Positions 1-64,000 of a DNA stretch of 64,000 nt are shown piece after piece. The notes beneath the pieces were generated by a model, which was not told where the DNA came from, made no database searches, and was given only the letters and a program-made list of their open reading frames with translations. Numbering within the stretch: the stretch's first letter is position 1; each line of letters starts with the position of its first letter. The stretch is from the NCBI RefSeq assembly GCF_001676785.2, contig NZ_CP015910.2, positions 2,976,001 through 3,040,000 of the forward strand, written 5' to 3'. A program made the position numbers and the translations under genes. The DNA comes from Brachyspira hyodysenteriae ATCC 27164 (GTDB lineage Bacteria; Spirochaetota; Brachyspiria; Brachyspirales; Brachyspiraceae).

Positions 1-193
1 TTATTAATATTTTATATATAAAAATGAACTTAAAATATTTTTTGTTCAAAATGTATTCTTATTTTTTTATAAAATATATGCTAATTTTTAACAAAAATTG
101 ATTAAAGAATATAGATAAAACAATATAAAAGCAGGTATATATAGATAAGTAAATAAAAATACAAAATAAAGTATATTTTCTACAAAAAATAAA

Positions 194-230
194 AAGTGTT
201 TTATTATATTTGTTTAATAATAAAACACTT
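194..230 (-). terminator. Terminator of the chemotaxis receptor gene
   Basis: A 14-bp perfect inverted repeat (AAGTGTTTTATTAT and its complement) with a 9-nt loop lies about 50 bases past the receptor stop codon. Read on the minus strand it is followed by a T-rich run, as in an intrinsic terminator. Bases 1-193 upstream are AT-rich and show no gene. Confidence 0.6.
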
Positions 231-279
231 ATAATTATATATTGTATTTAATTTATACTAGTATGTAAGCAGCAAAAAA

Positions 280-2229
280 TTATCTTAATTTAAAGAAATC
301 AATTAATTTATTCAAATTCTTAGCTTCATTAAGAAGTAATTGAGATGAAGAACTAGCCTCTTCAACCAAAGCTGCATTTTGCTGAACTGAAGAATCCATT
401 TCATTTATGGCGATATTAATCTGCCCTATACCATTTTCCTGCTCTTTCGCAGCTATATTAACTTTCTGCATTAAATCAGAAACTTTATCCATTCTATCTG
501 CTATATCATTAAAAATATCCTTAGATTCATTAACGCTAGCAGCAGCTAAATTTATTTTATCATTACTATCAAATATAAGAGAAGTAATATTTTTTACGGA
601 TTCCTGTGTATTCTGTGCTAAATTTCTAACTTCGCTGGCTACAACAGCAAAACCTCTTCCCTGCTCTCCAGCCCTTGCCGCCTCTACTGAAGCATTAAGT
701 GCAAGTATATTTGTTTGAAAGGCAATAGATTCTATCATTTTAGTTATATCCATTATTTTAGAACTTGACTCATAAACAGCATCCATTTTATTAACGCTTT
801 CTTCTATTATCTTACCTGCCTTACCTACATAATCCTTTGCTTCAACAACCATATTTGTGCTATCATATATATCAGAAACGGCAAATTTTACATTAGAAGC
901 CATTTCATTCATAGTTGATGCTGTTTCCTCCAAGCTGGAAGCCTGCATTTCTGTTCTATTAGATAAATCATTATTTCCTGAAAGAACTTCATTGGCAGCA
1001 CTTTCAACTTGTTCTGATGATTCTTTAACTGTATTCATAACATTATTTAAATTATCTAATATGCTTTTTATTGCTCTTGCTATATCTCCCCATTCATCTT
1101 TAAGTTCTGTAAATCCTGGAGGAGTATCCCAAGATATATCTCCTTTAGATAATTTAGTTAAATCCTGAGCAAGTAATTTAATGATAAATACAACTTTCTT
1201 CTTTATTATTAGAGGGGTAATAATAAATACTATTACTAATATTACAGCTAAAATTATAATCATAATATTTCTGATATTATTACTATCTTCAAGTATTACA
1301 TAATTAGGAACCAATATTTTCATACCCCAATTCTGACCTGTTTCAAGTTTTATAGGTACAAATATATATGCAGATTTAGTATTTAAAGAGGTACTGAAAT
1401 CCTCAAATATCACAGTTTGACCTGTTTTTATACTTTCTAATACATTATTGTCTTTATAGTAAGGATATGCTTCATAAATATTTTTACCCACATGAGTTTC
1501 ATTTTCTTTATTATAAAGAAGCGTACCATTATGATCAAATAAAGAAGTGAGAGTATTTTCAAAAGGATTAATATTATCCATTATCGGAGCTAATGATTCT
1601 ATAAATATATCAACACCCGCAACGCCTATAATTTGACCATTATTTTTTAAAGGTATAGACCAAGTATTCATTTTTACCATCTTACCGCCTACTTCAAAAT
1701 CATATATAGATGTAATATTAATGTTTCCTGTAGTTACAGGCACTGAATAATAATCGCTTTTTAATTCTTCGCTTGTCATACCTCTGTCGTCAGCAGAACC
1801 ATTATTTCTATATACATAATCTGAGAACATTCCTCCTGCTTCTGAATATTTAGGATCATTTATATAATCAGCATCATTGCCCATTACATTATTTTTAAAT
1901 ACAAGAAACAAAGCTCCTGTACCTTCAGGTAAAGTTTCAAAAAAATCTTTAGTTGTATTTTTATATACTTCTCTGTTTCTCTCTCCTGATCTGTATAAAT
2001 TATCTACTGTATATTCAAATGTACTTAAACTATCGAATGCTTCCTGAACAAGGGCCTGTACTTTAGCTGCCTCACCTTTAGCACTTTCCTCCAATACCTT
2101 ATATGAAAGTTTTTTAGTAACATTATTAACAGAAAATATGTTAAATAAATTTGATATAATAAGCATGATAATAAAAGGAACAACTATAACCATACTTATT
2201 TTAAATTGCAGGCTGTTAAAGATCTTCAT
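280..2229 (-). CDS. Methyl-accepting chemotaxis protein
   Basis: Transmembrane chemoreceptor of about 649 residues that would pass ligand signals to CheA/CheW. The N-terminus has a membrane helix ([16 protein letters not shown]). A periplasmic dCache-like sensor follows, with PYYKDNN and [11 protein letters not shown] segments. A second helix ([19 protein letters not shown]) leads to a HAMP-like stretch and a cytoplasmic coiled coil carrying the signalling hairpin core ([35 protein letters not shown]). The ATG at 2229 has GGGAG 8 bases upstream. A TTG at 2244 would sit inside that ribosome binding site, so I reject it. The ligand is not predictable. It stands alone, with a repeat element behind its promoter region. 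Confidence 0.95.
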
Positions 2230-2380
2230 TAAGGTATCTCCCAAAATATATTATAAATTATATTTACATTATTATACAATAATATGTATTTATATACAAT
2301 TGTTGCTAATAAAAATTGTCAAACTTGCAAAAGCACATATATAAAAGATTTACATATATATAAAGTGATAGATGATTAAA

Positions 2381-2597
2381 TTTAAAAAACTTATTTACAT
2401 ACCCCGCCCTTTATCCTTCATTATACAATATGTAATTTTTACTTTATTTTATATTTTTGCTTTATTAGAAATATAGCACCCGCCCAAGATTTTATTAAAT
2501 TTATAGTCAATTCAGCACGCGTTTAGTTGGATGTATATAATATAGTAATACTATAATAACTGTTTTTAAATATAATATAACCTAACCGCGTGTTAAT
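2381..2597 (-). repeat. Intergenic modular element, copy 1 (single minus-strand unit)
   Basis: One unit of the dispersed family, read on the minus strand. C-rich modules lie at 2395-2413 (TTACATACCCCGCCCTTTA) and 2475-2488 (AGCACCCGCCCAAG). They are followed by an ~80 bp F module whose ends are AGCACGCG (from 2514) and CGCGTGTT (to 2595). It fills most of the 397-bp gap between the divergent receptor and ruvB genes. Confidence 0.85.
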
Positions 2598-2641
2598 AAA
2601 ATTTGTTATTTAATGAATTTTAATATATAATTACAAAAACT

Positions 2642-3682
2642 ATGGATAAAGAAAGCATAACAAATGCTGAAGAAAACTCTTATGATAAGCCTAATAATAA
2701 TATAAGACCTCAGGGTTTTGATGATTTTTTAGGACAGAATAATATAAAATCAAAATTGAAAGTCTTTATAAATAGTGCTAAAAAAAGAGAAGTTTCTTTA
2801 GATCATATACTATTTTACGGTCCTCCAGGACTTGGAAAAACTACATTAGCCCAAATAATAGCAAATGAAATGGGAAGCAATATAAAAGCAACATCAGCAC
2901 CTATAATAGAGCGTCCCGGAGATTTGGCTTCTATACTCACTACTTTGGGGGAAAAAGATATACTATTTATAGATGAAATACATAGACTTAGAACTGTAGT
3001 TGAAGAAGTGCTTTATTCAGCTATGGAAGATTTTTTCGTAGATATAAAGGTGGGAGAAGGAACATCTGCTAAAAGTTTCAGAGTGAAATTACCTCATTTT
3101 ACTTTGATAGGTGCTACAACAAGAAGCGGTTTATTAAGTACGCCTTTATATGATAGATTCGGAATAGTAGAAAGACTGGAATTTTATACCAATGAAGATT
3201 TGGCTAATATAGTAAAGAGAAGTTCTGATTTTCTCAATATAAATATTACAGATGAGGCTGCAATTTCTATAGCATCAAGATCAAGAGGAACACCTAGAAT
3301 AGTTAATAGGCTTTTGAGAAGAGTTTTTGACTTTGCTACGGTACATGATGTTTTAAAAATAGACGAGAAGTTTGCCTGTGATTCTCTTGAAAAATTAGGG
3401 ATAGATAAAAATGGCTTTGAGGCACTTGACAAACTTTATTTAAATACTATCATTAAACATTATAATGGAGGTCCTGTAGGAGTAGATACTTTATCAGTGT
3501 CTTTATCCGAACAGATAGAAACTATAGAAGATGTGATAGAGCCTTATCTTATACAATGCGGCTTTATAAAAAGAACACCAAAAGGAAGAGTTGCTACAAA
3601 TAAGGCTTATGGTTATTTAAATCTTTCTTCAAAGTATGACGATAATTATAGTAACGAAGAAAGAGGTTTATTTGACTTTTAA
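2642..3682 (+). CDS. ruvB: Holliday junction branch migration helicase RuvB
   Basis: RuvB is the hexameric AAA+ motor that, with RuvA, drives branch migration of Holliday junctions in recombinational repair. The 346-residue length is normal for the family. Visible motifs are the N-terminal [12 protein letters not shown], Walker [10 protein letters not shown], Walker [10 protein letters not shown], sensor 1 GATTRSG, the arginine-finger region TPLYDRFG, and the C-terminal winged-helix segment [13 protein letters not shown]. No Shine-Dalgarno sequence is evident before the ATG. ruvA is not adjacent. The stop codon overlaps the AAGGAG that serves the next gene, so the two are probably co-transcribed. 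Confidence 0.97.
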
Positions 3683-3692
3683 GGAGTTTATT

Positions 3693-4865
3693 ATTTTAAT
3701 TACAGACGATACTACAACCACAAAAGAAAAAAAGTCCAATGCTCAGTTGGATAAATATTATTTGGAAGAAACTTCAAAAGATGTAAAAAATTTAGCTAAA
3801 AAATTTGTAGGAAATTTTAAAGATGCTAATAAATCTGCTGATAATTCAAATTCCAGATTCGATATAAGCTATAAAAAAAATGTTCAATTAAAACCTACTT
3901 CAAGATATAAAGCCCCAAGAGCAAAAATCAAATTCAATAGAACTAAGAAAGTTTTTAATAAAATATATAATGCTACATACGGAATAAGACATATATTTAA
4001 ATTAGTTATAGATGCAATAAAAAGAAAAGGAAATCATGAAAGAAGCATACTTATATTCTACGATGATGAAGAACATGGTATAAGACTTCCTATAAATAAC
4101 TTTATGATTTTATTTCTTTTCTTGGTATTCTCTGCTTTAATATATACAGGTTATGATGCCTATAATAAACAGAAAGAAGCTAGAGAATTTTATAATACTC
4201 TTTCAGCAAGAGAAGCTAAAACTTATACTTTAATAGAAGATTATAAAAAGTCTTTAAATAGATTCTCTAAAGCATTAACAGAATATAATAATACTATGAA
4301 ATCTATATCATATACAATAGATTATAATGACTTGGGTACATTTAATAATAACAATAATTTGAATAATAATGAATCCGGAAATATTGAAAAAATGCTTAGC
4401 GAATTGGATTCATACCAAAAGAATGTACTTTCATTTATGGAAGTATCTCCAAAAATACATAGAGAAATTCCTTTAGGCTGGCCTGTTGCAGGAGGCGGAA
4501 GAATATCAAGCGGATTCGGAGCAAGACTTTCTCCTTTCAATCAGGAAAAAAGCTATCACTATGGAGTTGATATAGCTGGTCCTTATGGCACTCCTATACT
4601 TGCTGTTGCTGACGGTGTGGTTACATTTGCCGGATGGAGAAACGGATATGGTTGGTTCGTACTAATCACTCATGCTAATGGATATCAAACTGCTTACGGA
4701 CATAATTCTAAACTTCTAGTTGATTATGGTCAGAAAGTAAAAAGAGGCGAAAGAATAGCTCTTATAGGAAATACTGGAAGAACTACAGGAATACACTGCC
4801 ATTTCGAGGTTAGAGTCGGAGGAGATCATAAAAATCCTATGCCTTATTTGAGTGCTAGGTTCTGA
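3693..4865 (+). CDS. M23 family membrane-anchored peptidase (apparent ATT start)
   Basis: Likely a LytM-type zinc endopeptidase, or a divisome/envelope organiser, acting on peptidoglycan. A charged cytoplasmic N-terminus of ~130 residues is followed by one membrane helix (FMILFLFLVFSALIYTGY), a coiled-coil segment and a C-terminal M23 domain. That domain keeps the zinc ligands HYGVD, the HCHFEV motif and YGH, so it looks active. An ORF with ATG at 3636 begins inside ruvB, but the only good ribosome binding site is AAGGAG at 3681-3686. It sits 6 bases before ATT (3693) and 12 before a second ATT (3699). The next Met codon lies in the membrane helix. I therefore infer an ATT start. Function is certain at family level only. 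Confidence 0.85.
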   Translation: MLITDDTTTTKEKKSNAQLDKYYLEETSKDVKNLAKKFVGNFKDANKSADNSNSRFDISYKKNVQLKPTSRYKAPRAKIKFNRTKKVFNKIYNATYGIRHIFKLVIDAIKRKGNHERSILIFYDDEEHGIRLPINNFMILFLFLVFSALIYTGYDAYNKQKEAREFYNTLSAREAKTYTLIEDYKKSLNRFSKALTEYNNTMKSISYTIDYNDLGTFNNNNNLNNNESGNIEKMLSELDSYQKNVLSFMEVSPKIHREIPLGWPVAGGGRISSGFGARLSPFNQEKSYHYGVDIAGPYGTPILAVADGVVTFAGWRNGYGWFVLITHANGYQTAYGHNSKLLVDYGQKVKRGERIALIGNTGRTTGIHCHFEVRVGGDHKNPMPYLSARF

Positions 4866-4900
4866 TTAACTTTTTATAATATCTATTTATTATATGTTAT

Positions 4901-6517
4901 ATGAATGAACATGATTCTAAAAAAAGATATTTAGGAGAGTTTTATACTCCTTTAAATTTTGCTGAAAAATCTTTATCATATATATTTAGTATAATAGATA
5001 AAAAAGAATTAGACAGCGGTAAATATAGAATATGGGATATGGCCTGCGGAACTGGAAACCTAGAATATTATCTTGATGAGAAATATCATAAATATCTATA
5101 TATGTCAACAATAGATAAAAATGATATAGATTACTCAAAAGAAAAATTTAAAAATGCCTGTATGTTTCAATATGATTATCTAAATGATGATATAAATGAT
5201 AATAATTTTGAATATAATAAACTCCCTCAAACACTTAAAGATGATTTAAATAATAAAAATATAAAATGGATTATATTAATCAATCCGCCTTATGCTACAA
5301 GTCAAGTGGCAGGTACAAACTCCAAAAGTAAAAAAAATGTCAGTGCAAGTAAAATTAGAGATATGATGCATAAAGAAAAACTAGGAGATGCTTCTAGAGA
5401 ACTATATTCACAATTTATGTTTAGAATACATAAAGAATTTCAAGATAAAAATAAAGTTTATCTTGCCATATTCTCCAAAACTAATTATATAAAATACAAT
5501 AATAACGAAAAATTTAGAAATAAAGTATGTAATTATAAATTTATAAGCGGATTTATATTTTCTTCAGTTAATTTTGATAACACTTCAAAAACCACTCCTT
5601 TTCCTGTGAGTTTTATAATTTGGGAAATAAATAATAAACACAATATTAAAACAGAAAATATCATACTTGATGTGCTTGATAATAACTGTAATTTAATAAA
5701 TAAAAAAAGCTACAATGTAATAGATAGTGATAATCTTCTTAATAAATGGATAAAAAGGGTAAAAACTTCATCAACATTCGTACCTCTTTCATCAGCCATA
5801 AAAGTAAAAACTTCGGGAAAAGATATAAGAGATAAAATATGCGAAGGATTCATAGGTTCTCTTATGAGCTGCGGCAGTGATTTACAAAAGCAAAATCTCA
5901 CTGCTGTATTTTCTGCTCCACAGGCTTCGGCCGGTTCTCTTTCAATCACTAAAGAAAATTTTGAAAAAGCTATGATAATACATGCTGTTAGGAGAACTGC
6001 TAAAGTAGATTGGCTTAATGGAAGCGATCAATTTTGTATACCGCAAAATGAATTGGATAGAAAATTTATATTGGATTGTGTTATATGGACTTTATTTTCA
6101 ACTTCCAATCAAACATCTGCTATGGATAATATATTCTATAAAGAAAAATATTATACGATTATAAATCACTTTTATCCTTTTGATTATAAAAAAGTATATT
6201 GCGGATGTACTTTTTTCAAATACAATAACGAAAAAAGATTCTGCTTTGAATATTTAGAAAAAAATAATCAACATATATCAAACGAAGCATTTGATTTAAT
6301 AAATGCTTCAGAAAGACTTTATAAATACTTTTATTCAAATATAGAAAAAGTTAATAAAGAAAAATTTAAAATATCTCTTTGGGACAGCGGATTTTGGCAG
6401 ATAAGAAAATCATTAAAAGATGCAAAATTAGCTTCAGATATATTGAAAGAAATCAAAATAAAAAGAAACATATTAAAAAACAATATATCAAAAAATACAA
6501 ATTATTTTGTTTTTTGA
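4901..6517 (+). CDS. Solo N6-adenine DNA methyltransferase
   Basis: A 538-residue protein with the two hallmarks of class I adenine-N6 methyltransferases: the SAM-binding motif DMACGTGNLEYYL (from residue 46) and the catalytic motif NPPYA (from residue 128). The opening KRYLGEFYTP is typical of type I HsdM-like and Eco57I-like N6 methylases. The long C-terminal part (about residues 260-538) may hold target recognition. No restriction endonuclease or specificity subunit lies beside it, so it is either an orphan methylase or a fused enzyme whose nuclease part I cannot see. The ATG has no clear ribosome binding site and begins 35 bases after the peptidase gene. Confidence 0.8.
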   Translation: MNEHDSKKRYLGEFYTPLNFAEKSLSYIFSIIDKKELDSGKYRIWDMACGTGNLEYYLDEKYHKYLYMSTIDKNDIDYSKEKFKNACMFQYDYLNDDINDNNFEYNKLPQTLKDDLNNKNIKWIILINPPYATSQVAGTNSKSKKNVSASKIRDMMHKEKLGDASRELYSQFMFRIHKEFQDKNKVYLAIFSKTNYIKYNNNEKFRNKVCNYKFISGFIFSSVNFDNTSKTTPFPVSFIIWEINNKHNIKTENIILDVLDNNCNLINKKSYNVIDSDNLLNKWIKRVKTSSTFVPLSSAIKVKTSGKDIRDKICEGFIGSLMSCGSDLQKQNLTAVFSAPQASAGSLSITKENFEKAMIIHAVRRTAKVDWLNGSDQFCIPQNELDRKFILDCVIWTLFSTSNQTSAMDNIFYKEKYYTIINHFYPFDYKKVYCGCTFFKYNNEKRFCFEYLEKNNQHISNEAFDLINASERLYKYFYSNIEKVNKEKFKISLWDSGFWQIRKSLKDAKLASDILKEIKIKRNILKNNISKNTNYFVF

Positions 6518-6526
6518 ATTTATCCT

Positions 6527-6957
6527 TACGCACGCTAAATTAATCAAAAATATATAAATCAATTAATAATACAATTTTATTATATTTTAAAAGTCAACTT
6601 ACCGTGCGGTAAATAGGCTCAAAATCTAATAAAAACTTGGGCGGGCATACTTTTATACTTTGAGTTTTAAATATAAATATATCTATTATTTCTAAATAAA
6701 ATAATAAAATATAAAGGGCGGGGTATGTAAATAAAGTTTTAAAATTTACTTTCATTCCCCACCCTTAAGTATTATAATTTAAATTTAAAATTAAAATTTT
6801 TAATTAACTAATTACAAAATTAGAAATTATAAAAACCCACCCAAGTATTTTTTTTATTTATAGTCTATTAAACCGCACGAGGAATGGAATTTAAATATAT
6901 AACGATATAAAATTATAATTTAAACTATATACAAGACGAATTTACCGTGCGTAAATT
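6527..6957. repeat. Intergenic modular element, copy 2 (complete palindromic form)
   Basis: Complete head-to-head pair, ~430 bp. The left F module runs 6529-6610 (ACGCACG ... ACCGTGCGGT). GGGCGGG is at 6639-6645 and GGGCGGGG at 6716-6723. The centre is near 6745, followed by mirrored C-rich modules CCCCACCC and ACCCACCCAAG. The right F module runs 6871-6953 (AACCGCACG ... ACCGTGCGT). It lies between convergent genes. Confidence 0.9.
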
Positions 6958-7054
6958 AACTATTATATTTAATACTATTATATTCATCTATAAGAGTTTT
7001 ATAATCTTCTTCATTCATAAAATTATATGAATAATAAAAAAAATTATATATCAT
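6956..7054 (-). CDS. Possible 32-residue small protein or gene remnant
   Basis: A short open frame starts at ATG 7054 with AAGGAA 4 bases upstream, and encodes MIYNFFYYSYNF then MNEEDYKTLIDEYNSIKYNS. The second part looks like real coding sequence, being amphipathic and charged. Its stop lies inside the end of repeat copy 2. It sits just past the terminator hairpin of the rubredoxin gene. It could be a small protein or the tail of a lost gene. Confidence 0.25.
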   Translation of the reverse strand: MIYNFFYYSYNFMNEEDYKTLIDEYNSIKYNS

Positions 7055-7072
7055 AAAATTCCTTAAATATAA

Positions 7073-7098
7073 GGCAGTGCATATTAATATACACTGCC
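7073..7098 (-). terminator. Terminator of the flavoredoxin/rubredoxin gene
   Basis: A GGCAGTG/CACTGCC stem lies about 35 bases past the stop codon. Its loop contains a second small palindrome (ATATTAATAT). On the minus strand it is followed by TTATATTT. Confidence 0.55.
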
Positions 7099-7132
7099 GT
7101 AAAATTGGGGTAAAAATTAGTTTGATTTATTA

Positions 7133-7798
7133 TTATGAGATTTTTTCAAAATTACTTTTAGGCTCTCCGCATATAGGACATTTCCAATCACTTGGCAAAT
7201 CCTCGAATGGTATATCTCCTTTATATTCAAATCCGCAAGTTTTACATTTATATACTGATTTAGTTTTCTGAGCTTCTTCTTTATTATCTTCTTTTTTATA
7301 AGCATTAGCAGTAGATGCATTTGCAGGTGTATTACCCTTAATGACATTATGATAATAAGCATAAGTCATAGAATTAGTTTCATTATCAAATATATCAGCA
7401 TCTATTAGCTCACCTATGAATATAGTATGAGTATGAACTTCTAAACTATCTATTACCTTACAAATTAAATATGCATTTGCTGCTTTTATTACAGGCAAGC
7501 CTTCTTTCATCTCATAAGCAACATTTTCAAATTTATTATTATCTCTTGAGCTTCTGAATCCAAAACCTCCTATCAATGTAGGATCACTTTTTTCTGAAAG
7601 TATAGACAAAGCAAATTTACCATGTTTTTTTATACATTCATTAGTATAATTATTTTTATTAACACTGATCATAATAGTTGTAGGAGTAGCTGTTATTTGA
7701 GTAGAAGTATTTATAGTACAGCCTACAGGTTTATCACCATCAATAGTTGTCAAAATGTACATTCCATAAGAAAGTTTAGTCAAAGCAAAAGTGTTCAT
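7133..7798 (-). CDS. hrb: Flavin reductase-rubredoxin fusion (high-molecular-weight rubredoxin type)
   Basis: 221 residues. The N-terminal ~155 residues form a flavin-reductase-like FMN-binding domain ([21 protein letters not shown], then an SVNKNNYTN segment). A Lys/Glu-rich linker leads to a C-terminal rubredoxin with both metal knuckles, CKTCGF and CPICGE. Such fusions (Hrb in Moorella) accept electrons from NADH or NADPH oxidoreductases and hand them to flavodiiron proteins for oxygen or NO reduction. This fits an oxygen-exposed anaerobe at the gut mucosa. The start is ATG 7798, which has AAGGA about 10 bases upstream. The ATG at 7810 overlaps that site. The partner flavodiiron protein is not in the window. 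Confidence 0.88.
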
Positions 7799-7897
7799 AA
7801 TATATAGCATCCTTATTGATAATAATTACTAATTATATAGTATATCTATAAAAAATCAATACTAAATAATAAAAAATCATCAATATTTTATGAAATA

Positions 7898-9271
7898 TTA
7901 ATCTTTCATAATAGTAGAATTAGGATCTTTTATGTAATCATTAGTGAGCTTTGCTATTTTTGGAGAAAGTATTAAAAGACCAACCAAATTCGGTATAGCC
8001 ATAAGACCATTTAAAGTATCCGCTATAGCCCATATCAAATCCAATTGACTTACAGCACCAACTATACCTATAATCAAAAATATTATTCTATAAGAATATG
8101 AAGCTATTTTATTTCTTCTTGTAAGATATCCTAAAGCAACGACACCATAATGAGACCAACCTACGAATGTAGAAAAAGCAAATAATATTAAAGATATTGT
8201 AAGTATTATAGAACCTGCATGTCCCAAATTATTTCCGAAAGAAGCAGATATAAGCTCAGCACCATTTAATTTAGTACCTTGATTAGCATCTAAAAATATT
8301 ATAGCTATAAGTCCTGTTAATGTACATACAAAGAAAGTATCTATAAGCACCTCAAATATTCCCCATAATCCCTGCTCTATAGGATTTTTAGAATTGCTGG
8401 CACCATGAGCCATAGGAGCAGTACCCAAACCAGCCTCATTTGAGAATACACCGCGAGCAAATCCGAATTTCATACCCATCATAATAGTATATCCCATAAA
8501 TCCTGCACCAACTTGTTTTAAAGAAAATGCTTCTTCAAATATTCTCTGAAATGCATAAGGTATTTTTTCCATATTCATAAATAGTATCACTATTCCAGAA
8601 ACTATATATATAACACACATAATAGGTACTAATTTTTCAGTAACAGTAGCTATTCTTCTTATTCCGCCTATAATAATTATAGCAGTTAAAAGTACAACTA
8701 CTACACCTGTAACTATATGAGGCACTCCAAAATTTTGATAAACAACACCAGCCATAGCATTAGTTTGAGTCATATTGCCCGCACCGAAACAAGCTAAAGC
8801 AGCAAAAGCAGCAAATATACTTCCAAGCCAAGGCATATTAGCACCTTTAGATATATAATACATAGGACCGCCATGATGATGTCCTAAATCATCTTTAACC
8901 CTATAATGAACTGCCAAAATAACTTCAGAATATTTTGTAACCATTCCAAAAAAAGCAGCAAACCACATCCAGAATAAAGCCCCAGGTCCTCCTGCTACTA
9001 TTGCTGTAGTAACACCTGCAATATTTCCTGTACCTACAGTACTTGCCAAAGCTGTACTTACCGCCTGAAAAGGAGTAATATTATCATCTAAATCATGTTT
9101 TTTTGCCAATGCTCCGAATGTATGCTTAACCCATAAAGGTATTCTTGTTATTTGTAAAAAACCTGTTCTTATACTTAAATATATACCCGTTCCTACTAAT
9201 AATGTAAGCATTATTGGTCCCCATACAAAACCATTAACAACATTATTTATTTTAGTTATCATCTCTATCAT
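7898..9271 (-). CDS. Sodium:alanine symporter (AGCS family)
   Basis: A 457-residue polytopic inner-membrane carrier of the alanine/glycine:cation symporter family. Family features include the N-terminal NGFVWGPIMLTLLVGTGIYL, the signature STVGTGNIAGV with GGPGALFWMW, and FSNEAGLGTAPMAHG. It probably imports D- or L-alanine or glycine with Na+. It lies 31 bases downstream of alanine racemase in the same direction, with AAGGAG 6 bases before the ATG. The pairing suggests that imported alanine feeds D-alanine supply for peptidoglycan. A second AGCS member is at 53445. Confidence 0.93.
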   Translation of the reverse strand: MIEMITKINNVVNGFVWGPIMLTLLVGTGIYLSIRTGFLQITRIPLWVKHTFGALAKKHDLDDNITPFQAVSTALASTVGTGNIAGVTTAIVAGGPGALFWMWFAAFFGMVTKYSEVILAVHYRVKDDLGHHHGGPMYYISKGANMPWLGSIFAAFAALACFGAGNMTQTNAMAGVVYQNFGVPHIVTGVVVVLLTAIIIIGGIRRIATVTEKLVPIMCVIYIVSGIVILFMNMEKIPYAFQRIFEEAFSLKQVGAGFMGYTIMMGMKFGFARGVFSNEAGLGTAPMAHGASNSKNPIEQGLWGIFEVLIDTFFVCTLTGLIAIIFLDANQGTKLNGAELISASFGNNLGHAGSIILTISLILFAFSTFVGWSHYGVVALGYLTRRNKIASYSYRIIFLIIGIVGAVSQLDLIWAIADTLNGLMAIPNLVGLLILSPKIAKLTNDYIKDPNSTIMKD

Positions 9272-9302
9272 AATGCTCTCCTTGATATTTTTTTAATTGT
9301 TT

Positions 9303-10403
9303 TTATTCATTTATATATACTCTTTTTACCCTTTCCCCTATATTAACAAGTACTTCATGACTTATGCTGTCTATTCTAGCAGCCAAAGTATCAGCATTAA
9401 GTTTTTCATCATTTCCAAATATTAATACCTCATCGCCTATTTTTACACTATCGTTTCCTATTTCTGCAATAATAGAATCCATACATATTCTTCCTCGTAA
9501 AGGATAATATTTTCCATTAATTTTAACTTCCCAATTATTAGATAATTTTCTTGGTACTCCGTCTGCATAACCTATAGGTATTACAGCAACTCTAGTATCT
9601 TTATCAGCAGTCCAAGTCATTCCATAAGAAATGCTTTCTCCTTTCTTTATAGTTCTCACTAAAACAACATGAGATTTTAAACTTAGTATAGGTTTAATAC
9701 CCAAAAAATCATCATTATATCCATACAATATGATTCCGGCACGCACCATATCAAAATATGTATTTTTATATGATATTATTGCAGCAGAATTAGAAGTATG
9801 AGCATTTTTTATTTTTATTCCATTCTCATTCAAATCATTTAATACATCATTAAAAACTTTTATCTGTTTATTAGTAAAACTTACAGAATAATCATCCTGC
9901 ATATCAGAAGCAGCATAATGAGTGTTAATACCTTCTATATTCAAAGTACTATATGATAATACTTTTTTTGCTAAAGGAACAACATCTTCAGGTTTAGCTC
10001 CCATTCTGTTTAATCCTGTATCAACTTTTATATATAGATTTAAATTACCACCATTCTTTTTTAAAAACTTGTCATAATACTCCAAGCATTCATCATTACT
10101 AATAATAGGACTTAAATTATATTTACATACCAAATCAGATTCATCTTTAAAATGCTGAAATAAAACTAATATAGGCAATTTAACTCCTACCTCTCTTATT
10201 TTAATGCCCTCTTCAACATTAGCAACACCTAAAGCATCAGCACCAAATTTTTCTGAGGCTTTAGATATTTCTATCAAGCCATGTCCGTAAGCATTTGCCT
10301 TAACAATATTTAGAAGTTTAACATCTTTTATAATAGATTTTATAATCTGCATATTTTTATTTAAAGCAGATAAATCAATTTCAGCAATAGTATAATTTGA
10401 CAT
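9303..10403 (-). CDS. alr: Alanine racemase
   Basis: PLP-dependent fold III racemase interconverting L- and D-alanine for peptidoglycan, cytoplasmic, 366 residues (usual length). The PLP lysine lies in NIVKANAYGHG and the opposite catalytic tyrosine region in SYGMTWTA. IGYADGVPR and GRICMDS are further family motifs. It is the first gene of an apparent two-gene operon with the alanine symporter downstream. The start Met is followed by SNYTIAEIDLSALNKN, the expected N-terminal strand. Confidence 0.96.
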   Translation of the reverse strand: MSNYTIAEIDLSALNKNMQIIKSIIKDVKLLNIVKANAYGHGLIEISKASEKFGADALGVANVEEGIKIREVGVKLPILVLFQHFKDESDLVCKYNLSPIISNDECLEYYDKFLKKNGGNLNLYIKVDTGLNRMGAKPEDVVPLAKKVLSYSTLNIEGINTHYAASDMQDDYSVSFTNKQIKVFNDVLNDLNENGIKIKNAHTSNSAAIISYKNTYFDMVRAGIILYGYNDDFLGIKPILSLKSHVVLVRTIKKGESISYGMTWTADKDTRVAVIPIGYADGVPRKLSNNWEVKINGKYYPLRGRICMDSIIAEIGNDSVKIGDEVLIFGNDEKLNADTLAARIDSISHEVLVNIGERVKRVYINE

Positions 10404-10487
10404 AATCTTAACCTACTTATTTTTTGATAATTAAAACTTTATTATTTAGAGAACTTATAATTTTTAATAAAGTCAAAAATATAAAAA

Positions 10488-10520
10488 ATGAGATATTATA
10501 TTATAGATATAATATCTCAT
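10488..10520 (-). terminator. Terminator of the 961-residue chemoreceptor gene
   Basis: A 14-bp perfect inverted repeat (ATGAGATATTATAT and its complement) with a 5-nt loop starts 24 bases past the stop codon. On the minus strand it runs into TTTTTTATATTTTT. Confidence 0.75.
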
Positions 10521-10543
10521 CATTAAAGCCATAAATATAATAT

Positions 10544-13429
10544 TTACATACTAAACATTTCCGGATTTTTAAAGTCTTCTTTAAGCATTTCTAAGACATC
10601 ATCATCTTTTTTGAATTCATCATTGTCCTTTTTAAATTCTTCTTCAAGACTCTTAAGTTCCATATCCATTCTTTCATCTACAGAATAACTATTAGGATCC
10701 TTATTAGAAATGCTAGCATTCTTAGCTTCTTCTATATTATCAGCATTAGTAATAAACTTACTCATAAGCTCATTAAATCTTACAAAGATTTCATTTAACT
10801 TACTTGTAGCAGTATAGAATTCTTTATTACCTTCTACTGTTTTTACAGAAAGTTCATTTAAGAAACTCATAGCATGCATAACTTCTTTAGCACCGGAACT
10901 ATTAGCTTCAATTATATCAGAAACCTCTCTAGTAATCTGGTCAAGCAAAGTGATTTGGCTGTCTACCACATCACCGCTATTCATCTGCTCTTTTACACTA
11001 TCTTTAACACCTGTAGTAATATTATTCAAGTGTCTTATAGTTTCAAGTATATCTCTTCCTCCAACCTCTAATTCGCTGTTGGCAGTATTTATTTCAGAAA
11101 CAACTCTTGCAGTATTTTCTGACATATCAAGTATGTTATCAAGAGATTTACCACTATTACTTGCAAGCTCCACTGTTTCTTCTATTCTTTTAGTGATAGC
11201 TTTAATAATGTTTGTAATGGATTTAGTGTTATCAGCAGTGTGCTCTGCCAAAGATCTAATCTCGTCAGCAACAACAGAGAAACCTCTTCCTTGCTCTCCG
11301 GCATGGGCTGCCTCAATAGCTGCGTTCATAGCTAAAAGGTTAGTTTGCTCAGCAATACCCTGAATAACGTTAACTATCTCTTTAATTTGGTCAGAACTTT
11401 CCTCAATACCTCTAACAGCCTCAATAACCTCATCTACTGTATCACCTCCGTCATGAGCATCAACAAGAAGTTTTTTAGAGAAGCTGTCTGCTTTATTAAC
11501 GCTTCTTGCCACAGATGTAATGTTGGATATCATCTCTTCAATGGAAGCTGATGTCTGTTCTACAGCTGATGACTGACGTTCCATATTATCATTAATCTTA
11601 TAAATTGTCTGTAACAATTCTTCTACAGCAATAGAAGCTGATGAAAAAGCATGTCTTTGCTGATCTGTAGAATTAGTAACATTCTGTATAGAAGTAATAA
11701 TGTTATTAACACTTGCTACACTTTCAGTAATGCTGGAGCTTTGATCATTTATTCTATTTGTATTTTCATCAATAATTGTTTCTATTACTTTTATCTCTTC
11801 AAATACCTTATAACTTTCTACTTTTAAATCTCCTATAAGATTATCCAAACTAGATAAGAATAAATTGAAGTTATAAATTAAAACTCCTATTTCATCATTG
11901 TTTTTAGATAATATTCTTTTTCTTAAATCTCCATTTCCGCCTAAAAGCATTTTTGTAGATTCATTTGCTCTGCTTATTGAAGATAAAAGTATTTTCAAAA
12001 TAATCAAATAAATACCAAAGAACAAGATAAATATTGATATAAATAAAAATATAAAATTAAATATAATTGAATTTATATCAGAATCTTTTATTATTGTATT
12101 TATATCTTTGTAATATAAGCCTATAATTTTTAATTCTTCTATATATGAAACTACAGCAATAGATTTTTTACCTGCTATGTTAATAGGATAGAATATTTCA
12201 AATGATTTATTATTGCCAAATGATTTTTCAAAATTTTCTATATTTTCAGCAAGCTCTGGCGATGATGATAATATTTCAGATGAACTTTCAGCTATATATC
12301 TGCTGTCTGAACTTAATATTACATCTCTTTTTACTGATACATAATAGATATAAGACCATTTTGAAAGTATATTATCATTTTTTATCATATTATCTATATT
12401 GCCTATACTAGATTCAGATATAATATATCCGATATCGCGTCCGAATAATCTTAAAGGGGCATAAGCAGATATAAATATATTATTTCTATCATAAACATCT
12501 ATACCTAAAGTAACTAAATTATTTTCTATATCATTTTCCAAGAAATTATGAATAGTTAAAGCATCTGATGCTCTGGTTGTATATCTGTCTGTAGCAGAAT
12601 CTTTTGATATTGTTACAGAATAAGGAAGATCTGTATTAAGATAATCCTGATTGATATTGATAGATACTGTATTATATTTATTTTTTAAAGTATCATTTAT
12701 ATATGCCAATCTATTAACGAAATTAGTTTGTATATCATCTCTTGAAATTATATTCTTATTAGAATAAATATTAAGAACTGCTTCAGAATAATACATCATA
12801 TCTGATTTAATATTATTATCAAATTTTTTCATATTATCAGATATAGCCATCATTTCAGTTAATACTAAATTACTATAATTATTTAAATAAACATTCTCCT
12901 CTACGGATACATGGTTCATAAGAAAAGCTAATATTATAGTAGAGAAAAACAAATATACTATAAGTCCTAATTTAGCTATAAGAGGTATATAAAATGTTAC
13001 TATATTCTCATCTAATTCAAAATTCTTAGATAATAATTTAAATAACATCATAAATACGCATGATAATAATGAAGCATTTATCGTAGCATTGAATATTGCC
13101 AATGTCATAGTATATAAAAATACTTTATTTATAATAGAGTATGCTATTATTTCTATAATACTTCCCACCAGAGAAATAGTAAAGAATATAAATATGACTC
13201 TGCTTGCTAATCTTATATTAGAATTAGTATTCCACATCTTTAAATATTTGAAAAAGAATATAAAAGAAATTGCAGAAAAGAGTATTTTCAAACCATATAT
13301 AGGCGGAATTTCCTTATATATAAAAAATAATGCTATATTCCAAATAACGATATCTACTAACAAATAGATTGGAATAGTTAAAATTTTAAGCCTTCTAATA
13401 ACATGTTGTTTTATCTTTTCTGAAGCCAT
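10544..13429 (-). CDS. Large methyl-accepting chemotaxis protein
   Basis: A 961-residue chemoreceptor. Unusually for the family, the N-terminus carries about five membrane helices (residues ~15-185) before an extracytoplasmic sensor of ~260 residues ([30 protein letters not shown]). Another helix ([21 protein letters not shown]), a HAMP-like segment ([20 protein letters not shown]) and the signalling tip ([35 protein letters not shown]) follow. The tail is rich in Asp, Glu and Lys. GAGG precedes the ATG. It is downstream of murA and flgF on the same strand, so it may be expressed with motility genes. The ligand is unknown. Confidence 0.93.
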
Positions 13430-13510
13430 AATATCCTCTATTAAATAAATGCGATTAATATAATATTATACATTATCGTTTATTTTTTATCAAAATTTAT
13501 TCATAAAAAA

Positions 13511-14359
13511 TTACACTCTTCCTACTTCATTAATTACTCTGCCAACCAATGTATCATGAGTAGATATAGTTTTGGAATTTAATTCATAAGCACGTTGAAC
13601 TTCAATCATTCTAACCATTTCATTTATAGGATTTACATTACTCATTTCTAAAAACCTTGATAATACTTTAGGTCTATTAACACCCTTTTCAGCTATAAAA
13701 GCAGGACCGCTAATATCTGTATCTACCCAGAAAGATTCGCCTTCTTTTTTCAAATATCTTTCATTATCAAATCTTACTATTTTTAATGTATCAAGTATCT
13801 CTTCATCTTCCCATTCATTATCATTAAACTGTACAAATGTATTGCCGTCTTGATATCTTCTGTTAATACTTACTCTTCCTTCTTCATCTATATTGAAATT
13901 ATTAGTTTTTATCTGAATATATCCATTCTCACCCATAACTTTATAGCCATGCTTAGTTACAAGATAATGATCTTTATCTATTAAAAAACTTCCATTTCTT
14001 GTGTATCTTTCGCCATTAGGAGTTTCTATAGCAAAGAATCCTTTATCACCCAAAGCTATATCAAGCTGATTTCCTGTTTCTCTTAAAGAGCCCTGCTCCC
14101 ATTCTGTGAAAACTTCATTAACTTCAACACCTGTTCCCATTCTTCCTACATAAGGTCTTACATCTGTAGAACCAAGAGGAAATATTACCACTCCGTCGTC
14201 TTCTGTTCTTGCAGCCATCATTTCTGGAAAAGCTTTGAAACTTACTGTATCTCTTTTAAATCCAGGTTTATCAACATTAGCCAAGTTATTAGCTACAACA
14301 TCAAGTCTTGCCTGCTCAGCCATCATACCGCTGGCACCTGTATAAACACCTCTTACCAT
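13511..14359 (-). CDS. flgF: Flagellar basal-body rod protein FlgF
   Basis: A 282-residue rod protein of the FlgF/FlgG family, part of the proximal rod of the periplasmic flagellum. The N-terminus MVRGVYTGASGMMAEQARLD with VVANNLANVDKPGFKRD is the flagellar rod signature. The C-terminal helix EMVRMIEVQRAYELNSK is the usual rod end. The opening and the insert around residues 45-60 (FPEMMAARTEDDGV) match the FlgF type of spirochaetes better than FlgG. It lies 32 bases after murA and is preceded by GGGGG. FlgG itself is not in the window, and FlgF versus FlgG rests on remembered spirochaete sequences. Confidence 0.85.
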   Translation of the reverse strand: MVRGVYTGASGMMAEQARLDVVANNLANVDKPGFKRDTVSFKAFPEMMAARTEDDGVVIFPLGSTDVRPYVGRMGTGVEVNEVFTEWEQGSLRETGNQLDIALGDKGFFAIETPNGERYTRNGSFLIDKDHYLVTKHGYKVMGENGYIQIKTNNFNIDEEGRVSINRRYQDGNTFVQFNDNEWEDEEILDTLKIVRFDNERYLKKEGESFWVDTDISGPAFIAEKGVNRPKVLSRFLEMSNVNPINEMVRMIEVQRAYELNSKTISTHDTLVGRVINEVGRV

Positions 14360-14391
14360 TTATAATCCCCCTAATTTTATATTCTTATTAA

Positions 14392-15669
14392 TTATAAAAT
14401 ATCATCTTTTTCTTTTTTTGTTTCTATATTAATACTTTTTAATTTATCTTCTAAATTTTCATATCCTCTTTCTATATGATAGATTCTATGAACATTAGTT
14501 GCACCTTTAGCAATAGCACCAGCAGCAACCAAAGCAGCACCAGCTCTTAAATCACTAGCCTGTACATCAGCCCCTGATAATTCCTTGCCTCCATTTACAA
14601 CTATATCTGAAGTATTTAATTCTATGTCAGCACCCATACGAATAAGTTCCGGTACATGGCTGAATCTATCAGGATAAATACCCTCTATAAGCTCGCTCTT
14701 TCCATTGATTGTACAAGCTAATGTAGTATAAATAGCCTGCAAATCTGTAGGAAAACCAGGATATGGTAATGTTTCAACTTTAAAAGGTTTTAATTCTTTA
14801 TTTCTAGCATCTATTTCTATAGTATTTTCTGTTGTTTTTATATCACATCCTATATCTGAAAGCAAATCTAATACATAAGTTAAATGTTTAGGCTCTGCAT
14901 TTTCCAACTTTAACTTACCTCTTCCGGCAGCAGCTATTGCTAAGAAAGTACCTGTTTCTATTCTATCTGGTATTACTGTAAACTCTGCCCCATGAAGAGC
15001 TTCAACTCCTTCTATAGTTAGAATATCAGTACCGCCTCCTGTAATTTTTGCTCCCATAGCATTAAGCAAATCAACCAAGTTCGTACATTCCGGTTCTTTT
15101 GCTGCATTTCTTATTATAGTAGTACCTTTAGCCAAAGCAGCAGCCATCATAACATTATCAGTACCCAATACTGTAGGGCCGAATTTACCTGATAAATCCA
15201 TATCAGCACCTACCAAATTACCTTCTACTTTAGCATCTATATATCCTGCTGTTATATCTATTTTAGCACCTAATGCTTCCATTCCTTTCAAATGCAAGTC
15301 TATTGGTCTTGGGCCGAAAGCACAGCCGCCAGGGTATGATACTCTACAATGCTTTCTCTTAGCAAGTAATGGTCCTAGTACTATTATAGAACCTCTCATT
15401 TTCTTAACCAATTTATAAGGGGCTTCCTCACTTTTTCCATTATGAGATATTATTACAGTTGTATTATTTTTAAAATCTACTTTCTTCCCTAAAGGCTCTA
15501 ATATATCTATAAGAACATGCACATCTACCAAATCCGGAACATTATGAAGTATAACTGGTTCATCTGTTAAAATAGATGCAACTAGCAAAGGCAATGATGC
15601 ATTTTTAGAACCTGATACTTTTAATATTCCCCCAATATTGTTTGAACCTTCTATCACATATTTATACAT
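14392..15669 (-). CDS. murA: UDP-N-acetylglucosamine 1-carboxyvinyltransferase
   Basis: MurA transfers enolpyruvate from PEP to UDP-GlcNAc, the first committed step of peptidoglycan synthesis. The 425 residues span the whole family length. The N-terminal KVSGSKNASLPLL holds the active-site Lys-Asn pair. The loop YPGGCAFGPRPIDLHLKG carries the catalytic cysteine, so the enzyme should be fosfomycin-sensitive (inference). The repeated beta-alpha folds and DRFSHVPELIRMGA are also typical. It is the first gene of a likely murA-flgF run and faces away from the unknown gene at 16232. Confidence 0.97.
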   Translation of the reverse strand: MYKYVIEGSNNIGGILKVSGSKNASLPLLVASILTDEPVILHNVPDLVDVHVLIDILEPLGKKVDFKNNTTVIISHNGKSEEAPYKLVKKMRGSIIVLGPLLAKRKHCRVSYPGGCAFGPRPIDLHLKGMEALGAKIDITAGYIDAKVEGNLVGADMDLSGKFGPTVLGTDNVMMAAALAKGTTIIRNAAKEPECTNLVDLLNAMGAKITGGGTDILTIEGVEALHGAEFTVIPDRIETGTFLAIAAAGRGKLKLENAEPKHLTYVLDLLSDIGCDIKTTENTIEIDARNKELKPFKVETLPYPGFPTDLQAIYTTLACTINGKSELIEGIYPDRFSHVPELIRMGADIELNTSDIVVNGGKELSGADVQASDLRAGAALVAAGAIAKGATNVHRIYHIERGYENLEDKLKSINIETKKEKDDIL

Positions 15670-15783
15670 ATAGTTTCCGCCTTTAAAGAATAAAAATTCC
15701 GCTTTCTTTATGTTCGGAATAATAAAAAAACGCTTGATAAATTTTATCTATATATTATGTAAATATTTATCAATAACAAATAA

Positions 15784-16120
15784 AACGCACGGTAAATAGG
15801 CTTAAATATATAATTTAAATTACAATTATCCATAATCATATATTTTAACTCTCATTAACTCGTGCGGTATATCGACTATAAATTTAAATAAAACATGGGT
15901 GGGAATTATCAATTCTAAATTAAACAATAAAAAAATATATAACAAGAATAACAAAATAAATTAAAGAATATAAAGGGTGGGCAAATGTAATTTAACTTTA
16001 AAACATTAATTACATACCCCGCCCTTTTATCTTATATGCTTAATTTTAAAATTATAATTTAAATTTATCTTAATAATTTAATAATAAAAAGCATACCCGC
16101 CCAAGCTTTTATTAGTTTTT
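15784..16120. repeat. Intergenic modular element, copy 3 (palindromic, right F module missing)
   Basis: The F module is at 15785-15868 (ACGCACGGT ... CGTGCGGT). G-tracts start at 15897 (GGGTGGG) and 15975 (GGGTGGG), 78 bp apart. A centre and mirrored modules TTACATACCCCGCCC and ACCCGCCCAAG follow, but no right F module. It lies between divergent murA and the gene at 16232. Confidence 0.88.
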
Positions 16121-16231
16121 TAACTTATTTAACATATTAACATAATATTTTTTTATAAATTTAGTTTTAATAAAAATATAATTATGATATAATATTAACT
16201 ATAATTTTATTAGGAGTGGAGATAGAATATT

Positions 16232-16633
16232 ATGACATACATTAAATTGAACAAAGAATATAAAGATGAAATAGTATATGAGACTATGCTAAAAATGGGA
16301 TTTCTCCATTATTTTAATACTAACTATTATTATAATAATAAAGGTATTCAATTCAAAAATGATGCTGAATATACATTTATAGGGTTATTTCTATCATTTG
16401 ATAATAATATACTTACTGTAAATCACAATCACAGCTTTTTGTATTTATCAGAATTTTTAACTAAGCATAATATAACTAAATTAACAGATATAGAACCTTC
16501 TTCCTTAATCGATGTAGATTATGAAGGAAAAGATCCTTATTACTGTTTTTCAAAATTAAATAATATTACGCAAAAAGTTATTATTACATTTATTGCTGAA
16601 TTTGATAGAATTTACAGCGGTATTGCAAAGTAA
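16232..16633 (+). CDS. Hypothetical protein
   Basis: A 133-residue protein I do not recognise. It has no signal peptide or membrane segment and is rich in Tyr, Asn and Asp, with an aromatic stretch (FLHYFNTNYYYNNKG) near residue 30. AGGAGTGGAG lies upstream of the ATG, and a TATAAT-like box is about 45 bases further up, so it appears to be a real single gene. It is bordered by repeat copy 3 and followed by der after a 134-base gap. Confidence 0.7.
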   Translation: MTYIKLNKEYKDEIVYETMLKMGFLHYFNTNYYYNNKGIQFKNDAEYTFIGLFLSFDNNILTVNHNHSFLYLSEFLTKHNITKLTDIEPSSLIDVDYEGKDPYYCFSKLNNITQKVIITFIAEFDRIYSGIAK

Positions 16634-16767
16634 TAAAAATAATAAAAACTAAAAATTATAAGACATACAATTTTTGTCTTCTTCTAACTCTAAAATAAAA
16701 ATATAATAGCAATATATTAAAAATTATGATATGATTAAATTTCATCATAATATAAAGGCTTAAATAA

Positions 16768-18273
16768 ATGATAAATATCGCTATACTTGGAAGACCGAAT
16801 GTAGGTAAATCCACACTATTTAACAGATTTGCAGGAAGAAGAAAATCTATAGTTGACCCTATGGCAGGAGTTACAAGGGATATAAGTATAGCAAAAACCT
16901 ATATTGATGATATAGAATTTAATGTTTTTGATACAGGCGGACTTCTTGATGTAAGCGATGACACTTTAAATGAAAAGGTTAGAGAAAAAGCATTAAAAAC
17001 AGCTTTGGAAGATTCTGATATACTTTTATTTTTAGTAGATGCACATCAAAGCCACCCAGATGACAGACATTTCATTAATATAATAAGAAAATCCGGAAAG
17101 CCTATTATACTTGTAATAAATAAAGTAGATGCTGATTCCCATAATAATCTAGTAAGTGAGTTCTATTCATTAGGTATAAAAGATGTATCTATAATAAGTG
17201 CTGAGCATAATAACGGCATTGATGATTTAAGAGAAAAAATACTAGAAGTTCTCGAAAGAAACGGATTCGATTTAGAAGCCGAAAGAGAAATATCTAAAAA
17301 TAATAATTCTAATAATGATGAAGATAATAATACAATAGAAATTGAAAATATAGATGAAGATTTTGAAGAAGAATATTATGATGATGATTTAGACGAAGAA
17401 GATGAAGAAAACTATAATAATAAAAAAGAAAAATCAAAACAATACCGACTCGATGAATATATAGCACAAAAGAAAACAATCAATATAGCAATAGTTGGAA
17501 AGCCTAATGCTGGAAAATCCACTTTATTAAACACATTGATAGGAAAAGACAGAAGCATTGTTTCAAATATTGCAGGCACTACAAGAGATGCCATAGATGA
17601 AACATTCAATTTCAAAGGAGATGATATTTGTCTTGTAGATACTGCAGGAATAAGAAAGAAAAAAAATGTTAATACTGATGTTGAATACTACAGTGTAAAC
17701 AGAGCAATAAAAGCCATAGAAGCATCTGATGTTTGTATATTAATGCTTGATGTTTTTGAAGGTCTAACAGATCAGGATAAAACTATTGCCAATCTTATAA
17801 TAGAAAGAAGAAAAGGAATAGTAATAGCAGCAAATAAATGGGATATAAGAGAGAAAGGAACTACTTGGAATGATTATGAAGCATATATGAAAGATGCTTT
17901 TCCTGTTCTTAATTATGCTTTTTATGCCAGAGTTTGCGCCAATAGAAAAAACGATGCAGAAAAACTTTTATCTTTAGCAGTAAGGGTAGCAAAAACAAGA
18001 ATGCAGAGATTTGAAACGCATGCACTCACAGAAACTATGGTAAGAGCAACCAGAGAATATTCAATATCTGCAGGAGGAAATCCTTTCAAGATTTTCTATG
18101 TAGTTCAAACAGGAGTAAATCCTCCGGCTTTTGCTGTATTTTGTAATCATCCTCATAAATTAAATTCGCATTATAAAAGATATTTAGAAAATAGATTCAG
18201 AGAGATGTTCGACTTCAGAGGAACACCAATTATACTTAATTTCAGAAAAAGAGGCAAAAAATTTGGAGGTTAA
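16768..18273 (+). CDS. der: Ribosome-assembly GTPase Der (EngA)
   Basis: Tandem-GTPase required for 50S subunit maturation. The first G domain has GRPNVGKSTLFN, DTGG and NKVD. The second has GKPNAGKSTLLN, DTAG and NKWD. A KH-like C-terminal domain follows (NPPAFAVFCNHP). At 501 residues it is longer than usual, because residues ~172-225 form a highly acidic Asn/Asp/Glu-rich linker between the G domains. The stop codon overlaps the GGAGG that serves plsY, so the two genes are coupled. Confidence 0.96.
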   Translation: MINIAILGRPNVGKSTLFNRFAGRRKSIVDPMAGVTRDISIAKTYIDDIEFNVFDTGGLLDVSDDTLNEKVREKALKTALEDSDILLFLVDAHQSHPDDRHFINIIRKSGKPIILVINKVDADSHNNLVSEFYSLGIKDVSIISAEHNNGIDDLREKILEVLERNGFDLEAEREISKNNNSNNDEDNNTIEIENIDEDFEEEYYDDDLDEEDEENYNNKKEKSKQYRLDEYIAQKKTINIAIVGKPNAGKSTLLNTLIGKDRSIVSNIAGTTRDAIDETFNFKGDDICLVDTAGIRKKKNVNTDVEYYSVNRAIKAIEASDVCILMLDVFEGLTDQDKTIANLIIERRKGIVIAANKWDIREKGTTWNDYEAYMKDAFPVLNYAFYARVCANRKNDAEKLLSLAVRVAKTRMQRFETHALTETMVRATREYSISAGGNPFKIFYVVQTGVNPPAFAVFCNHPHKLNSHYKRYLENRFREMFDFRGTPIILNFRKRGKKFGG

Positions 18274-18277
18274 AAAT

Positions 18278-18925
18278 ATGTTAGTAAAAATTATAGTAAG
18301 CATACTCGTTTCATATATAATCGGAGCAATACCATTTTCATTTATAATAGGAAAAATAAATGGACATGATGTTAGAAAAGAAGGAAGCGGTAATCCTGGA
18401 GCCAGCAATGTACTTCGCGTATGCGGTAAAAAAGCAGGAATTGCTGCTTATATTTGCGATATAGGTAAAGGTATGGTTGCTGTTATTGTACCTGCATTTA
18501 TATTATCAAGCATTATTTCTACTCATAGCTATATATTAGTGGCATGTGCTGTTGCCTCTATACTTGGGCATGTATTTTCTATATTCTTAGGTTTTAAAGG
18601 CGGTAAAGGTGTTGCTACTAGTGCCGGTTCTATGTTTATGCTTGCACCTGTAAGTTTAATTATTACTATGGTATTTTTCTTTATTGGTTTATTTGCATCA
18701 AGAAAAACTGTTGCTATAGGATCTACTTTTGGAGCTATTGCTTTTCCTATAGTTTTAAGTTTCTTATATTTCAAAGCTAACTTTTTATACAGAATATTTT
18801 TTAATATAAACTATATTATTCTTCTTCCTATAGCTATACTTCTTGCTATATTCATAGTAATAAAACATATACCTAATTATAAAAGAATGCTTAAAGGCGA
18901 AGAAAATAGTTTTTCAAAAAAATAA
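18278..18925 (+). CDS. plsY: Glycerol-3-phosphate acyltransferase PlsY
   Basis: An integral membrane acyltransferase of 215 residues that uses acyl-phosphate to acylate glycerol-3-phosphate, the first step of phospholipid synthesis. Conserved motifs are GSGNPGASNVLRVCGKKAG, LGHVFSIFLGFKGGKGVAT and, near the C-terminus, KHIPNYKRMLKGEE. The start at 18278 has GGAGG at the end of der. An ATG at 18263 lies within der and would remove that spacing. PlsX is not adjacent. Confidence 0.95.
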   Translation: MLVKIIVSILVSYIIGAIPFSFIIGKINGHDVRKEGSGNPGASNVLRVCGKKAGIAAYICDIGKGMVAVIVPAFILSSIISTHSYILVACAVASILGHVFSIFLGFKGGKGVATSAGSMFMLAPVSLIITMVFFFIGLFASRKTVAIGSTFGAIAFPIVLSFLYFKANFLYRIFFNINYIILLPIAILLAIFIVIKHIPNYKRMLKGEENSFSKK

Positions 18926-18934
18926 TAAAATTAG

Positions 18935-19125
18935 TTGTATATTAAAATTATAAAAGTAATTATTTCTTTTTCGGTAATTACATTATTTATAAGCTGTTCT
19001 AATTCCAGTGAAAATAAAAAATCAAATGAGTATTCATTAATAATAACACAGACTGTAATGTAAATGAAACTATTAATTACAGAGCAGAATATATTATTAT
19101 TGATAATACAATTATAAAAAATTAA
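18935..19125 (+). pseudogene. Remnant of a small lipoprotein gene
   Basis: From TTG 18935 or ATT 18941 a frame reads a lipoprotein-like signal (KVIISFSVITLFISC followed by SNSSENKK) and then stops. The same protein appears to continue in another frame from about 19035 (NNTDCNVNETINYRAEYII) to TAA at 19125. It therefore looks like a small lipoprotein broken by a frameshift and lacking a normal start and ribosome binding site. It sits directly upstream of an intact lipoprotein gene. Confidence 0.5.
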
Positions 19126-19201
19126 ATTGTTAAAATACTATTTACAAAATTATAAAAAGTATTAATATTTATAGATAATGAAATTATTTAGGGGCTAAAT
19201 T

Positions 19202-19600
19202 ATGAAACATTGTATTAAAATTCTAAGTTTATCTTTTATATTATTATTTATTTTAAGCTGCGGAAATAAAAATGATCCTACAGTAAAATTAGATAAATAC
19301 ACAGGAAGATATGAAGGCGTTTTGAATACAATTCAAAATACAAGACAGCTTGAAACAAATAAATGTACTTTAATCGTTAATGAAGATAGTTCTATAGAAA
19401 TAATTATAGAAGGCGGAAATATACGCGATGATAGAGTAACTATATCAAAAGAAGAATTAACTAAAGTTGAAGATAATTCATATACAGCAGAAAAAAATGG
19501 AAAGAAATATTCTTTTACTTTTTATGATACTTACATGAATTTAACAATCAACAATACTGATAATACAACATCAGAAGGTAAACTTTCAAAAATTGGTTAA
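19202..19600 (+). CDS. Small lipoprotein of unknown function
   Basis: 132 residues with a lipoprotein signal peptide (hydrophobic ILSLSFILLFIL, lipobox LSC, then GNKND), predicting an N-terminally acylated envelope protein. The mature part is mostly beta-strand, with pattern GRYEGVLNTI, CTLIVNEDSSIEIIIEGG and YSFTFYDTYMNLTIN, suggesting a small lipocalin-like or META-like barrel (inference). AGGGG precedes the ATG. It follows the broken lipoprotein gene and is followed by a repeat element. Confidence 0.75.
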   Translation: MKHCIKILSLSFILLFILSCGNKNDPTVKLDKYTGRYEGVLNTIQNTRQLETNKCTLIVNEDSSIEIIIEGGNIRDDRVTISKEELTKVEDNSYTAEKNGKKYSFTFYDTYMNLTINNTDNTTSEGKLSKIG

Positions 19601-19656
19601 GCTGATTTTTATTTATTGTTTAATTCATAATTTTTATTAAACATATATTTAAAGCT

Positions 19657-19900
19657 TTACGCAGCAAATTTAAAATCCGCTGGGGTGGGCAGCAAAAAAT
19701 TCTAATTAAACAAATAAAAAATAAAAGTTTATATTTCAGATAAGCATTTTAAATATAAAGGGTGGGCAAATGTAATTAAATTTTAAAACTTAATTTACAT
19801 ACCCCGCCCTTTATTCTTTGTTGCTTTATTTTTTAATCATAATTTAAATTGTTTTATTGCTTAATAAAAAAAAGCACCCCCGCCCAAATTTTTATTAAAT
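19657..19900. repeat. Intergenic modular element, copy 4 (palindromic, F module reduced)
   Basis: The F module has shrunk to ~25 bp (ACGCAGC ... CCGCTG). G-tracts start at 19683 and 19760, 77 bp apart. A centre, then TTACATACCCCGCCC and CACCCCCGCCCAA, follow. It lies between the convergent lipoprotein and MATE genes. Confidence 0.85.
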
Positions 19901-19907
19901 TTATAAT

Positions 19908-21281
19908 TTATTTAGTATTATCCTGAAGGCTTTTTAAATGCTTTATTTCTATAGCTACCATTATAATAGTAACTAGCAAAGCAGCTCCGTCAGCAATAGG
20001 ACCAGCATACATTACTCCGTCTATACCGAATATCCTAGGCAGTATTATTATAAGAGGAAGAAGAAATAAAGTCTGCCTAGTTACAGCAAGAAATGCTCCT
20101 TTAAATGCTTTTCCTAAAGAACTAAAGAATGTACCAGTTACAGGCTGAGCGGCATTTATTATCATAAGCATCATAAATATTCGCATGTACTTTTCAGAGA
20201 ACTGAAAATAAAGTTCGCTTCCGTCTCCGAATATAGAGACAATTTGTCTAGGGAAGAATTGAAATAATAAAAATGCAATGAATGTTATAGCACTTGTTAT
20301 TATGATAGTGTATTTATATGTTTCAATAACTCTGTCATAATTTTTAGCTCCGTAATTAAAACCTATTATAGGCTGACTGCCTTGAGAAGCTCCTATTACG
20401 AATGACATTACAAGCATATTAACTTTAGCTACTATTCCAGAAACTGCTAAAGGTATATTGCCGCCGTATATAGAATTACTTCCATAATAGCTAAGTACAT
20501 TATTCATAACAATTTGAAGAATCATCATAGATAAGTTACTGAATCCTGCGGAAGCACCTAATGCAAATATTTTTAATATTGATTTGAATTCAGGCATAAA
20601 GCTTTGTTTTTCAAATTGAATATTTTTAAATTTAAATACATAGGCGAAAGCTATAAAGAAAGATACATACTGTCCTATTACAGTGGCAAGTGCAGCACCT
20701 GCAATACCCATTTTAAATACGAATATAAATAAAGGGTCTAAAATAGTATTAACAATAGCACCGCTTAAAACTGAAGCCATAGAATATTTTGGACTTCCAT
20801 CTGCTCTTATAGTATAGCTCATAACCATAGAAAATATATAAGCTGTAAATCCGAAAGAAGTTATATCGGTATATATTACAGCATAATCCAAAACCTCTTT
20901 TGTAGATCCGAATGCTATCATCAATTTTGTATTAAATATCTTTACTACTATTGATAATATTATACCGAATACAAAGGATAAAGTAATACTGTTTCCTATG
21001 ATAACAGAAGCATGTTTATTTTCACCTTTTCCTAGCAGTATGCTGTAAAGAGAAGCTCCTCCAACACCTAGGAACAATGATATAAATATGCATATTATGG
21101 TGAGAGGGAAAGCCACATTAGTTGCGGCATTCCCATTGATTCCCACTCCCTGACCTATAAATATTTGATCTACTATATTATAAAGAGAACCCACAAGCAT
21201 TGATATAATACTTGGAGTTCCATATTTAAAAAGAAGCCTATGTATCTTTTCATAATACAAAGGATTAGATGAAACAGACAT
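19908..21281 (-). CDS. MATE family efflux transporter (1 of 3)
   Basis: A membrane antiporter of ~457 residues with 12 predicted helices in two homologous halves. It opens with NPLYYEKIHRLLFKYGTPSI and has the MATE segments VDQIFIGQG, IRADGSPKYSM and GASQGSQPIIGFNYGAKNY. The family exports cationic drugs or metabolites in exchange for Na+ or H+. The ATG at 21281 has TTGGAT 6-7 bases upstream. A TTG at 21293 overlaps that signal. It is a close tandem paralogue of the next gene, 77 bases away in the same orientation. The substrate cannot be inferred. Confidence 0.9.
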   Translation of the reverse strand: MSVSSNPLYYEKIHRLLFKYGTPSIISMLVGSLYNIVDQIFIGQGVGINGNAATNVAFPLTIICIFISLFLGVGGASLYSILLGKGENKHASVIIGNSITLSFVFGIILSIVVKIFNTKLMIAFGSTKEVLDYAVIYTDITSFGFTAYIFSMVMSYTIRADGSPKYSMASVLSGAIVNTILDPLFIFVFKMGIAGAALATVIGQYVSFFIAFAYVFKFKNIQFEKQSFMPEFKSILKIFALGASAGFSNLSMMILQIVMNNVLSYYGSNSIYGGNIPLAVSGIVAKVNMLVMSFVIGASQGSQPIIGFNYGAKNYDRVIETYKYTIIITSAITFIAFLLFQFFPRQIVSIFGDGSELYFQFSEKYMRIFMMLMIINAAQPVTGTFFSSLGKAFKGAFLAVTRQTLFLLPLIIILPRIFGIDGVMYAGPIADGAALLVTIIMVAIEIKHLKSLQDNTK

Positions 21282-21358
21282 ATATAAATCCAATAAATAT
21301 ATTAAATAACCTCAATAATTATAAAGTATATTTATTTTTCTTACATTTGCAACTTTTT

Positions 21359-22741
21359 TCAATTACTTTTATTCTTTTCAAGTATTTTTAATTTTTTTAT
21401 TTCTCTGCTTACCAATATAACAGTAACTATTAAAGCAGCTCCGTCAGCAACAGGTCCTGCATACATTACTCCGTCTATACCTAATATTCTAGGAAGTATT
21501 ATTATAAGAGGAAGCAAAAATATAATCTGTCTTGTCATAGATATAAATGCACCTTTGAATGCTTTTCCTAAAGAAGTAAAGAATGTACCAGTTACAGGCT
21601 GAATACCATTTATTACCATTAATGCCATATATATTCTCATGTATTCTTCAGCAAAATGAAAATACAATTCGCTTCCGTCCCCAAATATTCCTACAATCTG
21701 TCTTGGGAATAATTGAAATAAAAGAAAAGCTATAAAAGCCATGATTGTTGTTATTGTTATAGTAAGCTTATATGTTTTTATAACTCTGTCATAATTCTGA
21801 GCCCCATAATTAAATCCTATTATAGGCTGACTGCCTTGAGATGTACCTATTATAAAAGCCATTACAAGCATATTGACTTTTGAAATAATACCTGCTACAG
21901 CCAAAGGAATATTTCCTCCGTATATCGAATTAGTACCATAATAGCTAAGTACATTATTCATGGTAATTTGAACTGCCATCATTGCTAATTGATTAAAACC
22001 TGATGATGAACCTAAAGAAAATATTTTCAATATGTTTTTAGGATCAACTTTAAAATTATCTTTTTCAAAAGTTATATGTTTGAATCTGAATAAATATCTG
22101 AAAACTATAGCAAATGAAATGAACTGTCCTATTATTGTTGCAAGTGCCGCACCTGATATACCCATATCAAATTTAAATATTAAAACAGGGTCTAATATAG
22201 TATTGACAATGGCACCTGTAAGAACTGACATCATAGAATATTTAGGGCTTCCGTCTGCTCTTATTATATGGCTCATCATTGTAGAAAATATAAATGGTAT
22301 AAATCCGAACGCTGTTATATTTGTATATTCTATTGCATAAGGCAAAACCTCTTTTGTAGAGCCGAACATAACCATAAAATTTTTATTAAACAGTTTTACT
22401 ATCAGTGTAAATATAAAACCCAATGCCAAAGCAGATACTACAGCATTTCCTATAAAAGTAGCAGCTCTTTTATTATTACCTTGTCCTAATAATATGCTGT
22501 ACATTGAGGCACTTCCAAATCCATGAAACAATGCTATAGACATACAAATTATAGTAAGAGGAAAAGCAACATTAGTGGCGGCGTTTCCATTAATACCTAT
22601 TCCCTGACCTATAAATATTTGATCTACTATATTATATAAAGAACCTACAAGCATTGATATAATACTTGGAGTGGCATATTTAAAAAGAAGTTTATATGGT
22701 TTCTCATAGTATAGAGGATTAGAAACTACATCATTATTCAT
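21359..22741 (-). CDS. MATE family efflux transporter (2 of 3)
   Basis: A 460-residue MATE antiporter highly similar over its full length to the downstream gene. Shared stretches include NPLYYEKPYKLLFKYATPSI, FIGQGIGINGNAATNVAFPL and GTSQGSQPIIGFNYGAQNYD. This indicates a tandem duplication. It is transcribed away from hisF, and the ATG is preceded by CGGAT. Both copies keep the acidic and polar residues in the first and seventh helices expected of working MATE proteins, so neither looks decayed. Confidence 0.9.
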   Translation of the reverse strand: MNNDVVSNPLYYEKPYKLLFKYATPSIISMLVGSLYNIVDQIFIGQGIGINGNAATNVAFPLTIICMSIALFHGFGSASMYSILLGQGNNKRAATFIGNAVVSALALGFIFTLIVKLFNKNFMVMFGSTKEVLPYAIEYTNITAFGFIPFIFSTMMSHIIRADGSPKYSMMSVLTGAIVNTILDPVLIFKFDMGISGAALATIIGQFISFAIVFRYLFRFKHITFEKDNFKVDPKNILKIFSLGSSSGFNQLAMMAVQITMNNVLSYYGTNSIYGGNIPLAVAGIISKVNMLVMAFIIGTSQGSQPIIGFNYGAQNYDRVIKTYKLTITITTIMAFIAFLLFQLFPRQIVGIFGDGSELYFHFAEEYMRIYMALMVINGIQPVTGTFFTSLGKAFKGAFISMTRQIIFLLPLIIILPRILGIDGVMYAGPVADGAALIVTVILVSREIKKLKILEKNKSN

Positions 22742-22847
22742 AAATAAAATCCGTTATATAAAAATAATTCTATTAAGTATATTTTATTTTTCTGTTTTTT
22801 CAATAATGTAATTTTCAAACTAAATATATAAATAATTTTCTTTATGC

Positions 22848-22876
22848 TTTACGAAATATATTTTTTGCTATATAAT
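22848..22876 (+). promoter_or_regulatory. Promoter of hisF
   Basis: TTTACG (22848-22853), a 17-base spacer and TATAAT (22871-22876) lie 28 bases before the hisF start codon. It matches a housekeeping sigma promoter with one mismatch pair in the -35 box. Confidence 0.6.
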
Positions 22877-22903
22877 TTTATAAATTAAATTAGGTGTTTT
22901 TAT

Positions 22904-23659
22904 ATGATAACAAAGAGAATAATTCCATGTTTAGATGTAAGAGACGGAAGGGTTGTAAAGGGTACTAATTTTGAAGGATTAAAAGACGTTGATGATCCTG
23001 TTGAGCTTGCTAAATATTATAATAATTCTTTAGCTGATGAGCTTGTATTTTATGATATAACGGCTTCTTATGAGGGAAGAAAATTATTTGTAAATGTACT
23101 TGAGAAAGTAGCCAATGAAATATTTATACCTCTTACAGTCGGCGGCGGAATAAATACTATAAAAGATTTTGACATGGTTTTAAAATCCGGAGCTGATAAA
23201 GTAAGTGTAAATTCCGGAGCTATAAAGAATCCTGATTTAATAAGAGAAGCTGCCGAAAAATATGGAAATCAATGTGTTGTGCTTTCTATAGATATAAAAA
23301 GAGTTAATGGAAAATATTCTGTATTTTCTAAAGGCGGAAGAGAAGATACTGGAATCGATGCTATTGAATGGGCTGTAAAAGGAGAGAAGAACGGAGCAGG
23401 AGAGCTTGTAATAAATAGTATTGATACAGACGGAGTAAAAAACGGTTTTGATATAGAATTGCTTAAAGAAATAGCTAACAATGTTTCTATACCTTTAATC
23501 GCTTCAGGAGGTGCAGGAAACATGGAGCATTTCAAAGATGTATTTCAAGTTAAGGGTGTTGATGCTGGGCTTGCTGCTTCAATATTCCACTTTAAAGAAA
23601 TAAATATTAAAGAATTAAAAGAGTATCTTCATAAAAATAAGATCGAAGTAAGACTTTAA
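22904..23659 (+). CDS. hisF: Imidazole glycerol phosphate synthase cyclase subunit HisF
   Basis: A (beta-alpha)8 barrel of 251 residues that cyclises PRFAR with ammonia from HisH, giving IGP and AICAR. The catalytic aspartates are present in IIPCLDVRDG and LSIDIKR. The phosphate-binding glycines are in TVGGGI and IASGGAG. No other histidine gene is nearby: it stands between MATE genes with its own promoter. It may serve histidine synthesis with genes elsewhere, or pair with a HisH-like amidotransferase in sugar amidation as known for lipopolysaccharide clusters. The sequence alone looks like ordinary HisF. Confidence 0.92.
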   Translation: MITKRIIPCLDVRDGRVVKGTNFEGLKDVDDPVELAKYYNNSLADELVFYDITASYEGRKLFVNVLEKVANEIFIPLTVGGGINTIKDFDMVLKSGADKVSVNSGAIKNPDLIREAAEKYGNQCVVLSIDIKRVNGKYSVFSKGGREDTGIDAIEWAVKGEKNGAGELVINSIDTDGVKNGFDIELLKEIANNVSIPLIASGGAGNMEHFKDVFQVKGVDAGLAASIFHFKEINIKELKEYLHKNKIEVRL

Positions 23660-23684
23660 ATTTTTTATATATTTTAAATTTTAT

Positions 23685-24118
23685 TAACGCACGGTGAATA
23701 GGTTTTTATTTGCTATTTAAATTATAATTCAGAATACATATATATTAGAAATTTATTTTAGCGTGCGGTGCATAAAGTCATAAATAAAAAAAACACTTGG
23801 GTGGGATTCTAAAAAATCTAATGAGATAATAAAAAAATAAAAGTTTATATTGCATATAAAAATTATAAGCCTTGAGGGTGGGGAGTGAAAATAAGTTTTA
23901 AAACTTAATTACACTTGCCCGCCCTTTATTATTATATGTGTTAATTTGTAATTATAATTTTTTAGATTTATAGCTTTAATTTGTAATTATAGCACCCGCC
24001 CTAGTATTTATTATATTTAAAAATTTATTTAACGCACGGTGAATGCATCTTTGTATGTTGTTTAAATTATGATTCATAATTAATTTATATTTTAAATTTT
24101 ACTCTGCGTGCGGTAAAA
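23685..24118. repeat. Intergenic modular element, copy 5 (complete palindromic form)
   Basis: The left F module is at 23686-23770 (AACGCACGGTGAAT ... GCGTGCGGT). GGGTGGG is at 23799 and GGGTGGGG at 23876 (77 bp apart). Mirrored C-modules TTGCCCGCCC and CACCCGCCCTAG follow. The right F module is at 24031-24114 with nearly the same ends. It lies between convergent hisF and the third MATE gene. Confidence 0.9.
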
Positions 24119-24122
24119 TCAA

Positions 24123-25496
24123 TTATGAATTAATCTCATTTTCCATCATATTTTTCTTCTTTGTTGTTCTATAAATATAGATATACATTATTGCTGACAA
24201 TAGTATAGAAACAACATCTGCTATAGGCTGTGACCATATTATCCCATTAATTCCAAAAAATTTTGTACCGAAATATATTGCAGGTACGAATGCTATTCCC
24301 TGTCTGCATACAGATAATATCAAAGAAGGCAATGCTTTTCCTAATGCCTGAAATGTTGATATGAATACGAATTGAAATCCTATAATAGGAGCTACTGAAT
24401 ATGCCGCTATTAAAAATTTAGAACCGTATTCTATAACCTCATCATTTTTTATAAATATTGCTATAAGCTCTTTTGAGAATATAAAAGCAAAAATTAAAAA
24501 TATTATTCCTGATACAAAACTAAATAGGCATGAAAGTTTTATTGAAGCATTCATTCTTTTATAGTTTTTGGAGGCATAATTATATCCTATAAAAGGTTGT
24601 ACTCCCTGCCCTAACCCTATGAATACCAAAAGAACAAGCATGAATATTCTTTGCGAAACCCCAAGTCCTGCTACTACATTATCATTATATCTTGAGGCAA
24701 AGTTATTTATTAAAATATTTGCTATGCTTATTAATACATTATTCATAAACACAGGGAAGCCTATTGAAAATACATTATTTAATATATCTTTTGATAATGC
24801 AAAATCTTTGAATCTTATTGAAAGGAAAGTGCTTTTTTTAGCTATATGCCAAATATAATATAATGTAGAAGAAGCATTTCCTATAATAGTAGCAAGAGCA
24901 GCACCTGCCACCCCCATATTCATATATAATATCATTATTGGATCTAATATAATATTGATTATAGTACCAAGCATCATACCTATCATAGCTTCTTTTGAAG
25001 AACCTTCGGAACGTACTATTTGCCCCAATGACATTTGACAAACTACAAATATTGCCCCGAATGCCACTATAAGTAAATAGTCTTTGGCAAATTTATATGT
25101 GTTTTGGCTTGCTCCTGATAATTTTAGTATATTATTTAAGAATACCAAAAAAACTATCATGCAAACAAATCCTGTAATTACGCTTGCAAAAAAAGCAAAA
25201 GATGAAACCTGCTTTGCCTTATCATAATTTCTAGCACCTAAACTTCTTGATATATAAGAAGCTCCGCCTATTCCGTATATAGAACCAAAGGACATAAGAA
25301 CCAAATAAATAGGCATAGTCAAAGAAACGGCAGCTACCTGATTAGGATCATTAGTTTGTCCTACAAAAAAAGTATCTACCATATTATAGAATACGTTAAC
25401 AAGCATTCCTAATATGGTTGGAAGCGCCAATGTTATTAATGCTTTATATACCGGATAATTTTCAAATATATCTATTTTCTTATCGTTCTGATTCAT
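24123..25496 (-). CDS. MATE family efflux transporter (3 of 3)
   Basis: A 457-residue MATE antiporter, clearly related to but more distant than the tandem pair at 19.9-22.7 kb. It has YPVYKALITLALPTILGMLV, NMVDTFFVGQTNDPNQVAAV, IVRSEGSSKEAMIGM and GLGQGVQPFIGYNYASKNY. This DinF/NorM-like subgroup often opens with such a TFFVGQ sequence. It is a single gene between two repeat elements, and its stop codon lies just outside copy 5. The substrate is unknown. Confidence 0.9.
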   Translation of the reverse strand: MNQNDKKIDIFENYPVYKALITLALPTILGMLVNVFYNMVDTFFVGQTNDPNQVAAVSLTMPIYLVLMSFGSIYGIGGASYISRSLGARNYDKAKQVSSFAFFASVITGFVCMIVFLVFLNNILKLSGASQNTYKFAKDYLLIVAFGAIFVVCQMSLGQIVRSEGSSKEAMIGMMLGTIINIILDPIMILYMNMGVAGAALATIIGNASSTLYYIWHIAKKSTFLSIRFKDFALSKDILNNVFSIGFPVFMNNVLISIANILINNFASRYNDNVVAGLGVSQRIFMLVLLVFIGLGQGVQPFIGYNYASKNYKRMNASIKLSCLFSFVSGIIFLIFAFIFSKELIAIFIKNDEVIEYGSKFLIAAYSVAPIIGFQFVFISTFQALGKALPSLILSVCRQGIAFVPAIYFGTKFFGINGIIWSQPIADVVSILLSAIMYIYIYRTTKKKNMMENEINS

Positions 25497-25583
25497 AATA
25501 TTTTCCCAAAAAAGTAAAGAGTATTATATTACATTTGATTTTTATTATCAAGCATTAATCAAGTGAGAATTGAGCTATAAACC

Positions 25584-25622
25584 TAATAAAATCTTTGGCG
25601 TGTGTTAACATTTCTGTATTGG
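25584..25622 (+). repeat. Degenerate fragment of the intergenic modular element, copy 6
   Basis: CTTTGGCGTGTGTTAACATT followed by TCTGTATT matches the first G-module and its flank in copy 11 (read on the minus strand, CTTGGGCGGGTGTTAACATT), with two G bases lost. It shows decay of a unit. The rest of 25497-25894 holds only the promoter region of the next gene. Confidence 0.6.
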
Positions 25623-25785
25623 TATTTATTTTAGTAAAAATTTCCAATTTCCTTCTAATTTTCATATAAAATATCATATTTACAGCAAATTTTAAAGTAT
25701 TTGTAAATATATTTTACATTTATTCTTGTAGTATAGTCTATTTATGTATAATATGTATTATTATGCTATGATTTTACTTGAGTTT

Positions 25786-25847
25786 TGTAAATTTATTGTA
25801 AATTATTTGTAAATAAATATTGCTTAATTTTTACATTCTGCTATAAT
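25786..25847 (+). promoter_or_regulatory. Promoter with three tandem 11-bp repeats upstream of the PepSY-like gene
   Basis: TGTAAA occurs at 25786, 25797 and 25808, each starting an 11-bp unit (TGTAAATTTAT, TGTAAATTATT, TGTAAATAAAT). The last unit ends one base before a -35 box TTGCTT (25820-25825), followed after 16 bases by TATAAT (25842-25847). Further TGTAAA/TTTACA copies lie at 25702, 25713, 25830, 25854 and 25865, some as inverted pairs. Confidence 0.5.
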
Positions 25848-25894
25848 TATAAATGTAAAGAGATTTTACAATATACACTGTAAGGAGATACAAT

Positions 25895-26275
25895 ATGACT
25901 AATTCATTAAACCTTTTTATTAAAATTACACCTAGCCAATTACCTCAAAATATTAGAACTTTTTTAGCTGCTAACTATAGAAATTCTAAAATCGTTTATA
26001 TAGACAAAATTAAAGATGAATATGAAATAAAATTAAGCAACGGTATTTATATCAACTTTGACAAAAACGGTTCTTGGAATTATATAAGCAGCGATGACAA
26101 ATTATCTGAAAATATACTTCCAAAAACTATAGCTAGCAAAATTAAAAACATAATGAAAAAATACAATAATGCTTATATATTTGAAATCAATAAAAGAATA
26201 GAATTCTACAGAGTAAGATTAACTAACTCTTTAGAAATTAGAATAAAAAATAACGGACAATTAATAATGGCATAA
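25895..26275 (+). CDS. PepSY-like domain protein, no signal peptide
   Basis: 126 residues resembling the PepSY-like (beta-lactamase-inhibitor-like) fold. It has two half-repeats, each with a helix (LPQNIRTFLAANY; LPKTIASKIKNIMKKY) followed by a strand pattern ending in NG-x-I-x-F/I-x-x-N/D-G (LSNGIYINFDKNGSW; TNSLEIRIKNNGQL). Relatives are usually exported. This one has no signal sequence and would be cytoplasmic unless a start was missed. AAGGAG precedes the ATG, and the gene has a strong terminator and an elaborate promoter, suggesting regulated single-gene expression. Function is unknown. Confidence 0.7.
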   Translation: MTNSLNLFIKITPSQLPQNIRTFLAANYRNSKIVYIDKIKDEYEIKLSNGIYINFDKNGSWNYISSDDKLSENILPKTIASKIKNIMKKYNNAYIFEINKRIEFYRVRLTNSLEIRIKNNGQLIMA

Positions 26276-26314
26276 CTTTTATCATTTTGTATCTCTTTAA
26301 AGTAATTAATATAT

Positions 26315-26353
26315 AGGCTTGAGTCTTTAATTAGATTCAAGCCTTTATTTTTT
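26315..26353 (+). terminator. Terminator of the PepSY-like gene
   Basis: The AGGCTTGAGTCT / AGATTCAAGCCT stem (one wobble pair) has a 6-base loop and is followed by TTATTTTTT. Confidence 0.85.
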
Positions 26354-26357
26354 AACT

Positions 26358-26570
26358 TCATTACATTTACCCACCCTCTAGGCTTATTATTTAAATCTGA
26401 AATTTTATTTTTTATTTTCTTATTATCTAATTAGAATTTTTTGCTACCCGCCCAAGCTTATTTTAAATTTAGAATGCATATAACGCACGCAGAATAATAT
26501 TTAAAATATATACTAACTAAAAATAATAGTTTAAATAATAAATTAAAATCAGTTCACCGTGCGGTTAAGG
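26358..26570 (-). repeat. Intergenic modular element, copy 7 (single minus-strand unit)
   Basis: C-modules TTACATTTACCCACCCT (26360) and CTACCCGCCCAAGC are followed by an F module at 26482-26565 (AACGCACGC ... CACCGTGCGGTT). Read on the minus strand it is the same F-G unit as the left half of copies 2 and 5. It lies between genes of the same direction. Confidence 0.87.
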
Positions 26571-26653
26571 AAATTCAAATAACAAATTCACAAACTCATT
26601 TTGACAAAATATATTCATTCTAGTATAATTAAATAAAAAAAGAGATATCATAT

Positions 26654-29600
26654 ATGCAAGAATTATTTTTATTTCCAAATTATAAAGCAAAAAATAATTA
26701 TCTGAAAAATAATTTTAAAAAATATACTTTGGATATAACTAATTATCAAACACTTCATCAGTATTATAAAAGCAGTAAAGAAAGATTTTTTGAGAATTAT
26801 AGAATAGAAAATAATGTTCAGGATATAGATGAATCAATAGCTATAATCAATATTCACAATATATTATTTCAATATAAAGAAAAAAATAAAGAGGCATTAA
26901 TATCAAAACAAAATACAACTTATGAATTAGCATATACTTTATATAAACTCATAGAAGAAATAACATTAGCTAAATTTTATGGATTTAGATTAGATGAATA
27001 TGATAATTTAAAAGATATAAATACAATAATAAATCTATATAAAGAATACAATAAAGAAAATAATCTATTAGATGAATTTGATATATTTGAACTTTTTATA
27101 AAATCAATAGAAAACAATGAATTAGAATTTTTAAATACTTATGAATCTATAAAAATTTATAATTTTGAAAAAATCCCTCCTTTGCATTTAATATTTCTTG
27201 AATCTCTAAAAAAACATTATAATAAAAATATAAAAATTATAATGCCTTATAGTATGGATAAGCATTTTAATAATTATAAATCATTCTTCCAAGGCATTGA
27301 TAATTTTGAAGTCAGTCAAAACTCCAACTTTGCAAAAGCTTTGATTGGAGAAAATAAAGATATAAAAAAATATAAAGATAAAATAAAGTTTATATCTGGA
27401 TTCGGTGCTAAACAGGAAACTGATACAGTAATTGATGAAATAATTAAACTTATAGACAGCGGAGTTAATCCTTATGATATAGGAATAATATTTTCTGATA
27501 TTCAATTATACAGCGATATTGTTTCAAATAGATTAAAAGAATGCCAAATAAAATTTAATGAAAGAAGAGCCAACTTTATCTGGAGAGTACCTATAATACC
27601 TGTACTAACTTCTATATTTTTAATATTGGATAAATATAATGGAGAAATAGATGTTGATGCTTTAATAAAAATATTATCTTCTTCATATATAAAATTAGAA
27701 GGAATTAATCCTTATAATATAAGAGATTTGATTTACTCTTATGAAGATTATAATTCTATAGAAATATTTTCAAAAATGTCTTTCAAAGATTTTAAAAATA
27801 GAATTTCTAAAAAGTTTCAAAATAATGATGCCTCAAAATCAATATCAGATTTATTGGATTTATTGAATATACTTGTATCCAAAAAGAGCTATAAAGAAAT
27901 AGGACTTGCATATATAAATATTTTAAAATTCCTAAATATAGAAAATACAGAAAATATAAAAGATACAGATAATATTGATAATAATAAAAATGAATATTTC
28001 TACAGAGATAATGAGGCATTAGCTTTATTTATTAATCTTATACTAGAAATAGCATATACAGAAAAATTAGAAAACATACAGAATCAGGAAATAAGCCACT
28101 TCGATTTTCATGCTGCTTTAAATACAATTTTAAGAGATAAGTCTATTGGAGAAGATAATGATAGGGATATATCTCTTACAGTGAGTAATTTATATGATGC
28201 AAGAGGATTAAAATTAAAACATATATTTATACTTGGGCTGAATAATGATTTTATAAACAGAAGACCTAATGCATTTTTTATAAGTGCAAAACTAAGAGAA
28301 GAAATAAATAGAAAAAATAAAAAAATAATCTTTAATACTCAGAGTTATTTATCAGATATTCATTATGCATTATTTTTAAATATATTATCATGCTGCTATG
28401 AGGATAGTAATATTTATTTCTCATTCAGATTCAAAGATGAAAAAGGAAATTTAGAAATTCCATTCTATTATATAGAAAATCTATACAGAGAATTGTATAA
28501 TGAAGATTTCAAATTTGAAAGTTTAGAGAAAAACGGACTCATATACAGAAAAGAATATATACAAAGAGAAGATAATATTCATACAGATAAAGAAAATCTC
28601 ATGAGCTTATTTTTATATAATACTATAGCATATAAAATTGATAATGCAGAAAATATTATAGATACAGTTTATCATAAACAGAATAAAAATATGCATCATG
28701 ATTTTAATAATAATGAAGATATAAAAAATTTCTTTTTAAATATTTTAAAAGAAAAAGTATCCGTTACAACTTTGCAGGCTATAATGGAATGCCCAGCTAA
28801 ATTTTTCTATTCAAAACTATATTCAAAAGAATCTGTTGAATCAAAAATACAGGGCATAAATTATATGGACAGAGGAAGAGCATATCATAAATTCTTCCAA
28901 GATTTTTATAAAGAAGTAAAAAATAAATATTCTGATGAAGGCTGCCATTTAATAGAAAGCGAATTTAATAATTACTGCAATATAGCAAATCAAGTCGTAG
29001 AAAACCATATAAATGATTTAATAAATATGTATTCATCTAAAGATTTAGAAGAAAAATATGTATTAGAATATAAATTCGATTTCAATGTTATAAAAGAAGA
29101 AGCATTGAATGTCATGTCATCTTTCATAAAAAAAGAAATAATAACTAATAAAATAAAAGAAGAAGATGAAGGATGTTTTTATATACCAACATCCTTTGAG
29201 AAATATATAGGAAGTAATTATAAAGAAGATTTTATAATTTATCAAAATAAAGATTTATCTATAAAAATAAAAGGTATAGCAGATAGGATCGATTTTAGTT
29301 ATTCTGACAAAGAACATAAAAATATAAATGGAATTAGAATAGTAGATTATAAATCAAGCTATAAAATAGAAGAAGCTAAAGGTGAAACTCAAAAAGATAT
29401 TATAAGAGAAACTATAAGAATATATTTGCAGCCAATTTTATATTTAAAATATATACTTAATGAATACATTAAAAAAAATATATCAGAAAAAATAAAATAT
29501 TGTGAAGTAGTATTTACAGTATATAAAGAAAAAGATGTAATAAACGAATCTCAGGAAATAAATCAGATGTATAATGACAGAGACAGGCTCTTGTCTATAT

Positions 29601-29767
29601 GCGGATATATTGACAGCGAATATAATTTAAATGACTATTTCGATGAAGTGTTTAATAAAATTTTAGAAGGAGAATTAGTTTATATATCAAACAGTACAAA
29701 TTGCGAAAATTGCTATAATGCTCCTTATTGTGAAAAAGTTTATAAAAAAGATGATGATGAAAATTGA
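26654..29767 (+). CDS. addB: AddB-type helicase-nuclease subunit with Fe-S cysteines
   Basis: A 1037-residue protein of the AddB/RexB type, the partner of AddA in the double-strand-break resection enzyme equivalent to RecBCD. The N-terminal two thirds are divergent and show no Walker A motif. Many AddB proteins keep a helicase fold that is not an active motor. The C-terminal PD-(D/E)XK nuclease is clear: GIADRIDF, then IVDYKSS with D898 and K900. Four cysteines (C713 in ECPAKF; C1017, C1020, C1026) follow the C...C-x2-C-x5-C pattern that holds the 4Fe-4S staple in Bacillus AddB. AddA is not in the window; an addA gene elsewhere is expected. Confidence 0.82.
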   Translation: MQELFLFPNYKAKNNYLKNNFKKYTLDITNYQTLHQYYKSSKERFFENYRIENNVQDIDESIAIINIHNILFQYKEKNKEALISKQNTTYELAYTLYKLIEEITLAKFYGFRLDEYDNLKDINTIINLYKEYNKENNLLDEFDIFELFIKSIENNELEFLNTYESIKIYNFEKIPPLHLIFLESLKKHYNKNIKIIMPYSMDKHFNNYKSFFQGIDNFEVSQNSNFAKALIGENKDIKKYKDKIKFISGFGAKQETDTVIDEIIKLIDSGVNPYDIGIIFSDIQLYSDIVSNRLKECQIKFNERRANFIWRVPIIPVLTSIFLILDKYNGEIDVDALIKILSSSYIKLEGINPYNIRDLIYSYEDYNSIEIFSKMSFKDFKNRISKKFQNNDASKSISDLLDLLNILVSKKSYKEIGLAYINILKFLNIENTENIKDTDNIDNNKNEYFYRDNEALALFINLILEIAYTEKLENIQNQEISHFDFHAALNTILRDKSIGEDNDRDISLTVSNLYDARGLKLKHIFILGLNNDFINRRPNAFFISAKLREEINRKNKKIIFNTQSYLSDIHYALFLNILSCCYEDSNIYFSFRFKDEKGNLEIPFYYIENLYRELYNEDFKFESLEKNGLIYRKEYIQREDNIHTDKENLMSLFLYNTIAYKIDNAENIIDTVYHKQNKNMHHDFNNNEDIKNFFLNILKEKVSVTTLQAIMECPAKFFYSKLYSKESVESKIQGINYMDRGRAYHKFFQDFYKEVKNKYSDEGCHLIESEFNNYCNIANQVVENHINDLINMYSSKDLEEKYVLEYKFDFNVIKEEALNVMSSFIKKEIITNKIKEEDEGCFYIPTSFEKYIGSNYKEDFIIYQNKDLSIKIKGIADRIDFSYSDKEHKNINGIRIVDYKSSYKIEEAKGETQKDIIRETIRIYLQPILYLKYILNEYIKKNISEKIKYCEVVFTVYKEKDVINESQEINQMYNDRDRLLSICGYIDSEYNLNDYFDEVFNKILEGELVYISNSTNCENCYNAPYCEKVYKKDDDEN

Positions 29768-29846
29768 TTATAACTTTTTAATTGAAATATTTTATTATTT
29801 ACTATAATATAATCTGCATAATTAATATATTAAAAGGAATACTTTT

Positions 29847-30791
29847 ATGAAAAGGATCATTGTAACAGGAGGAGCCGGTTTTCTAGGTTCTCATTTATGC
29901 GAAAGATTATTAAATGAAGGAAATTATGTAATATCTATAGATAATTTTTTTACAGGAAGCAAAGAAAACATTAAGCATTTATTAGATAATAAAAATTTTG
30001 AAAGCATAAGACATGACATAACAGAACCAATACATATAGAATGCGATGAAATTTATAATTTTGCCTGCCCTGCTTCGCCTATACATTATCAAAGAAATCC
30101 TATACATACTTTTAAAACAAGCGTTTTCGGTATACTCAATATGCTTAATTTAGCAAGAAACTGCAATGCTAGAATACTTCAGGCATCAACTAGCGAAGTT
30201 TATGGAGATCCTTTAGAACATCCTCAAAGAGAAAGCTATTGGGGACATGTTAATCCAAATGGTATAAGAAGCTGCTACGATGAGGGAAAAAGAAGTGCCG
30301 AAACTTTAATGATGGACTATCACAGAGAATATAACACAGATATAAAGATTATTAGAATATTTAATACTTATGGCCCTAGAATGAATGAATTTGATGGAAG
30401 AGTGGTTTCAAACTTTATTATACAGGCTCTAAAAAATATGCCGATAACAGTTTATGGAGATGGAAGCCAAACAAGAAGTTTCTGTTATTGTGATGATTTA
30501 ATAGAAGGAGCAGTAAAAATGATGAACTCTGAAAACTTTATAGGACCTGTAAATTTGGGAAATACAGCAGAAATGACAGTTTTAGAATTTGCTCAAAAGA
30601 TTATAGAAATGACAAATTCAAAGTCAGAAATTGTTTATAAAGATCTTCCTAAAGATGATCCTATAAAAAGACAGCCTAATATCACTTTAGCTAAAGAAAA
30701 ACTTAATTGGCATCCTGAATATAAATTGGAAGACGGTTTAAAAAATACTATAGAATATTTCGACAATTATTTAAAAAGAAAATCATTATAG
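29847..30791 (+). CDS. UDP-glucuronate decarboxylase (UDP-xylose synthase) family
   Basis: A 314-residue extended short-chain dehydrogenase. The NAD motif is [15 protein letters not shown] and the catalytic pair is in [13 protein letters not shown] (Y-x3-K), with STSEVYGDP and the substrate-binding [19 protein letters not shown]. The YDEGKR form and the overall pattern match UXS, which turns UDP-glucuronate into UDP-xylose via UDP-4-ketoxylose for surface polysaccharide. The related dTDP-glucose dehydratases have YSASKA instead. AAGGA precedes the ATG. It stands alone, without other sugar genes beside it. Confidence 0.88.
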
Positions 30792-30840
30792 TATAAATAA
30801 TTACATCTATAGTAATGTAAAAATTTTTGTAATTTTTTAA

Positions 30841-30907
30841 AATAAATTTTCACTTTTTCATAAAAATATTATATTTAATATACATAGAAAATAAAGGAAA
30901 TAAAAAA
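30841..30907 (+). promoter_or_regulatory. Leader and promoter block shared with 31823-31889
   Basis: About 65 bases upstream of the first lipoprotein gene recur almost unchanged upstream of the second. Within the block TTTCAT, 17 bases and TATACA could act as a promoter. AAAGGAAA is the ribosome binding site. Confidence 0.6.
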
Positions 30908-31423
30908 ATGAAGATAAAAATATTATTAACAGTAATATTAATTTTATTTGCTGTATCATGTGCTAAAAATAACCCATCAAACCCTATACAAAATAATAAT
31001 AAAAGCAATTCTATAATCGGATATAATAATGGTGAAAATGGAAAAATAAATAATTATGGTGATAAAGTATCTATTGATTCATTAGATGGTATTGTAGAAT
31101 ACGGCGGAAAAGGACAATTAAATATTAAGTGGTTAGATGGAATTCATGCTGAAGGTCCTGAAGATATACAGGTATATGTAGATATTTATGAAGAAGATAA
31201 AATAGCTAGAGTACATGCTGGAGGTCTTTTTAATTTTGATAATATTAAGTTAGATAATAATAAAAATACATATTATTCAAGTGATGATAAAGGCAATTAT
31301 ACATTAACAATGAGATTTGGAAAGGATTCTATAACAGACTTTCAGGTTATAATATATTTTAACGGTGATAATTACAAATATTACGTTACAGCTGATAAAT
31401 TAGATAAAATTATTAGAAATTAA
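30908..31423 (+). CDS. Small lipoprotein, first of a duplicated pair
   Basis: 171 residues with a lipoprotein signal (KILLTVILILFAVSC) and an Asn-rich linker after the acylated cysteine. The mature domain is mostly beta-strand (YVDIYEEDKIARVHAGGLF, YTLTMRFGKDSITDFQVIIY). The signal peptide, the leader and the C-terminal pattern (YTL-M-G-S-ITDF) match the gene at 31890, so the two derive from a duplication and then diverged in the middle. Outer-envelope location is likely. Function is unknown. Confidence 0.75.
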   Translation: MKIKILLTVILILFAVSCAKNNPSNPIQNNNKSNSIIGYNNGENGKINNYGDKVSIDSLDGIVEYGGKGQLNIKWLDGIHAEGPEDIQVYVDIYEEDKIARVHAGGLFNFDNIKLDNNKNTYYSSDDKGNYTLTMRFGKDSITDFQVIIYFNGDNYKYYVTADKLDKIIRN

Positions 31424-31444
31424 TTATAATAGAAAATTAATTAA

Positions 31445-31480
31445 AATAGGCTTTATATTTATTATAGAGCCTATTTTTTA
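31445..31480 (+). terminator. Terminator of the first lipoprotein gene
   Basis: The AATAGGCTTTATA / TATAGAGCCTATT stem (one wobble) is followed by TTTTTA. A weaker GCCCGCATTA / TAATGTAGGC hairpin follows at 31562-31585. The remaining bases up to 31820 are AT-rich with no gene seen. Confidence 0.8.
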
Positions 31481-31822
31481 TATACATCTATAAAAATAGA
31501 ATGTATTAAAATATAATAGTTAAAAATATTTTCTATTATATAAATTATAGAATATTATGAAGCCCGCATTATTTTAATGTAGGCTCCTTTATTATTTTAA
31601 ATAATATGTATTATTTGTACTATAAACTTTTATTTTGGTAAATAATTTAATTTTTTATTTTTTATATTTTTATAATTATTTTACTATTATTACAGTTTTT
31701 TTACATTTTAGTAAATATTTATCATATTAATATTATATTAATCTAATAAATTTTATAAACTATATAAGTTTTTAATATATTATGTAAATATATTTTTATT
31801 TACTGCATTTATAAAAATAAGA

Positions 31823-31889
31823 AATAAATTTTCACTTTTTCATAAAAATGTTATATTTAATATACATAGAAAATAAAGGAAAATAAAAA
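31823..31889 (+). promoter_or_regulatory. Second copy of the shared lipoprotein leader
   Basis: The sequence from AATAAATTTTCAC to the start codon repeats that at 30841-30907 with only one or two changes. This is evidence that promoter and gene were duplicated together. Confidence 0.6.
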
Positions 31890-32360
31890 ATGAAGACAAA
31901 AATATTGTTAATAGTAATGGTAATTCTATTTGCTGTATCATGTGCAAATAATAATCCTGCTAATCCGGTTTCATCTTCTAATAATCTAGGAAATACATCA
32001 GGAACAGTAAATAAATCAAATAATAATATTAAAGATGATATTATTATAGAAGGTGGTGAACCTGTTAAGTATAAATTAAATGTTACTTATATAGTAGAAA
32101 ATTTAGATACAGTTGGCAGATCAGGAGAAAAAATGGATATATATATAGATATCTATGAAGATAGTAATGATATTTTAATGCGTATACCTAGAGGAGTTGC
32201 CTTTCATAATGTAAAAAAATCTAATGGTAAATATGAAGGAACTTTAAAAAATTCAAATGGAACATATATATTATCAATGACAGTTTCTGGAGGTTATATA
32301 ACAGATTTTAATCTCACAATACATGGTGATATGGAAAAATATTATTATAAATTACAATAG
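31890..32360 (+). CDS. Small lipoprotein, second of a duplicated pair
   Basis: 156 residues. The signal peptide KILLIVMVILFAVSC differs at few positions from that of the upstream paralogue. The mature part keeps YIDIYED and YILSMTVSGGYITDFNLTIH, aligned with the corresponding region of the first copy. It has its own near-identical promoter block and its own terminator, so the pair is two separate transcription units. Function is unknown. Confidence 0.75.
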   Translation: MKTKILLIVMVILFAVSCANNNPANPVSSSNNLGNTSGTVNKSNNNIKDDIIIEGGEPVKYKLNVTYIVENLDTVGRSGEKMDIYIDIYEDSNDILMRIPRGVAFHNVKKSNGKYEGTLKNSNGTYILSMTVSGGYITDFNLTIHGDMEKYYYKLQ

Positions 32361-32381
32361 ATGTTTTTAAACATTTGATTT

Positions 32382-32412
32382 AAAGAGGTATTTAATTATA
32401 CCTCTTTTTTTT
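32382..32412 (+). terminator. Terminator of the second lipoprotein gene
   Basis: The AAAGAGGTAT / ATACCTCTTT perfect stem has a 6-base loop and eight consecutive T residues. Confidence 0.85.
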
Positions 32413-32424
32413 AATAAAAAACAA

Positions 32425-32470
32425 TATACCCATATACCCTACTTGAATTTTATTAGAAATTTATTATAAT
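32425..32470 (+). promoter_or_regulatory. Promoter and possible operator of the copper ATPase gene
   Basis: TTGAAT (32443-32448), 16 bases and TATAAT (32465-32470) form a promoter. Just upstream, TATACCCA and TATACCCT (32425-32440) form a direct repeat of C-rich half-sites, rare in this AT-rich DNA. It may bind a metal-responsive regulator; which one is not known. Confidence 0.45.
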
Positions 32471-32542
32471 TATATTGTTAGACTATTGTAACATTTTATA
32501 AAAAATAGTAAAATGAAATATGTTTTATATAGGGGTTTATAT

Positions 32543-34819
32543 ATGAAAATGACTTTAAAAATAGGAGGCATGCATTGTGCCGCATGTTCTAGGGCTGTAG
32601 AAAGAGCATTGAAAAAAACAGAAGGCATAGAAGATGCCAATGTTAATATAGCTACAGAAAAGGCTGTATTCAATTATGATGATAAAAAACTTAAGTATGA
32701 TGATATAGTGAATGTTGTAGTTAAGGCGGGATATCAGGTTTTAGGTAAAGAGGAAGATCCTGCGGTTGTAAAGGCAAGAGAGATAAAAGATCAGAAAATA
32801 AGACTTATAGTATCAGCAATATTTTCTATACCTTTATTTTATATATCAATGGCGCCTATGGTAAGTTTTATTAAATTTCCAATACCTAGTTTTTTGGTGC
32901 ATCATATTAATCCTCAAGTTTTTTCTATAGTTGCAATATTTTTATGCGTACCTGTTATGATATCAGGATATAAATTTTATACATTAGGTTTTCCTGCACT
33001 TTTTAGAGGTTCTCCTAATATGGACTCACTTGTGGCAATAGGAACAACTGCCGCATTTACTTATAGTATTTATTCTACTGTTTTAGCATTTATGGGGCTT
33101 AATCCTCATGGGGAAAATCTTTATTATGAGTCAGCTGCAGTTATAATAACATTAGTACAGTTTGGAAAATATTTAGAGGCTAGAAGCAAAGGAAAAACAG
33201 GTGAGGCAATAAAAAAACTTATGGGACTTCAGCCTAAAACTGCCACTATAATAAAAGACGGAGAAGAAAAAGAGATAAAAATTGCAGATGTAAAAGTTGA
33301 TGATATAGTATTAGTTCGCCCGGGTGAAAAAATTCCTGTTGATGGAGTAATTATAGAAGGATACAGCAGTGTTGATGAATCAATGCTTACAGGTGAGAGC
33401 ATCCCTGTTGAAAAGAGTGTCGGAGATAAAGTAGTTGGAGCTTCTATAAATAAAACAGGAAGTTTCAAATTCAAAGCTCAAAAAGTAGGAGCCGATACTG
33501 CATTAGCACAGATTATAAAACTTGTAGAAGATGCTCAGGGTTCAAAGGCTCCAATAGCACATATTGCAGATGTTGTTTCTTCATACTTTGTACCTGCAGT
33601 AATAACTATAGCTTTGATATCCGGTATAATTTGGTTTATAGCTCTTCATAATTTCGTATTCTCTTTAACAGTATTTGTATCAGTTCTAGTTATAGCTTGT
33701 CCTTGTGCTTTAGGACTTGCAACACCTACTGCAATAATGGTTGGTACAGGAAAAGGTGCTGAGCTTGGAATACTTTTTAAAAATGCTGAAGCATTAGAAG
33801 TTTCAGAAAAAATAAATGCTGTAATGTTTGATAAAACAGGTACTCTTACAGAGGGTAAGCCTTATGTTACAGATATTATTTCTGATTATAAAGACAAACT
33901 TCTTTTAATAGCTGCAAGTGCTGAAAATGGAAGCGAACACCCTTTAGGCGAGGCGATAGTAAGAGAAGCAAAAGAAAAAAATATAAAACTTCTTAATATA
34001 GAAAATTTCGAAGCCATAGCTGGTTTCGGAATAGAAGTATTCATTGATAACAAAAAAGTTTTAATGGGTAATGACAAACTAATGAATAAAGAAAATATCA
34101 ATACAGAAAATTATAATTCATATATGGATAAACTTTCAAAAGAAGGTAAAACTCCTATGTATGTTTCCTATGACAATAAACTTTTAGGAATAATCGCAGT
34201 TGCTGACAAATTAAAAAAAGAAAGCATTGAGGCAATAAACAGACTTCACAAGCTAGGAATAAAAACTGCAATGATTACAGGAGATAACAAAAACACAGCA
34301 AATTCAGTTGCAAAAGAAGCTGGCATTGATATTGTATTTGCAGAAGTACTTCCAGAAGAAAAATCTAATGAAGTAAAAAAACTTCAGGATCAAGGCTTAA
34401 CTGTTGCTATGGTAGGCGACGGTATAAATGATGCCCCTGCCCTAACCCAAGCGAATGTTGGAATAGCTATTGGAAGCGGTACTGATGTTGCTATAGAAAG
34501 TGCTGACATAGTATTAGTAAAATCAAATACAAATGATGTTGTAACTGCAATAGAATTAAGCAAGGTAACTATGAGAGATATAAAACAAAATTTATTCTGG
34601 GCTTTTTGCTACAATGTTATAGGCATACCTATTGCGGCAGGAGTTTTGCATGTATTTAGAGAGCCTTTAATAGCTTCTTCTATAGGAGGTTTTTTAACTG
34701 CTATTATGGGTAAGGATTTACTTTTGAATCCTATATTTGCTGCTCTTGCTATGAGTTTAAGTTCTGTTTCTGTTGTTACTAATGCTTTAAGATTAAACTT
34801 TTTCAAACCAAGCAAATAA
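32543..34819 (+). CDS. copA: Copper-exporting P1B-type ATPase
   Basis: Inner-membrane Cu(I) efflux pump of 758 residues. Order: one heavy-metal-binding domain (GMHCAAC, C12 and C15), membrane helices, the actuator TGES loop, the ion-binding CPC of CPCALG (C386, C388), the phosphorylation motif DKTGTLTEG (D430), SEHPLGEAI with the nucleotide-binding [10 protein letters not shown], and C-terminal helices ending in [15 protein letters not shown], typical of Cu(I) pumps. The start at 32543 has AGGGG 7 bases upstream. An ATG at 32513 lacks one. No chaperone or regulator gene lies beside it. Confidence 0.95.
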
Positions 34820-34867
34820 TTTTCATTTTTATTTATATACTAAGTTTTTAAAATCATATTTACTCAA

Positions 34868-34912
34868 AAGTCCATAGAAATTCAAAATTAAATTTCTACG
34901 GACTTCTTTTTT
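34868..34912 (+). terminator. Terminator of the copper ATPase gene
   Basis: The AAGTCCATAGAAATT / AATTTCTACGGACTT stem (one mismatch) is followed by CTTTTTT. Confidence 0.85.
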
Positions 34913-34922
34913 GCAATTTTAA

Positions 34923-35130
34923 AACGCATGCAGAATAAATCCAATAAGTAATAATAAGTTATAATTCAAGTTTTACTGAAAAATAAAATTCGATTTAACA
35001 TGCGTTAATTAAACGCTAAAAATTTAAATAGAACTTGGGCGGGGGCTGTAAATTCTAATTCAGCAATATAAATAATTTAAATCATAATTTTAAGTAAGCA
35101 AAAAATATAAAAGGGCGGGGATTGTAAACT
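34923..35130 (+). repeat. Intergenic modular element, copy 8 (single plus-strand unit)
   Basis: The F module is at 34923-35006 with altered but still matching ends (AACGCATG ... CATGCGTT). GGGCGGGGG is at 35037 and GGGCGGGG at 35113, 76 bp apart. No mirrored half follows directly. Confidence 0.87.
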
Positions 35131-35274
35131 GTACTAAAATAATAAAACATATAAATTTTTTTACAAAAAAATAAATTATAGGAAACTTTTAACTAAATAA
35201 TTCGTCTAATAAAGTAAATAGCATGCTATATTATTTTGAGATTGACTAATTTTGTAATAGGGGGAAAATTATAG

Positions 35275-35937
35275 ATGAGAAGCAGAATTAAAATAGTTAT
35301 AGATATAATAATGACTGTTCTTTATTTCGTTTTGATGGGATATCATTTTACAGGACGAACTATACATGAATATTTAGGATTTTTGATTTTTACATTTTTT
35401 ATACTTCATAATGTAATGAATATTAATTGGTATAAAAATCTGCCTAAAGGAAAATATAATTTCAATAGATCTCTTAATACATTTATAAATGCAATGCTTT
35501 TTATATGTATGCTTGGATTAGTTGTAAGCGGAATATTATTTAATAGAGATTTAGTAGAATTTTTAAATCTAACTAATATCAAAGTATTTAATAAAAAGAT
35601 GCATATAGTTTGCAGCTATTGGGGATTTATATTGATGTCTGTACATTTAGGAATGCATTGGGGAATATTTATAAATATGAGTAAAAAAATTATAAATATA
35701 AAAAAACAAATATATATATTGATAGCTTTGATAATATCTGTATATGGAATAGTTTCTTTTATAAAAAGAGGTTTTTATATTAATATGTTTGTAATTGCCA
35801 AAGTTCCTAAAGCTGAAGAAGCTGCAGTATTTTTCTTTATGGATCATGTTGCTGTAATGGGAGTTTTTATATTCATTACTTATTACTTACATAGATTAAG
35901 CAATAAATTAAATAAGATGAGTATACAGCAAGGATAA
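35275..35937 (+). CDS. DUF4405-like membrane protein
   Basis: A 220-residue protein with about six membrane helices and conserved histidines within or near them (GYHFTG, TIHEYLG, FILHNVM, KKMHIVCSYWGF, SVHLGMHWG). This pattern resembles the DUF4405/cytochrome b561-like group, in which paired histidines could bind haem; haem binding is an inference. GGGG precedes the ATG. The gene is bounded on the left by a plus-strand unit and on the right by a minus-strand half unit of the repeat family. Confidence 0.75.
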   Translation: MRSRIKIVIDIIMTVLYFVLMGYHFTGRTIHEYLGFLIFTFFILHNVMNINWYKNLPKGKYNFNRSLNTFINAMLFICMLGLVVSGILFNRDLVEFLNLTNIKVFNKKMHIVCSYWGFILMSVHLGMHWGIFINMSKKIINIKKQIYILIALIISVYGIVSFIKRGFYINMFVIAKVPKAEEAAVFFFMDHVAVMGVFIFITYYLHRLSNKLNKMSIQQG

Positions 35938-35960
35938 TAACTTTATCTTTATAATTTTCA

Positions 35961-36105
35961 AAGTGCGGGAATAGATGTAATTAAGTTTAAAAATTTATTT
36001 ACATCCCCCGCCCTTTATACTTTATAATTTCCTATTAAATATTTATATTAATTTTCTTTATAGCGAATACATAAATATTAACACCCGCCCAAGCTTTTAT
36101 TATAT
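35961..36105 (-). repeat. Intergenic modular element, copy 9 (C-rich half without F)
   Basis: A degenerate second G-module (AAGTGCGGGAATAGATGTAA) leads into the centre, then TTACATCCCCCGCCCTTTA and ATTAACACCCGCCCAAGC. No F module follows. The rest of the 325-base gap up to 36262 holds only the metN leader. Confidence 0.82.
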
Positions 36106-36262
36106 TGACAATTTAATTAATGCAAATTCAATAATTATTTATTAATAAGTATTTTTTAATTAAACATTTTATTAGTATTGACAGATATATTTAAAAATAT
36201 ATAATTTATGAAATGAGTTTTATCTTTCAATAAATCCAACAATCTAATTTTCAGGATAATAG

Positions 36263-37315
36263 ATGATAGTTTTAGAAAATGTCAGTAAGGTATTTAAAAC
36301 TGCAAAAAATAAACAATTAAATGCAGTTAATAATGTATCTTTAAAAATAAACAAAGGTGAAATATACGGTATAATAGGTTTTTCAGGTGCCGGAAAATCA
36401 ACTTTAGTAAGATGCATAAACTTATTAGAAAGACCTACATCAGGAAAAGTTTATGTAGACGGAGTGGAATTAACATCTCTAAAGCCCAAAGAGCTTAGAG
36501 AAAAAAGAAAAAAAATGGGTATGATATTTCAGCAATTTAATTTATTCGGTTCAAGAACAGTATTTAAAAATGTTGCATACCCTTTAAGATACCGAGGACT
36601 TTCAAAAGAAGAAATTGAAAAAAAAGTAATGTCTCTGCTTGATCTTGTAGATATAAAAGAAAAGGCTTATGTTTATCCTTCTCAATTAAGCGGCGGACAA
36701 AAACAAAGAGTGGCAATTGCAAGAGCTTTAGCTAATGATCCGCAGATACTTTTATGCGATGAAGCTACGAGTGCATTAGATCCTCAGACAACATCTTCTA
36801 TATTAAAATTATTAAAAAAATTAAATGAAGAACTTGGAATAACTATAGTGGTAATAACTCATGAAATGAGCGTTGTAAAAGAACTATGTCATAGAGTTGC
36901 CGTTATGAGCAATGGTAATCTCATAGAAGAAGGAAATATATTTGAAGTATTCTCTCACCCTAAAAATCAAATCACTCAGGACTTTATAGATACTACTTCA
37001 AATGTATCTAAGATATATACACTTATAGAAGAAAAACATAATATAACTGAATTAAAAGCAGGCGAATGCATATTAAGATTAAAATATAAAAAAGACAGCG
37101 TTGGAGAGGCTTTAATATCTCATATTTCAAGGAAGTTTAATGTTGATGTTAATATAATATTTGGAAATGTTGAGCTTATAGATGAAAGCCTTTTGGGAGG
37201 ACTTGTTGTTATACTACATGAAAAAGAAAAACATGGCATAACAAAAGCTGTGGAATTTCTTCATGAACAAAATGTTGATGCAGAGGTGATAAAAGATGCA
37301 AGATTTACTGAATAA
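36263..37315 (+). CDS. metN: Methionine ABC transporter ATPase MetN
   Basis: A 350-residue ATPase of the MetNIQ importer. Walker A is GFSGAGKST, the signature LSGGQKQR, Walker B LLCDEATSALD and the switch His is in VITHEM. The C-terminal ~100 residues (from about 250) form the NIL regulatory domain, which senses internal methionine in E. coli MetN. AGGA precedes the ATG. It overlaps metI by 20 bases. First gene of the metN-metI-dehydrogenase-lipoprotein series. Confidence 0.95.
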   Translation: MIVLENVSKVFKTAKNKQLNAVNNVSLKINKGEIYGIIGFSGAGKSTLVRCINLLERPTSGKVYVDGVELTSLKPKELREKRKKMGMIFQQFNLFGSRTVFKNVAYPLRYRGLSKEEIEKKVMSLLDLVDIKEKAYVYPSQLSGGQKQRVAIARALANDPQILLCDEATSALDPQTTSSILKLLKKLNEELGITIVVITHEMSVVKELCHRVAVMSNGNLIEEGNIFEVFSHPKNQITQDFIDTTSNVSKIYTLIEEKHNITELKAGECILRLKYKKDSVGEALISHISRKFNVDVNIIFGNVELIDESLLGGLVVILHEKEKHGITKAVEFLHEQNVDAEVIKDARFTE

Positions 37316-37976
37316 TTTAATGCCTAATGTTATGGCTGATTTACCTAGACTTTATCAAAGTATAATACAAACTTTTGTAATGCTTTTATATTCAGGTATA
37401 ATATCATTTTTTATAGGCGGATTTTTAGGAGTGCTTTTAATAGTTACTAAAAGATTCGGTATAATGGAAAATATATTGGTATATGAAGTGCTAAGTAAAA
37501 TAATTAACTTTTTCAGAGCTATACCATTTATAATACTTCTTGCTATGTTAGTGCCTCTTACAAGATTTATAATGGGTACTGCAATAGGAGTAAAAGGAGC
37601 TATTATACCTTTAATATTTGGTACAGTACCTTTCTTTGCAAGACAAATAGAAAGTGCATTATCAGAAGTTAATCCAGGACTAGTAGAAGCGGCTCAGTCT
37701 ATGGGATCATCTCCTATAGCAATTATTTTCAGAGTATATTTAAAAGAAAGTATTGCCCCTATAGCAAGAGGTACTACTATAACAATAATTAGTTTAATAG
37801 GACTTACTGCTATGGCAGGAGCTGTAGGTGCAGGCGGACTTGGTACTTATGCTATACAATCAGGATATTATAGAAATAAATTAGATATTATATATGTGTC
37901 TGTAATACTTCTTGTAATACTCGTAGGTATTATACAGGCTGTAGGAAATTTTATAGTAAAAAAATCTACGCATTAA
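37296..37976 (+). CDS. metI: Methionine ABC transporter permease MetI
   Basis: A 226-residue permease with five predicted helices. The ABC-coupling EAA loop is EAAQSMGSSPIAIIFRVYLKE, and IGLTAMAGAVGAGGLG is the family signature before the last helices. It begins inside metN, with GAGGTGA 6 bases before its ATG, which indicates translational coupling. With MetN and one or more of the downstream lipoproteins it would import D- or L-methionine or related compounds. Confidence 0.95.
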   Translation: MQDLLNNLMPNVMADLPRLYQSIIQTFVMLLYSGIISFFIGGFLGVLLIVTKRFGIMENILVYEVLSKIINFFRAIPFIILLAMLVPLTRFIMGTAIGVKGAIIPLIFGTVPFFARQIESALSEVNPGLVEAAQSMGSSPIAIIFRVYLKESIAPIARGTTITIISLIGLTAMAGAVGAGGLGTYAIQSGYYRNKLDIIYVSVILLVILVGIIQAVGNFIVKKSTH

Positions 37977-38002
37977 AAAATTATGATTAAGAGGAATTAT
38001 TT

Positions 38003-38959
38003 ATGGAAACTTTATTAAAAAGAAGAAAAGCTGTATTAATAGGAGCAGGACATGTAGGATCTCATGCCGGATATGCTTTAGCAGCTCAAGGTTTAGTTGA
38101 AGAAATTATTTATATAGATATAGATGAGAAAAAGGCATTAGCTCAGGCTTTAGATATATTCGATGCCACAGTTTATCTGCCACATAGAGTTGAAGTAAAA
38201 GCAGGAACTTATAAAGATATAGATGATGCTGATATAATGGTGGTATGTGCAGGTCCATTGCCTAATATGAATCAAACTAGAATGGATACTTTGGGTGCTA
38301 CTATAGAAGTTATGAAAGATATAACAATTAAAATAAAAAATACAAAGTTTTCAGGAATCATAATAAATATTTCTAATCCTGCTGATGTTATTACACATTA
38401 TATACAAAACAAATTGAATTATGATCCAAAAAGAATAATATCTACAAGCACCACATTAGATTCTGCCAGATTAAGAAGGGCTATATCTGAAGCGATTAAT
38501 GTTGATCAAAAGTCAATACATGCCTATGCTTTGGGTGAGCATGGAGAAAGTCAAATGGTTCCTTGGTCAGCTGTTACTATAGCAGGAAAGCCTTTATTTG
38601 AACTTATGAAAGAAAAAGAAAAGTATTCAAAACTCGATTTAAAAGAATTAGCTAACAAAGGAAGAAGAGGCGGATGGGATGTTTTAGAAGGTAAAGGCTC
38701 TACAGAGTTTGGAATAGGTACCGCTTTGGCTGAAGTGGCACGCGCTGTACTTTGCGATGAACATAGAGTTCTTCCTGTTTCAGTATATTTAGATGGAGAA
38801 TACGGACAAAATGATGTTTATGCTTCTGTTCCTGCTGTACTTGGAAGAAACGGGGTTGAAGAGATAATAGAAATAAAAATGAATGATGATGAGAAAAAAT
38901 TATTTGATGAATCATGCAATGTTATGAAAAAGAATTATGAATTATCTTTGAATATGTGA
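38003..38959 (+). CDS. LDH-family L-2-hydroxyacid dehydrogenase of unclear specificity
   Basis: A 318-residue enzyme of the lactate/malate dehydrogenase superfamily, interconverting a 2-hydroxy acid and a 2-oxo acid with NAD(H). Visible are the nucleotide-binding GAGHVGS, the substrate-loop arginine in NQTRMDTL, the second arginine in TTLDSARLR, and catalytic His in GEHGESQ. At the specificity position six residues before the loop arginine it has Pro (AGPLPNMNQTR), where lactate dehydrogenases have Gln and malate dehydrogenases Arg. It sits inside a methionine-transport operon, 26 bases after metI and 18 before the first lipoprotein. Lactate remains possible. Confidence 0.85.
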   Translation: METLLKRRKAVLIGAGHVGSHAGYALAAQGLVEEIIYIDIDEKKALAQALDIFDATVYLPHRVEVKAGTYKDIDDADIMVVCAGPLPNMNQTRMDTLGATIEVMKDITIKIKNTKFSGIIINISNPADVITHYIQNKLNYDPKRIISTSTTLDSARLRRAISEAINVDQKSIHAYALGEHGESQMVPWSAVTIAGKPLFELMKEKEKYSKLDLKELANKGRRGGWDVLEGKGSTEFGIGTALAEVARAVLCDEHRVLPVSVYLDGEYGQNDVYASVPAVLGRNGVEEIIEIKMNDDEKKLFDESCNVMKKNYELSLNM

Positions 38960-38977
38960 TATAAAAATAATAATGCT

Positions 38978-39775
38978 ATGAAAAAAATAATTTTATTTTT
39001 TACTTGTATATTTTCTATTTCATGCTCTAATGCAAATGAAAATGTTCATATTGTAAAAGTAGGATATATAGGAGAATCTGATAAAATTATTTGGGAAGAA
39101 GTTATGAAAAAAGTTTCTAATGATAATATAGAAATAGAACTTGTATCTTATATAAATTATTCTTCTCCTAATAAAGCTTTGAATGATGGAGAAATTGATT
39201 TAAATAATTTTCAGCATTATGCTTTTTTTAATAATGAATTAGAAACAAAAGGATATGAGTTAACTGCAATAGCGGATACATGTCTTGCTGCTATGAATAT
39301 ATACTCTGATAATATAACAAATATTAATCAAATTAAACAATATGATAGAATTGCCATACCCGATGATGATTCTAACAGAGGAAGAGCTTTAAAAGTATTA
39401 GAAGCAGCAGGACTAATAAAATTAAAAGATAAATATAAACTTAACCCTAGCATAAATGATATAGAAGAAAATAAACTAAATCTAAATATCATTGAAGTTG
39501 ATGCTGGAAGTATATATACTCTGCTTCCGGATATTGCATGCGCTGTAATTAATTGTAATTTTGCTTTAAACTTCGGACTTGATCCTTATAAAGATTCAAT
39601 ATTTAAAGATAGTCCAAGCAACTACAATGATAAGAACTATATAAATATTATAGCTGCTAGAACAAAAGACAAAGATAATGAGATATATAAAAAAATAATA
39701 GAAGCATATCAATCTGATGAGATTAAAAATATATATAATAAAAAATTTAAGGGTGTGTATATAGCTGTTTGGTAA
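38978..39775 (+). CDS. MetQ/NlpA-family substrate-binding lipoprotein (1 of 4)
   Basis: A 265-residue lipoprotein (signal ILFFTCIFSISC) of the NlpA family that delivers methionine-like ligands to MetNI. It keeps the motifs seen in the fourth, most typical copy: NNFQHYAFF, ADTCLAAMNIYS, PDDDSNRGRALKVLEAAG and the VDAGSIYTLLPDIACAVIN region. The ATG has no good ribosome binding site. The spacing and direction suggest it is co-transcribed with the dehydrogenase. Confidence 0.9.
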   Translation: MKKIILFFTCIFSISCSNANENVHIVKVGYIGESDKIIWEEVMKKVSNDNIEIELVSYINYSSPNKALNDGEIDLNNFQHYAFFNNELETKGYELTAIADTCLAAMNIYSDNITNINQIKQYDRIAIPDDDSNRGRALKVLEAAGLIKLKDKYKLNPSINDIEENKLNLNIIEVDAGSIYTLLPDIACAVINCNFALNFGLDPYKDSIFKDSPSNYNDKNYINIIAARTKDKDNEIYKKIIEAYQSDEIKNIYNKKFKGVYIAVW

Positions 39776-39806
39776 TTTAATTTTATAGTTTTAATGGGGG
39801 GAAACT

Positions 39807-40595
39807 ATGAAATCTTTATTAATATTTTTTTTATTGATTAATATTCTTTCTTGTAATGATTCTAATATTGATATTATTAAGGTAGGTCATATAGGAGAAT
39901 TTGATTATGATATATGGCAAAAAATAGACGAAGAATTACAAATTGAAAATGCCAAATTGGATCTGGTATATTTTGAAGATTATGAAATTTTAAATAAGGC
40001 ATTAGATGACGGAGATATAGATTTGAATTCTTTTCAAAACTATTTATATTTTGTAAATGAAACTAACAAATATAATTATAATCTTCATATTTTAGGAAAA
40101 ACTTTTGTGGCTCCTATGAATATATACTCAAAATTTATAACTAATATAAATCAAATATCATCGAATGCTAAAATAGCTATTCCTGATGATGAAGTCAATC
40201 TATCAAGGGCATTGCAAATATTAGAGGTGGCAAATATAATAAAACTTGAAAGATTTGATAACCATTTTTATAATATATCTAATGTCATAGAAAATAATTT
40301 AAATATTCAGATTATACCTATGGATGCTAGTATAATTTACTACAATATGGATAAAGTTGATGCCGCAGTTATAAATTACGGTTTCATTTCAGATTATATA
40401 AATTATAAAATTATTTTTTATGATGATATAACGCAATATTCACATATGGGTATGATGTCATATGCAAATCTGATTGTATGCAGAGAGAAAGACAAAAATT
40501 GTAATCTTTATAAATTTATAGCAGAAAGCTACAGACAAAAAATAAGAAAAAATATAGAAAAAAATATATTAGACGGTCTCATAGCAGTTGACTAA
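39807..40595 (+). CDS. Divergent MetQ/NlpA-family lipoprotein (2 of 4)
   Basis: 262 residues, lipobox NILSC. It is homologous to the other copies (KVGHIGEFDYDIW, ALDDGDIDLNSFQNYLYF), but the ligand pocket motifs differ. FQH has become FQN, and the usual N-x-GRAL segment is DDEVNLSRALQILE. The third copy shares both changes, so copies 2 and 3 form a diverged pair likely to bind something else. GGGGGG lies before the ATG. Confidence 0.87.
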   Translation: MKSLLIFFLLINILSCNDSNIDIIKVGHIGEFDYDIWQKIDEELQIENAKLDLVYFEDYEILNKALDDGDIDLNSFQNYLYFVNETNKYNYNLHILGKTFVAPMNIYSKFITNINQISSNAKIAIPDDEVNLSRALQILEVANIIKLERFDNHFYNISNVIENNLNIQIIPMDASIIYYNMDKVDAAVINYGFISDYINYKIIFYDDITQYSHMGMMSYANLIVCREKDKNCNLYKFIAESYRQKIRKNIEKNILDGLIAVD

Positions 40596-40615
40596 TATTA
40601 GTATAGGAAATATAT

Positions 40616-41404
40616 ATGAAAAAACTATTATTTATTTTATTTTTATTATCATTTATTATTTCATGTAATTGCAAAAAAGATGAAGTAGTAAAAATAGGAT
40701 ACATAGGAGAGCTTGATATGAGTATATGGGAATATGTATCCAATGAAATGAAAGAAAAAAATATTATTTTGGAATTAATACAATTTTCAGATTATTCTAT
40801 AATAAATAAAGCTTTAAATAGTGGACATATAGATTTAAATCATTTTCAGAATTACGCTTACTTTGTTAATGCCACAAATAAAAATGATTATTATTTGAGC
40901 ATTATAGATAAAACATTTATAGCTTCTATGAATATGTATTCAAAAAATTTAACCAATCTATCTCAATTGCAGCTTAATTCTAAAATAGCAATTCCAAAAG
41001 ATGAAGTAAATTTATCCAGAGCTTTAAAAATATTAGAATCTATAGGATTATTAAAATTAACTAAAAAGGATAATATCAATTATAATTTTACTACAAATGA
41101 TATAAGAGAAAATTATTTAAAATTAGAGTTTGTAGATGTAGAAGCAGACGATGTTTATTCTGTAGTATCTTTTGTTGATGCTGCTTTCGTTAATCTCAAT
41201 CTTAATTTTGATTTTAAAGATTCAAATATTTTATATTATGATGATCCTAGCAAATATGATTCTGATATGTATATTAATCTAATAGCTGCAAGATTAGAAG
41301 ATGAGGATAACAGTCTTTATAAAACTATAGCTGAAGCTTATAAAAAAAGAATAAAAGAGGTTGTAGAATCAGGAAAATTAGAGGGAATTATCATCAATTA
41401 TTAA
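40616..41404 (+). CDS. Divergent MetQ/NlpA-family lipoprotein (3 of 4)
   Basis: 262 residues, lipobox FIISC. It is closest to the preceding gene, sharing NHFQNYAYFVNATNK and KDEVNLSRALKILES where methionine-binding members have FQH and N-x-GRAL. It begins 20 bases after the second copy, preceded by TAGGAA, and is probably in the same transcript. The ligand is unknown, and no separate permease is present, so it would have to share MetNI. Confidence 0.87.
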   Translation: MKKLLFILFLLSFIISCNCKKDEVVKIGYIGELDMSIWEYVSNEMKEKNIILELIQFSDYSIINKALNSGHIDLNHFQNYAYFVNATNKNDYYLSIIDKTFIASMNMYSKNLTNLSQLQLNSKIAIPKDEVNLSRALKILESIGLLKLTKKDNINYNFTTNDIRENYLKLEFVDVEADDVYSVVSFVDAAFVNLNLNFDFKDSNILYYDDPSKYDSDMYINLIAARLEDEDNSLYKTIAEAYKKRIKEVVESGKLEGIIINY

Positions 41405-41410
41405 TAGTTT

Positions 41411-41440
41411 TTATTGAAATTATTCAAAAAATAATATAAT
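41411..41440 (+). promoter_or_regulatory. Internal promoter before the fourth MetQ gene
   Basis: TTGAAA, 15 bases and TATAAT lie in the only sizeable gap (78 bases) of the lipoprotein array. This suggests that the last, most typical binding protein can be made independently of the operon. Confidence 0.45.
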
Positions 41441-41482
41441 CTAAATAAATTAATTTCATTAAAATTTTATAAAGGAGCGAAA

Positions 41483-42298
41483 ATGAAAAAATTTTTATTA
41501 TTGGTATCATCAGCCATATTATCATTAATGATATTATCATGCGGAAATACTTCTTCTGGTGATCAAAAGATAGTTAAAGTTGGTTTTGCTGGAGAGTCTG
41601 ATTATCAAATTTGGGATCCTATAGTAGCTAAATTAGCTGAAGAAGGAATTAAAGTAGAGCTAGTATCTTTCTCTGATTATACTATACCTAATCAGGCTTT
41701 GAATGACGGAGAAATTGACTTGAATGCTTTTCAGCATTATGCATACTTTAATGATGAAGTATCAAATAAAGGATATGACTTAACTGCTATTGCTGATACT
41801 TATATATCTGCTATGAATATTTATTCTACTAATATTACTGATGTAAAAGAATTAAAAAACGGCGATAAAATAGCTATACCTAATGACCCTTCTAATGGAG
41901 GAAGAGCTTTAAAAGTTCTTCAGGCTGCAGGAATCATTAAAGTAAAACCTGAAGCAGGAGATACTCCTAGCGTAAGCGATATAATAGAAAATCCTTTAAA
42001 CATTGAAATAGTTGAAATGGATGCGGGTGCTATTTACGGTGTTCTTCCTGATGTTGCTTGTGCTGTTATCAATGGAAACTATGCTATAGACTTCGGTTTG
42101 AATCCTGGTTCTGATTATATATTCAAAGATGATCCTTCTATTTACAGCGGAAAATCTTTTGTTAATTTAATAGCTGCAAGAACTAAAGATAAAGATAATG
42201 AATTATACAAAAAAGTTGTAGAAACTTATCAATCTGAAATAGTAGAAAAAGTTTATAATGAAAATTTCTTAGGTTCTTATCTTCCTACTTGGAAATAA
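41483..42298 (+). CDS. metQ: Methionine-binding lipoprotein MetQ (4 of 4)
   Basis: A 271-residue NlpA-family lipoprotein with the most typical sequence of the four. The signal ends in MILSCGN, and the mature part has KVGFAGESDYQIWDPI, NAFQHYAYFND, PNDPSNGGRALKVLQAAG and PDVACAVINGNYAIDFGL. It is the best candidate for the true methionine-binding partner of MetNI. AAAGGAG precedes its ATG, an internal promoter lies upstream, and a strong terminator follows. Confidence 0.92.
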   Translation: MKKFLLLVSSAILSLMILSCGNTSSGDQKIVKVGFAGESDYQIWDPIVAKLAEEGIKVELVSFSDYTIPNQALNDGEIDLNAFQHYAYFNDEVSNKGYDLTAIADTYISAMNIYSTNITDVKELKNGDKIAIPNDPSNGGRALKVLQAAGIIKVKPEAGDTPSVSDIIENPLNIEIVEMDAGAIYGVLPDVACAVINGNYAIDFGLNPGSDYIFKDDPSIYSGKSFVNLIAARTKDKDNELYKKVVETYQSEIVEKVYNENFLGSYLPTWK

Positions 42299-42336
42299 TA
42301 TAAATATTAATTGAATAATATTTGAATTATAAAAAG

Positions 42337-42372
42337 AAAAGCATGAGATTTTTATTATCTCATGCTTTTTTA
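42337..42372. terminator. Bidirectional terminator between metQ and the PTS operon
   Basis: The AAAAGCATGAGAT / ATCTCATGCTTTT perfect 13-bp stem has a 7-base loop and T-rich tails on both strands, between convergent transcription units. Confidence 0.85.
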
Positions 42373-42400
42373 TTTTGTTTTTTATATCATAATAATTTAA

Positions 42401-42829
42401 TTAATCTAAATCGATATCATCATCTTCTTCATCTAAAGAAGGCTCTAATATAGCATCTTTACCTGTACTCATTATATCATTAACCAATTCATTAATATCT
42501 TCTTTATCAGATGAAAAATATTCTAATAACATAGAAAAATTCATTCCTGCTATAAGTCTAATATTAAATTTATTTTTCTCTTTTTTTGAAAATATATTTC
42601 CTATATTAAAAGGAGTTCCGCCATATAAATCTGCTAATATTATAATATCTTTCACATCATTCATTTCATCTAAGCAGCTTTGTAATTTTTTGGAAGTTCC
42701 TTCAAATCCGTCATCAGCTGACATGCATACTGTACGATATCCTGAAACTTCTCCTAATATCATTTTAGCAGATTCCATTATTTCATGAGCAAAATTACCA
42801 TGGCTCATAAGTATTAAACTAGGTTTCAT
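42401..42829 (-). CDS. PTS mannose-class EIIA component
   Basis: A 142-residue cytoplasmic phosphocarrier of the mannose/sorbose family. The phosphorylated histidine is in LMSHGNFAHEIMES, and DLYGGTPFNIG is the other family motif. The C-terminus ends in a run of Asp and Glu. It receives phosphate from HPr and passes it to the EIIB encoded four genes upstream. Its ATG directly abuts the stop codon of the serine hydrolase gene, with GGAGG inside that gene, so it is translationally coupled as the last gene of the operon. Confidence 0.92.
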   Translation of the reverse strand: MKPSLILMSHGNFAHEIMESAKMILGEVSGYRTVCMSADDGFEGTSKKLQSCLDEMNDVKDIIILADLYGGTPFNIGNIFSKKEKNKFNIRLIAGMNFSMLLEYFSSDKEDINELVNDIMSTGKDAILEPSLDEEDDDIDLD

Positions 42830-43792
42830 TTATTCCTCCATAAATATTTTATTAATTTCTTCTCTCAATTCTAAATAGGTATTATTATTTCTATTGGGGT
42901 GAATTCTGTTTGTAAGAACTATCATAGCCTCTTTAGAATTTAAATTTATTAATATAGAAGTTCCTGTAAAACCTGTATGATATAAAGTATATTTTCCATA
43001 TCTTTTATCCCAGCCTAAAGTTCTATCTCCAAAATTAATATCTATTAATTTTTTTATTGAACTATGAGATAAAATTTTTTCATCGTCTTTTAATATAGAA
43101 CAAACAAAAATATTTAAATCTTCAAGCGTAGAAAATAATCCTGCACTTCCTATCTCTCCTAAAGCATAAGCTTTGGAGTCATGAACTTCTCCGCATATTA
43201 TTCCTCTTTTATCTGTAATCTCAGTTGGTATGCAGTAATATTTATTTGAAGGATAATATGAAGTATTATTCATATCAGCAGAATTAAAAATATAATCTTT
43301 AAATGCTTTATCTAAATTGAGATTTGTAATATTTTCTATTATAAATCCAAGTATAATAAAGCCTATATCAGAGTATATTGTTTTATGATAGTTTTCTTTA
43401 TTTATAATAGTGTTATTAAATATTTTATTTCTATCTATATTGGTTTTATCTTCTAAATCTGCTTTAAGTCCTGAATTATGAAGCAGAAGCTCTTCTATAG
43501 TAATATTTTCATCTTTGAAATTACTGCAGAATTTAACAGCTTTATCATATAAATTGATTTTACCTAAATCCAATAATTTAAGCATCATTGAGGCAGTACC
43601 TACAACTTTTGTAAGCGAAGCTAAATCATAAATACTATTACTATCAACTTTATTTAAATTATTAGTTCCGTAAACACCTATATAATTATTTTTAATATAA
43701 TTGTCTTTTATAAAACTATATGAAGCATTATATACGATATTATTTTCTACCGCTTTATTCAACATAGATGATATAGTGTCAAATTTATCCAC
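42830..43792 (-). CDS. Cytoplasmic beta-lactamase-fold serine hydrolase
   Basis: A 320-residue member of the class C beta-lactamase/esterase fold. The S-x-x-K nucleophile is in DLASLTKVVGT, the Y-x-N-like element is in YHKTIYSDIGF (YSD), and an HTG triad (LYHTGFTGTS) stands in place of KTG. There is no signal peptide, unlike AmiE, the exported relative in the Bacillus MurNAc operon. The start is GTG 43792, with AAGGGA 6 bases upstream. Its position between murQ and EIIA suggests it acts on imported muropeptide fragments. That is inference. Confidence 0.78.
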   Translation of the reverse strand: MDKFDTISSMLNKAVENNIVYNASYSFIKDNYIKNNYIGVYGTNNLNKVDSNSIYDLASLTKVVGTASMMLKLLDLGKINLYDKAVKFCSNFKDENITIEELLLHNSGLKADLEDKTNIDRNKIFNNTIINKENYHKTIYSDIGFIILGFIIENITNLNLDKAFKDYIFNSADMNNTSYYPSNKYYCIPTEITDKRGIICGEVHDSKAYALGEIGSAGLFSTLEDLNIFVCSILKDDEKILSHSSIKKLIDINFGDRTLGWDKRYGKYTLYHTGFTGTSILINLNSKEAMIVLTNRIHPNRNNNTYLELREEINKIFMEE

Positions 43793-43823
43793 AGTAATCC
43801 CTTTAAGTATAAATTATAATTTT

Positions 43824-44732
43824 TTAGGCACTTTTAGCTTTTTCTATAGCTATTCTCACCATGTTATTAGATTCTTTCAAAAGTTTCTGAGCTTTATCTT
43901 TATCTATAGAAGCCTTATTCATTATTATTGATACAGCAACAGATTTTCCGGATTCTTCAAATAATTTAGATGACTTTTCTATGTCAAGCCCTGTTATTGA
44001 AGATATCATTCTTACAGCTCTAGTTTCCAACTTTTTATTTGTAGGAAGCACATTAACCATATAGTTTCCGTACACCATTCCTGATTTTATCATCACACCT
44101 GTTGAAATACTGTTTACAACCATCTTAGCAGCTGTTCCAGATTTCATTCTAGTAGAACCAGATATTACTTCAGCCCCTACTATAGGAGTAATAACTATAT
44201 CAGCAGATTTCTCAACATTTTCATTTCTATTTGATGATATCATCACAGTTAATGCCCCTACTTCTTTCGCATAATCTAATCCTCCTAATACATAAGGAGT
44301 TCTTCCGCTTGCAGCTATTCCTACAACGCAGTCTAAATTAGAAAGTTTGCAATTTACTAAATCTTCTCTTCCTAATTCTCTTGAATCTTCTGCGCCTTCA
44401 ACAGCTCTGTACATAGCTTCTTTTCCGCCTGCTATGAGTCCGAAAGCTCTTTCAGGTGAAACATTGTATGTCGGAGTAAGCTCTACTGCATCTAAAGTAC
44501 CCATTCTTCCAGATGAACCGGCACCTATATATATTAATCTGCCGCCTTTTACATATCTTTTTGCTATTTCATCTATAGCTTTTGCAATATTTTCACTTTC
44601 TTTGCCTACTGCCTCAGCAACTTTAACATCTTCAGAATTTATTATCTTAACCATTTCTATAGTACTTAAAGCATCTATATTCTTAGAATTTTCATTTACA
44701 GATTCTGTTACAAGATTATCTAAATTTTCCAT
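43824..44732 (-). CDS. murQ: N-acetylmuramic acid 6-phosphate etherase
   Basis: A 302-residue SIS-fold lyase that cleaves the lactyl ether of MurNAc-6-phosphate to GlcNAc-6-phosphate and D-lactate in peptidoglycan recycling. Characteristic motifs are GAGSSGRMGTLDAVELTPTY, the catalytic glutamate in VEGAEDSRELG, GIAASGRTPYV and SGSTRMKSGTAAKMVVN. GGAG precedes the ATG. Its place in a PTS operon with an RpiR regulator defines the likely substrate of the transporter. Confidence 0.96.
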   Translation of the reverse strand: MENLDNLVTESVNENSKNIDALSTIEMVKIINSEDVKVAEAVGKESENIAKAIDEIAKRYVKGGRLIYIGAGSSGRMGTLDAVELTPTYNVSPERAFGLIAGGKEAMYRAVEGAEDSRELGREDLVNCKLSNLDCVVGIAASGRTPYVLGGLDYAKEVGALTVMISSNRNENVEKSADIVITPIVGAEVISGSTRMKSGTAAKMVVNSISTGVMIKSGMVYGNYMVNVLPTNKKLETRAVRMISSITGLDIEKSSKLFEESGKSVAVSIIMNKASIDKDKAQKLLKESNNMVRIAIEKAKSA

Positions 44733-44753
44733 ATTTTATAACTCCATGTATAC

Positions 44754-45611
44754 TTATTCTTCATCATCTAATTTTAATTCTCTAGTTAGAATGCTTGTAT
44801 TTATGAGATTCTCTTTTATATTTTCAAAGTCTTTCTGTATAGCTCCGAAGTATAAAAGATCGCTCACAATAAGAGATGAATATTTTGAAGTAATAGCACC
44901 CATTCTGGTAAGCTCTTCATTATTAGGAACAGTGATCAAAACATCAGCCATCTTAGAAAGATTATTTGTTTTCTTTCTTGTTACAGCTATTATAGATGCT
45001 TTTTTTGAAGAAGCTATTTTCACAGGATAAATAACTTCATTAGTTCTGCCGCTATATGAAAAGGCTATAACTACATCTTCCTCTGTAAGATAATTAAAAA
45101 ACTCAGCATTTAAATGTGCATCTTCATAAAAGAAAGCATTGAAATTTGCTCTCTTAAGTTTATGAAATAAATCATAAGCTGATATAGAAGAAGCTCCTAT
45201 ACCAAGCATATATATATTTCTTGCATTTCTTATTAGTTTAAAAGCCTTCTCCAAAGCCTCTTTATCTAATTGATAGAAAAAGTCTTCATTAGAGGATTTT
45301 ATTAAAAGCATAATCTTATTGCATAGTTCTTCTACATTATCATCAGCTGATATTATGGTATTGATATTATATTTATTATCATCCTCACCATTTTTACTTG
45401 CTATAGATATTTTAAGTTCATCTAATCCCTTAAACCCAAGATCCTTAGCAAATCTAACCACAGAAGCAGATGATACTCCGCAGTTTTTTGAAATATCTAA
45501 TGCAGTTAATTTAATAACCTCTTTTGGGTTTGACAAAATATAATTAGATATTTTCTTGTATGCTTTACTAAAATCTTCGTATTTATCTCTTATTATTAAA
45601 TATGCATTCAT
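44754..45611 (-). CDS. RpiR-family transcriptional regulator (MurR-like)
   Basis: ~285 residues. The N-terminal RpiR helix-turn-helix (ISKNCGVSSASVVRFAKDLGF) is followed by a SIS sugar-phosphate domain (YMLGIGASSISAYDLFHKL, IAFSYSGRTNEV). MurR proteins of this family respond to MurNAc-6-phosphate. It lies between EIIB and murQ and probably controls the operon through the twin palindromes upstream of the EIIC gene. ATG 45611 is preferred over GTG 45620, which immediately follows the EIIB stop. Confidence 0.9.
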   Translation of the reverse strand: MNAYLIIRDKYEDFSKAYKKISNYILSNPKEVIKLTALDISKNCGVSSASVVRFAKDLGFKGLDELKISIASKNGEDDNKYNINTIISADDNVEELCNKIMLLIKSSNEDFFYQLDKEALEKAFKLIRNARNIYMLGIGASSISAYDLFHKLKRANFNAFFYEDAHLNAEFFNYLTEEDVVIAFSYSGRTNEVIYPVKIASSKKASIIAVTRKKTNNLSKMADVLITVPNNEELTRMGAITSKYSSLIVSDLLYFGAIQKDFENIKENLINTSILTRELKLDDEE

Positions 45612-45622
45612 TTTTACCACTC

Positions 45623-46099
45623 TTATTTTAAATATGCTTCTATAGATTGATCGGATTCATTTGGAAGCATTTGAGCAGTTACTTTTATACCATCGGCTAT
45701 CATATCTTTTATTAATGCTATATCTTCATCTGTAAGGTTTACAGATTTCTTTATTTGCACAGAGCCTTCTTTTTTAGCTACATTACCAATATTAACAGTT
45801 TCTATAGGTACGCCGTCTTTGATTATCTTATTCATATCTTCTATATTTTTAGTTATTAAAAATATTTTATCTTCATCATATACGCCTTCTTTAAACTTTT
45901 CTGCAGCTTTAGCTTTTGATAATATTGATAATTTTACTCCTGCAGGTTTTGATATTTTTAAAGCGGCTATTATAGTTTCATCTTTAACAGCCTGATCATT
46001 AACTACAGCTATTCTTGTAGCTCCTACAGTATTTGTCCATACCATAGCAACTTGTCCATGTATTAATCTTTCATCTACTCTAGCATTTACTATACTCAT
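45623..46099 (-). CDS. PTS mannose-class EIIB component
   Basis: A 158-residue cytoplasmic EIIB. The phosphorylated histidine lies in VDERLIHGQVAMVW near the N-terminus, the invariant mannose-family motif. The C-terminal part (GNVAKKEGSVQIKKSVNLTDED) is normal. It transfers phosphate from EIIA to the sugar during uptake by the EIIC-EIID pair encoded just upstream. Same operon: 31 bases after EIID and 11 bases before the regulator. Confidence 0.94.
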   Translation of the reverse strand: MSIVNARVDERLIHGQVAMVWTNTVGATRIAVVNDQAVKDETIIAALKISKPAGVKLSILSKAKAAEKFKEGVYDEDKIFLITKNIEDMNKIIKDGVPIETVNIGNVAKKEGSVQIKKSVNLTDEDIALIKDMIADGIKVTAQMLPNESDQSIEAYLK

Positions 46100-46130
46100 A
46101 TTATTATCTCCTTTTTATATATTTTAAAAA

Positions 46131-46958
46131 TTATTTACTAAATAAACCAATAACAAAATCAAGCATTCCTTGAGAATTACCCAATACCATTCCTATTGCT
46201 ATTATTACTACGATCAAATGAGTAGAATTAAATTTCTTCTTACCCAATAGCCAATAAGAGAATAATACTACAAGAAGCGGTATTAATGAAGGCATTATCT
46301 TATCAAGCATTGACTGTATATCCAAAGAAACCTCACCTAAATTGAATGTAAGATTAAGTTTATAAGTTATAACAGATGCTATTAATCCGCCTACAACTGT
46401 TAATCCCAAAATAGCAGCTCCTTCTGTTATAGGTGCTATAGAATTGGCAAATCCTACTGCCAATTTTTTACTTTGATTGTATCCAAGATAAGTAAATTTA
46501 TATCTTAGAAAAAGTACAGCTAAACATGCAAATACTGGTACTATTAATCCTATAGCATTTCCGTCTAATGCCACATAAGAAGCAATAGAAAATACTATAG
46601 CTCTATATATAGCAAGAAATAAAGTATCGCCTACGCCGGCAAAAGGTCCCATTAAACCTGTTTTCAAACTAGATACAGCCTCTTCAGATTTTTCACCTAA
46701 ACTCTCTTCCAAAGCCATATCTGCCCCTATTATAAGGTGAGACATTGCAGGAGTGGTATTGAAATATCCTAACTGCATTTTTAAAGCTTTTTTCATTCCT
46801 TCAGGATTATTTTTATATATTCTTTTTAAGGCAGGCATTATTACCCAAGCATATCCTAATCCCTGCATTTTCTCATAATTCCATCCCCATTGAAATCCGA
46901 ATAAATTTCTAACATATACTTTATTAATATCGCTTTTAGTTAATTTATTATTTTCCAT
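46131..46958 (-). CDS. PTS mannose-class EIID component
   Basis: A 275-residue membrane component found only in mannose-family PTS. It has FQWGWNYEKMQGLGYAWVIMP, NTTPAMSHLIIGADMALEE, and GLMGPFAGVGDTLF, the family signature. The C-terminal helix IPLLVVLFSYWLLGKK follows. Together with EIIC it forms the translocation channel. Spacing of 31 bases on both sides supports co-transcription. Confidence 0.95.
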   Translation of the reverse strand: MENNKLTKSDINKVYVRNLFGFQWGWNYEKMQGLGYAWVIMPALKRIYKNNPEGMKKALKMQLGYFNTTPAMSHLIIGADMALEESLGEKSEEAVSSLKTGLMGPFAGVGDTLFLAIYRAIVFSIASYVALDGNAIGLIVPVFACLAVLFLRYKFTYLGYNQSKKLAVGFANSIAPITEGAAILGLTVVGGLIASVITYKLNLTFNLGEVSLDIQSMLDKIMPSLIPLLVVLFSYWLLGKKKFNSTHLIVVIIAIGMVLGNSQGMLDFVIGLFSK

Positions 46959-46989
46959 TTATTAACTCCTATTTTATTAAAATGAATTA

Positions 46990-47796
46990 TTATCCGTCTA
47001 TTTCTATTTCATCATCATCAGAAGCTGAATTACCTGCTGTCTCTTTTACAACTGTTTTATCCATTGTTCTATAATAATTAAGAGAAGCAAAAGCAAATCC
47101 TAATAAAGCTACAGCTAGTACAGTCATGTTTCCGCCGCTGAATGCTATAGCTACAAAACCTATTATGAAATAATAGAAATATTTTTTTAATGGTAAATAT
47201 CTCATAAGTATTGCAATACCCATTGCAGGAAGTAAAGCTCCGGCAGCCTTTAATCCGTTCATAAACCAATCAGGTATGAAATTATTTATAGTCTGTATTA
47301 CTGTTTCTCCGAAAAACAATCCTATAAATACAGGTATTACCCTTGATAATACCCATGGAAAAATACCTAGTACATTGCACATCTCTACTCCTCTGTAATT
47401 ACCTTCCTCTGCATATCTATCTGCTTTGTGCTGGAATATCAAGTTAGTCATTCTTCCTAAAATATCAAGCTGTGTTAATAAAAGTCCTATAGGAACGGCT
47501 ATAGCTATTCCGTATTCAGCACCCCTTTGTGAAATTATCGCATAAGAAGTACCTATTATTGCTCCGGATAAATAATCAGGAACTGTGGCTCCTCCATAAG
47601 TAGCTACTCCTAATGTGGCTAATTGCAAAGTAGCGCCTATAAATAATCCTGATTTTAAATCTCCCAACAAAAAACCTGTAAAAGCAGCAGCAAATAATGG
47701 TGTATATACGCCTATTTGTATAGAAATTTGATCTAATACGCCTATTACTGTGTATATACATAGTATTAGAATTACTACAGAAGATAATTCTTGCAT
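46990..47796 (-). CDS. PTS mannose-class EIIC component
   Basis: A 268-residue membrane component with repeated hydrophobic helices. Family segments are TPLFAAAFTGFLLGDLKSGLFIGATLQLATLGVATYGGATVP split across two helices, and the later GAEYGIAIAVPIGLLLTQLD. A short acidic tail ends the protein. It is the first gene of the operon EIIC-EIID-EIIB-rpiR-murQ-hydrolase-EIIA, preceded by TAGGAG and by a promoter flanked by two operators. Confidence 0.94.
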   Translation of the reverse strand: MQELSSVVILILCIYTVIGVLDQISIQIGVYTPLFAAAFTGFLLGDLKSGLFIGATLQLATLGVATYGGATVPDYLSGAIIGTSYAIISQRGAEYGIAIAVPIGLLLTQLDILGRMTNLIFQHKADRYAEEGNYRGVEMCNVLGIFPWVLSRVIPVFIGLFFGETVIQTINNFIPDWFMNGLKAAGALLPAMGIAILMRYLPLKKYFYYFIIGFVAIAFSGGNMTVLAVALLGFAFASLNYYRTMDKTVVKETAGNSASDDDEIEIDG

Positions 47797-47819
47797 AAAA
47801 CATACTCCTAAAATATTTT

Positions 47820-47877
47820 TGTAATTATATTACATTAATTAAAATATTATACGTAAATAATGTAATTTCATTACATT
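47820..47877 (-). promoter_or_regulatory. Promoter and twin palindromic operators of the MurNAc PTS operon
   Basis: Site 1 (47820-47834) is TGTAATTATATTACA. Site 2 (47859-47877) is AATGTAATTTCATTACATT. Both share TGTAAT-N3-ATTACA. Their centres (47827 and 47868) are 41 bp apart, four helical turns. Between them, on the minus strand, lies TATAAT (47846-47851), whose -35 region falls inside site 2. This arrangement suits repression by the encoded RpiR regulator (inference). Confidence 0.75.
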
Positions 47878-47968
47878 TTAATAGTATACATAAAAAATCT
47901 GCTATTGCAAGTTTTTTTTATAAAAAATTCAAAATTTATCAATATAATTTTTTAATTTTAAAAAACCT

Positions 47969-48297
47969 CACTACATACCCGCCCTTTTATATTGGCATGT
48001 TCATTACATTCATAGACTAATTAATATTTAATATCAGTTTATAAAAGCAAGCCCGCCCAAAATTTAATTAGGTTTTATATCCTCATACCGCACGGTGAGC
48101 AGATTTTTCAATATAATGAAATTTGTATTATTAATTGATTAAAATTCTTCGATTGGTTTACCGTGCGTTTCATAAGTTACAAATTTAAAAAAAGCTTGGG
48201 TGGGTTTTAATATTTCTATATTTGTATTTAAGAAAAATAAGGTAAAAATTTCATAGTTATTTTTATAAGAATAAAGGGAGGGATATGTAAATAAATT
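47969..48297. repeat. Intergenic modular element, copy 10 (two units sharing one F)
   Basis: The order is reversed compared with copies 2 and 5: C-modules first (CTACATACCCGCCCTTTTA at 47970, AGCCCGCCCAAA), then a single F module (48087-48169, ACCGCACGGTG ... TTTACCGTGCGTTT), then G-modules at 48198 (GGGTGGG) and 48276 (GGGAGGG), 78 bp apart. Bases 48298-48454 hold only the leader of the next gene. Confidence 0.88.
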
Positions 48298-48454
48298 AAA
48301 AAATTTTTAATTATAACATATATAGATGACAAAAATTGTCGCTGTATTTAAATAATAAAATAATAACTTATAAAGCATCAAATAAAATACTTAAGGATTT
48401 TTTTATATTACCGTTAATATTAGCAGTTAATTACTAAGTAAAGGAGTTATTAGT

Positions 48455-48697
48455 ATGACTATCAATAGAATAAATAATAATAATGTACAGCAAGCAGCAC
48501 AAGTTCAAATGCCTGTTCCTAAAGAAAATACTGCAGCTCAGAACCCTACTAATATACAAAAGATAAGCCAGCAAGGAAGCGGTATATCTCCTCTTTCAAG
48601 CAGATACACTTATGCTATAGGACGTGATGGAAAAAGATATGTTTTACAGCTTAGAATAGATATATCTTCTGTAAGAGCTTTTAGTTCATTAGCATAA
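48455..48697 (+). CDS. Small hypothetical protein
   Basis: 80 residues, rich in Gln, Asn and Ser in the first half. The second half has a strand pattern (RYTYAIGRDGKRYVLQLRID). There is no signal peptide or membrane segment. The opening MTINRINNNNVQQ resembles that of the FlgM-like protein at 62957 (MTIDKIGGTSNIQQ), although the rest is unlike. AAGGAG precedes the ATG and a weak AACATTT/AAATGTT hairpin follows, so it is probably a real single gene. Function is unknown. Confidence 0.65.
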   Translation: MTINRINNNNVQQAAQVQMPVPKENTAAQNPTNIQKISQQGSGISPLSSRYTYAIGRDGKRYVLQLRIDISSVRAFSSLA

Positions 48698-48787
48698 AAT
48701 ATATTTTTTATATTATTTTTGTATTATGTAAACATTTACGGATAAAATGTTTTTATAAGGATAATTCTATGTTTTATATTAGTATAT

Positions 48788-48812
48788 AAGCTGGAAATTT
48801 AAATTCCAGCTT
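48788..48812. terminator. Possible terminator hairpin after nfeD
   Basis: The AAGCTGGAA / TTCCAGCTT perfect stem lies between the convergent small gene and nfeD. Neither strand has a good T-run, so it is a weak candidate. Confidence 0.45.
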
Positions 48813-48825
48813 AATAATATTATAT

Positions 48826-50160
48826 TTAACTAGATTTCTTTACAACAATCCTATTACCTTCTACAAGAATAACTTTTAAACTGCTGCCCTTATCTATAAA
48901 TTCACCTTCGCTTACAGCATCATATTTTTGTCCATCTATTACTATGTATCCTGAAGGTCTAAAAAAAGTTTCAGCAATACCCTCTTTGCCAATTAAATCA
49001 TCATATGAAACACTTGAATGATATCCTGAAGTATCACTATCAAGTGTAATTTTATCTTTAAAATCTTTTGATTTGCTCATAAATCTTGCAATCAATATTA
49101 CAAGTATTATATCTATTATTAAAGATATAAATATAACAAAAGATGCCACAGCAATATTATGTATTCCAAAAGAAATAAATATACCTGCCACAATACCTAT
49201 TATTCCAAGTATACCTGTAATTCCGAAACCAGGTATAAGAAATATCTCAACGCAAAGAAGAATAATACCAAGCAAAAATATTGCAGGAGCCAAAAAAGTA
49301 CTGCTTCCTGAAAAAAACTGAACAAAGAAAAATACAGCAAAAGCTATTATTGCAGTTACTCCTCCAACACCAAAACCTGGAGTCTTTATCTCAAGATATA
49401 TTCCTGCTATTCCTATAGACATTAATATACTTAAAACAAAAGGATTAAGAAGAAATTTCAATACTGAATCATATACATCTTCTTCTATATTTATTATTTC
49501 CGCATTTTCAATATTTTTTAATTCTAATATTTCATTTATAGAATTAGCTTTTTTATCTGCAATATTTATAGATACTGCCTCATCTGCACTCAATGTAAGT
49601 AAAGTCTTATCATCTAAATCTATACCGTCACTTTTTTTAGTTAAAATTATAGTTTCATCAACCATAGCTTCGGCTGCTTTAGCATTCTTTTTCGTAGTTT
49701 CAGCAGATGCCCTCATGGCTGCACGCATTGCACTAACTTCTTTTTCACCTGCTTTTTTAGGTTCGTTTCCATTTAAATAAATCGGAGTAGCCGCACCTAT
49801 AACACTACCGTCAGACATGTAAATTTCTTTGGCACTCAATGATATTAAAGCTCCAGCAGATAATGCATTCTTATTAATATAAACTACTACAGGAACATTG
49901 CTTTCCATAATATAATTTTTTATAGATAATGCTGATGAAAGAAGTCCTCCAGGCGTATCTAATTCTAATATAATCAAATCCGCTTTTTTATCATTTGCTT
50001 CATCTATTGAATTTTTTATATATCCAGCATACCATCTATCTATCTCTTGAAATTCCTGCTTCTTTATAACATAAACTTTACCGTCTTTAGAATATAAATA
50101 ATTAGAAAAAATAAAGATGCTTAAAAAAAATATTATTAATATATTATTAAATTTTTTCAT
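48826..50160 (-). CDS. NfeD-family membrane serine protease
   Basis: ~444 residues. A signal sequence (ILIIFFLSIFIFSNYL) is followed by a ClpP/SppA-like periplasmic protease domain (IILELDTPGGLLSSALSIKNYI, then NKNALSAGALISLSAKEIYM with the nucleophile serine, and GSVIGAATP). Four or five membrane helices come next, then a C-terminal OB-fold (LIGKEGIAETFFRPSGYIVIDG). Full-length NfeD proteins are thought to cleave stomatin-like partners; none is seen here. ATG 50160 follows GGAGAG and GTGGGG. The in-frame ATG at 50178 lacks a site. Confidence 0.88.
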   Translation of the reverse strand: MKKFNNILIIFFLSIFIFSNYLYSKDGKVYVIKKQEFQEIDRWYAGYIKNSIDEANDKKADLIILELDTPGGLLSSALSIKNYIMESNVPVVVYINKNALSAGALISLSAKEIYMSDGSVIGAATPIYLNGNEPKKAGEKEVSAMRAAMRASAETTKKNAKAAEAMVDETIILTKKSDGIDLDDKTLLTLSADEAVSINIADKKANSINEILELKNIENAEIINIEEDVYDSVLKFLLNPFVLSILMSIGIAGIYLEIKTPGFGVGGVTAIIAFAVFFFVQFFSGSSTFLAPAIFLLGIILLCVEIFLIPGFGITGILGIIGIVAGIFISFGIHNIAVASFVIFISLIIDIILVILIARFMSKSKDFKDKITLDSDTSGYHSSVSYDDLIGKEGIAETFFRPSGYIVIDGQKYDAVSEGEFIDKGSSLKVILVEGNRIVVKKSS

Positions 50161-50235
50161 TAACCCCACTCTCTCCATAATATAAATTTATATTATTATT
50201 TTAGTATAACTTATATTTTTTTCAAGCATTCTTCA

Positions 50236-50680
50236 TAATTCCCCGCCCAATTTTCTATAAAATACTTCTTAGAAATTTATACCTATTATTTTTTATAAAC
50301 GAATACAGAAATGTTAACACCCGCCCAAGCGTAATTTAAATTTATAATCTTTATAACGCCGTTTAAAAGACTATTATTTATTATTTAAATTATAATTGAA
50401 AAAACAGCGTATATTTTAAGCATATCTCAGCGGCGGTGTATAAATATTAAATTTAAAAAAACTTGGGTGGGATTCTAAAAATTCTAATTGAGCCATAAAA
50501 AAAATTAAAAGTTTGAATTCAGATTTAAACTATAAATATAAAGGGTGGGGAGTGAAAATAAAACTTTAAAACTTAATTACATACCCCGCCCTTTTTCCTA
50601 TAAAGTACAATTTAGAAATTTCTACCTATTATTTTTTATAAGCTAATATTTAAATGCTAACGCCCGCCCAAGTTTTATTT
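50236..50680. repeat. Intergenic modular element, copy 11 (three half-units: C-F-G-C)
   Basis: C-modules (ATTCCCCGCCC, TTAACACCCGCCCAAGC) lead to an F module at 50354-50437 with changed but matching ends (AACGCCG ... CGGCGGT). G-modules follow at 50465 and 50543 (78 bp apart), then a centre and a second set of C-modules (TTACATACCCCGCCC, AACGCCCGCCCAAG). It is the most complex mosaic in the window. Confidence 0.88.
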
Positions 50681-50696
50681 ATACTGCAGAATTTTT

Positions 50697-51134
50697 TCAT
50701 GACTGAAAACTTATTATCAATGTACCTGCCACTATAAAAAGCACACCTATAATAATTTTTATATTCAAAGACTCTTTTAAAAATATTGCCGCTAATATTA
50801 TGGTAAAAACTATAGAAAGTTTATCTATAACTACTACCCTATTAACATTTCCAATCTGTAAAGCCTTGAAATAAAAAAGCCATGATAAACCTGTTGCTAT
50901 ACCTGATAATACTATAAATATAATAGTCTTTGTATTGAGATTTTTTATAGTTTCTATTGTGTTTATAGAGTTCACAGAATTTGTATAAAAAACTATAACC
51001 CAAGACATTATTAATATTATAATAGTCCTTATGGCAGTTGCTAAATTTGAATTAATTCCAGCTAAACCTATCTTTATAAGTATAGCAGTAAGAGATGCAA
51101 ATATTGATGATAATAATGCAAAAATAATATCCAT
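50697..51134 (-). CDS. Small DMT-superfamily transporter (EamA half-size)
   Basis: 145 residues with five predicted helices, corresponding to a single EamA repeat (ALLSSIFASLTAILIKIGLAG ... GLSWLFYFKALQIGNVNRVV ... AIFLKESLNIKIIIGVLFIVAGTLI). Full EamA carriers have two such repeats, so this protein probably works as a dimer, as in the one-repeat families. The substrate is unknown. It follows folD on the same strand after a 56-base gap and is bounded by repeat copy 11. Confidence 0.85.
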   Translation of the reverse strand: MDIIFALLSSIFASLTAILIKIGLAGINSNLATAIRTIIILIMSWVIVFYTNSVNSINTIETIKNLNTKTIIFIVLSGIATGLSWLFYFKALQIGNVNRVVVIDKLSIVFTIILAAIFLKESLNIKIIIGVLFIVAGTLIISFQS

Positions 51135-51190
51135 AGAAAAGCCCTTAATTTTTAATATAGTGTTTTGTAATTTTATATTTTTGTATTGAA

Positions 51191-52036
51191 TTATTTTTTG
51201 TTTATGATGTTCTTATGCAGATAAAGCACATTATCTAAAAGCATAGAAACAGTAACACTTCCAACCCCATTAGGTACAGGAGTAATATAAGAAGCTAACT
51301 TTGAAGCCTCTTCAAAATTAACATCCCCTTTTAAAGAACCGTCCTCTAGTACATTTATACCAACATCTATAACTACAGCTCCTTCCTTTATATATTCGCC
51401 TGTAATGAATTCTGCTTTTCCTATAGATACACATAATATATCAGCATTCTTACAAAGCTCTTTTAAATTCTTAGTCTTTGAATGTGCTATTGTTACAGTA
51501 GCTGACTTCTGTAAAAGTAAATGAGCTAAAGGTTTGCCAACTATCTCACTTCTGCCTATAACAACAGCATTAGCACCTTCTATATTAATGCCTGATTTCT
51601 CTATTAAAGCCATAGCACTTTTAGCAGTACATGGAGCTAAATTACTGTCCCCTATGAATATCCTTCCCAAATTAACATGTGATATTGCATCAGCATCTTT
51701 TTCTATAGAAATGGTTTCATAAACTTTTTTCTTGCTTATATGTTTAGGAAGAGGCATCTGAATCATTATTCCGCTTGTTTCTGATTCTTCATTTAAATAT
51801 TCTATTAATGTCAAAAAATCTTTTTCCGTTGTGTTTACAGGAAGATTATGCAAAGAGCCTATCATTCCTACACTTTCAGCCTGCTTTTTTGCCCTTGTAA
51901 AATAAACCTCTGTAGATTTATCATCCTCAAAGTATAGAAAATCTATTCTTGGCTTTTTTTCAAGAATTTCTGTTTCTTTCTTTATCCTTTCTTTTATCTC
52001 TTTCGCTAATTCTCTTCCATCTAAAATATTAGACAT
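51191..52036 (-). CDS. folD: Methylenetetrahydrofolate dehydrogenase/cyclohydrolase FolD
   Basis: A bifunctional enzyme oxidising 5,10-methylene-THF and hydrolysing methenyl-THF to 10-formyl-THF. 281 residues, usual length. The catalytic Tyr and Lys are in VYFTRAKKQAESVG. Other motifs are GIMIQMPLPKHI, the NADP-binding VVIGRSEIVGKPLAHLLL and the C-terminal TPVPNGVGSVTVSML. AGGAG precedes the ATG. It faces away from the TPR gene at 52141. Confidence 0.96.
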   Translation of the reverse strand: MSNILDGRELAKEIKERIKKETEILEKKPRIDFLYFEDDKSTEVYFTRAKKQAESVGMIGSLHNLPVNTTEKDFLTLIEYLNEESETSGIMIQMPLPKHISKKKVYETISIEKDADAISHVNLGRIFIGDSNLAPCTAKSAMALIEKSGINIEGANAVVIGRSEIVGKPLAHLLLQKSATVTIAHSKTKNLKELCKNADILCVSIGKAEFITGEYIKEGAVVIDVGINVLEDGSLKGDVNFEEASKLASYITPVPNGVGSVTVSMLLDNVLYLHKNIINKK

Positions 52037-52140
52037 ATAAACTCCTAATCAAATTTTCTTATTGTTTTATAATAATATAATGCTGTAAAATAAAATACAA
52101 GTATAGATTTTTTAATATTTATATTGTATAGTATTTAACT

Positions 52141-53361
52141 ATGATAAAAAAAATATTTATTATATTTTTTACAGCCATAACTATAAGCAGCATATCTTTT
52201 GCTCAGAAAAAAATAATCATATTTGAAACAGAATACTACAATAACTATGCATCATATGCATTTAAAGACCTTATAATAAAAAATTTATTCATCAATTCTG
52301 ACTTTCGTATAATACCTTATATGCCATATAGAAAAAATAATTATAAAGGAATAAAATCAAAAATAAAAGAACTCACTTTAAATAATAATGCAGATATATC
52401 TATCACATATAATTTATTAAAATATAAAAATGGATTCGTTCTTAATTATGTGATATTTGACAGAGAAAAACCTAATGAATGGAAAGAAAAAAATATTTAT
52501 TCAAAAGAAGAAAAATTCTTTGAATCTATTAATAAAGTGCTGGAAGATATATATTCTTATTCTCAACAAAATAATAACCATAACCTAATAAAAGAAGATG
52601 AATATATTCCACTTATAGGGTATTACACTCAAATAGTAAACAGCAATGAAAAGTATGATGAAGATAAGAAAAAAAATTATGAAATGTTCTTTAATTTCTA
52701 TAAAGATAATATATATTTCAATATGGATTATTTAGAATATCTTACAGAAAAAGGAAATAAAAATTCCATCAATGATATGAATATAATAGTAAATAATATG
52801 AAGAAATATTTGGATAAAAATAATCATTATTATTTATCTGCTATTGGAGATTTATATTACAGCAAATATAAAACTAATGTAGAAAATGAGGATATAGAAA
52901 TAAGTATAGAAAATTATATCAAAGCTATAAATGCCAAAAATTATAATTACATATATTATAAAAAACTTGCCAATGCTTATATATTAAACAATGATTATGA
53001 TAATGCTTCAAAATGCTATAATAAATCAATAGAAATTTATGATAAAGATATAAGCTTAATAAAAGATGCAGTATATTTACTTAAAAGAGATATGAATAAG
53101 AATGGAAATTTAGTGATAGAATATTTAAAAAAAATTGTTAATATAAATAAGAATGATGATGAATCTTTGGAAGAATTAGCAGGTATATACGAAAATTTAG
53201 GGGATAAGTATAATTGTCAAATCTATTATACTAAACTTCTTGAAGCTGTTAATTATAATCTTTATATAATTAATAATGAACAGCCCAATCCTGTACTATA
53301 TGATAAATATATAAAAAAAAGAAATGAAATAACAAAAAAATTAAAAGACTTGAGTATGTAA
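52141..53361 (+). CDS. Exported TPR-repeat protein
   Basis: 406 residues with a signal peptide (IFIIFFTAITISSISFAQ, cleavage after Ala likely). The N-terminal half resembles proteins that report on envelope function (KIIIFETEYYNNYASYAFKDLI) but I do not recognise it. The C-terminal ~200 residues contain TPR-like helical pairs (AIGDLYYSKYKTN, YYKKLANAYILNNDYDNASKCYNKSIEI, LEELAGIYENLGDKYNCQIYY). It is probably a periplasmic scaffold. No ribosome binding site is seen before the ATG. Confidence 0.75.
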   Translation: MIKKIFIIFFTAITISSISFAQKKIIIFETEYYNNYASYAFKDLIIKNLFINSDFRIIPYMPYRKNNYKGIKSKIKELTLNNNADISITYNLLKYKNGFVLNYVIFDREKPNEWKEKNIYSKEEKFFESINKVLEDIYSYSQQNNNHNLIKEDEYIPLIGYYTQIVNSNEKYDEDKKKNYEMFFNFYKDNIYFNMDYLEYLTEKGNKNSINDMNIIVNNMKKYLDKNNHYYLSAIGDLYYSKYKTNVENEDIEISIENYIKAINAKNYNYIYYKKLANAYILNNDYDNASKCYNKSIEIYDKDISLIKDAVYLLKRDMNKNGNLVIEYLKKIVNINKNDDESLEELAGIYENLGDKYNCQIYYTKLLEAVNYNLYIINNEQPNPVLYDKYIKKRNEITKKLKDLSM

Positions 53362-53444
53362 TTTATCATATAATATTTTAATAAATCGTATATACAAAAA
53401 AATATATTTATTGTATAATCGCAAAAACCAAAAAGGAATAAAAA

Positions 53445-54854
53445 ATGAAAATTATTAATAGTATAATAACAAATACTAATAATGTAATGTACGGTTATTT
53501 ATTATTGGCAGTATTCCTTGTTATTTCTGTTTTCTTTACTATAAGATTAAAAGGAATACAAATTTCACATTCAATACATGCCTTAAAACTTCTATTCTCA
53601 AAACATGAAAAAGGAGACGGAGTTTCAGGATTTGTGAGTTTTTGTATAAGTACGGCTTCAAGAGTTGGTACAGGAAATATTACCGGAGTTATGACTGCGG
53701 TTTCTGCAGGCGGACCTGGTGCTTTATTCTGGATGTGGATAATGGCTATTTTAGGCGGAAGTTTAGCTTTTTCAGAAAGTACATTAGCACAGCTTTATAA
53801 AGAAAAAGATTCTCAAGGAAAGTTTATCGGAGGAGCTTCTTTCTATATAAAAAGCAGATTAAAAAAACCAATACTAGCAATATTATTTGCTTTGTGTATG
53901 ATATTTACATATACAACTTTTAATGGAGTTCAGGCCAACACAATATCAAGTGCCCTATCAAAATACAATGTATCTGTTTATATCACAGCCATAATTTTAA
54001 CAGTAATCACAGGAATAATATTATTCAGTAAAAGAAGAGAGACTATAACTCATGCTTGTGTATTTATAGTACCTGTTATGGCAATACCTTATATATTGAT
54101 AGGACTTTTTATATTCTTTACTAATTTGCCTTCAGTACCTTTGGCATTTCAAAATATATTCATTCAGGCATTTAAACCTAGTGCAGTTTTTGGAGGTGCT
54201 ATAGGAATCACAATTTCAAACGGATTAAAAAGAGGTTTATTCTCAAATGAAGCTGGTATGGGAGGTGCTCCTCATGCTGCTGCAGCTGCTCATACTTCTC
54301 ATCCTTGTAAACAGGGTTTAATACAGATGTTCTCAGTATTTACTGATACTATATTGATATGTTCTATTTCCGGATTCATACTTCTATTATCTCCTGAAGC
54401 TATGAATGAAGTTAAAAATATGGAAGGTATTAATTTATTCCAATATGCTATGGAATCACATTTGGGAAGTTTCGGTTCTATATTTATTACAGTATGTATA
54501 TTGTTCTTCTCTTACAGTTCTATATTAGGAAATTTCTTCTATATAAAAACTGGTGCTGCTGCTGTAAAAGATAATTTTGTAGCCTATATAATAGTAGGAC
54601 TTATGACTATAGCAATGGTTTTTGCAGGTTCATTGGCTGAGTTCAAAACTATATGGGGAGCAGGCGATATGTTTATGGGCTTTATGGCTTTATTAAACAT
54701 TATAGTTATGGTAATACTTAATAAGCCTGTATACTTGCTTACTAAACATTATGTAAGTCAATTAAAAGAACATAAAGAACCTACATTCGATAAAAACATA
54801 ATAGAAGAATTAAAAACTGATGATGCCATCACTCAATGGGATAATAAAAATTAA
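53445..54854 (+). CDS. Sodium:alanine symporter (AGCS family), second copy
   Basis: A 469-residue cation:amino-acid symporter. It has STASRVGTGNITGVMTAVSA, GGPGALFWMWIMAILGG and LFSNEAGMGGAPHAAAAAHT. It differs clearly from the AGCS protein at 7898 and belongs to another branch of the family (possibly glutamine or glycine type, not decidable). AAGGAA precedes the ATG. A strong terminator follows. There is no metabolic partner beside it. Confidence 0.92.
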   Translation: MKIINSIITNTNNVMYGYLLLAVFLVISVFFTIRLKGIQISHSIHALKLLFSKHEKGDGVSGFVSFCISTASRVGTGNITGVMTAVSAGGPGALFWMWIMAILGGSLAFSESTLAQLYKEKDSQGKFIGGASFYIKSRLKKPILAILFALCMIFTYTTFNGVQANTISSALSKYNVSVYITAIILTVITGIILFSKRRETITHACVFIVPVMAIPYILIGLFIFFTNLPSVPLAFQNIFIQAFKPSAVFGGAIGITISNGLKRGLFSNEAGMGGAPHAAAAAHTSHPCKQGLIQMFSVFTDTILICSISGFILLLSPEAMNEVKNMEGINLFQYAMESHLGSFGSIFITVCILFFSYSSILGNFFYIKTGAAAVKDNFVAYIIVGLMTIAMVFAGSLAEFKTIWGAGDMFMGFMALLNIIVMVILNKPVYLLTKHYVSQLKEHKEPTFDKNIIEELKTDDAITQWDNKN

Positions 54855-54886
54855 TTGTATAAAAATTGATTAATAATAAATATAAT

Positions 54887-54926
54887 AAGGGCTTGCACTT
54901 GATTAAAAGTGAAGCCCTTTATTTTT
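54887..54926 (+). terminator. Terminator of the second alanine symporter
   Basis: An imperfect stem AAGGGCTT-G-CACTT / AAGTG-AAGCCCTT is followed by TATTTTTT. Confidence 0.85.
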
Positions 54927-54958
54927 TAATTTAAATAATTAATAAAAATAATAAAAAA

Positions 54959-54987
54959 CCCCAAGCATTAATAAATAATACTTGGGG
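54959..54987 (-). terminator. Terminator of the iron alcohol dehydrogenase gene
   Basis: The CCCCAAGCATTA / TAATACTTGGGG stem (one wobble) runs on the minus strand into GGGGTTTTTTATT. It lies 25 bases past the stop codon. Confidence 0.85.
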
Positions 54988-55012
54988 AAAAACTATGATT
55001 AGAATATATTAA

Positions 55013-56182
55013 TTAAAAGTTGACATCATTTCCATAGTAAGCTGCTTCTAATACCTTTTTCATATTAGAAACGTCAGTCTCTCTTGGGTTAGAGCCTGTA
55101 CAAGGGTCAGCAACGGCATTCTTAGCTATATCATCACATTTTTGTTTGAAGTGATCTTCAGTTACGCCGTTATCTTTATAAGTTTGTTTGATTCCTAATT
55201 TACTATTTAATTCTTTAACTTTGTTTACTAAAGAAGCTGTAAGCTCTGCATCAGTATTTCCAGAAAGTTTAAGCATTCTAGCTATATCAGCAAATCTATC
55301 GGCACAAACTTTTGAATTGTATTGTATAACATAAGGAAGAAGTATAGCATTGCATCTTCCATGAGTAATATGGAATTCAGCACCTGTTTTATGAGCCAAA
55401 CTATGTACTATACCAAGTAAAGCATTTGAGAAAGACATACCGGCTAAACATTGAGCAACATGAAGTTTTGCCCTACCCTCTTTATCTCCCTTAACTGCTT
55501 TTTCTATATTATGAACAATCATATCAATAGCTTTCATAGCTAAAGCATCAGTAATATCAGTTCTAAGTCCTGCAACATAAGCCTCTATAGAGTGAGTAAG
55601 TGCATCCATACCAGTATCAGCAGAAACTGTTTCAGGCATTGTCATAGGAATAGAATAATCTAATATAGCAATGTCCGGAGTAATTTCAAAATCTGCTAAT
55701 GGATATTTAATATTAGTAGAATAATCAGTTATAACTGAGAAAGCAGTAACCTCTGAAGCTGTACCGCTTGTAGAAGGAATTGCTGCAAATATTGCTTTCT
55801 TTCTAAGTTTAGGCATAGTGAAAGGAGTTTTAATATCATCAAATTTCTTCTCAGGATATTCATAAAACACCCACATAGCCTTAGCCGCATCTAAAGCAGA
55901 ACCTCCTCCCAATGCCACTATTACATCAGGATTGAATTCTCTCATAGCCTCAGCACCTCTATAAACTGTTTCTATAGAAGGATCTGGTTCAACACCGTCA
56001 AAAATCTTAACTTCTAAACCAGTATCTTTTAATATCTTTTCGCATTTATCAAGGAAGCCTCCTCTTTTCATGGAAGATCCGCCTGTAACTATTATAGCTT
56101 TTTTATAACCTTTCAAATTTTTCAATTCTTCCATAGCATTATCGCCATAGTATAAATCTCTAGGGATTGTGAACCTTGACAT
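55013..56182 (-). CDS. Iron-containing alcohol dehydrogenase
   Basis: A 389-residue group III dehydrogenase. It opens with FTIPRDLYYGDNAMEEL; the nucleotide-binding motif is ALGGGSALDAAKAM. Metal-binding residues lie in GMDALTHSIEAYVA, GIVHSLAHKTGAEF and HITHGRCNAILLP. It probably reduces acetaldehyde or butyraldehyde to the alcohol in fermentation, in line with known Brachyspira products, but exact substrate and cofactor are not readable. AGGAG precedes the ATG, and the gene has a near-consensus promoter with an adjacent palindrome. Confidence 0.92.
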   Translation of the reverse strand: MSRFTIPRDLYYGDNAMEELKNLKGYKKAIIVTGGSSMKRGGFLDKCEKILKDTGLEVKIFDGVEPDPSIETVYRGAEAMREFNPDVIVALGGGSALDAAKAMWVFYEYPEKKFDDIKTPFTMPKLRKKAIFAAIPSTSGTASEVTAFSVITDYSTNIKYPLADFEITPDIAILDYSIPMTMPETVSADTGMDALTHSIEAYVAGLRTDITDALAMKAIDMIVHNIEKAVKGDKEGRAKLHVAQCLAGMSFSNALLGIVHSLAHKTGAEFHITHGRCNAILLPYVIQYNSKVCADRFADIARMLKLSGNTDAELTASLVNKVKELNSKLGIKQTYKDNGVTEDHFKQKCDDIAKNAVADPCTGSNPRETDVSNMKKVLEAAYYGNDVNF

Positions 56183-56217
56183 ATTTAATCTCCTAAAATA
56201 TCTTTTTATTGTTCTTT

Positions 56218-56280
56218 ATTATAACATTTATATAAAACTTGTCAATTATATTATTATAAAAAATATATATTTTTTATAAT
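56218..56280 (-). promoter_or_regulatory. Promoter and 28-bp palindrome of the alcohol dehydrogenase gene
   Basis: On the minus strand a perfect TTGACA (56240-56245), a 16-base spacer and a perfect TATAAT (56218-56223) form a strong promoter. Eight bases above the -35 box, 56253-56280 is a perfect palindrome with 14-bp arms (ATTATAAAAAATAT and its complement), a possible regulator site or an A-tract bend. Confidence 0.65.
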
Positions 56281-56334
56281 TTAGTATATTATAGATACAT
56301 ATTGGTTCTTTATATTAAGTTAGTAAATAAATAA

Positions 56335-56362
56335 AGGTACAAGTAGTTTTTTACTTGTACCT
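56335..56362 (-). terminator. Terminator of the PTS-aldolase operon
   Basis: The AGGTACAAGTA / TACTTGTACCT perfect 11-bp stem has a 6-base loop. On the minus strand it is followed by TTATTTATTT. It lies 26 bases past the aldolase stop. Confidence 0.8.
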
Positions 56363-56388
56363 CATAAAGATAAGATATATGTTAATTA

Positions 56389-57249
56389 TTACCAAGCTTT
56401 GTTTGAACTTCCAAACACATCCATATTATGGCAAACTGTTTCATAAACATTATTTCTTATGCCTTTAATTAATTTCATTAAATCAGTACCATTTTTCTCA
56501 GGATCTTCTTTAACAAAATCCATTACAGCTTTACCTGCAGATTTACAATTTCCTGTATAGAAATTGATCTTACATATTCCAAGACTTACAGCTTTTCTGA
56601 AATCATCATCATATATACCAGATCCGCCATGTAAAACTAAAGGTAAATTAGTTAATTTTGATATAGTTTCTAATCTTTCAAAATCTAATTTTGGCTCTCC
56701 TTTATAGTTTCCATGAACATTACCTATAGATATAGCTAAAGCATCAATTTCTGTCTTTTTAACAAAGTCTAAAGCTTCATCAGGATTTGTAAATGCATCT
56801 TCTTCTTTTACTATATTTGCTTCAGATCCGCCAATAGTTCCTAATTCACCTTCAACAGATATTCTTACACTATGACATATATTAACTATCTCTTTAGTTC
56901 TTCTAATATTTTCTTCATAAGGATAAGCAGAAGCATCAATCATTATAGAAGAAAAACCATTCTGTATGCATCTCACAACAGTATTTAATGTTAAGCCATG
57001 ATCCAAATGCAATACTACAGGAACAGAAGCCTTAGAAGCCATATCAACTGCTGCCTTACAAAAAGATTCAAAATTAGGCATATCAACTACATGTCCTTCA
57101 GCTATTTGAGTTATAACAGGACTTTTCTTATCTTCAGCAGCTTTAATAATTGTTTCTAAGAAAGTAAAAGAACTTACATTAAAAGCTCCAATTCCATATT
57201 TACCGTCTTTAGCTCTATTTAAAGCATCTTTTAAAGTTACAATAGACAT
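56389..57249 (-). CDS. Class II ketose-bisphosphate aldolase
   Basis: A 286-residue zinc-dependent aldolase of the fructose/tagatose-bisphosphate (FbaA/GatY/KbaY) family. Zinc ligands and catalytic residues are in VVLHLDHGLT, IGNVHGNYKGEPKLDF and LVLHGGSGI. It would split a ketose bisphosphate, made from the PTS product, into dihydroxyacetone phosphate and an aldehyde phosphate. It is the last gene after EIIA and EIIBC, 32 bases from EIIBC. No phosphofructokinase gene is in the cluster. GGAGG precedes the ATG. Confidence 0.9.
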   Translation of the reverse strand: MSIVTLKDALNRAKDGKYGIGAFNVSSFTFLETIIKAAEDKKSPVITQIAEGHVVDMPNFESFCKAAVDMASKASVPVVLHLDHGLTLNTVVRCIQNGFSSIMIDASAYPYEENIRRTKEIVNICHSVRISVEGELGTIGGSEANIVKEEDAFTNPDEALDFVKKTEIDALAISIGNVHGNYKGEPKLDFERLETISKLTNLPLVLHGGSGIYDDDFRKAVSLGICKINFYTGNCKSAGKAVMDFVKEDPEKNGTDLMKLIKGIRNNVYETVCHNMDVFGSSNKAW

Positions 57250-57281
57250 TTTTATATTCCTCCGATCTCTAATAATTTATA

Positions 57282-58673
57282 TTAATTTTTTTTAGCAGAA
57301 AACTTTTTCCAAAAACCTAATACCAAAGCAGTTATAACAGAACCTAAAATTATTATTCCAGTATATAATAGAGGTTTATTTGTTATAGGTATTACAAATA
57401 TACCGCCATGTGAAGCCATCATTACTATATTAAAATACTGAGTTAAGAATCCTGAAACCATAGCACCTATTACAGATGAAACTATTACTCTTACAGGGTC
57501 TGATACAGCAAAAGGAATTACACCTTCTGTTATAAAGCAAGCACCTAAGAAATAACAAGTTTTACCAGCTTTTCTTTCTGTTTCAGTAAAGTATTTAGCA
57601 AATAATGTTGTACATAAAGCTATTCCCAAAGGCGGAACCATTCCCCCTGCCATCATAGCACTCATGAAATCAGCATTTCCTGAAGCAAAAGCAGCATTTG
57701 CAAATAAACCAGCTGTTTTATTTATAGGTCCTCCCATATCAGTAGCCATCATTCCTGCTACTATTAATCCTATAATTCCTTTGTGAGAAGCACCTATTCC
57801 GTTTAAGCCTTGAACCATTAAATCCATCAATTTAGCTATAGGCATAAATACAGGCCATAATATTAAACAAGTTAAAATCAATCCGAATAAAGGATATAAT
57901 AATGCACCTTTCAAACTAGAAATAGATTTTGGTATATTCTTTAATACTTTTTTCAATAGTATTGCTACATATCCTGCTACAAAGCCTGCTAATATACCGC
58001 CCAAGAAACCTGTTTTATAATAGTTTGCTAATAAACCAGCAACCATACCAGGCATGAATGCAGATTTACCTCCAACACTATTAGCAATATAAGCAGATAA
58101 TATAGCAATGATTAAACTGAAAGCTCCAACTTTTCCTCCACCTATTGTATCAAAGAATCCTGCTATAGGATTATAATCAGGTGATTCAGGATTTGAAGCA
58201 GTTATTCCAAATGCAAATGAAATACCAATACATATACCTCCAGCAATAATAAATGGAAGCATATTTGAAAATCCTGCCATTAAGTGTTTATATATTCCTT
58301 TTCTTGAAGAAGTTTGAAGAAGATCATCTAAATCCTCGTCTCCAGATGCTTCTAATGTATATGATTTAATATTTCCAGATATTATATTTTTTATAAGATT
58401 ATCAGAATTTTTCACAGCCTCAGTTACGGGAACTTCAATTATTTTTTTACCAATGAATCTATCTTTATTTTCAACAGGTTTATCAGCAGCAAATAAAACA
58501 TAATCTGCATTTTTTATGTCATCAGCAGTTAATGCATTTCCTATACCGTCAGATCCTTGCGTTTCAACTTTAATTTCAACATTGTTTGATGCTGCATATT
58601 TTTTTAAAGCATTGGCTGCCATATATGTATGAGCAACGCCTGTGGGACAAGATGTAATTGCTACGATTTTCAT
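57282..58673 (-). CDS. PTS fructose-class EIIBC
   Basis: A 463-residue fused EIIB-EIIC permease. The phosphorylated cysteine of EIIB is in ITSCPTGVAHTYMAANAL, just after the start. EIIC begins near residue 125 (GIYKHLMAGFSNMLPFIIAGG) and shows GGKSAFMPGMVAGLLA, GGPINKTAGLFANAA and EGVIPFAVSDPVRVI. It imports and phosphorylates a fructose-like hexose or alditol; the linked aldolase suggests a ketose-phosphate pathway. AAGGAG precedes the ATG. Same operon as the EIIA 46 bases upstream. Confidence 0.94.
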   Translation of the reverse strand: MKIVAITSCPTGVAHTYMAANALKKYAASNNVEIKVETQGSDGIGNALTADDIKNADYVLFAADKPVENKDRFIGKKIIEVPVTEAVKNSDNLIKNIISGNIKSYTLEASGDEDLDDLLQTSSRKGIYKHLMAGFSNMLPFIIAGGICIGISFAFGITASNPESPDYNPIAGFFDTIGGGKVGAFSLIIAILSAYIANSVGGKSAFMPGMVAGLLANYYKTGFLGGILAGFVAGYVAILLKKVLKNIPKSISSLKGALLYPLFGLILTCLILWPVFMPIAKLMDLMVQGLNGIGASHKGIIGLIVAGMMATDMGGPINKTAGLFANAAFASGNADFMSAMMAGGMVPPLGIALCTTLFAKYFTETERKAGKTCYFLGACFITEGVIPFAVSDPVRVIVSSVIGAMVSGFLTQYFNIVMMASHGGIFVIPITNKPLLYTGIIILGSVITALVLGFWKKFSAKKN

Positions 58674-58719
58674 AATAAAATTTCTCCTTGTTTTTATTTT
58701 TATTTATATTCAATAAATA

Positions 58720-59175
58720 TTATGCATTATTTTTTAATACTTCTTCCATTTTCAATATAATCTTGGATTCATCCCCACTCTTTGAATTTCTTATAAATGT
58801 TTGCAGATCATCATCTTGAACAATGGATGCAACAGAGCTTAATATATCTATAAACTCATTATTTGCTTTTAAAGGAGCTAGTATAGAATATGCTAAATCT
58901 ATATTCTCACCTTTGTTATATTCAATAGGTTTTTCTAACTGTACTAATATAACCTTAAGCTTGTTTATAGCTTCTGATCTAGCATGAGGCATTGCTATCA
59001 TATCGCCTATAATGGTATTGCCGTCTTTTTCCCTATCAAATAATCCTTTTTTTACATCTTCAGCATTATTAGATATGCCTAAATCTTTAGAAATACAAGA
59101 TAAAAAATCAAATAATTCATCTTTATTTGAGCAAGACTTACTCAAAAATATAGTAGATTCAGAAATAAAATCCAT
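58720..59175 (-). CDS. PTS fructose-class EIIA (operon copy)
   Basis: A 151-residue phosphocarrier of the fructose/nitrogen EIIA family. The phosphorylated histidine is in DMIAMPHARSEAI. It is first gene of the EIIA-EIIBC-aldolase operon, behind a near-consensus promoter with three 11-bp repeats. A close paralogue lies at 60293, on the other side of the DeoR regulator gene. They share the LFDREKDGNT- and EFID--S-A-IVQDD-LQ-type stretches over the full length. Confidence 0.93.
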   Translation of the reverse strand: MDFISESTIFLSKSCSNKDELFDFLSCISKDLGISNNAEDVKKGLFDREKDGNTIIGDMIAMPHARSEAINKLKVILVQLEKPIEYNKGENIDLAYSILAPLKANNEFIDILSSVASIVQDDDLQTFIRNSKSGDESKIILKMEEVLKNNA

Positions 59176-59210
59176 AAATATAACCTCAAATTAATTAATT
59201 TATATATACA

Positions 59211-59279
59211 AGTATATAAAAATTATTATAAATTGTCAATAACTTAATCAAAATATTATCAAAATATTATCAAAAAATT
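59211..59279 (-). promoter_or_regulatory. Promoter with three tandem 11-bp repeats for the fructose-type PTS operon
   Basis: On the minus strand TTGACA (59234-59239), 17 bases and TATACT (59211-59216) form a near-perfect promoter 36 bases before the EIIA start. Seven bases above the -35 box, 59247-59279 is three tandem 11-bp units (ATCAAAATATT twice, then ATCAAAAAATT). They may bind the DeoR-type regulator or bend the DNA. Confidence 0.65.
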
Positions 59280-59327
59280 TAAAAAAATCCCAAGGTTTAT
59301 ATATTAAATACCGGAAATGATAATAAA

Positions 59328-60095
59328 TTAATATGATTTTGTAAGGAGAATATCTATATTATTTTCTTTAAGATATGAAGTTATATCATCTGGAGGAAGT
59401 TCATCTGTTATTAGTTTATGAATTTCATTAAGATTGCAATATGTTTGAAGTGAGATGCAATTGAATTTACTTTTATCAGCAAGCAGCACAACCATCTTAC
59501 TTTTTATAACTGCCATAGATTTTATTTCTGATTCCAATGCTGATAAATCTGTAACTCCATTAGTAACTGATAAGCCTGTTGTAGACATGAAACATTTTGA
59601 TATATTAAATGTTTTGAGTATATTGGCACTAGAAGCTCCTAATAATGATAAATTTTTTCTATCAAGAACTCCTGATAAAGAAATGACGTTCATGTTTTCA
59701 TAATTTATAGTTTTGTATATTACTTCTAAATTATTTGTAATTACTGTGAGATTATTTATATGTTTTAAGTAATCCACTATATTTAAAACTGTTGTTCCGA
59801 AATCTATAAATATTATATCATTATCTTCAACTAATTCTGCTGCTTTCTTTGCTATTAATATTTTATTTTCTATATTTGTTATTTTTCTTTCATTGAAAGG
59901 CACAGGATTATCTTCAGATTCAAATTTTATACCTCCGTATATTTTTTTGAATCTTTTATCAGATAATAATAAGTCCTGTATATCTCTTCTTATAGTGCTT
60001 TTAGAAATTTCAAATTCATCACATATCTGATCCAAAGTTACTATTTTATTATTATAAATAAAAGTTTTTATATTATCAATTCTTTTCGAACGCAT
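59328..60095 (-). CDS. DeoR-family transcriptional regulator
   Basis: 255 residues. The N-terminal helix-turn-helix (LDQICDEFEISKSTIRRDIQDL) is followed by a sugar-phosphate sensor domain of the ISOCOT fold (DIIFIDFGTTVLNIVDYL, LSGVLDRKNLSLLGASS, VVLLADKSKFN). It lies between the two EIIA genes and probably controls the PTS operon downstream in response to a phosphorylated sugar. Whether the tandem 11-bp repeats before EIIA are its target is not shown. Confidence 0.9.
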   Translation of the reverse strand: MRSKRIDNIKTFIYNNKIVTLDQICDEFEISKSTIRRDIQDLLLSDKRFKKIYGGIKFESEDNPVPFNERKITNIENKILIAKKAAELVEDNDIIFIDFGTTVLNIVDYLKHINNLTVITNNLEVIYKTINYENMNVISLSGVLDRKNLSLLGASSANILKTFNISKCFMSTTGLSVTNGVTDLSALESEIKSMAVIKSKMVVLLADKSKFNCISLQTYCNLNEIHKLITDELPPDDITSYLKENNIDILLTKSY

Positions 60096-60292
60096 TCAAT
60101 ATACTCTAACACTAAAATTTATTATTTCACATTATATGAATAATATAAATTAAAATCAATAGTAGTAAATTTTTTTTTACTTATGTTCAATTTAATATAT
60201 TAAGGAATTATTATATACTCTGAATCATTAATAATAAAAAATTATTAATTAATATATTTTTTTATAGAAAATTAACACTATCAAATATAATA

Positions 60293-60754
60293 TTAAATTC
60301 CGCCATATAATTTTAATATATCTTCTATCATAGAAAAGATTTTCTCTTCATCGCCGACTTTAGAATTTCTTATAATATTTTGTAATTCTTCATCTTGAAC
60401 AACCATAGCAATTAATGTTAATACATCTATAAATTCATCATTAGCATCTATAGGTGCTACTATAGAATAAGCTAAATCTATACTTTCATCAGGACTATAT
60501 TCTATAGGTTTTAGAAGAGATACGATAGTAACTTTAATTTCTTTTATAGACTCCATTCTGGCATGCGGCATAGCTACCATATCAGCTATCACAGTATTGC
60601 CGTCTTTTTCCCTATCATATAAACCTTCTTTTATATTTTCTGCATCATAACTAGGATCTAATTCACTTATTTTCTCAGATAAAAAATCAAATAATTCCTC
60701 TTTTGATGAACTAGTATTTTCTAGAAATATTCTTTCTTTATCAATAAAACTCAT
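60293..60754 (-). CDS. PTS fructose-class EIIA (second copy)
   Basis: A 153-residue EIIA with the phosphorylated histidine in DMVAMPHARMESI. It is a clear paralogue of the EIIA at 58720 but separated from the permease by the regulator gene, and sits 42 bases after the TonB-like gene on the same strand. AGGAG precedes the ATG. It could phosphorylate the same EIIBC, serve another EIIB, or act as a signalling EIIA (PtsN-like). Confidence 0.9.
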   Translation of the reverse strand: MSFIDKERIFLENTSSSKEELFDFLSEKISELDPSYDAENIKEGLYDREKDGNTVIADMVAMPHARMESIKEIKVTIVSLLKPIEYSPDESIDLAYSIVAPIDANDEFIDVLTLIAMVVQDEELQNIIRNSKVGDEEKIFSMIEDILKLYGGI

Positions 60755-60796
60755 AATAATCTCCTAAACTATAAAATTTTATTAAACTAATATTTA

Positions 60797-61723
60797 TTAA
60801 TCTCTGCTAAAATTCTGATAAATAAATTTAAATGGTATATATATTTTACCATTCTCAGCATAATCATTCCATAAACCCTGAGGAGGCGGTTTTAATTTTT
60901 TAGCATATTCAATAGCCTTAGAACATGAATTATCTAAACTAGTCTGTCCATTTATAGAAGTTTTCAAAAATTTTTCAAACTCTATATTTCCTTCCTCATC
61001 TATAGAAATTAAAACCTCAACTTCATCGGTTCTTATAAGTCCCAAATAATGTGCCTGGTTAGGAATAGTAAGATACCAAGAATCTCTTATAGATCCTACT
61101 AAAGCATAGAAATACCAAAAATATTCCTGAGCCTTAGTGCCAAGCTGCATGCTTCCTGTTTCGCTGGAAAACACAACTGCTCTGTCGGCACCCTCTTCAA
61201 ATGATGCAGGTATTTTAGTATCACCTTTTATTCCTGGATTTTTAGGTTTATAAGTTTCTACATTATCTCTGGATATTTCATTTCCTAATTCTTTTTTTTG
61301 TCTCTGCTGATTTTGATTATTATTAGGCTTTATATTTTCAGTTGGTCTTCTTTCTATTATTGGACTGTTTGCTCCGTCTCCTAAAAATGAGAATACAGAA
61401 GTATCAGAAAAGACTTTTGAAGGCTTAACATCTGTCTGCCCTTTTGATCTCAATGTCTTATCAGAAGCAAAAGGAGTATCTTCTTTGCTCTCTTCCTCTT
61501 CTACTTCAGGAGTTTCTACCAAGAACATATAATCATCTTTTTTATATCTTTCCTCAGCTTCTTTTCTAGCTTTCTCATATGCAAAAACTTCCTGCATTAT
61601 AGATGTATTTATAAGGCTGAATAAAAATATATGAAGTATAAAAGACACTATAATGGAAAATAGTATATCTTTTCTTTTTATTAATTTTCTTTTTATATTT
61701 GAAATTTTTTCTTTTATGTTCAT
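60797..61723 (-). CDS. TonB-like envelope protein
   Basis: 308 residues. A basic N-terminus precedes one membrane anchor (ILFSIIVSFILHIFLFSLI), as in TonB. A long Glu/Lys/Pro-rich, low-complexity periplasmic stretch (residues ~50-190) follows. The C-terminal domain of ~100 residues (SIRDSWYLTIPNQ, VEVLISIDEEGNIEFEKFLKTSINGQ, SCSKAIEYAKKLKPPPQGLW) has the TonB/TolA-type C-terminal pattern. It may transmit energy or link the envelope; ExbB/ExbD are not in the window. No ribosome binding site is clear. Confidence 0.75.
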   Translation of the reverse strand: MNIKEKISNIKRKLIKRKDILFSIIVSFILHIFLFSLINTSIMQEVFAYEKARKEAEERYKKDDYMFLVETPEVEEEESKEDTPFASDKTLRSKGQTDVKPSKVFSDTSVFSFLGDGANSPIIERRPTENIKPNNNQNQQRQKKELGNEISRDNVETYKPKNPGIKGDTKIPASFEEGADRAVVFSSETGSMQLGTKAQEYFWYFYALVGSIRDSWYLTIPNQAHYLGLIRTDEVEVLISIDEEGNIEFEKFLKTSINGQTSLDNSCSKAIEYAKKLKPPPQGLWNDYAENGKIYIPFKFIYQNFSRD

Positions 61724-61831
61724 GACTTTTATTCTATAATTAATTAATATATTTTACAAGTTTTAAAACACATAAAAAGCTTTAAAATAAAATCATATTT
61801 TCAAATTTATATAATGATTTATATATAAAAA

Positions 61832-61847
61832 TGTTTCACATGAAACA
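61832..61847 (+). promoter_or_regulatory. parS-like centromere site 1
   Basis: TGTTTCACATGAAACA differs by one central base from the widely conserved ParB target TGTTTCACGTGAAACA. The match is embedded in a longer near-palindrome (61827-61852, 12-bp arms AAAAATGTTTCA). It lies in a divergent promoter region where a terminator is not expected. Confidence 0.7.
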
Positions 61848-61920
61848 TTTTTAATAAAATATTATTTATTAATATAATATACTAAACTTTCAGGTAAAGA
61901 ATTGTCAATTAAATAAATTT

Positions 61921-62028
61921 CATTAAGCCCGCCCTCTCGCCCCAAATTATACGCACGATTAATATATTTAAATTTAAAGCAAATAAATACAAACATATTC
62001 AATATATTATTTACCTATTAACCGTGCG
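61921..62028 (-). repeat. Intergenic modular element, copy 12 (compact, between the parS-like sites)
   Basis: AAGCCCGCCCTCTCGCCCC (61925-61943) is followed immediately by an F module at 61951-62028 (ACGCACG ... ACCGTGCGC). The usual 77-bp stretch between the two C-modules is missing. Confidence 0.75.
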
Positions 62029-62033
62029 CAAAA

Positions 62034-62049
62034 ATGTTTCATGTGAAAC
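62034..62049 (-). promoter_or_regulatory. parS-like centromere site 2
   Basis: TGTTTCATGTGAAACA is the exact reverse complement of site 1, again embedded in a 26-bp near-palindrome (62029-62054). The centres of the two sites are 202 bp apart. Confidence 0.7.
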
Positions 62050-62124
62050 ATTTTTGATGCAGTATTATTGTATTAATAAAAACTTTAATATATAATAAAA
62101 ATAAATAAATCTTGGAGAATAACT

Positions 62125-62967
62125 ATTAAAAAGAATAATAAAGAAATCATTGATAATGATATCAAAACAGATGATGAGTTTATAGAAGAAATAACCGGCA
62201 CTGATAATAATAAAAATACTGTTGAAAAAGGTGTTATATACGTGGTTGCTACTCCTATAGGAAATATGGAAGATATAACTATAAGAGCTTTGAAAATTCT
62301 TAGAAACGTAGATTTTATATTGGCAGAAGATACAAGAGTAGCATTGAAGCTTCTTAATTTCTATAATATAAAAAATAAATTATTTTCTTATCATAGCCAT
62401 TCATCTGAATATAGAATCAATGAATATATAAATGAAATATTAAATGGAAATTCAGCTGCTATAGTAAGCGATGCAGGTACTCCTTGTATAAGTGATCCTG
62501 GAGTAAGCATCATAAAATTGGCTATAGAAAAAAATATAAAGATAGTACCTGTCGGAGGAATATCTGCTTTTACTTCTTTGCTTTCAGTTTCCGGAATTTC
62601 AGGCAATACTTTATTTGTGGGTTTCCTTTCTAATAAATCAGGAAAAAGAAGAAATCAATTAAAAGAATTATATAATAATCAAAAAACAATAATAGTAATA
62701 TATGAATCCGTATACAGAGTAAAAGAATGTATAGAAGATATTGTTAACATATTCGGAGAAAAAACGGATATTGTTATCGGAAGAGAAATCACTAAACAGT
62801 TCGAACAGATAATAAGATCTGAGGCCAAAAATATCCTTGATTTTTTTATAGATGGTAGTATACTAACTAAAGGTGAATTTTGTATTATAATTGATAATAG
62901 AAAATCTAAAGTATGCGAGGCTAATGCCGAAAATAATTTATGTAAGGAGTCATACTATGACAATTGA
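62125..62967 (+). CDS. rsmI: 16S rRNA (cytidine-2'-O)-methyltransferase RsmI (apparent ATT start)
   Basis: RsmI methylates C1402 of 16S rRNA with SAM. Motifs: YVVATPIGNMEDITIRAL, AEDTRVALKLLNFY, VSDAGTPCISDPG, VPVGGISAFTSLLSVSG, GFLSNKSGKRR. The GTG at 62242 cannot be the true start, since it lies inside the conserved first strand (GVIYVVATPIGN). The frame is open upstream, and GGAG at 62114-62117 stands 7 bases before ATT 62125. From there ~35 extra acidic residues (IKKNNKEIIDND...) precede the usual N-terminus, giving 280 residues. No ATG, GTG or TTG fits that ribosome binding site. Confidence 0.85.
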   Translation: MKKNNKEIIDNDIKTDDEFIEEITGTDNNKNTVEKGVIYVVATPIGNMEDITIRALKILRNVDFILAEDTRVALKLLNFYNIKNKLFSYHSHSSEYRINEYINEILNGNSAAIVSDAGTPCISDPGVSIIKLAIEKNIKIVPVGGISAFTSLLSVSGISGNTLFVGFLSNKSGKRRNQLKELYNNQKTIIVIYESVYRVKECIEDIVNIFGEKTDIVIGREITKQFEQIIRSEAKNILDFFIDGSILTKGEFCIIIDNRKSKVCEANAENNLCKESYYDN

Positions 62968-63250
62968 TAAAATAGGCGGCACATCAAATATACAACAAAA
63001 ATCTAACATTAAGTACAATGAAAAAGTTTCTAAAATGGGTTCAGATAGAATAGAAATTTCTAATGAATCAAGATTAGCTTTGCAAAACGAAAAACTAGTT
63101 AATATTATCAAAGAAGCTCCAGATGTAAGAGAAGAGAAAATTGCAGAAGCTAAAAAAAGATTAGAATTATATATGCAAGATGGTGCCTTAAGAGAAGAGG
63201 TATTAAACTCTTTGGCTAATTCTATAATAGATTCTATGCCTTTAGAATAA
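62957..63250 (+). CDS. FlgM-like anti-sigma factor
   Basis: A 97-residue protein starting MTIDKIGG, overlapping rsmI by 11 bases, with AAGGAG 8 bases before the ATG. The middle and C-terminal parts (DRIEISNESRLALQNEKL, APDVREEKIAEAKKRLELYM, LANSIIDSMPLE) match the FlgM pattern: ISxxxR..., then VREEKI-x-x-AK-x-R, then A-xx-IIDS. FlgM holds back the flagellar sigma factor FliA until the hook is complete. In line with flgF and chemoreceptors in the window, but only motif level. Confidence 0.7.
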   Translation: MTIDKIGGTSNIQQKSNIKYNEKVSKMGSDRIEISNESRLALQNEKLVNIIKEAPDVREEKIAEAKKRLELYMQDGALREEVLNSLANSIIDSMPLE

Positions 63251-63292
63251 TAGGATTCTATTATAAATTTAGTTATTGAAAATTCTAATCTT

Positions 63293-63323
63293 AAAAATAG
63301 TAAGGATAAAACTTACTATTTTT
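63293..63323 (+). terminator. Terminator of the rsmI-flgM transcript
   Basis: The AAAAATAGTAAG / CTTACTATTTTT perfect 12-bp stem with a 7-base loop lies 42 bases past the stop codon. Confidence 0.8.
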
Positions 63324-63388
63324 AAAAAAATGAGTTATCATAAGCAAGTAATTATATACATAATCAAAATCGAAGTTTTACTGATAGT

Positions 63389-64000
63389 CTAATTCTTGGA
63401 AAATTTATTTACTAATTCTACCCTATTCTTGACTCCTGATTTCTCATATATATTAGCCACATGATTATTTACCGTATTAAGAGATATGCTAAGTATTAAT
63501 GAAACTTCCTTATTAGTTTTACCATCTAAAAGATAAGATAATATTTCTTTTTCCCTTCTAGTGAGATTTATATCTATTTCTTTGCCGGATTCATTTTCTA
63601 TTTTAGAGTTATCTATCATATTATTTTTCATATTGCTTGTATTTGACATTTTATTATTAACTATATTAATAAAATACCAAGATAAATAACCAAGCATCAC
63701 TAAATTCCACCATATATAAAACAAGAGCAATGTTATATCCATAGAACCTATATCAGCAACTTCCATTCTATAAAGAATAAGCTGATACATAAGAACTGGA
63801 TATATTATTATAGTTATAAGACCTAATATCTTTACTATTAATTTCATTGTCTTATCTTTTATACTCTTATAATTTATAGCCCCTATTACAAAAATAACTA
63901 TTATAGATATATAAAAAATTATGCTGCTTATAATGTAAATATCAAATGTTATCAATATTCCCAATATACTCAAAATAAAATGAATTATTGATAAACTAAT
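63389..64000 (-). CDS. Membrane-bound LuxR-type regulator (5' end outside window)
   Basis: The visible part has several membrane helices (YIISSIIFYISIIVIFVIGAI, ILGLITIIIYPVLMYQLIL, LLLFYIWWNLVMLGYLSWYF), a polar linker and a C-terminal LuxR helix-turn-helix (LTRREKEILSYLLDGKTNKEV, SLNTVNNHVANIYEKSGVKN). The frame is open to the window edge. A TTG at 63973 has no ribosome binding site and falls in a hydrophobic helix, so the gene probably continues to the right. It would be a membrane-tethered transcription factor. The signal is unknown. Confidence 0.8.
   Translation of the reverse strand: MSLSIIHFILSILGILITFDIYIISSIIFYISIIVIFVIGAINYKSIKDKTMKLIVKILGLITIIIYPVLMYQLILYRMEVADIGSMDITLLLFYIWWNLVMLGYLSWYFINIVNNKMSNTSNMKNNMIDNSKIENESGKEIDINLTRREKEILSYLLDGKTNKEVSLILSISLNTVNNHVANIYEKSGVKNRVELVNKFSKN

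Follow-up and report, generated by a model that had tools for sequence, protein, structure and literature searches.

A mannose-class phosphotransferase system encoded in one operon with murQ in Brachyspira hyodysenteriae points to a second route to peptidoglycan fragments

Introduction

Uptake of N-acetylmuramic acid (MurNAc) by the phosphotransferase system (PTS) has so far been equated with MurP, a glucose-class EIIBC that is encoded with murQ, murR and yfeW in E. coli; the corresponding gene sets are murQ-murR-murP-amiE in B. subtilis and mupG-murQ-murP-murR in S. aureus. In a stretch of 64,000 nucleotides from Brachyspira hyodysenteriae ATCC 27164 (the window), murQ lies among the genes of a PTS of the unrelated mannose family. 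This raises the question of what such a PTS imports and where the arrangement comes from. A preliminary description of the locus proposed that the mannose-class system takes the place of MurP in importing MurNAc or a MurNAc-containing fragment. Our search of the open literature (subscription journals were outside the coverage) turned up no earlier description of a MurNAc PTS of the mannose class.

Results and discussion

The cluster encodes a complete mannose-class PTS together with MurQ

Seven intact genes on the minus strand, in the order EIIC-EIID-EIIB-MurR-MurQ-serine hydrolase-EIIA, lie within positions 42401-47877 (Table 1). Pfam and NCBIfam models assign all seven and so confirm the initial observation that murQ, an RpiR/MurR-like regulator and a serine hydrolase are interleaved with all four mannose-class PTS parts. 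The PTS belongs to the mannose family (TC 4.A.6): an EIIC of the EII-Sor family is accompanied by an EIID, both far above cut-off, and by EIIA and EIIB proteins of the mannose/sorbose type, also above cut-off and with the phosphorylatable histidine in SHG and LIHGQ, respectively. Pfam detects no glucose-class EII inside the operon, and the hallmark of MurP systems, an EIIBC adjoining murQ, is thus absent from it.

Table 1. Features of the murQ operon and its flanks (window coordinates).
Feature	Position	Strand	Evidence
Candidate promoter, TTGCAA-16-TATACT	47883-47910	-	Pattern match only; directly upstream of operator 1
Operator 1, TGTAATGAAATTACA, perfect palindrome	47861-47875	-	Genome pattern search; conserved in relatives
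Operator 2, TGTAATATAATTACA, perfect palindrome	47820-47834	-	41 bp from operator 1
Mannose-class PTS EIIC, membrane	46990-47796	-	PF03609, 243.9 bits; profile match to ManY (6k1h_Y), E 7e-31
Mannose-class PTS EIID, membrane	46131-46958	-	PF03613, 282.2 bits; profile match to ManZ (6k1h_Z), E 7e-46
Mannose-class PTS EIIB	45623-46099	-	PF03830, 163.6 bits; phosphorylated His in DERLIHGQ, motif read from translation
MurR-like RpiR/SIS regulator	44754-45620	-	PF01418 and PF01380
MurQ, MurNAc-6-phosphate etherase	43824-44732	-	TIGR00274 equivalog, 358.7 bits (curated cut-off 302)
Serine hydrolase, beta-lactamase fold	42830-43792	-	PF00144, 109.9 bits; SxxK, YSD and HTG motifs
Mannose-class PTS EIIA	42401-42829	-	PF03610, 65.4 bits; phosphorylated His in MSHGNF, motif read from translation
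Intrinsic terminator, bidirectional	42335-42371	both	Stem of 13-15 bp flanked on both sides by T tracts; between EIIA and convergent NlpA gene

The operon shares all four defining domains and the histidine phosphorylation motifs with ManXYZ and AgaBCD/AgaVWEF, and the closest solved structure to its EIIC/EIID by sequence is E. coli ManYZ. Its EIIC and EIID are nevertheless only ~24-36% identical to the E. coli mannose-family proteins and fall in a separate clade that is linked to murQ. This clade has conserved residues of its own, Thr61 and Ala65 in EIIC (within the segment that aligns with ALGWMNIGAAVAPD of ManY) and Ile117 and Pro141 in EIID; as sugar-pocket residues these are assigned from conservation alone. 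No MurNAc-specific family model marks the operon PTS, and the best named relative, AgaW (GalNAc), is far under its cut-off.

MurQ carries glutamate at the positions aligned with E. coli Glu83 and Glu114, which we take to be the catalytic residues, as do all 52 MurQ sequences aligned. Like the MurP systems, the operon therefore places a MurQ etherase and an RpiR-type regulator next to a PTS permease whose expected product is MurNAc-6P, and it shares with those of E. coli and B. subtilis a nearby serine hydrolase of beta-lactamase fold. It differs from them in the permease, which is of the unrelated mannose family (EIIC, EIID, EIIB and a dedicated EIIA), in the lack of an export signal on the hydrolase and in having neither MupG nor NagZ.

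The operon is a single, regulated transcription unit

The cluster from EIIC to EIIA is a single transcription unit, because the successive intergenic gaps are 31, 31, 2, 21, 31 and 0 nt, operators lie in the promoter region and a terminator follows EIIA. We thus saw nothing of the situation named at the outset as fatal to the MurNAc reading, a murQ that is merely adjacent and separately transcribed. The operators are strong evidence for a regulated unit, whereas the promoter is a pattern match of a kind that is no commoner than in shuffled sequence. Across the whole 3.07-Mb genome, TGTAATNNNATTACA matches only at operators 1 and 2, both of which fall within the stretch first described, with its right end at 47877.

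Related loci carry the same signal. In the 300 bp upstream of EIIC at 45 loci, TGNAATNNNATTNCA has 29 matches where 0.08 are expected, and just six further matches occur elsewhere in the same loci. Tandem sites upstream of EIIC are found in Brachyspira, Lachnospiraceae, Enterococcus, Bacillus and others, often paired 38-41 bp apart as in Brachyspira; a sister-genus locus without murR has no site. Palindromic operators at the promoter of the regulator's own operon are a MurR-like trait, and we infer that the operon-encoded MurR-like regulator binds the two sites. By model score this protein is not an E. coli-type MurR: its top NCBIfam model is the generic MurR/RpiR one (154 bits, under its cut-off), and it scores 105 bits against a cut-off of 408 for the MurR equivalog NF012026. 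Its likelier start is the ATG at 45611, which matches relatives.

murQ is tied to this EIIC clade across many genomes

Loci were retrieved by EIIC alignment alone, which gave 47 from GTDB genomes. When the window and each of its relatives are counted a single time, 45 loci have an EIIC that is at least 52% identical; two of these are cut by contig ends, leaving 43 that could be assessed. murQ is on the same strand in 42 of the 43, starting 2.1-5.9 kb from the EIIC start, MurR is present in 40 and the serine hydrolase in 30. The sole exception (L083) keeps the PTS and the hydrolase and has no murQ. In the stretches read around 11 mannose-class EIICs of at most 45% identity, murQ was near none. 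The linkage is far beyond chance and is not the accident of one genome. Carriers include Breznakia, Enterococcus, Vagococcus, Bacillus chungangensis, Lachnospiraceae, Hungatella, Lactococcus, several lactobacilli (Lacticaseibacillus among them), Oscillospiraceae and Thermoanaerobacterales; viral contigs scanned with the EIIC profile yielded no relative. The sister-genus locus mentioned above (L043) reads EIIC-EIID-EIIB-murQ-EIIA, without murR or hydrolase, and since it keeps transporter and MurQ these two appear to be the core of the system.

The pairing thus recurs in many gut and lactic-acid bacteria. Approached from murQ, most of the 40 loci read in the phylum of Breznakia show no MurP and no mannose-class PTS; the mannose-class operon is one of several contexts in which murQ occurs.

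No other evident source of MurNAc-6P among the candidates checked

The operon's EIIC is the one mannose-class EIIC in the genome. AnmK is absent from the genome, as is any BadF-type sugar kinase, the BadF-family matches being confined to one 1441-aa protein that is present in all tested Brachyspira. Eight glucose-class EIICs are encoded, all outside the operon; none of the seven compared with spirochaete MurP stands out as MurP-like (the eighth lies at window 57495-58277), and the two that score best are of trehalose and sucrose type by model score. Because no AnmK, BadF sugar kinase, other mannose-class PTS or MurP-like EIIC was found, the operon PTS appears to be the only evident source of MurNAc-6P among the candidates checked, that is AnmK, BadF kinases, mannose-class PTSs and seven of the eight glucose-class EIICs. 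Two copies of EI, as well as NagA, score above cut-off, and a NagB-like gene, scoring under its own, adjoins NagA.

These results bear on whether the PTS imports some other hexose or amino sugar (mannose, GlcNAc or GalNAc) while the co-transcribed MurQ merely clears MurNAc-6P that arises as the cell turns over its own wall. Promiscuity is common among mannose-class PTSs, and their specificity varies, which lends such a reading some credit. So does a mannose/sorbose-class PTS of B. pilosicoli WesB, absent from two other strains, which has been proposed to explain the use of D-mannose and L-sorbose (PMC3532143). Its genes, however, are four consecutive loci, wesB_1269-1272 (PMC3532143), unlike the present operon in which EIIA stands apart from EIIC-EIID-EIIB. 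The WesB system is probably one of the compact mannose-class paralogues that we find in other Brachyspira genomes, with EIICs 27-41% identical and without murQ. Together with the co-occurrence of murQ and this type of EIIC (42 of 43 loci) and the lack of another evident MurNAc-6P source among the candidates checked, this makes import of another sugar improbable.

A proposed pathway for MurNAc

Gene content, operon architecture, operators, conserved linkage and the absence of other evident MurNAc-6P sources are consistent with an autoregulated operon that serves to import and degrade MurNAc or a short fragment containing it, and we consider this reading likely. EI and HPr would pass phosphate to EIIA and then to EIIB, and EIIC/EIID would import the sugar with phosphorylation at C6. 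Any peptide or acyl group on the fragment would be removed by the cytosolic serine hydrolase. MurQ would then split MurNAc-6P into GlcNAc-6P and D-lactate, and NagA and the NagB-like protein, encoded elsewhere in the genome, would lead to glycolysis. The MurR-like repressor would occupy the two operators just downstream of the promoter until released by MurNAc-6P, the presumed inducer.

MurP and the mannose-class system coexist in Bacillota

A MurP-like EIIBC (313-336 bits) is also present in 10 of 21 tested Bacillota genomes that carry the mannose-class operon; in the other 11 the best MurP match is at most 194 bits. Strict mutual exclusion of the two transporters is thereby refuted. All 10 genomes encode MurP apart from the mannose-class genes, in an operon that has a murQ of its own; eight of these operons include mupG and none the serine hydrolase, whereas 30 of the 43 mannose-class operons contain the hydrolase and none contains mupG. 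The proposal that a mannose-class PTS serves in the place of MurP is well supported at its core. Linkage across families, the conserved tandem operator, the lack of another MurNAc-6P route among those checked in the B. hyodysenteriae genome and the single transcription unit all support it, but the system is not simply a substitute, as roughly half of the Bacillota genomes tested encode both. Because of this coexistence the substrate may not be plain MurNAc.

One candidate is the disaccharide MurNAc-GlcNAc, the physiological substrate of S. aureus MurP, where MurP and MupG handle it (PMC6262408). That the operon PTS imports it is very improbable: the route needs intracellular MupG, no mannose-class operon contains mupG, and the sole MupG-like protein seen in the B. 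hyodysenteriae genome, which shares 30% identity with its spirochaete counterpart next to MurP, adjoins another PTS whose gene layout is that of a cellobiose system.

The serine hydrolase is predicted to be cytosolic

S59xxK62, Y140-S-D142 and His272-x-Gly274 are invariant across 18 aligned hydrolases, whose family is mostly 320-350 aa long. Searches with the structure model (pLDDT 90.5) return the general beta-lactamase/esterase fold (Z 34 to 6kjh) and favour no particular reaction. The best named model is PBP4B, at 83.7 bits against a cut-off of 385, and identity to YfeW is ~26%. Like AmiE of B. subtilis and PBP4B/YfeW of E. coli, the protein is encoded together with murQ and is a serine hydrolase with a beta-lactamase fold. 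Unlike them, neither it nor its relatives have a hydrophobic N-terminus by eye; lacking a signal peptide of the kind expected of AmiE and PBP4B, it is predicted to be cytosolic. Two lactobacilli add an enolase-superfamily gene to the operon, with L-Ala-D/L-Glu epimerase as its best model (213-216 bits, cut-off 500). An NlpC/P60 peptidase adjoins one mannose-class operon.

A hydrolase without a signal peptide suggests that MurNAc-peptide, besides MurNAc, may be a substrate. A narrower form of the MurNAc reading, which we consider less likely than not, makes it the substrate proper (e.g. MurNAc-L-Ala-D-Glu/iGln rather than free MurNAc): the PTS would phosphorylate it on entry and the cytosolic hydrolase would cleave the MurNAc-L-Ala amide, the reaction performed extracellularly by the exported AmiE of B. 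subtilis. It draws on the lack of a signal peptide throughout the hydrolase family, in contrast to AmiE, which is encoded with murQRP and acts extracellularly (PMC5061867). The division of partners described above argues in the same direction, MurP pairing with MupG (8/10) and the mannose-class PTS with the hydrolase, as do the epimerase-like gene and the neighbouring peptidase. On the other hand, 13 of the 43 operons have no hydrolase, the fold is common to esterases, beta-lactamases and peptidases, and the epimerase match is under its cut-off and limited to two genomes. Nor do we know a PTS that accepts sugars with a peptide attached.

Probable transfer of the operon from gut Bacillota

MurQ is uncommon among spirochaetes, being above cut-off in 13 of 296 Spirochaetota genomes and in 3 of 26 Brachyspira genomes. 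Elsewhere among spirochaetes, murQ of two genomes (L036 and L039) is accompanied by a MupG-like gene and by an EIIBC of the glucose class that resembles MurP. Brachyspira branches inside the Bacillota clade, beside Breznakia and Lachnospiraceae, in the trees of both EIIC and MurQ, which rule out a simple orthologue replacement within spirochaetes. The two genes that flank the operon lie 1.1 kb from each other in a close relative (G072), where the site is therefore empty; in the window the distance is 6.5 kb. Because Brachyspira nests within the Bacillota clade and the close relative has an empty site, the operon was probably gained by transfer from gut Bacillota, and such a gain is the simplest reading. 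The system is no peculiarity of spirochaetes but belongs to Bacillota, and only 3 of 26 Brachyspira genomes have it.

The most far-reaching version of the model, which we regard as rather doubtful, joins this origin to the peptide substrate: a widespread mannose-class PTS would import and phosphorylate MurNAc-peptides (muramyl-dipeptide-like) intact, and a cytosolic serine amidase would free MurNAc-6P for MurQ. This would be a muropeptide PTS distinct from MurP that belongs to gut and lactic-acid Bacillota and reached Brachyspira by transfer.

Implications

The novelty of the operon is a mannose-class PTS in the position otherwise held by MurP, which points to a second route to peptidoglycan fragments. 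If correct, such an alternative would explain murQ-positive bacteria that have no MurP, and many PTSs now annotated as 'mannose/sorbose' could be relabelled. Gut bacteria would be able to consume peptidoglycan fragments by another route and, should they take up MurNAc-peptides, would also deprive the host sensor NOD2 of ligands.

Genomic context of the operon and related loci

On one side the operon is flanked by four consecutive lipoprotein genes of the NlpA/MetQ family and on the other by intergenic repeats carrying CACCGTGCGG/CGCACGG and GGGCGGG motifs, possibly a MITE- or REP-like element close to the site of operon insertion. A second genome with the same operon (G093) has both the entire four-gene array and the repeats (L041:11400-12200) adjoining its copy. 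The Brachyspira NagA has about 260 additional N-terminal residues that appear NagB-like by eye, and is adjoined by a separate NagB-like gene (257 aa).

In Breznakia, Bacillus, Vagococcus and Enterococcus a TauE/SafE-family permease is a recurrent neighbour of the operon and may export D-lactate or some other anion. At three lactobacillus loci a second, class-A-like serine hydrolase (PF13354) lies inside the operon or directly after it.

Features of the operon surroundings and of related loci (L, single loci fetched from genomes, numbered within each locus)
Feature	Coordinates	Remarks
NlpA/MetQ-family lipoprotein genes, four in a row	window 38978-42298	plus strand
Intergenic repeats	window 47960-48260	
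NagA of Brachyspira	L141:8629-10593	654 aa
Glucose-class EIIC broken by TGA	G000:C1:1241404-1242342 (L143)	genome that holds the window
TauE/SafE-family permease adjoining operon	L047:7013-7795, L055:7052-7837, L056:9724-10503, L050:13265-14068	
Class-A-like serine hydrolase (PF13354)	L081:13976-14740, L091:12292-13023, L079:9793-10578	lactobacilli

Mannose-class PTSs that are more distantly related (31-40% identity) occur close to murQ as well, at loci L184, L186, L195 and L202, two of which contain the serine hydrolase too. More than one mannose-class subclade may therefore have joined murQ.
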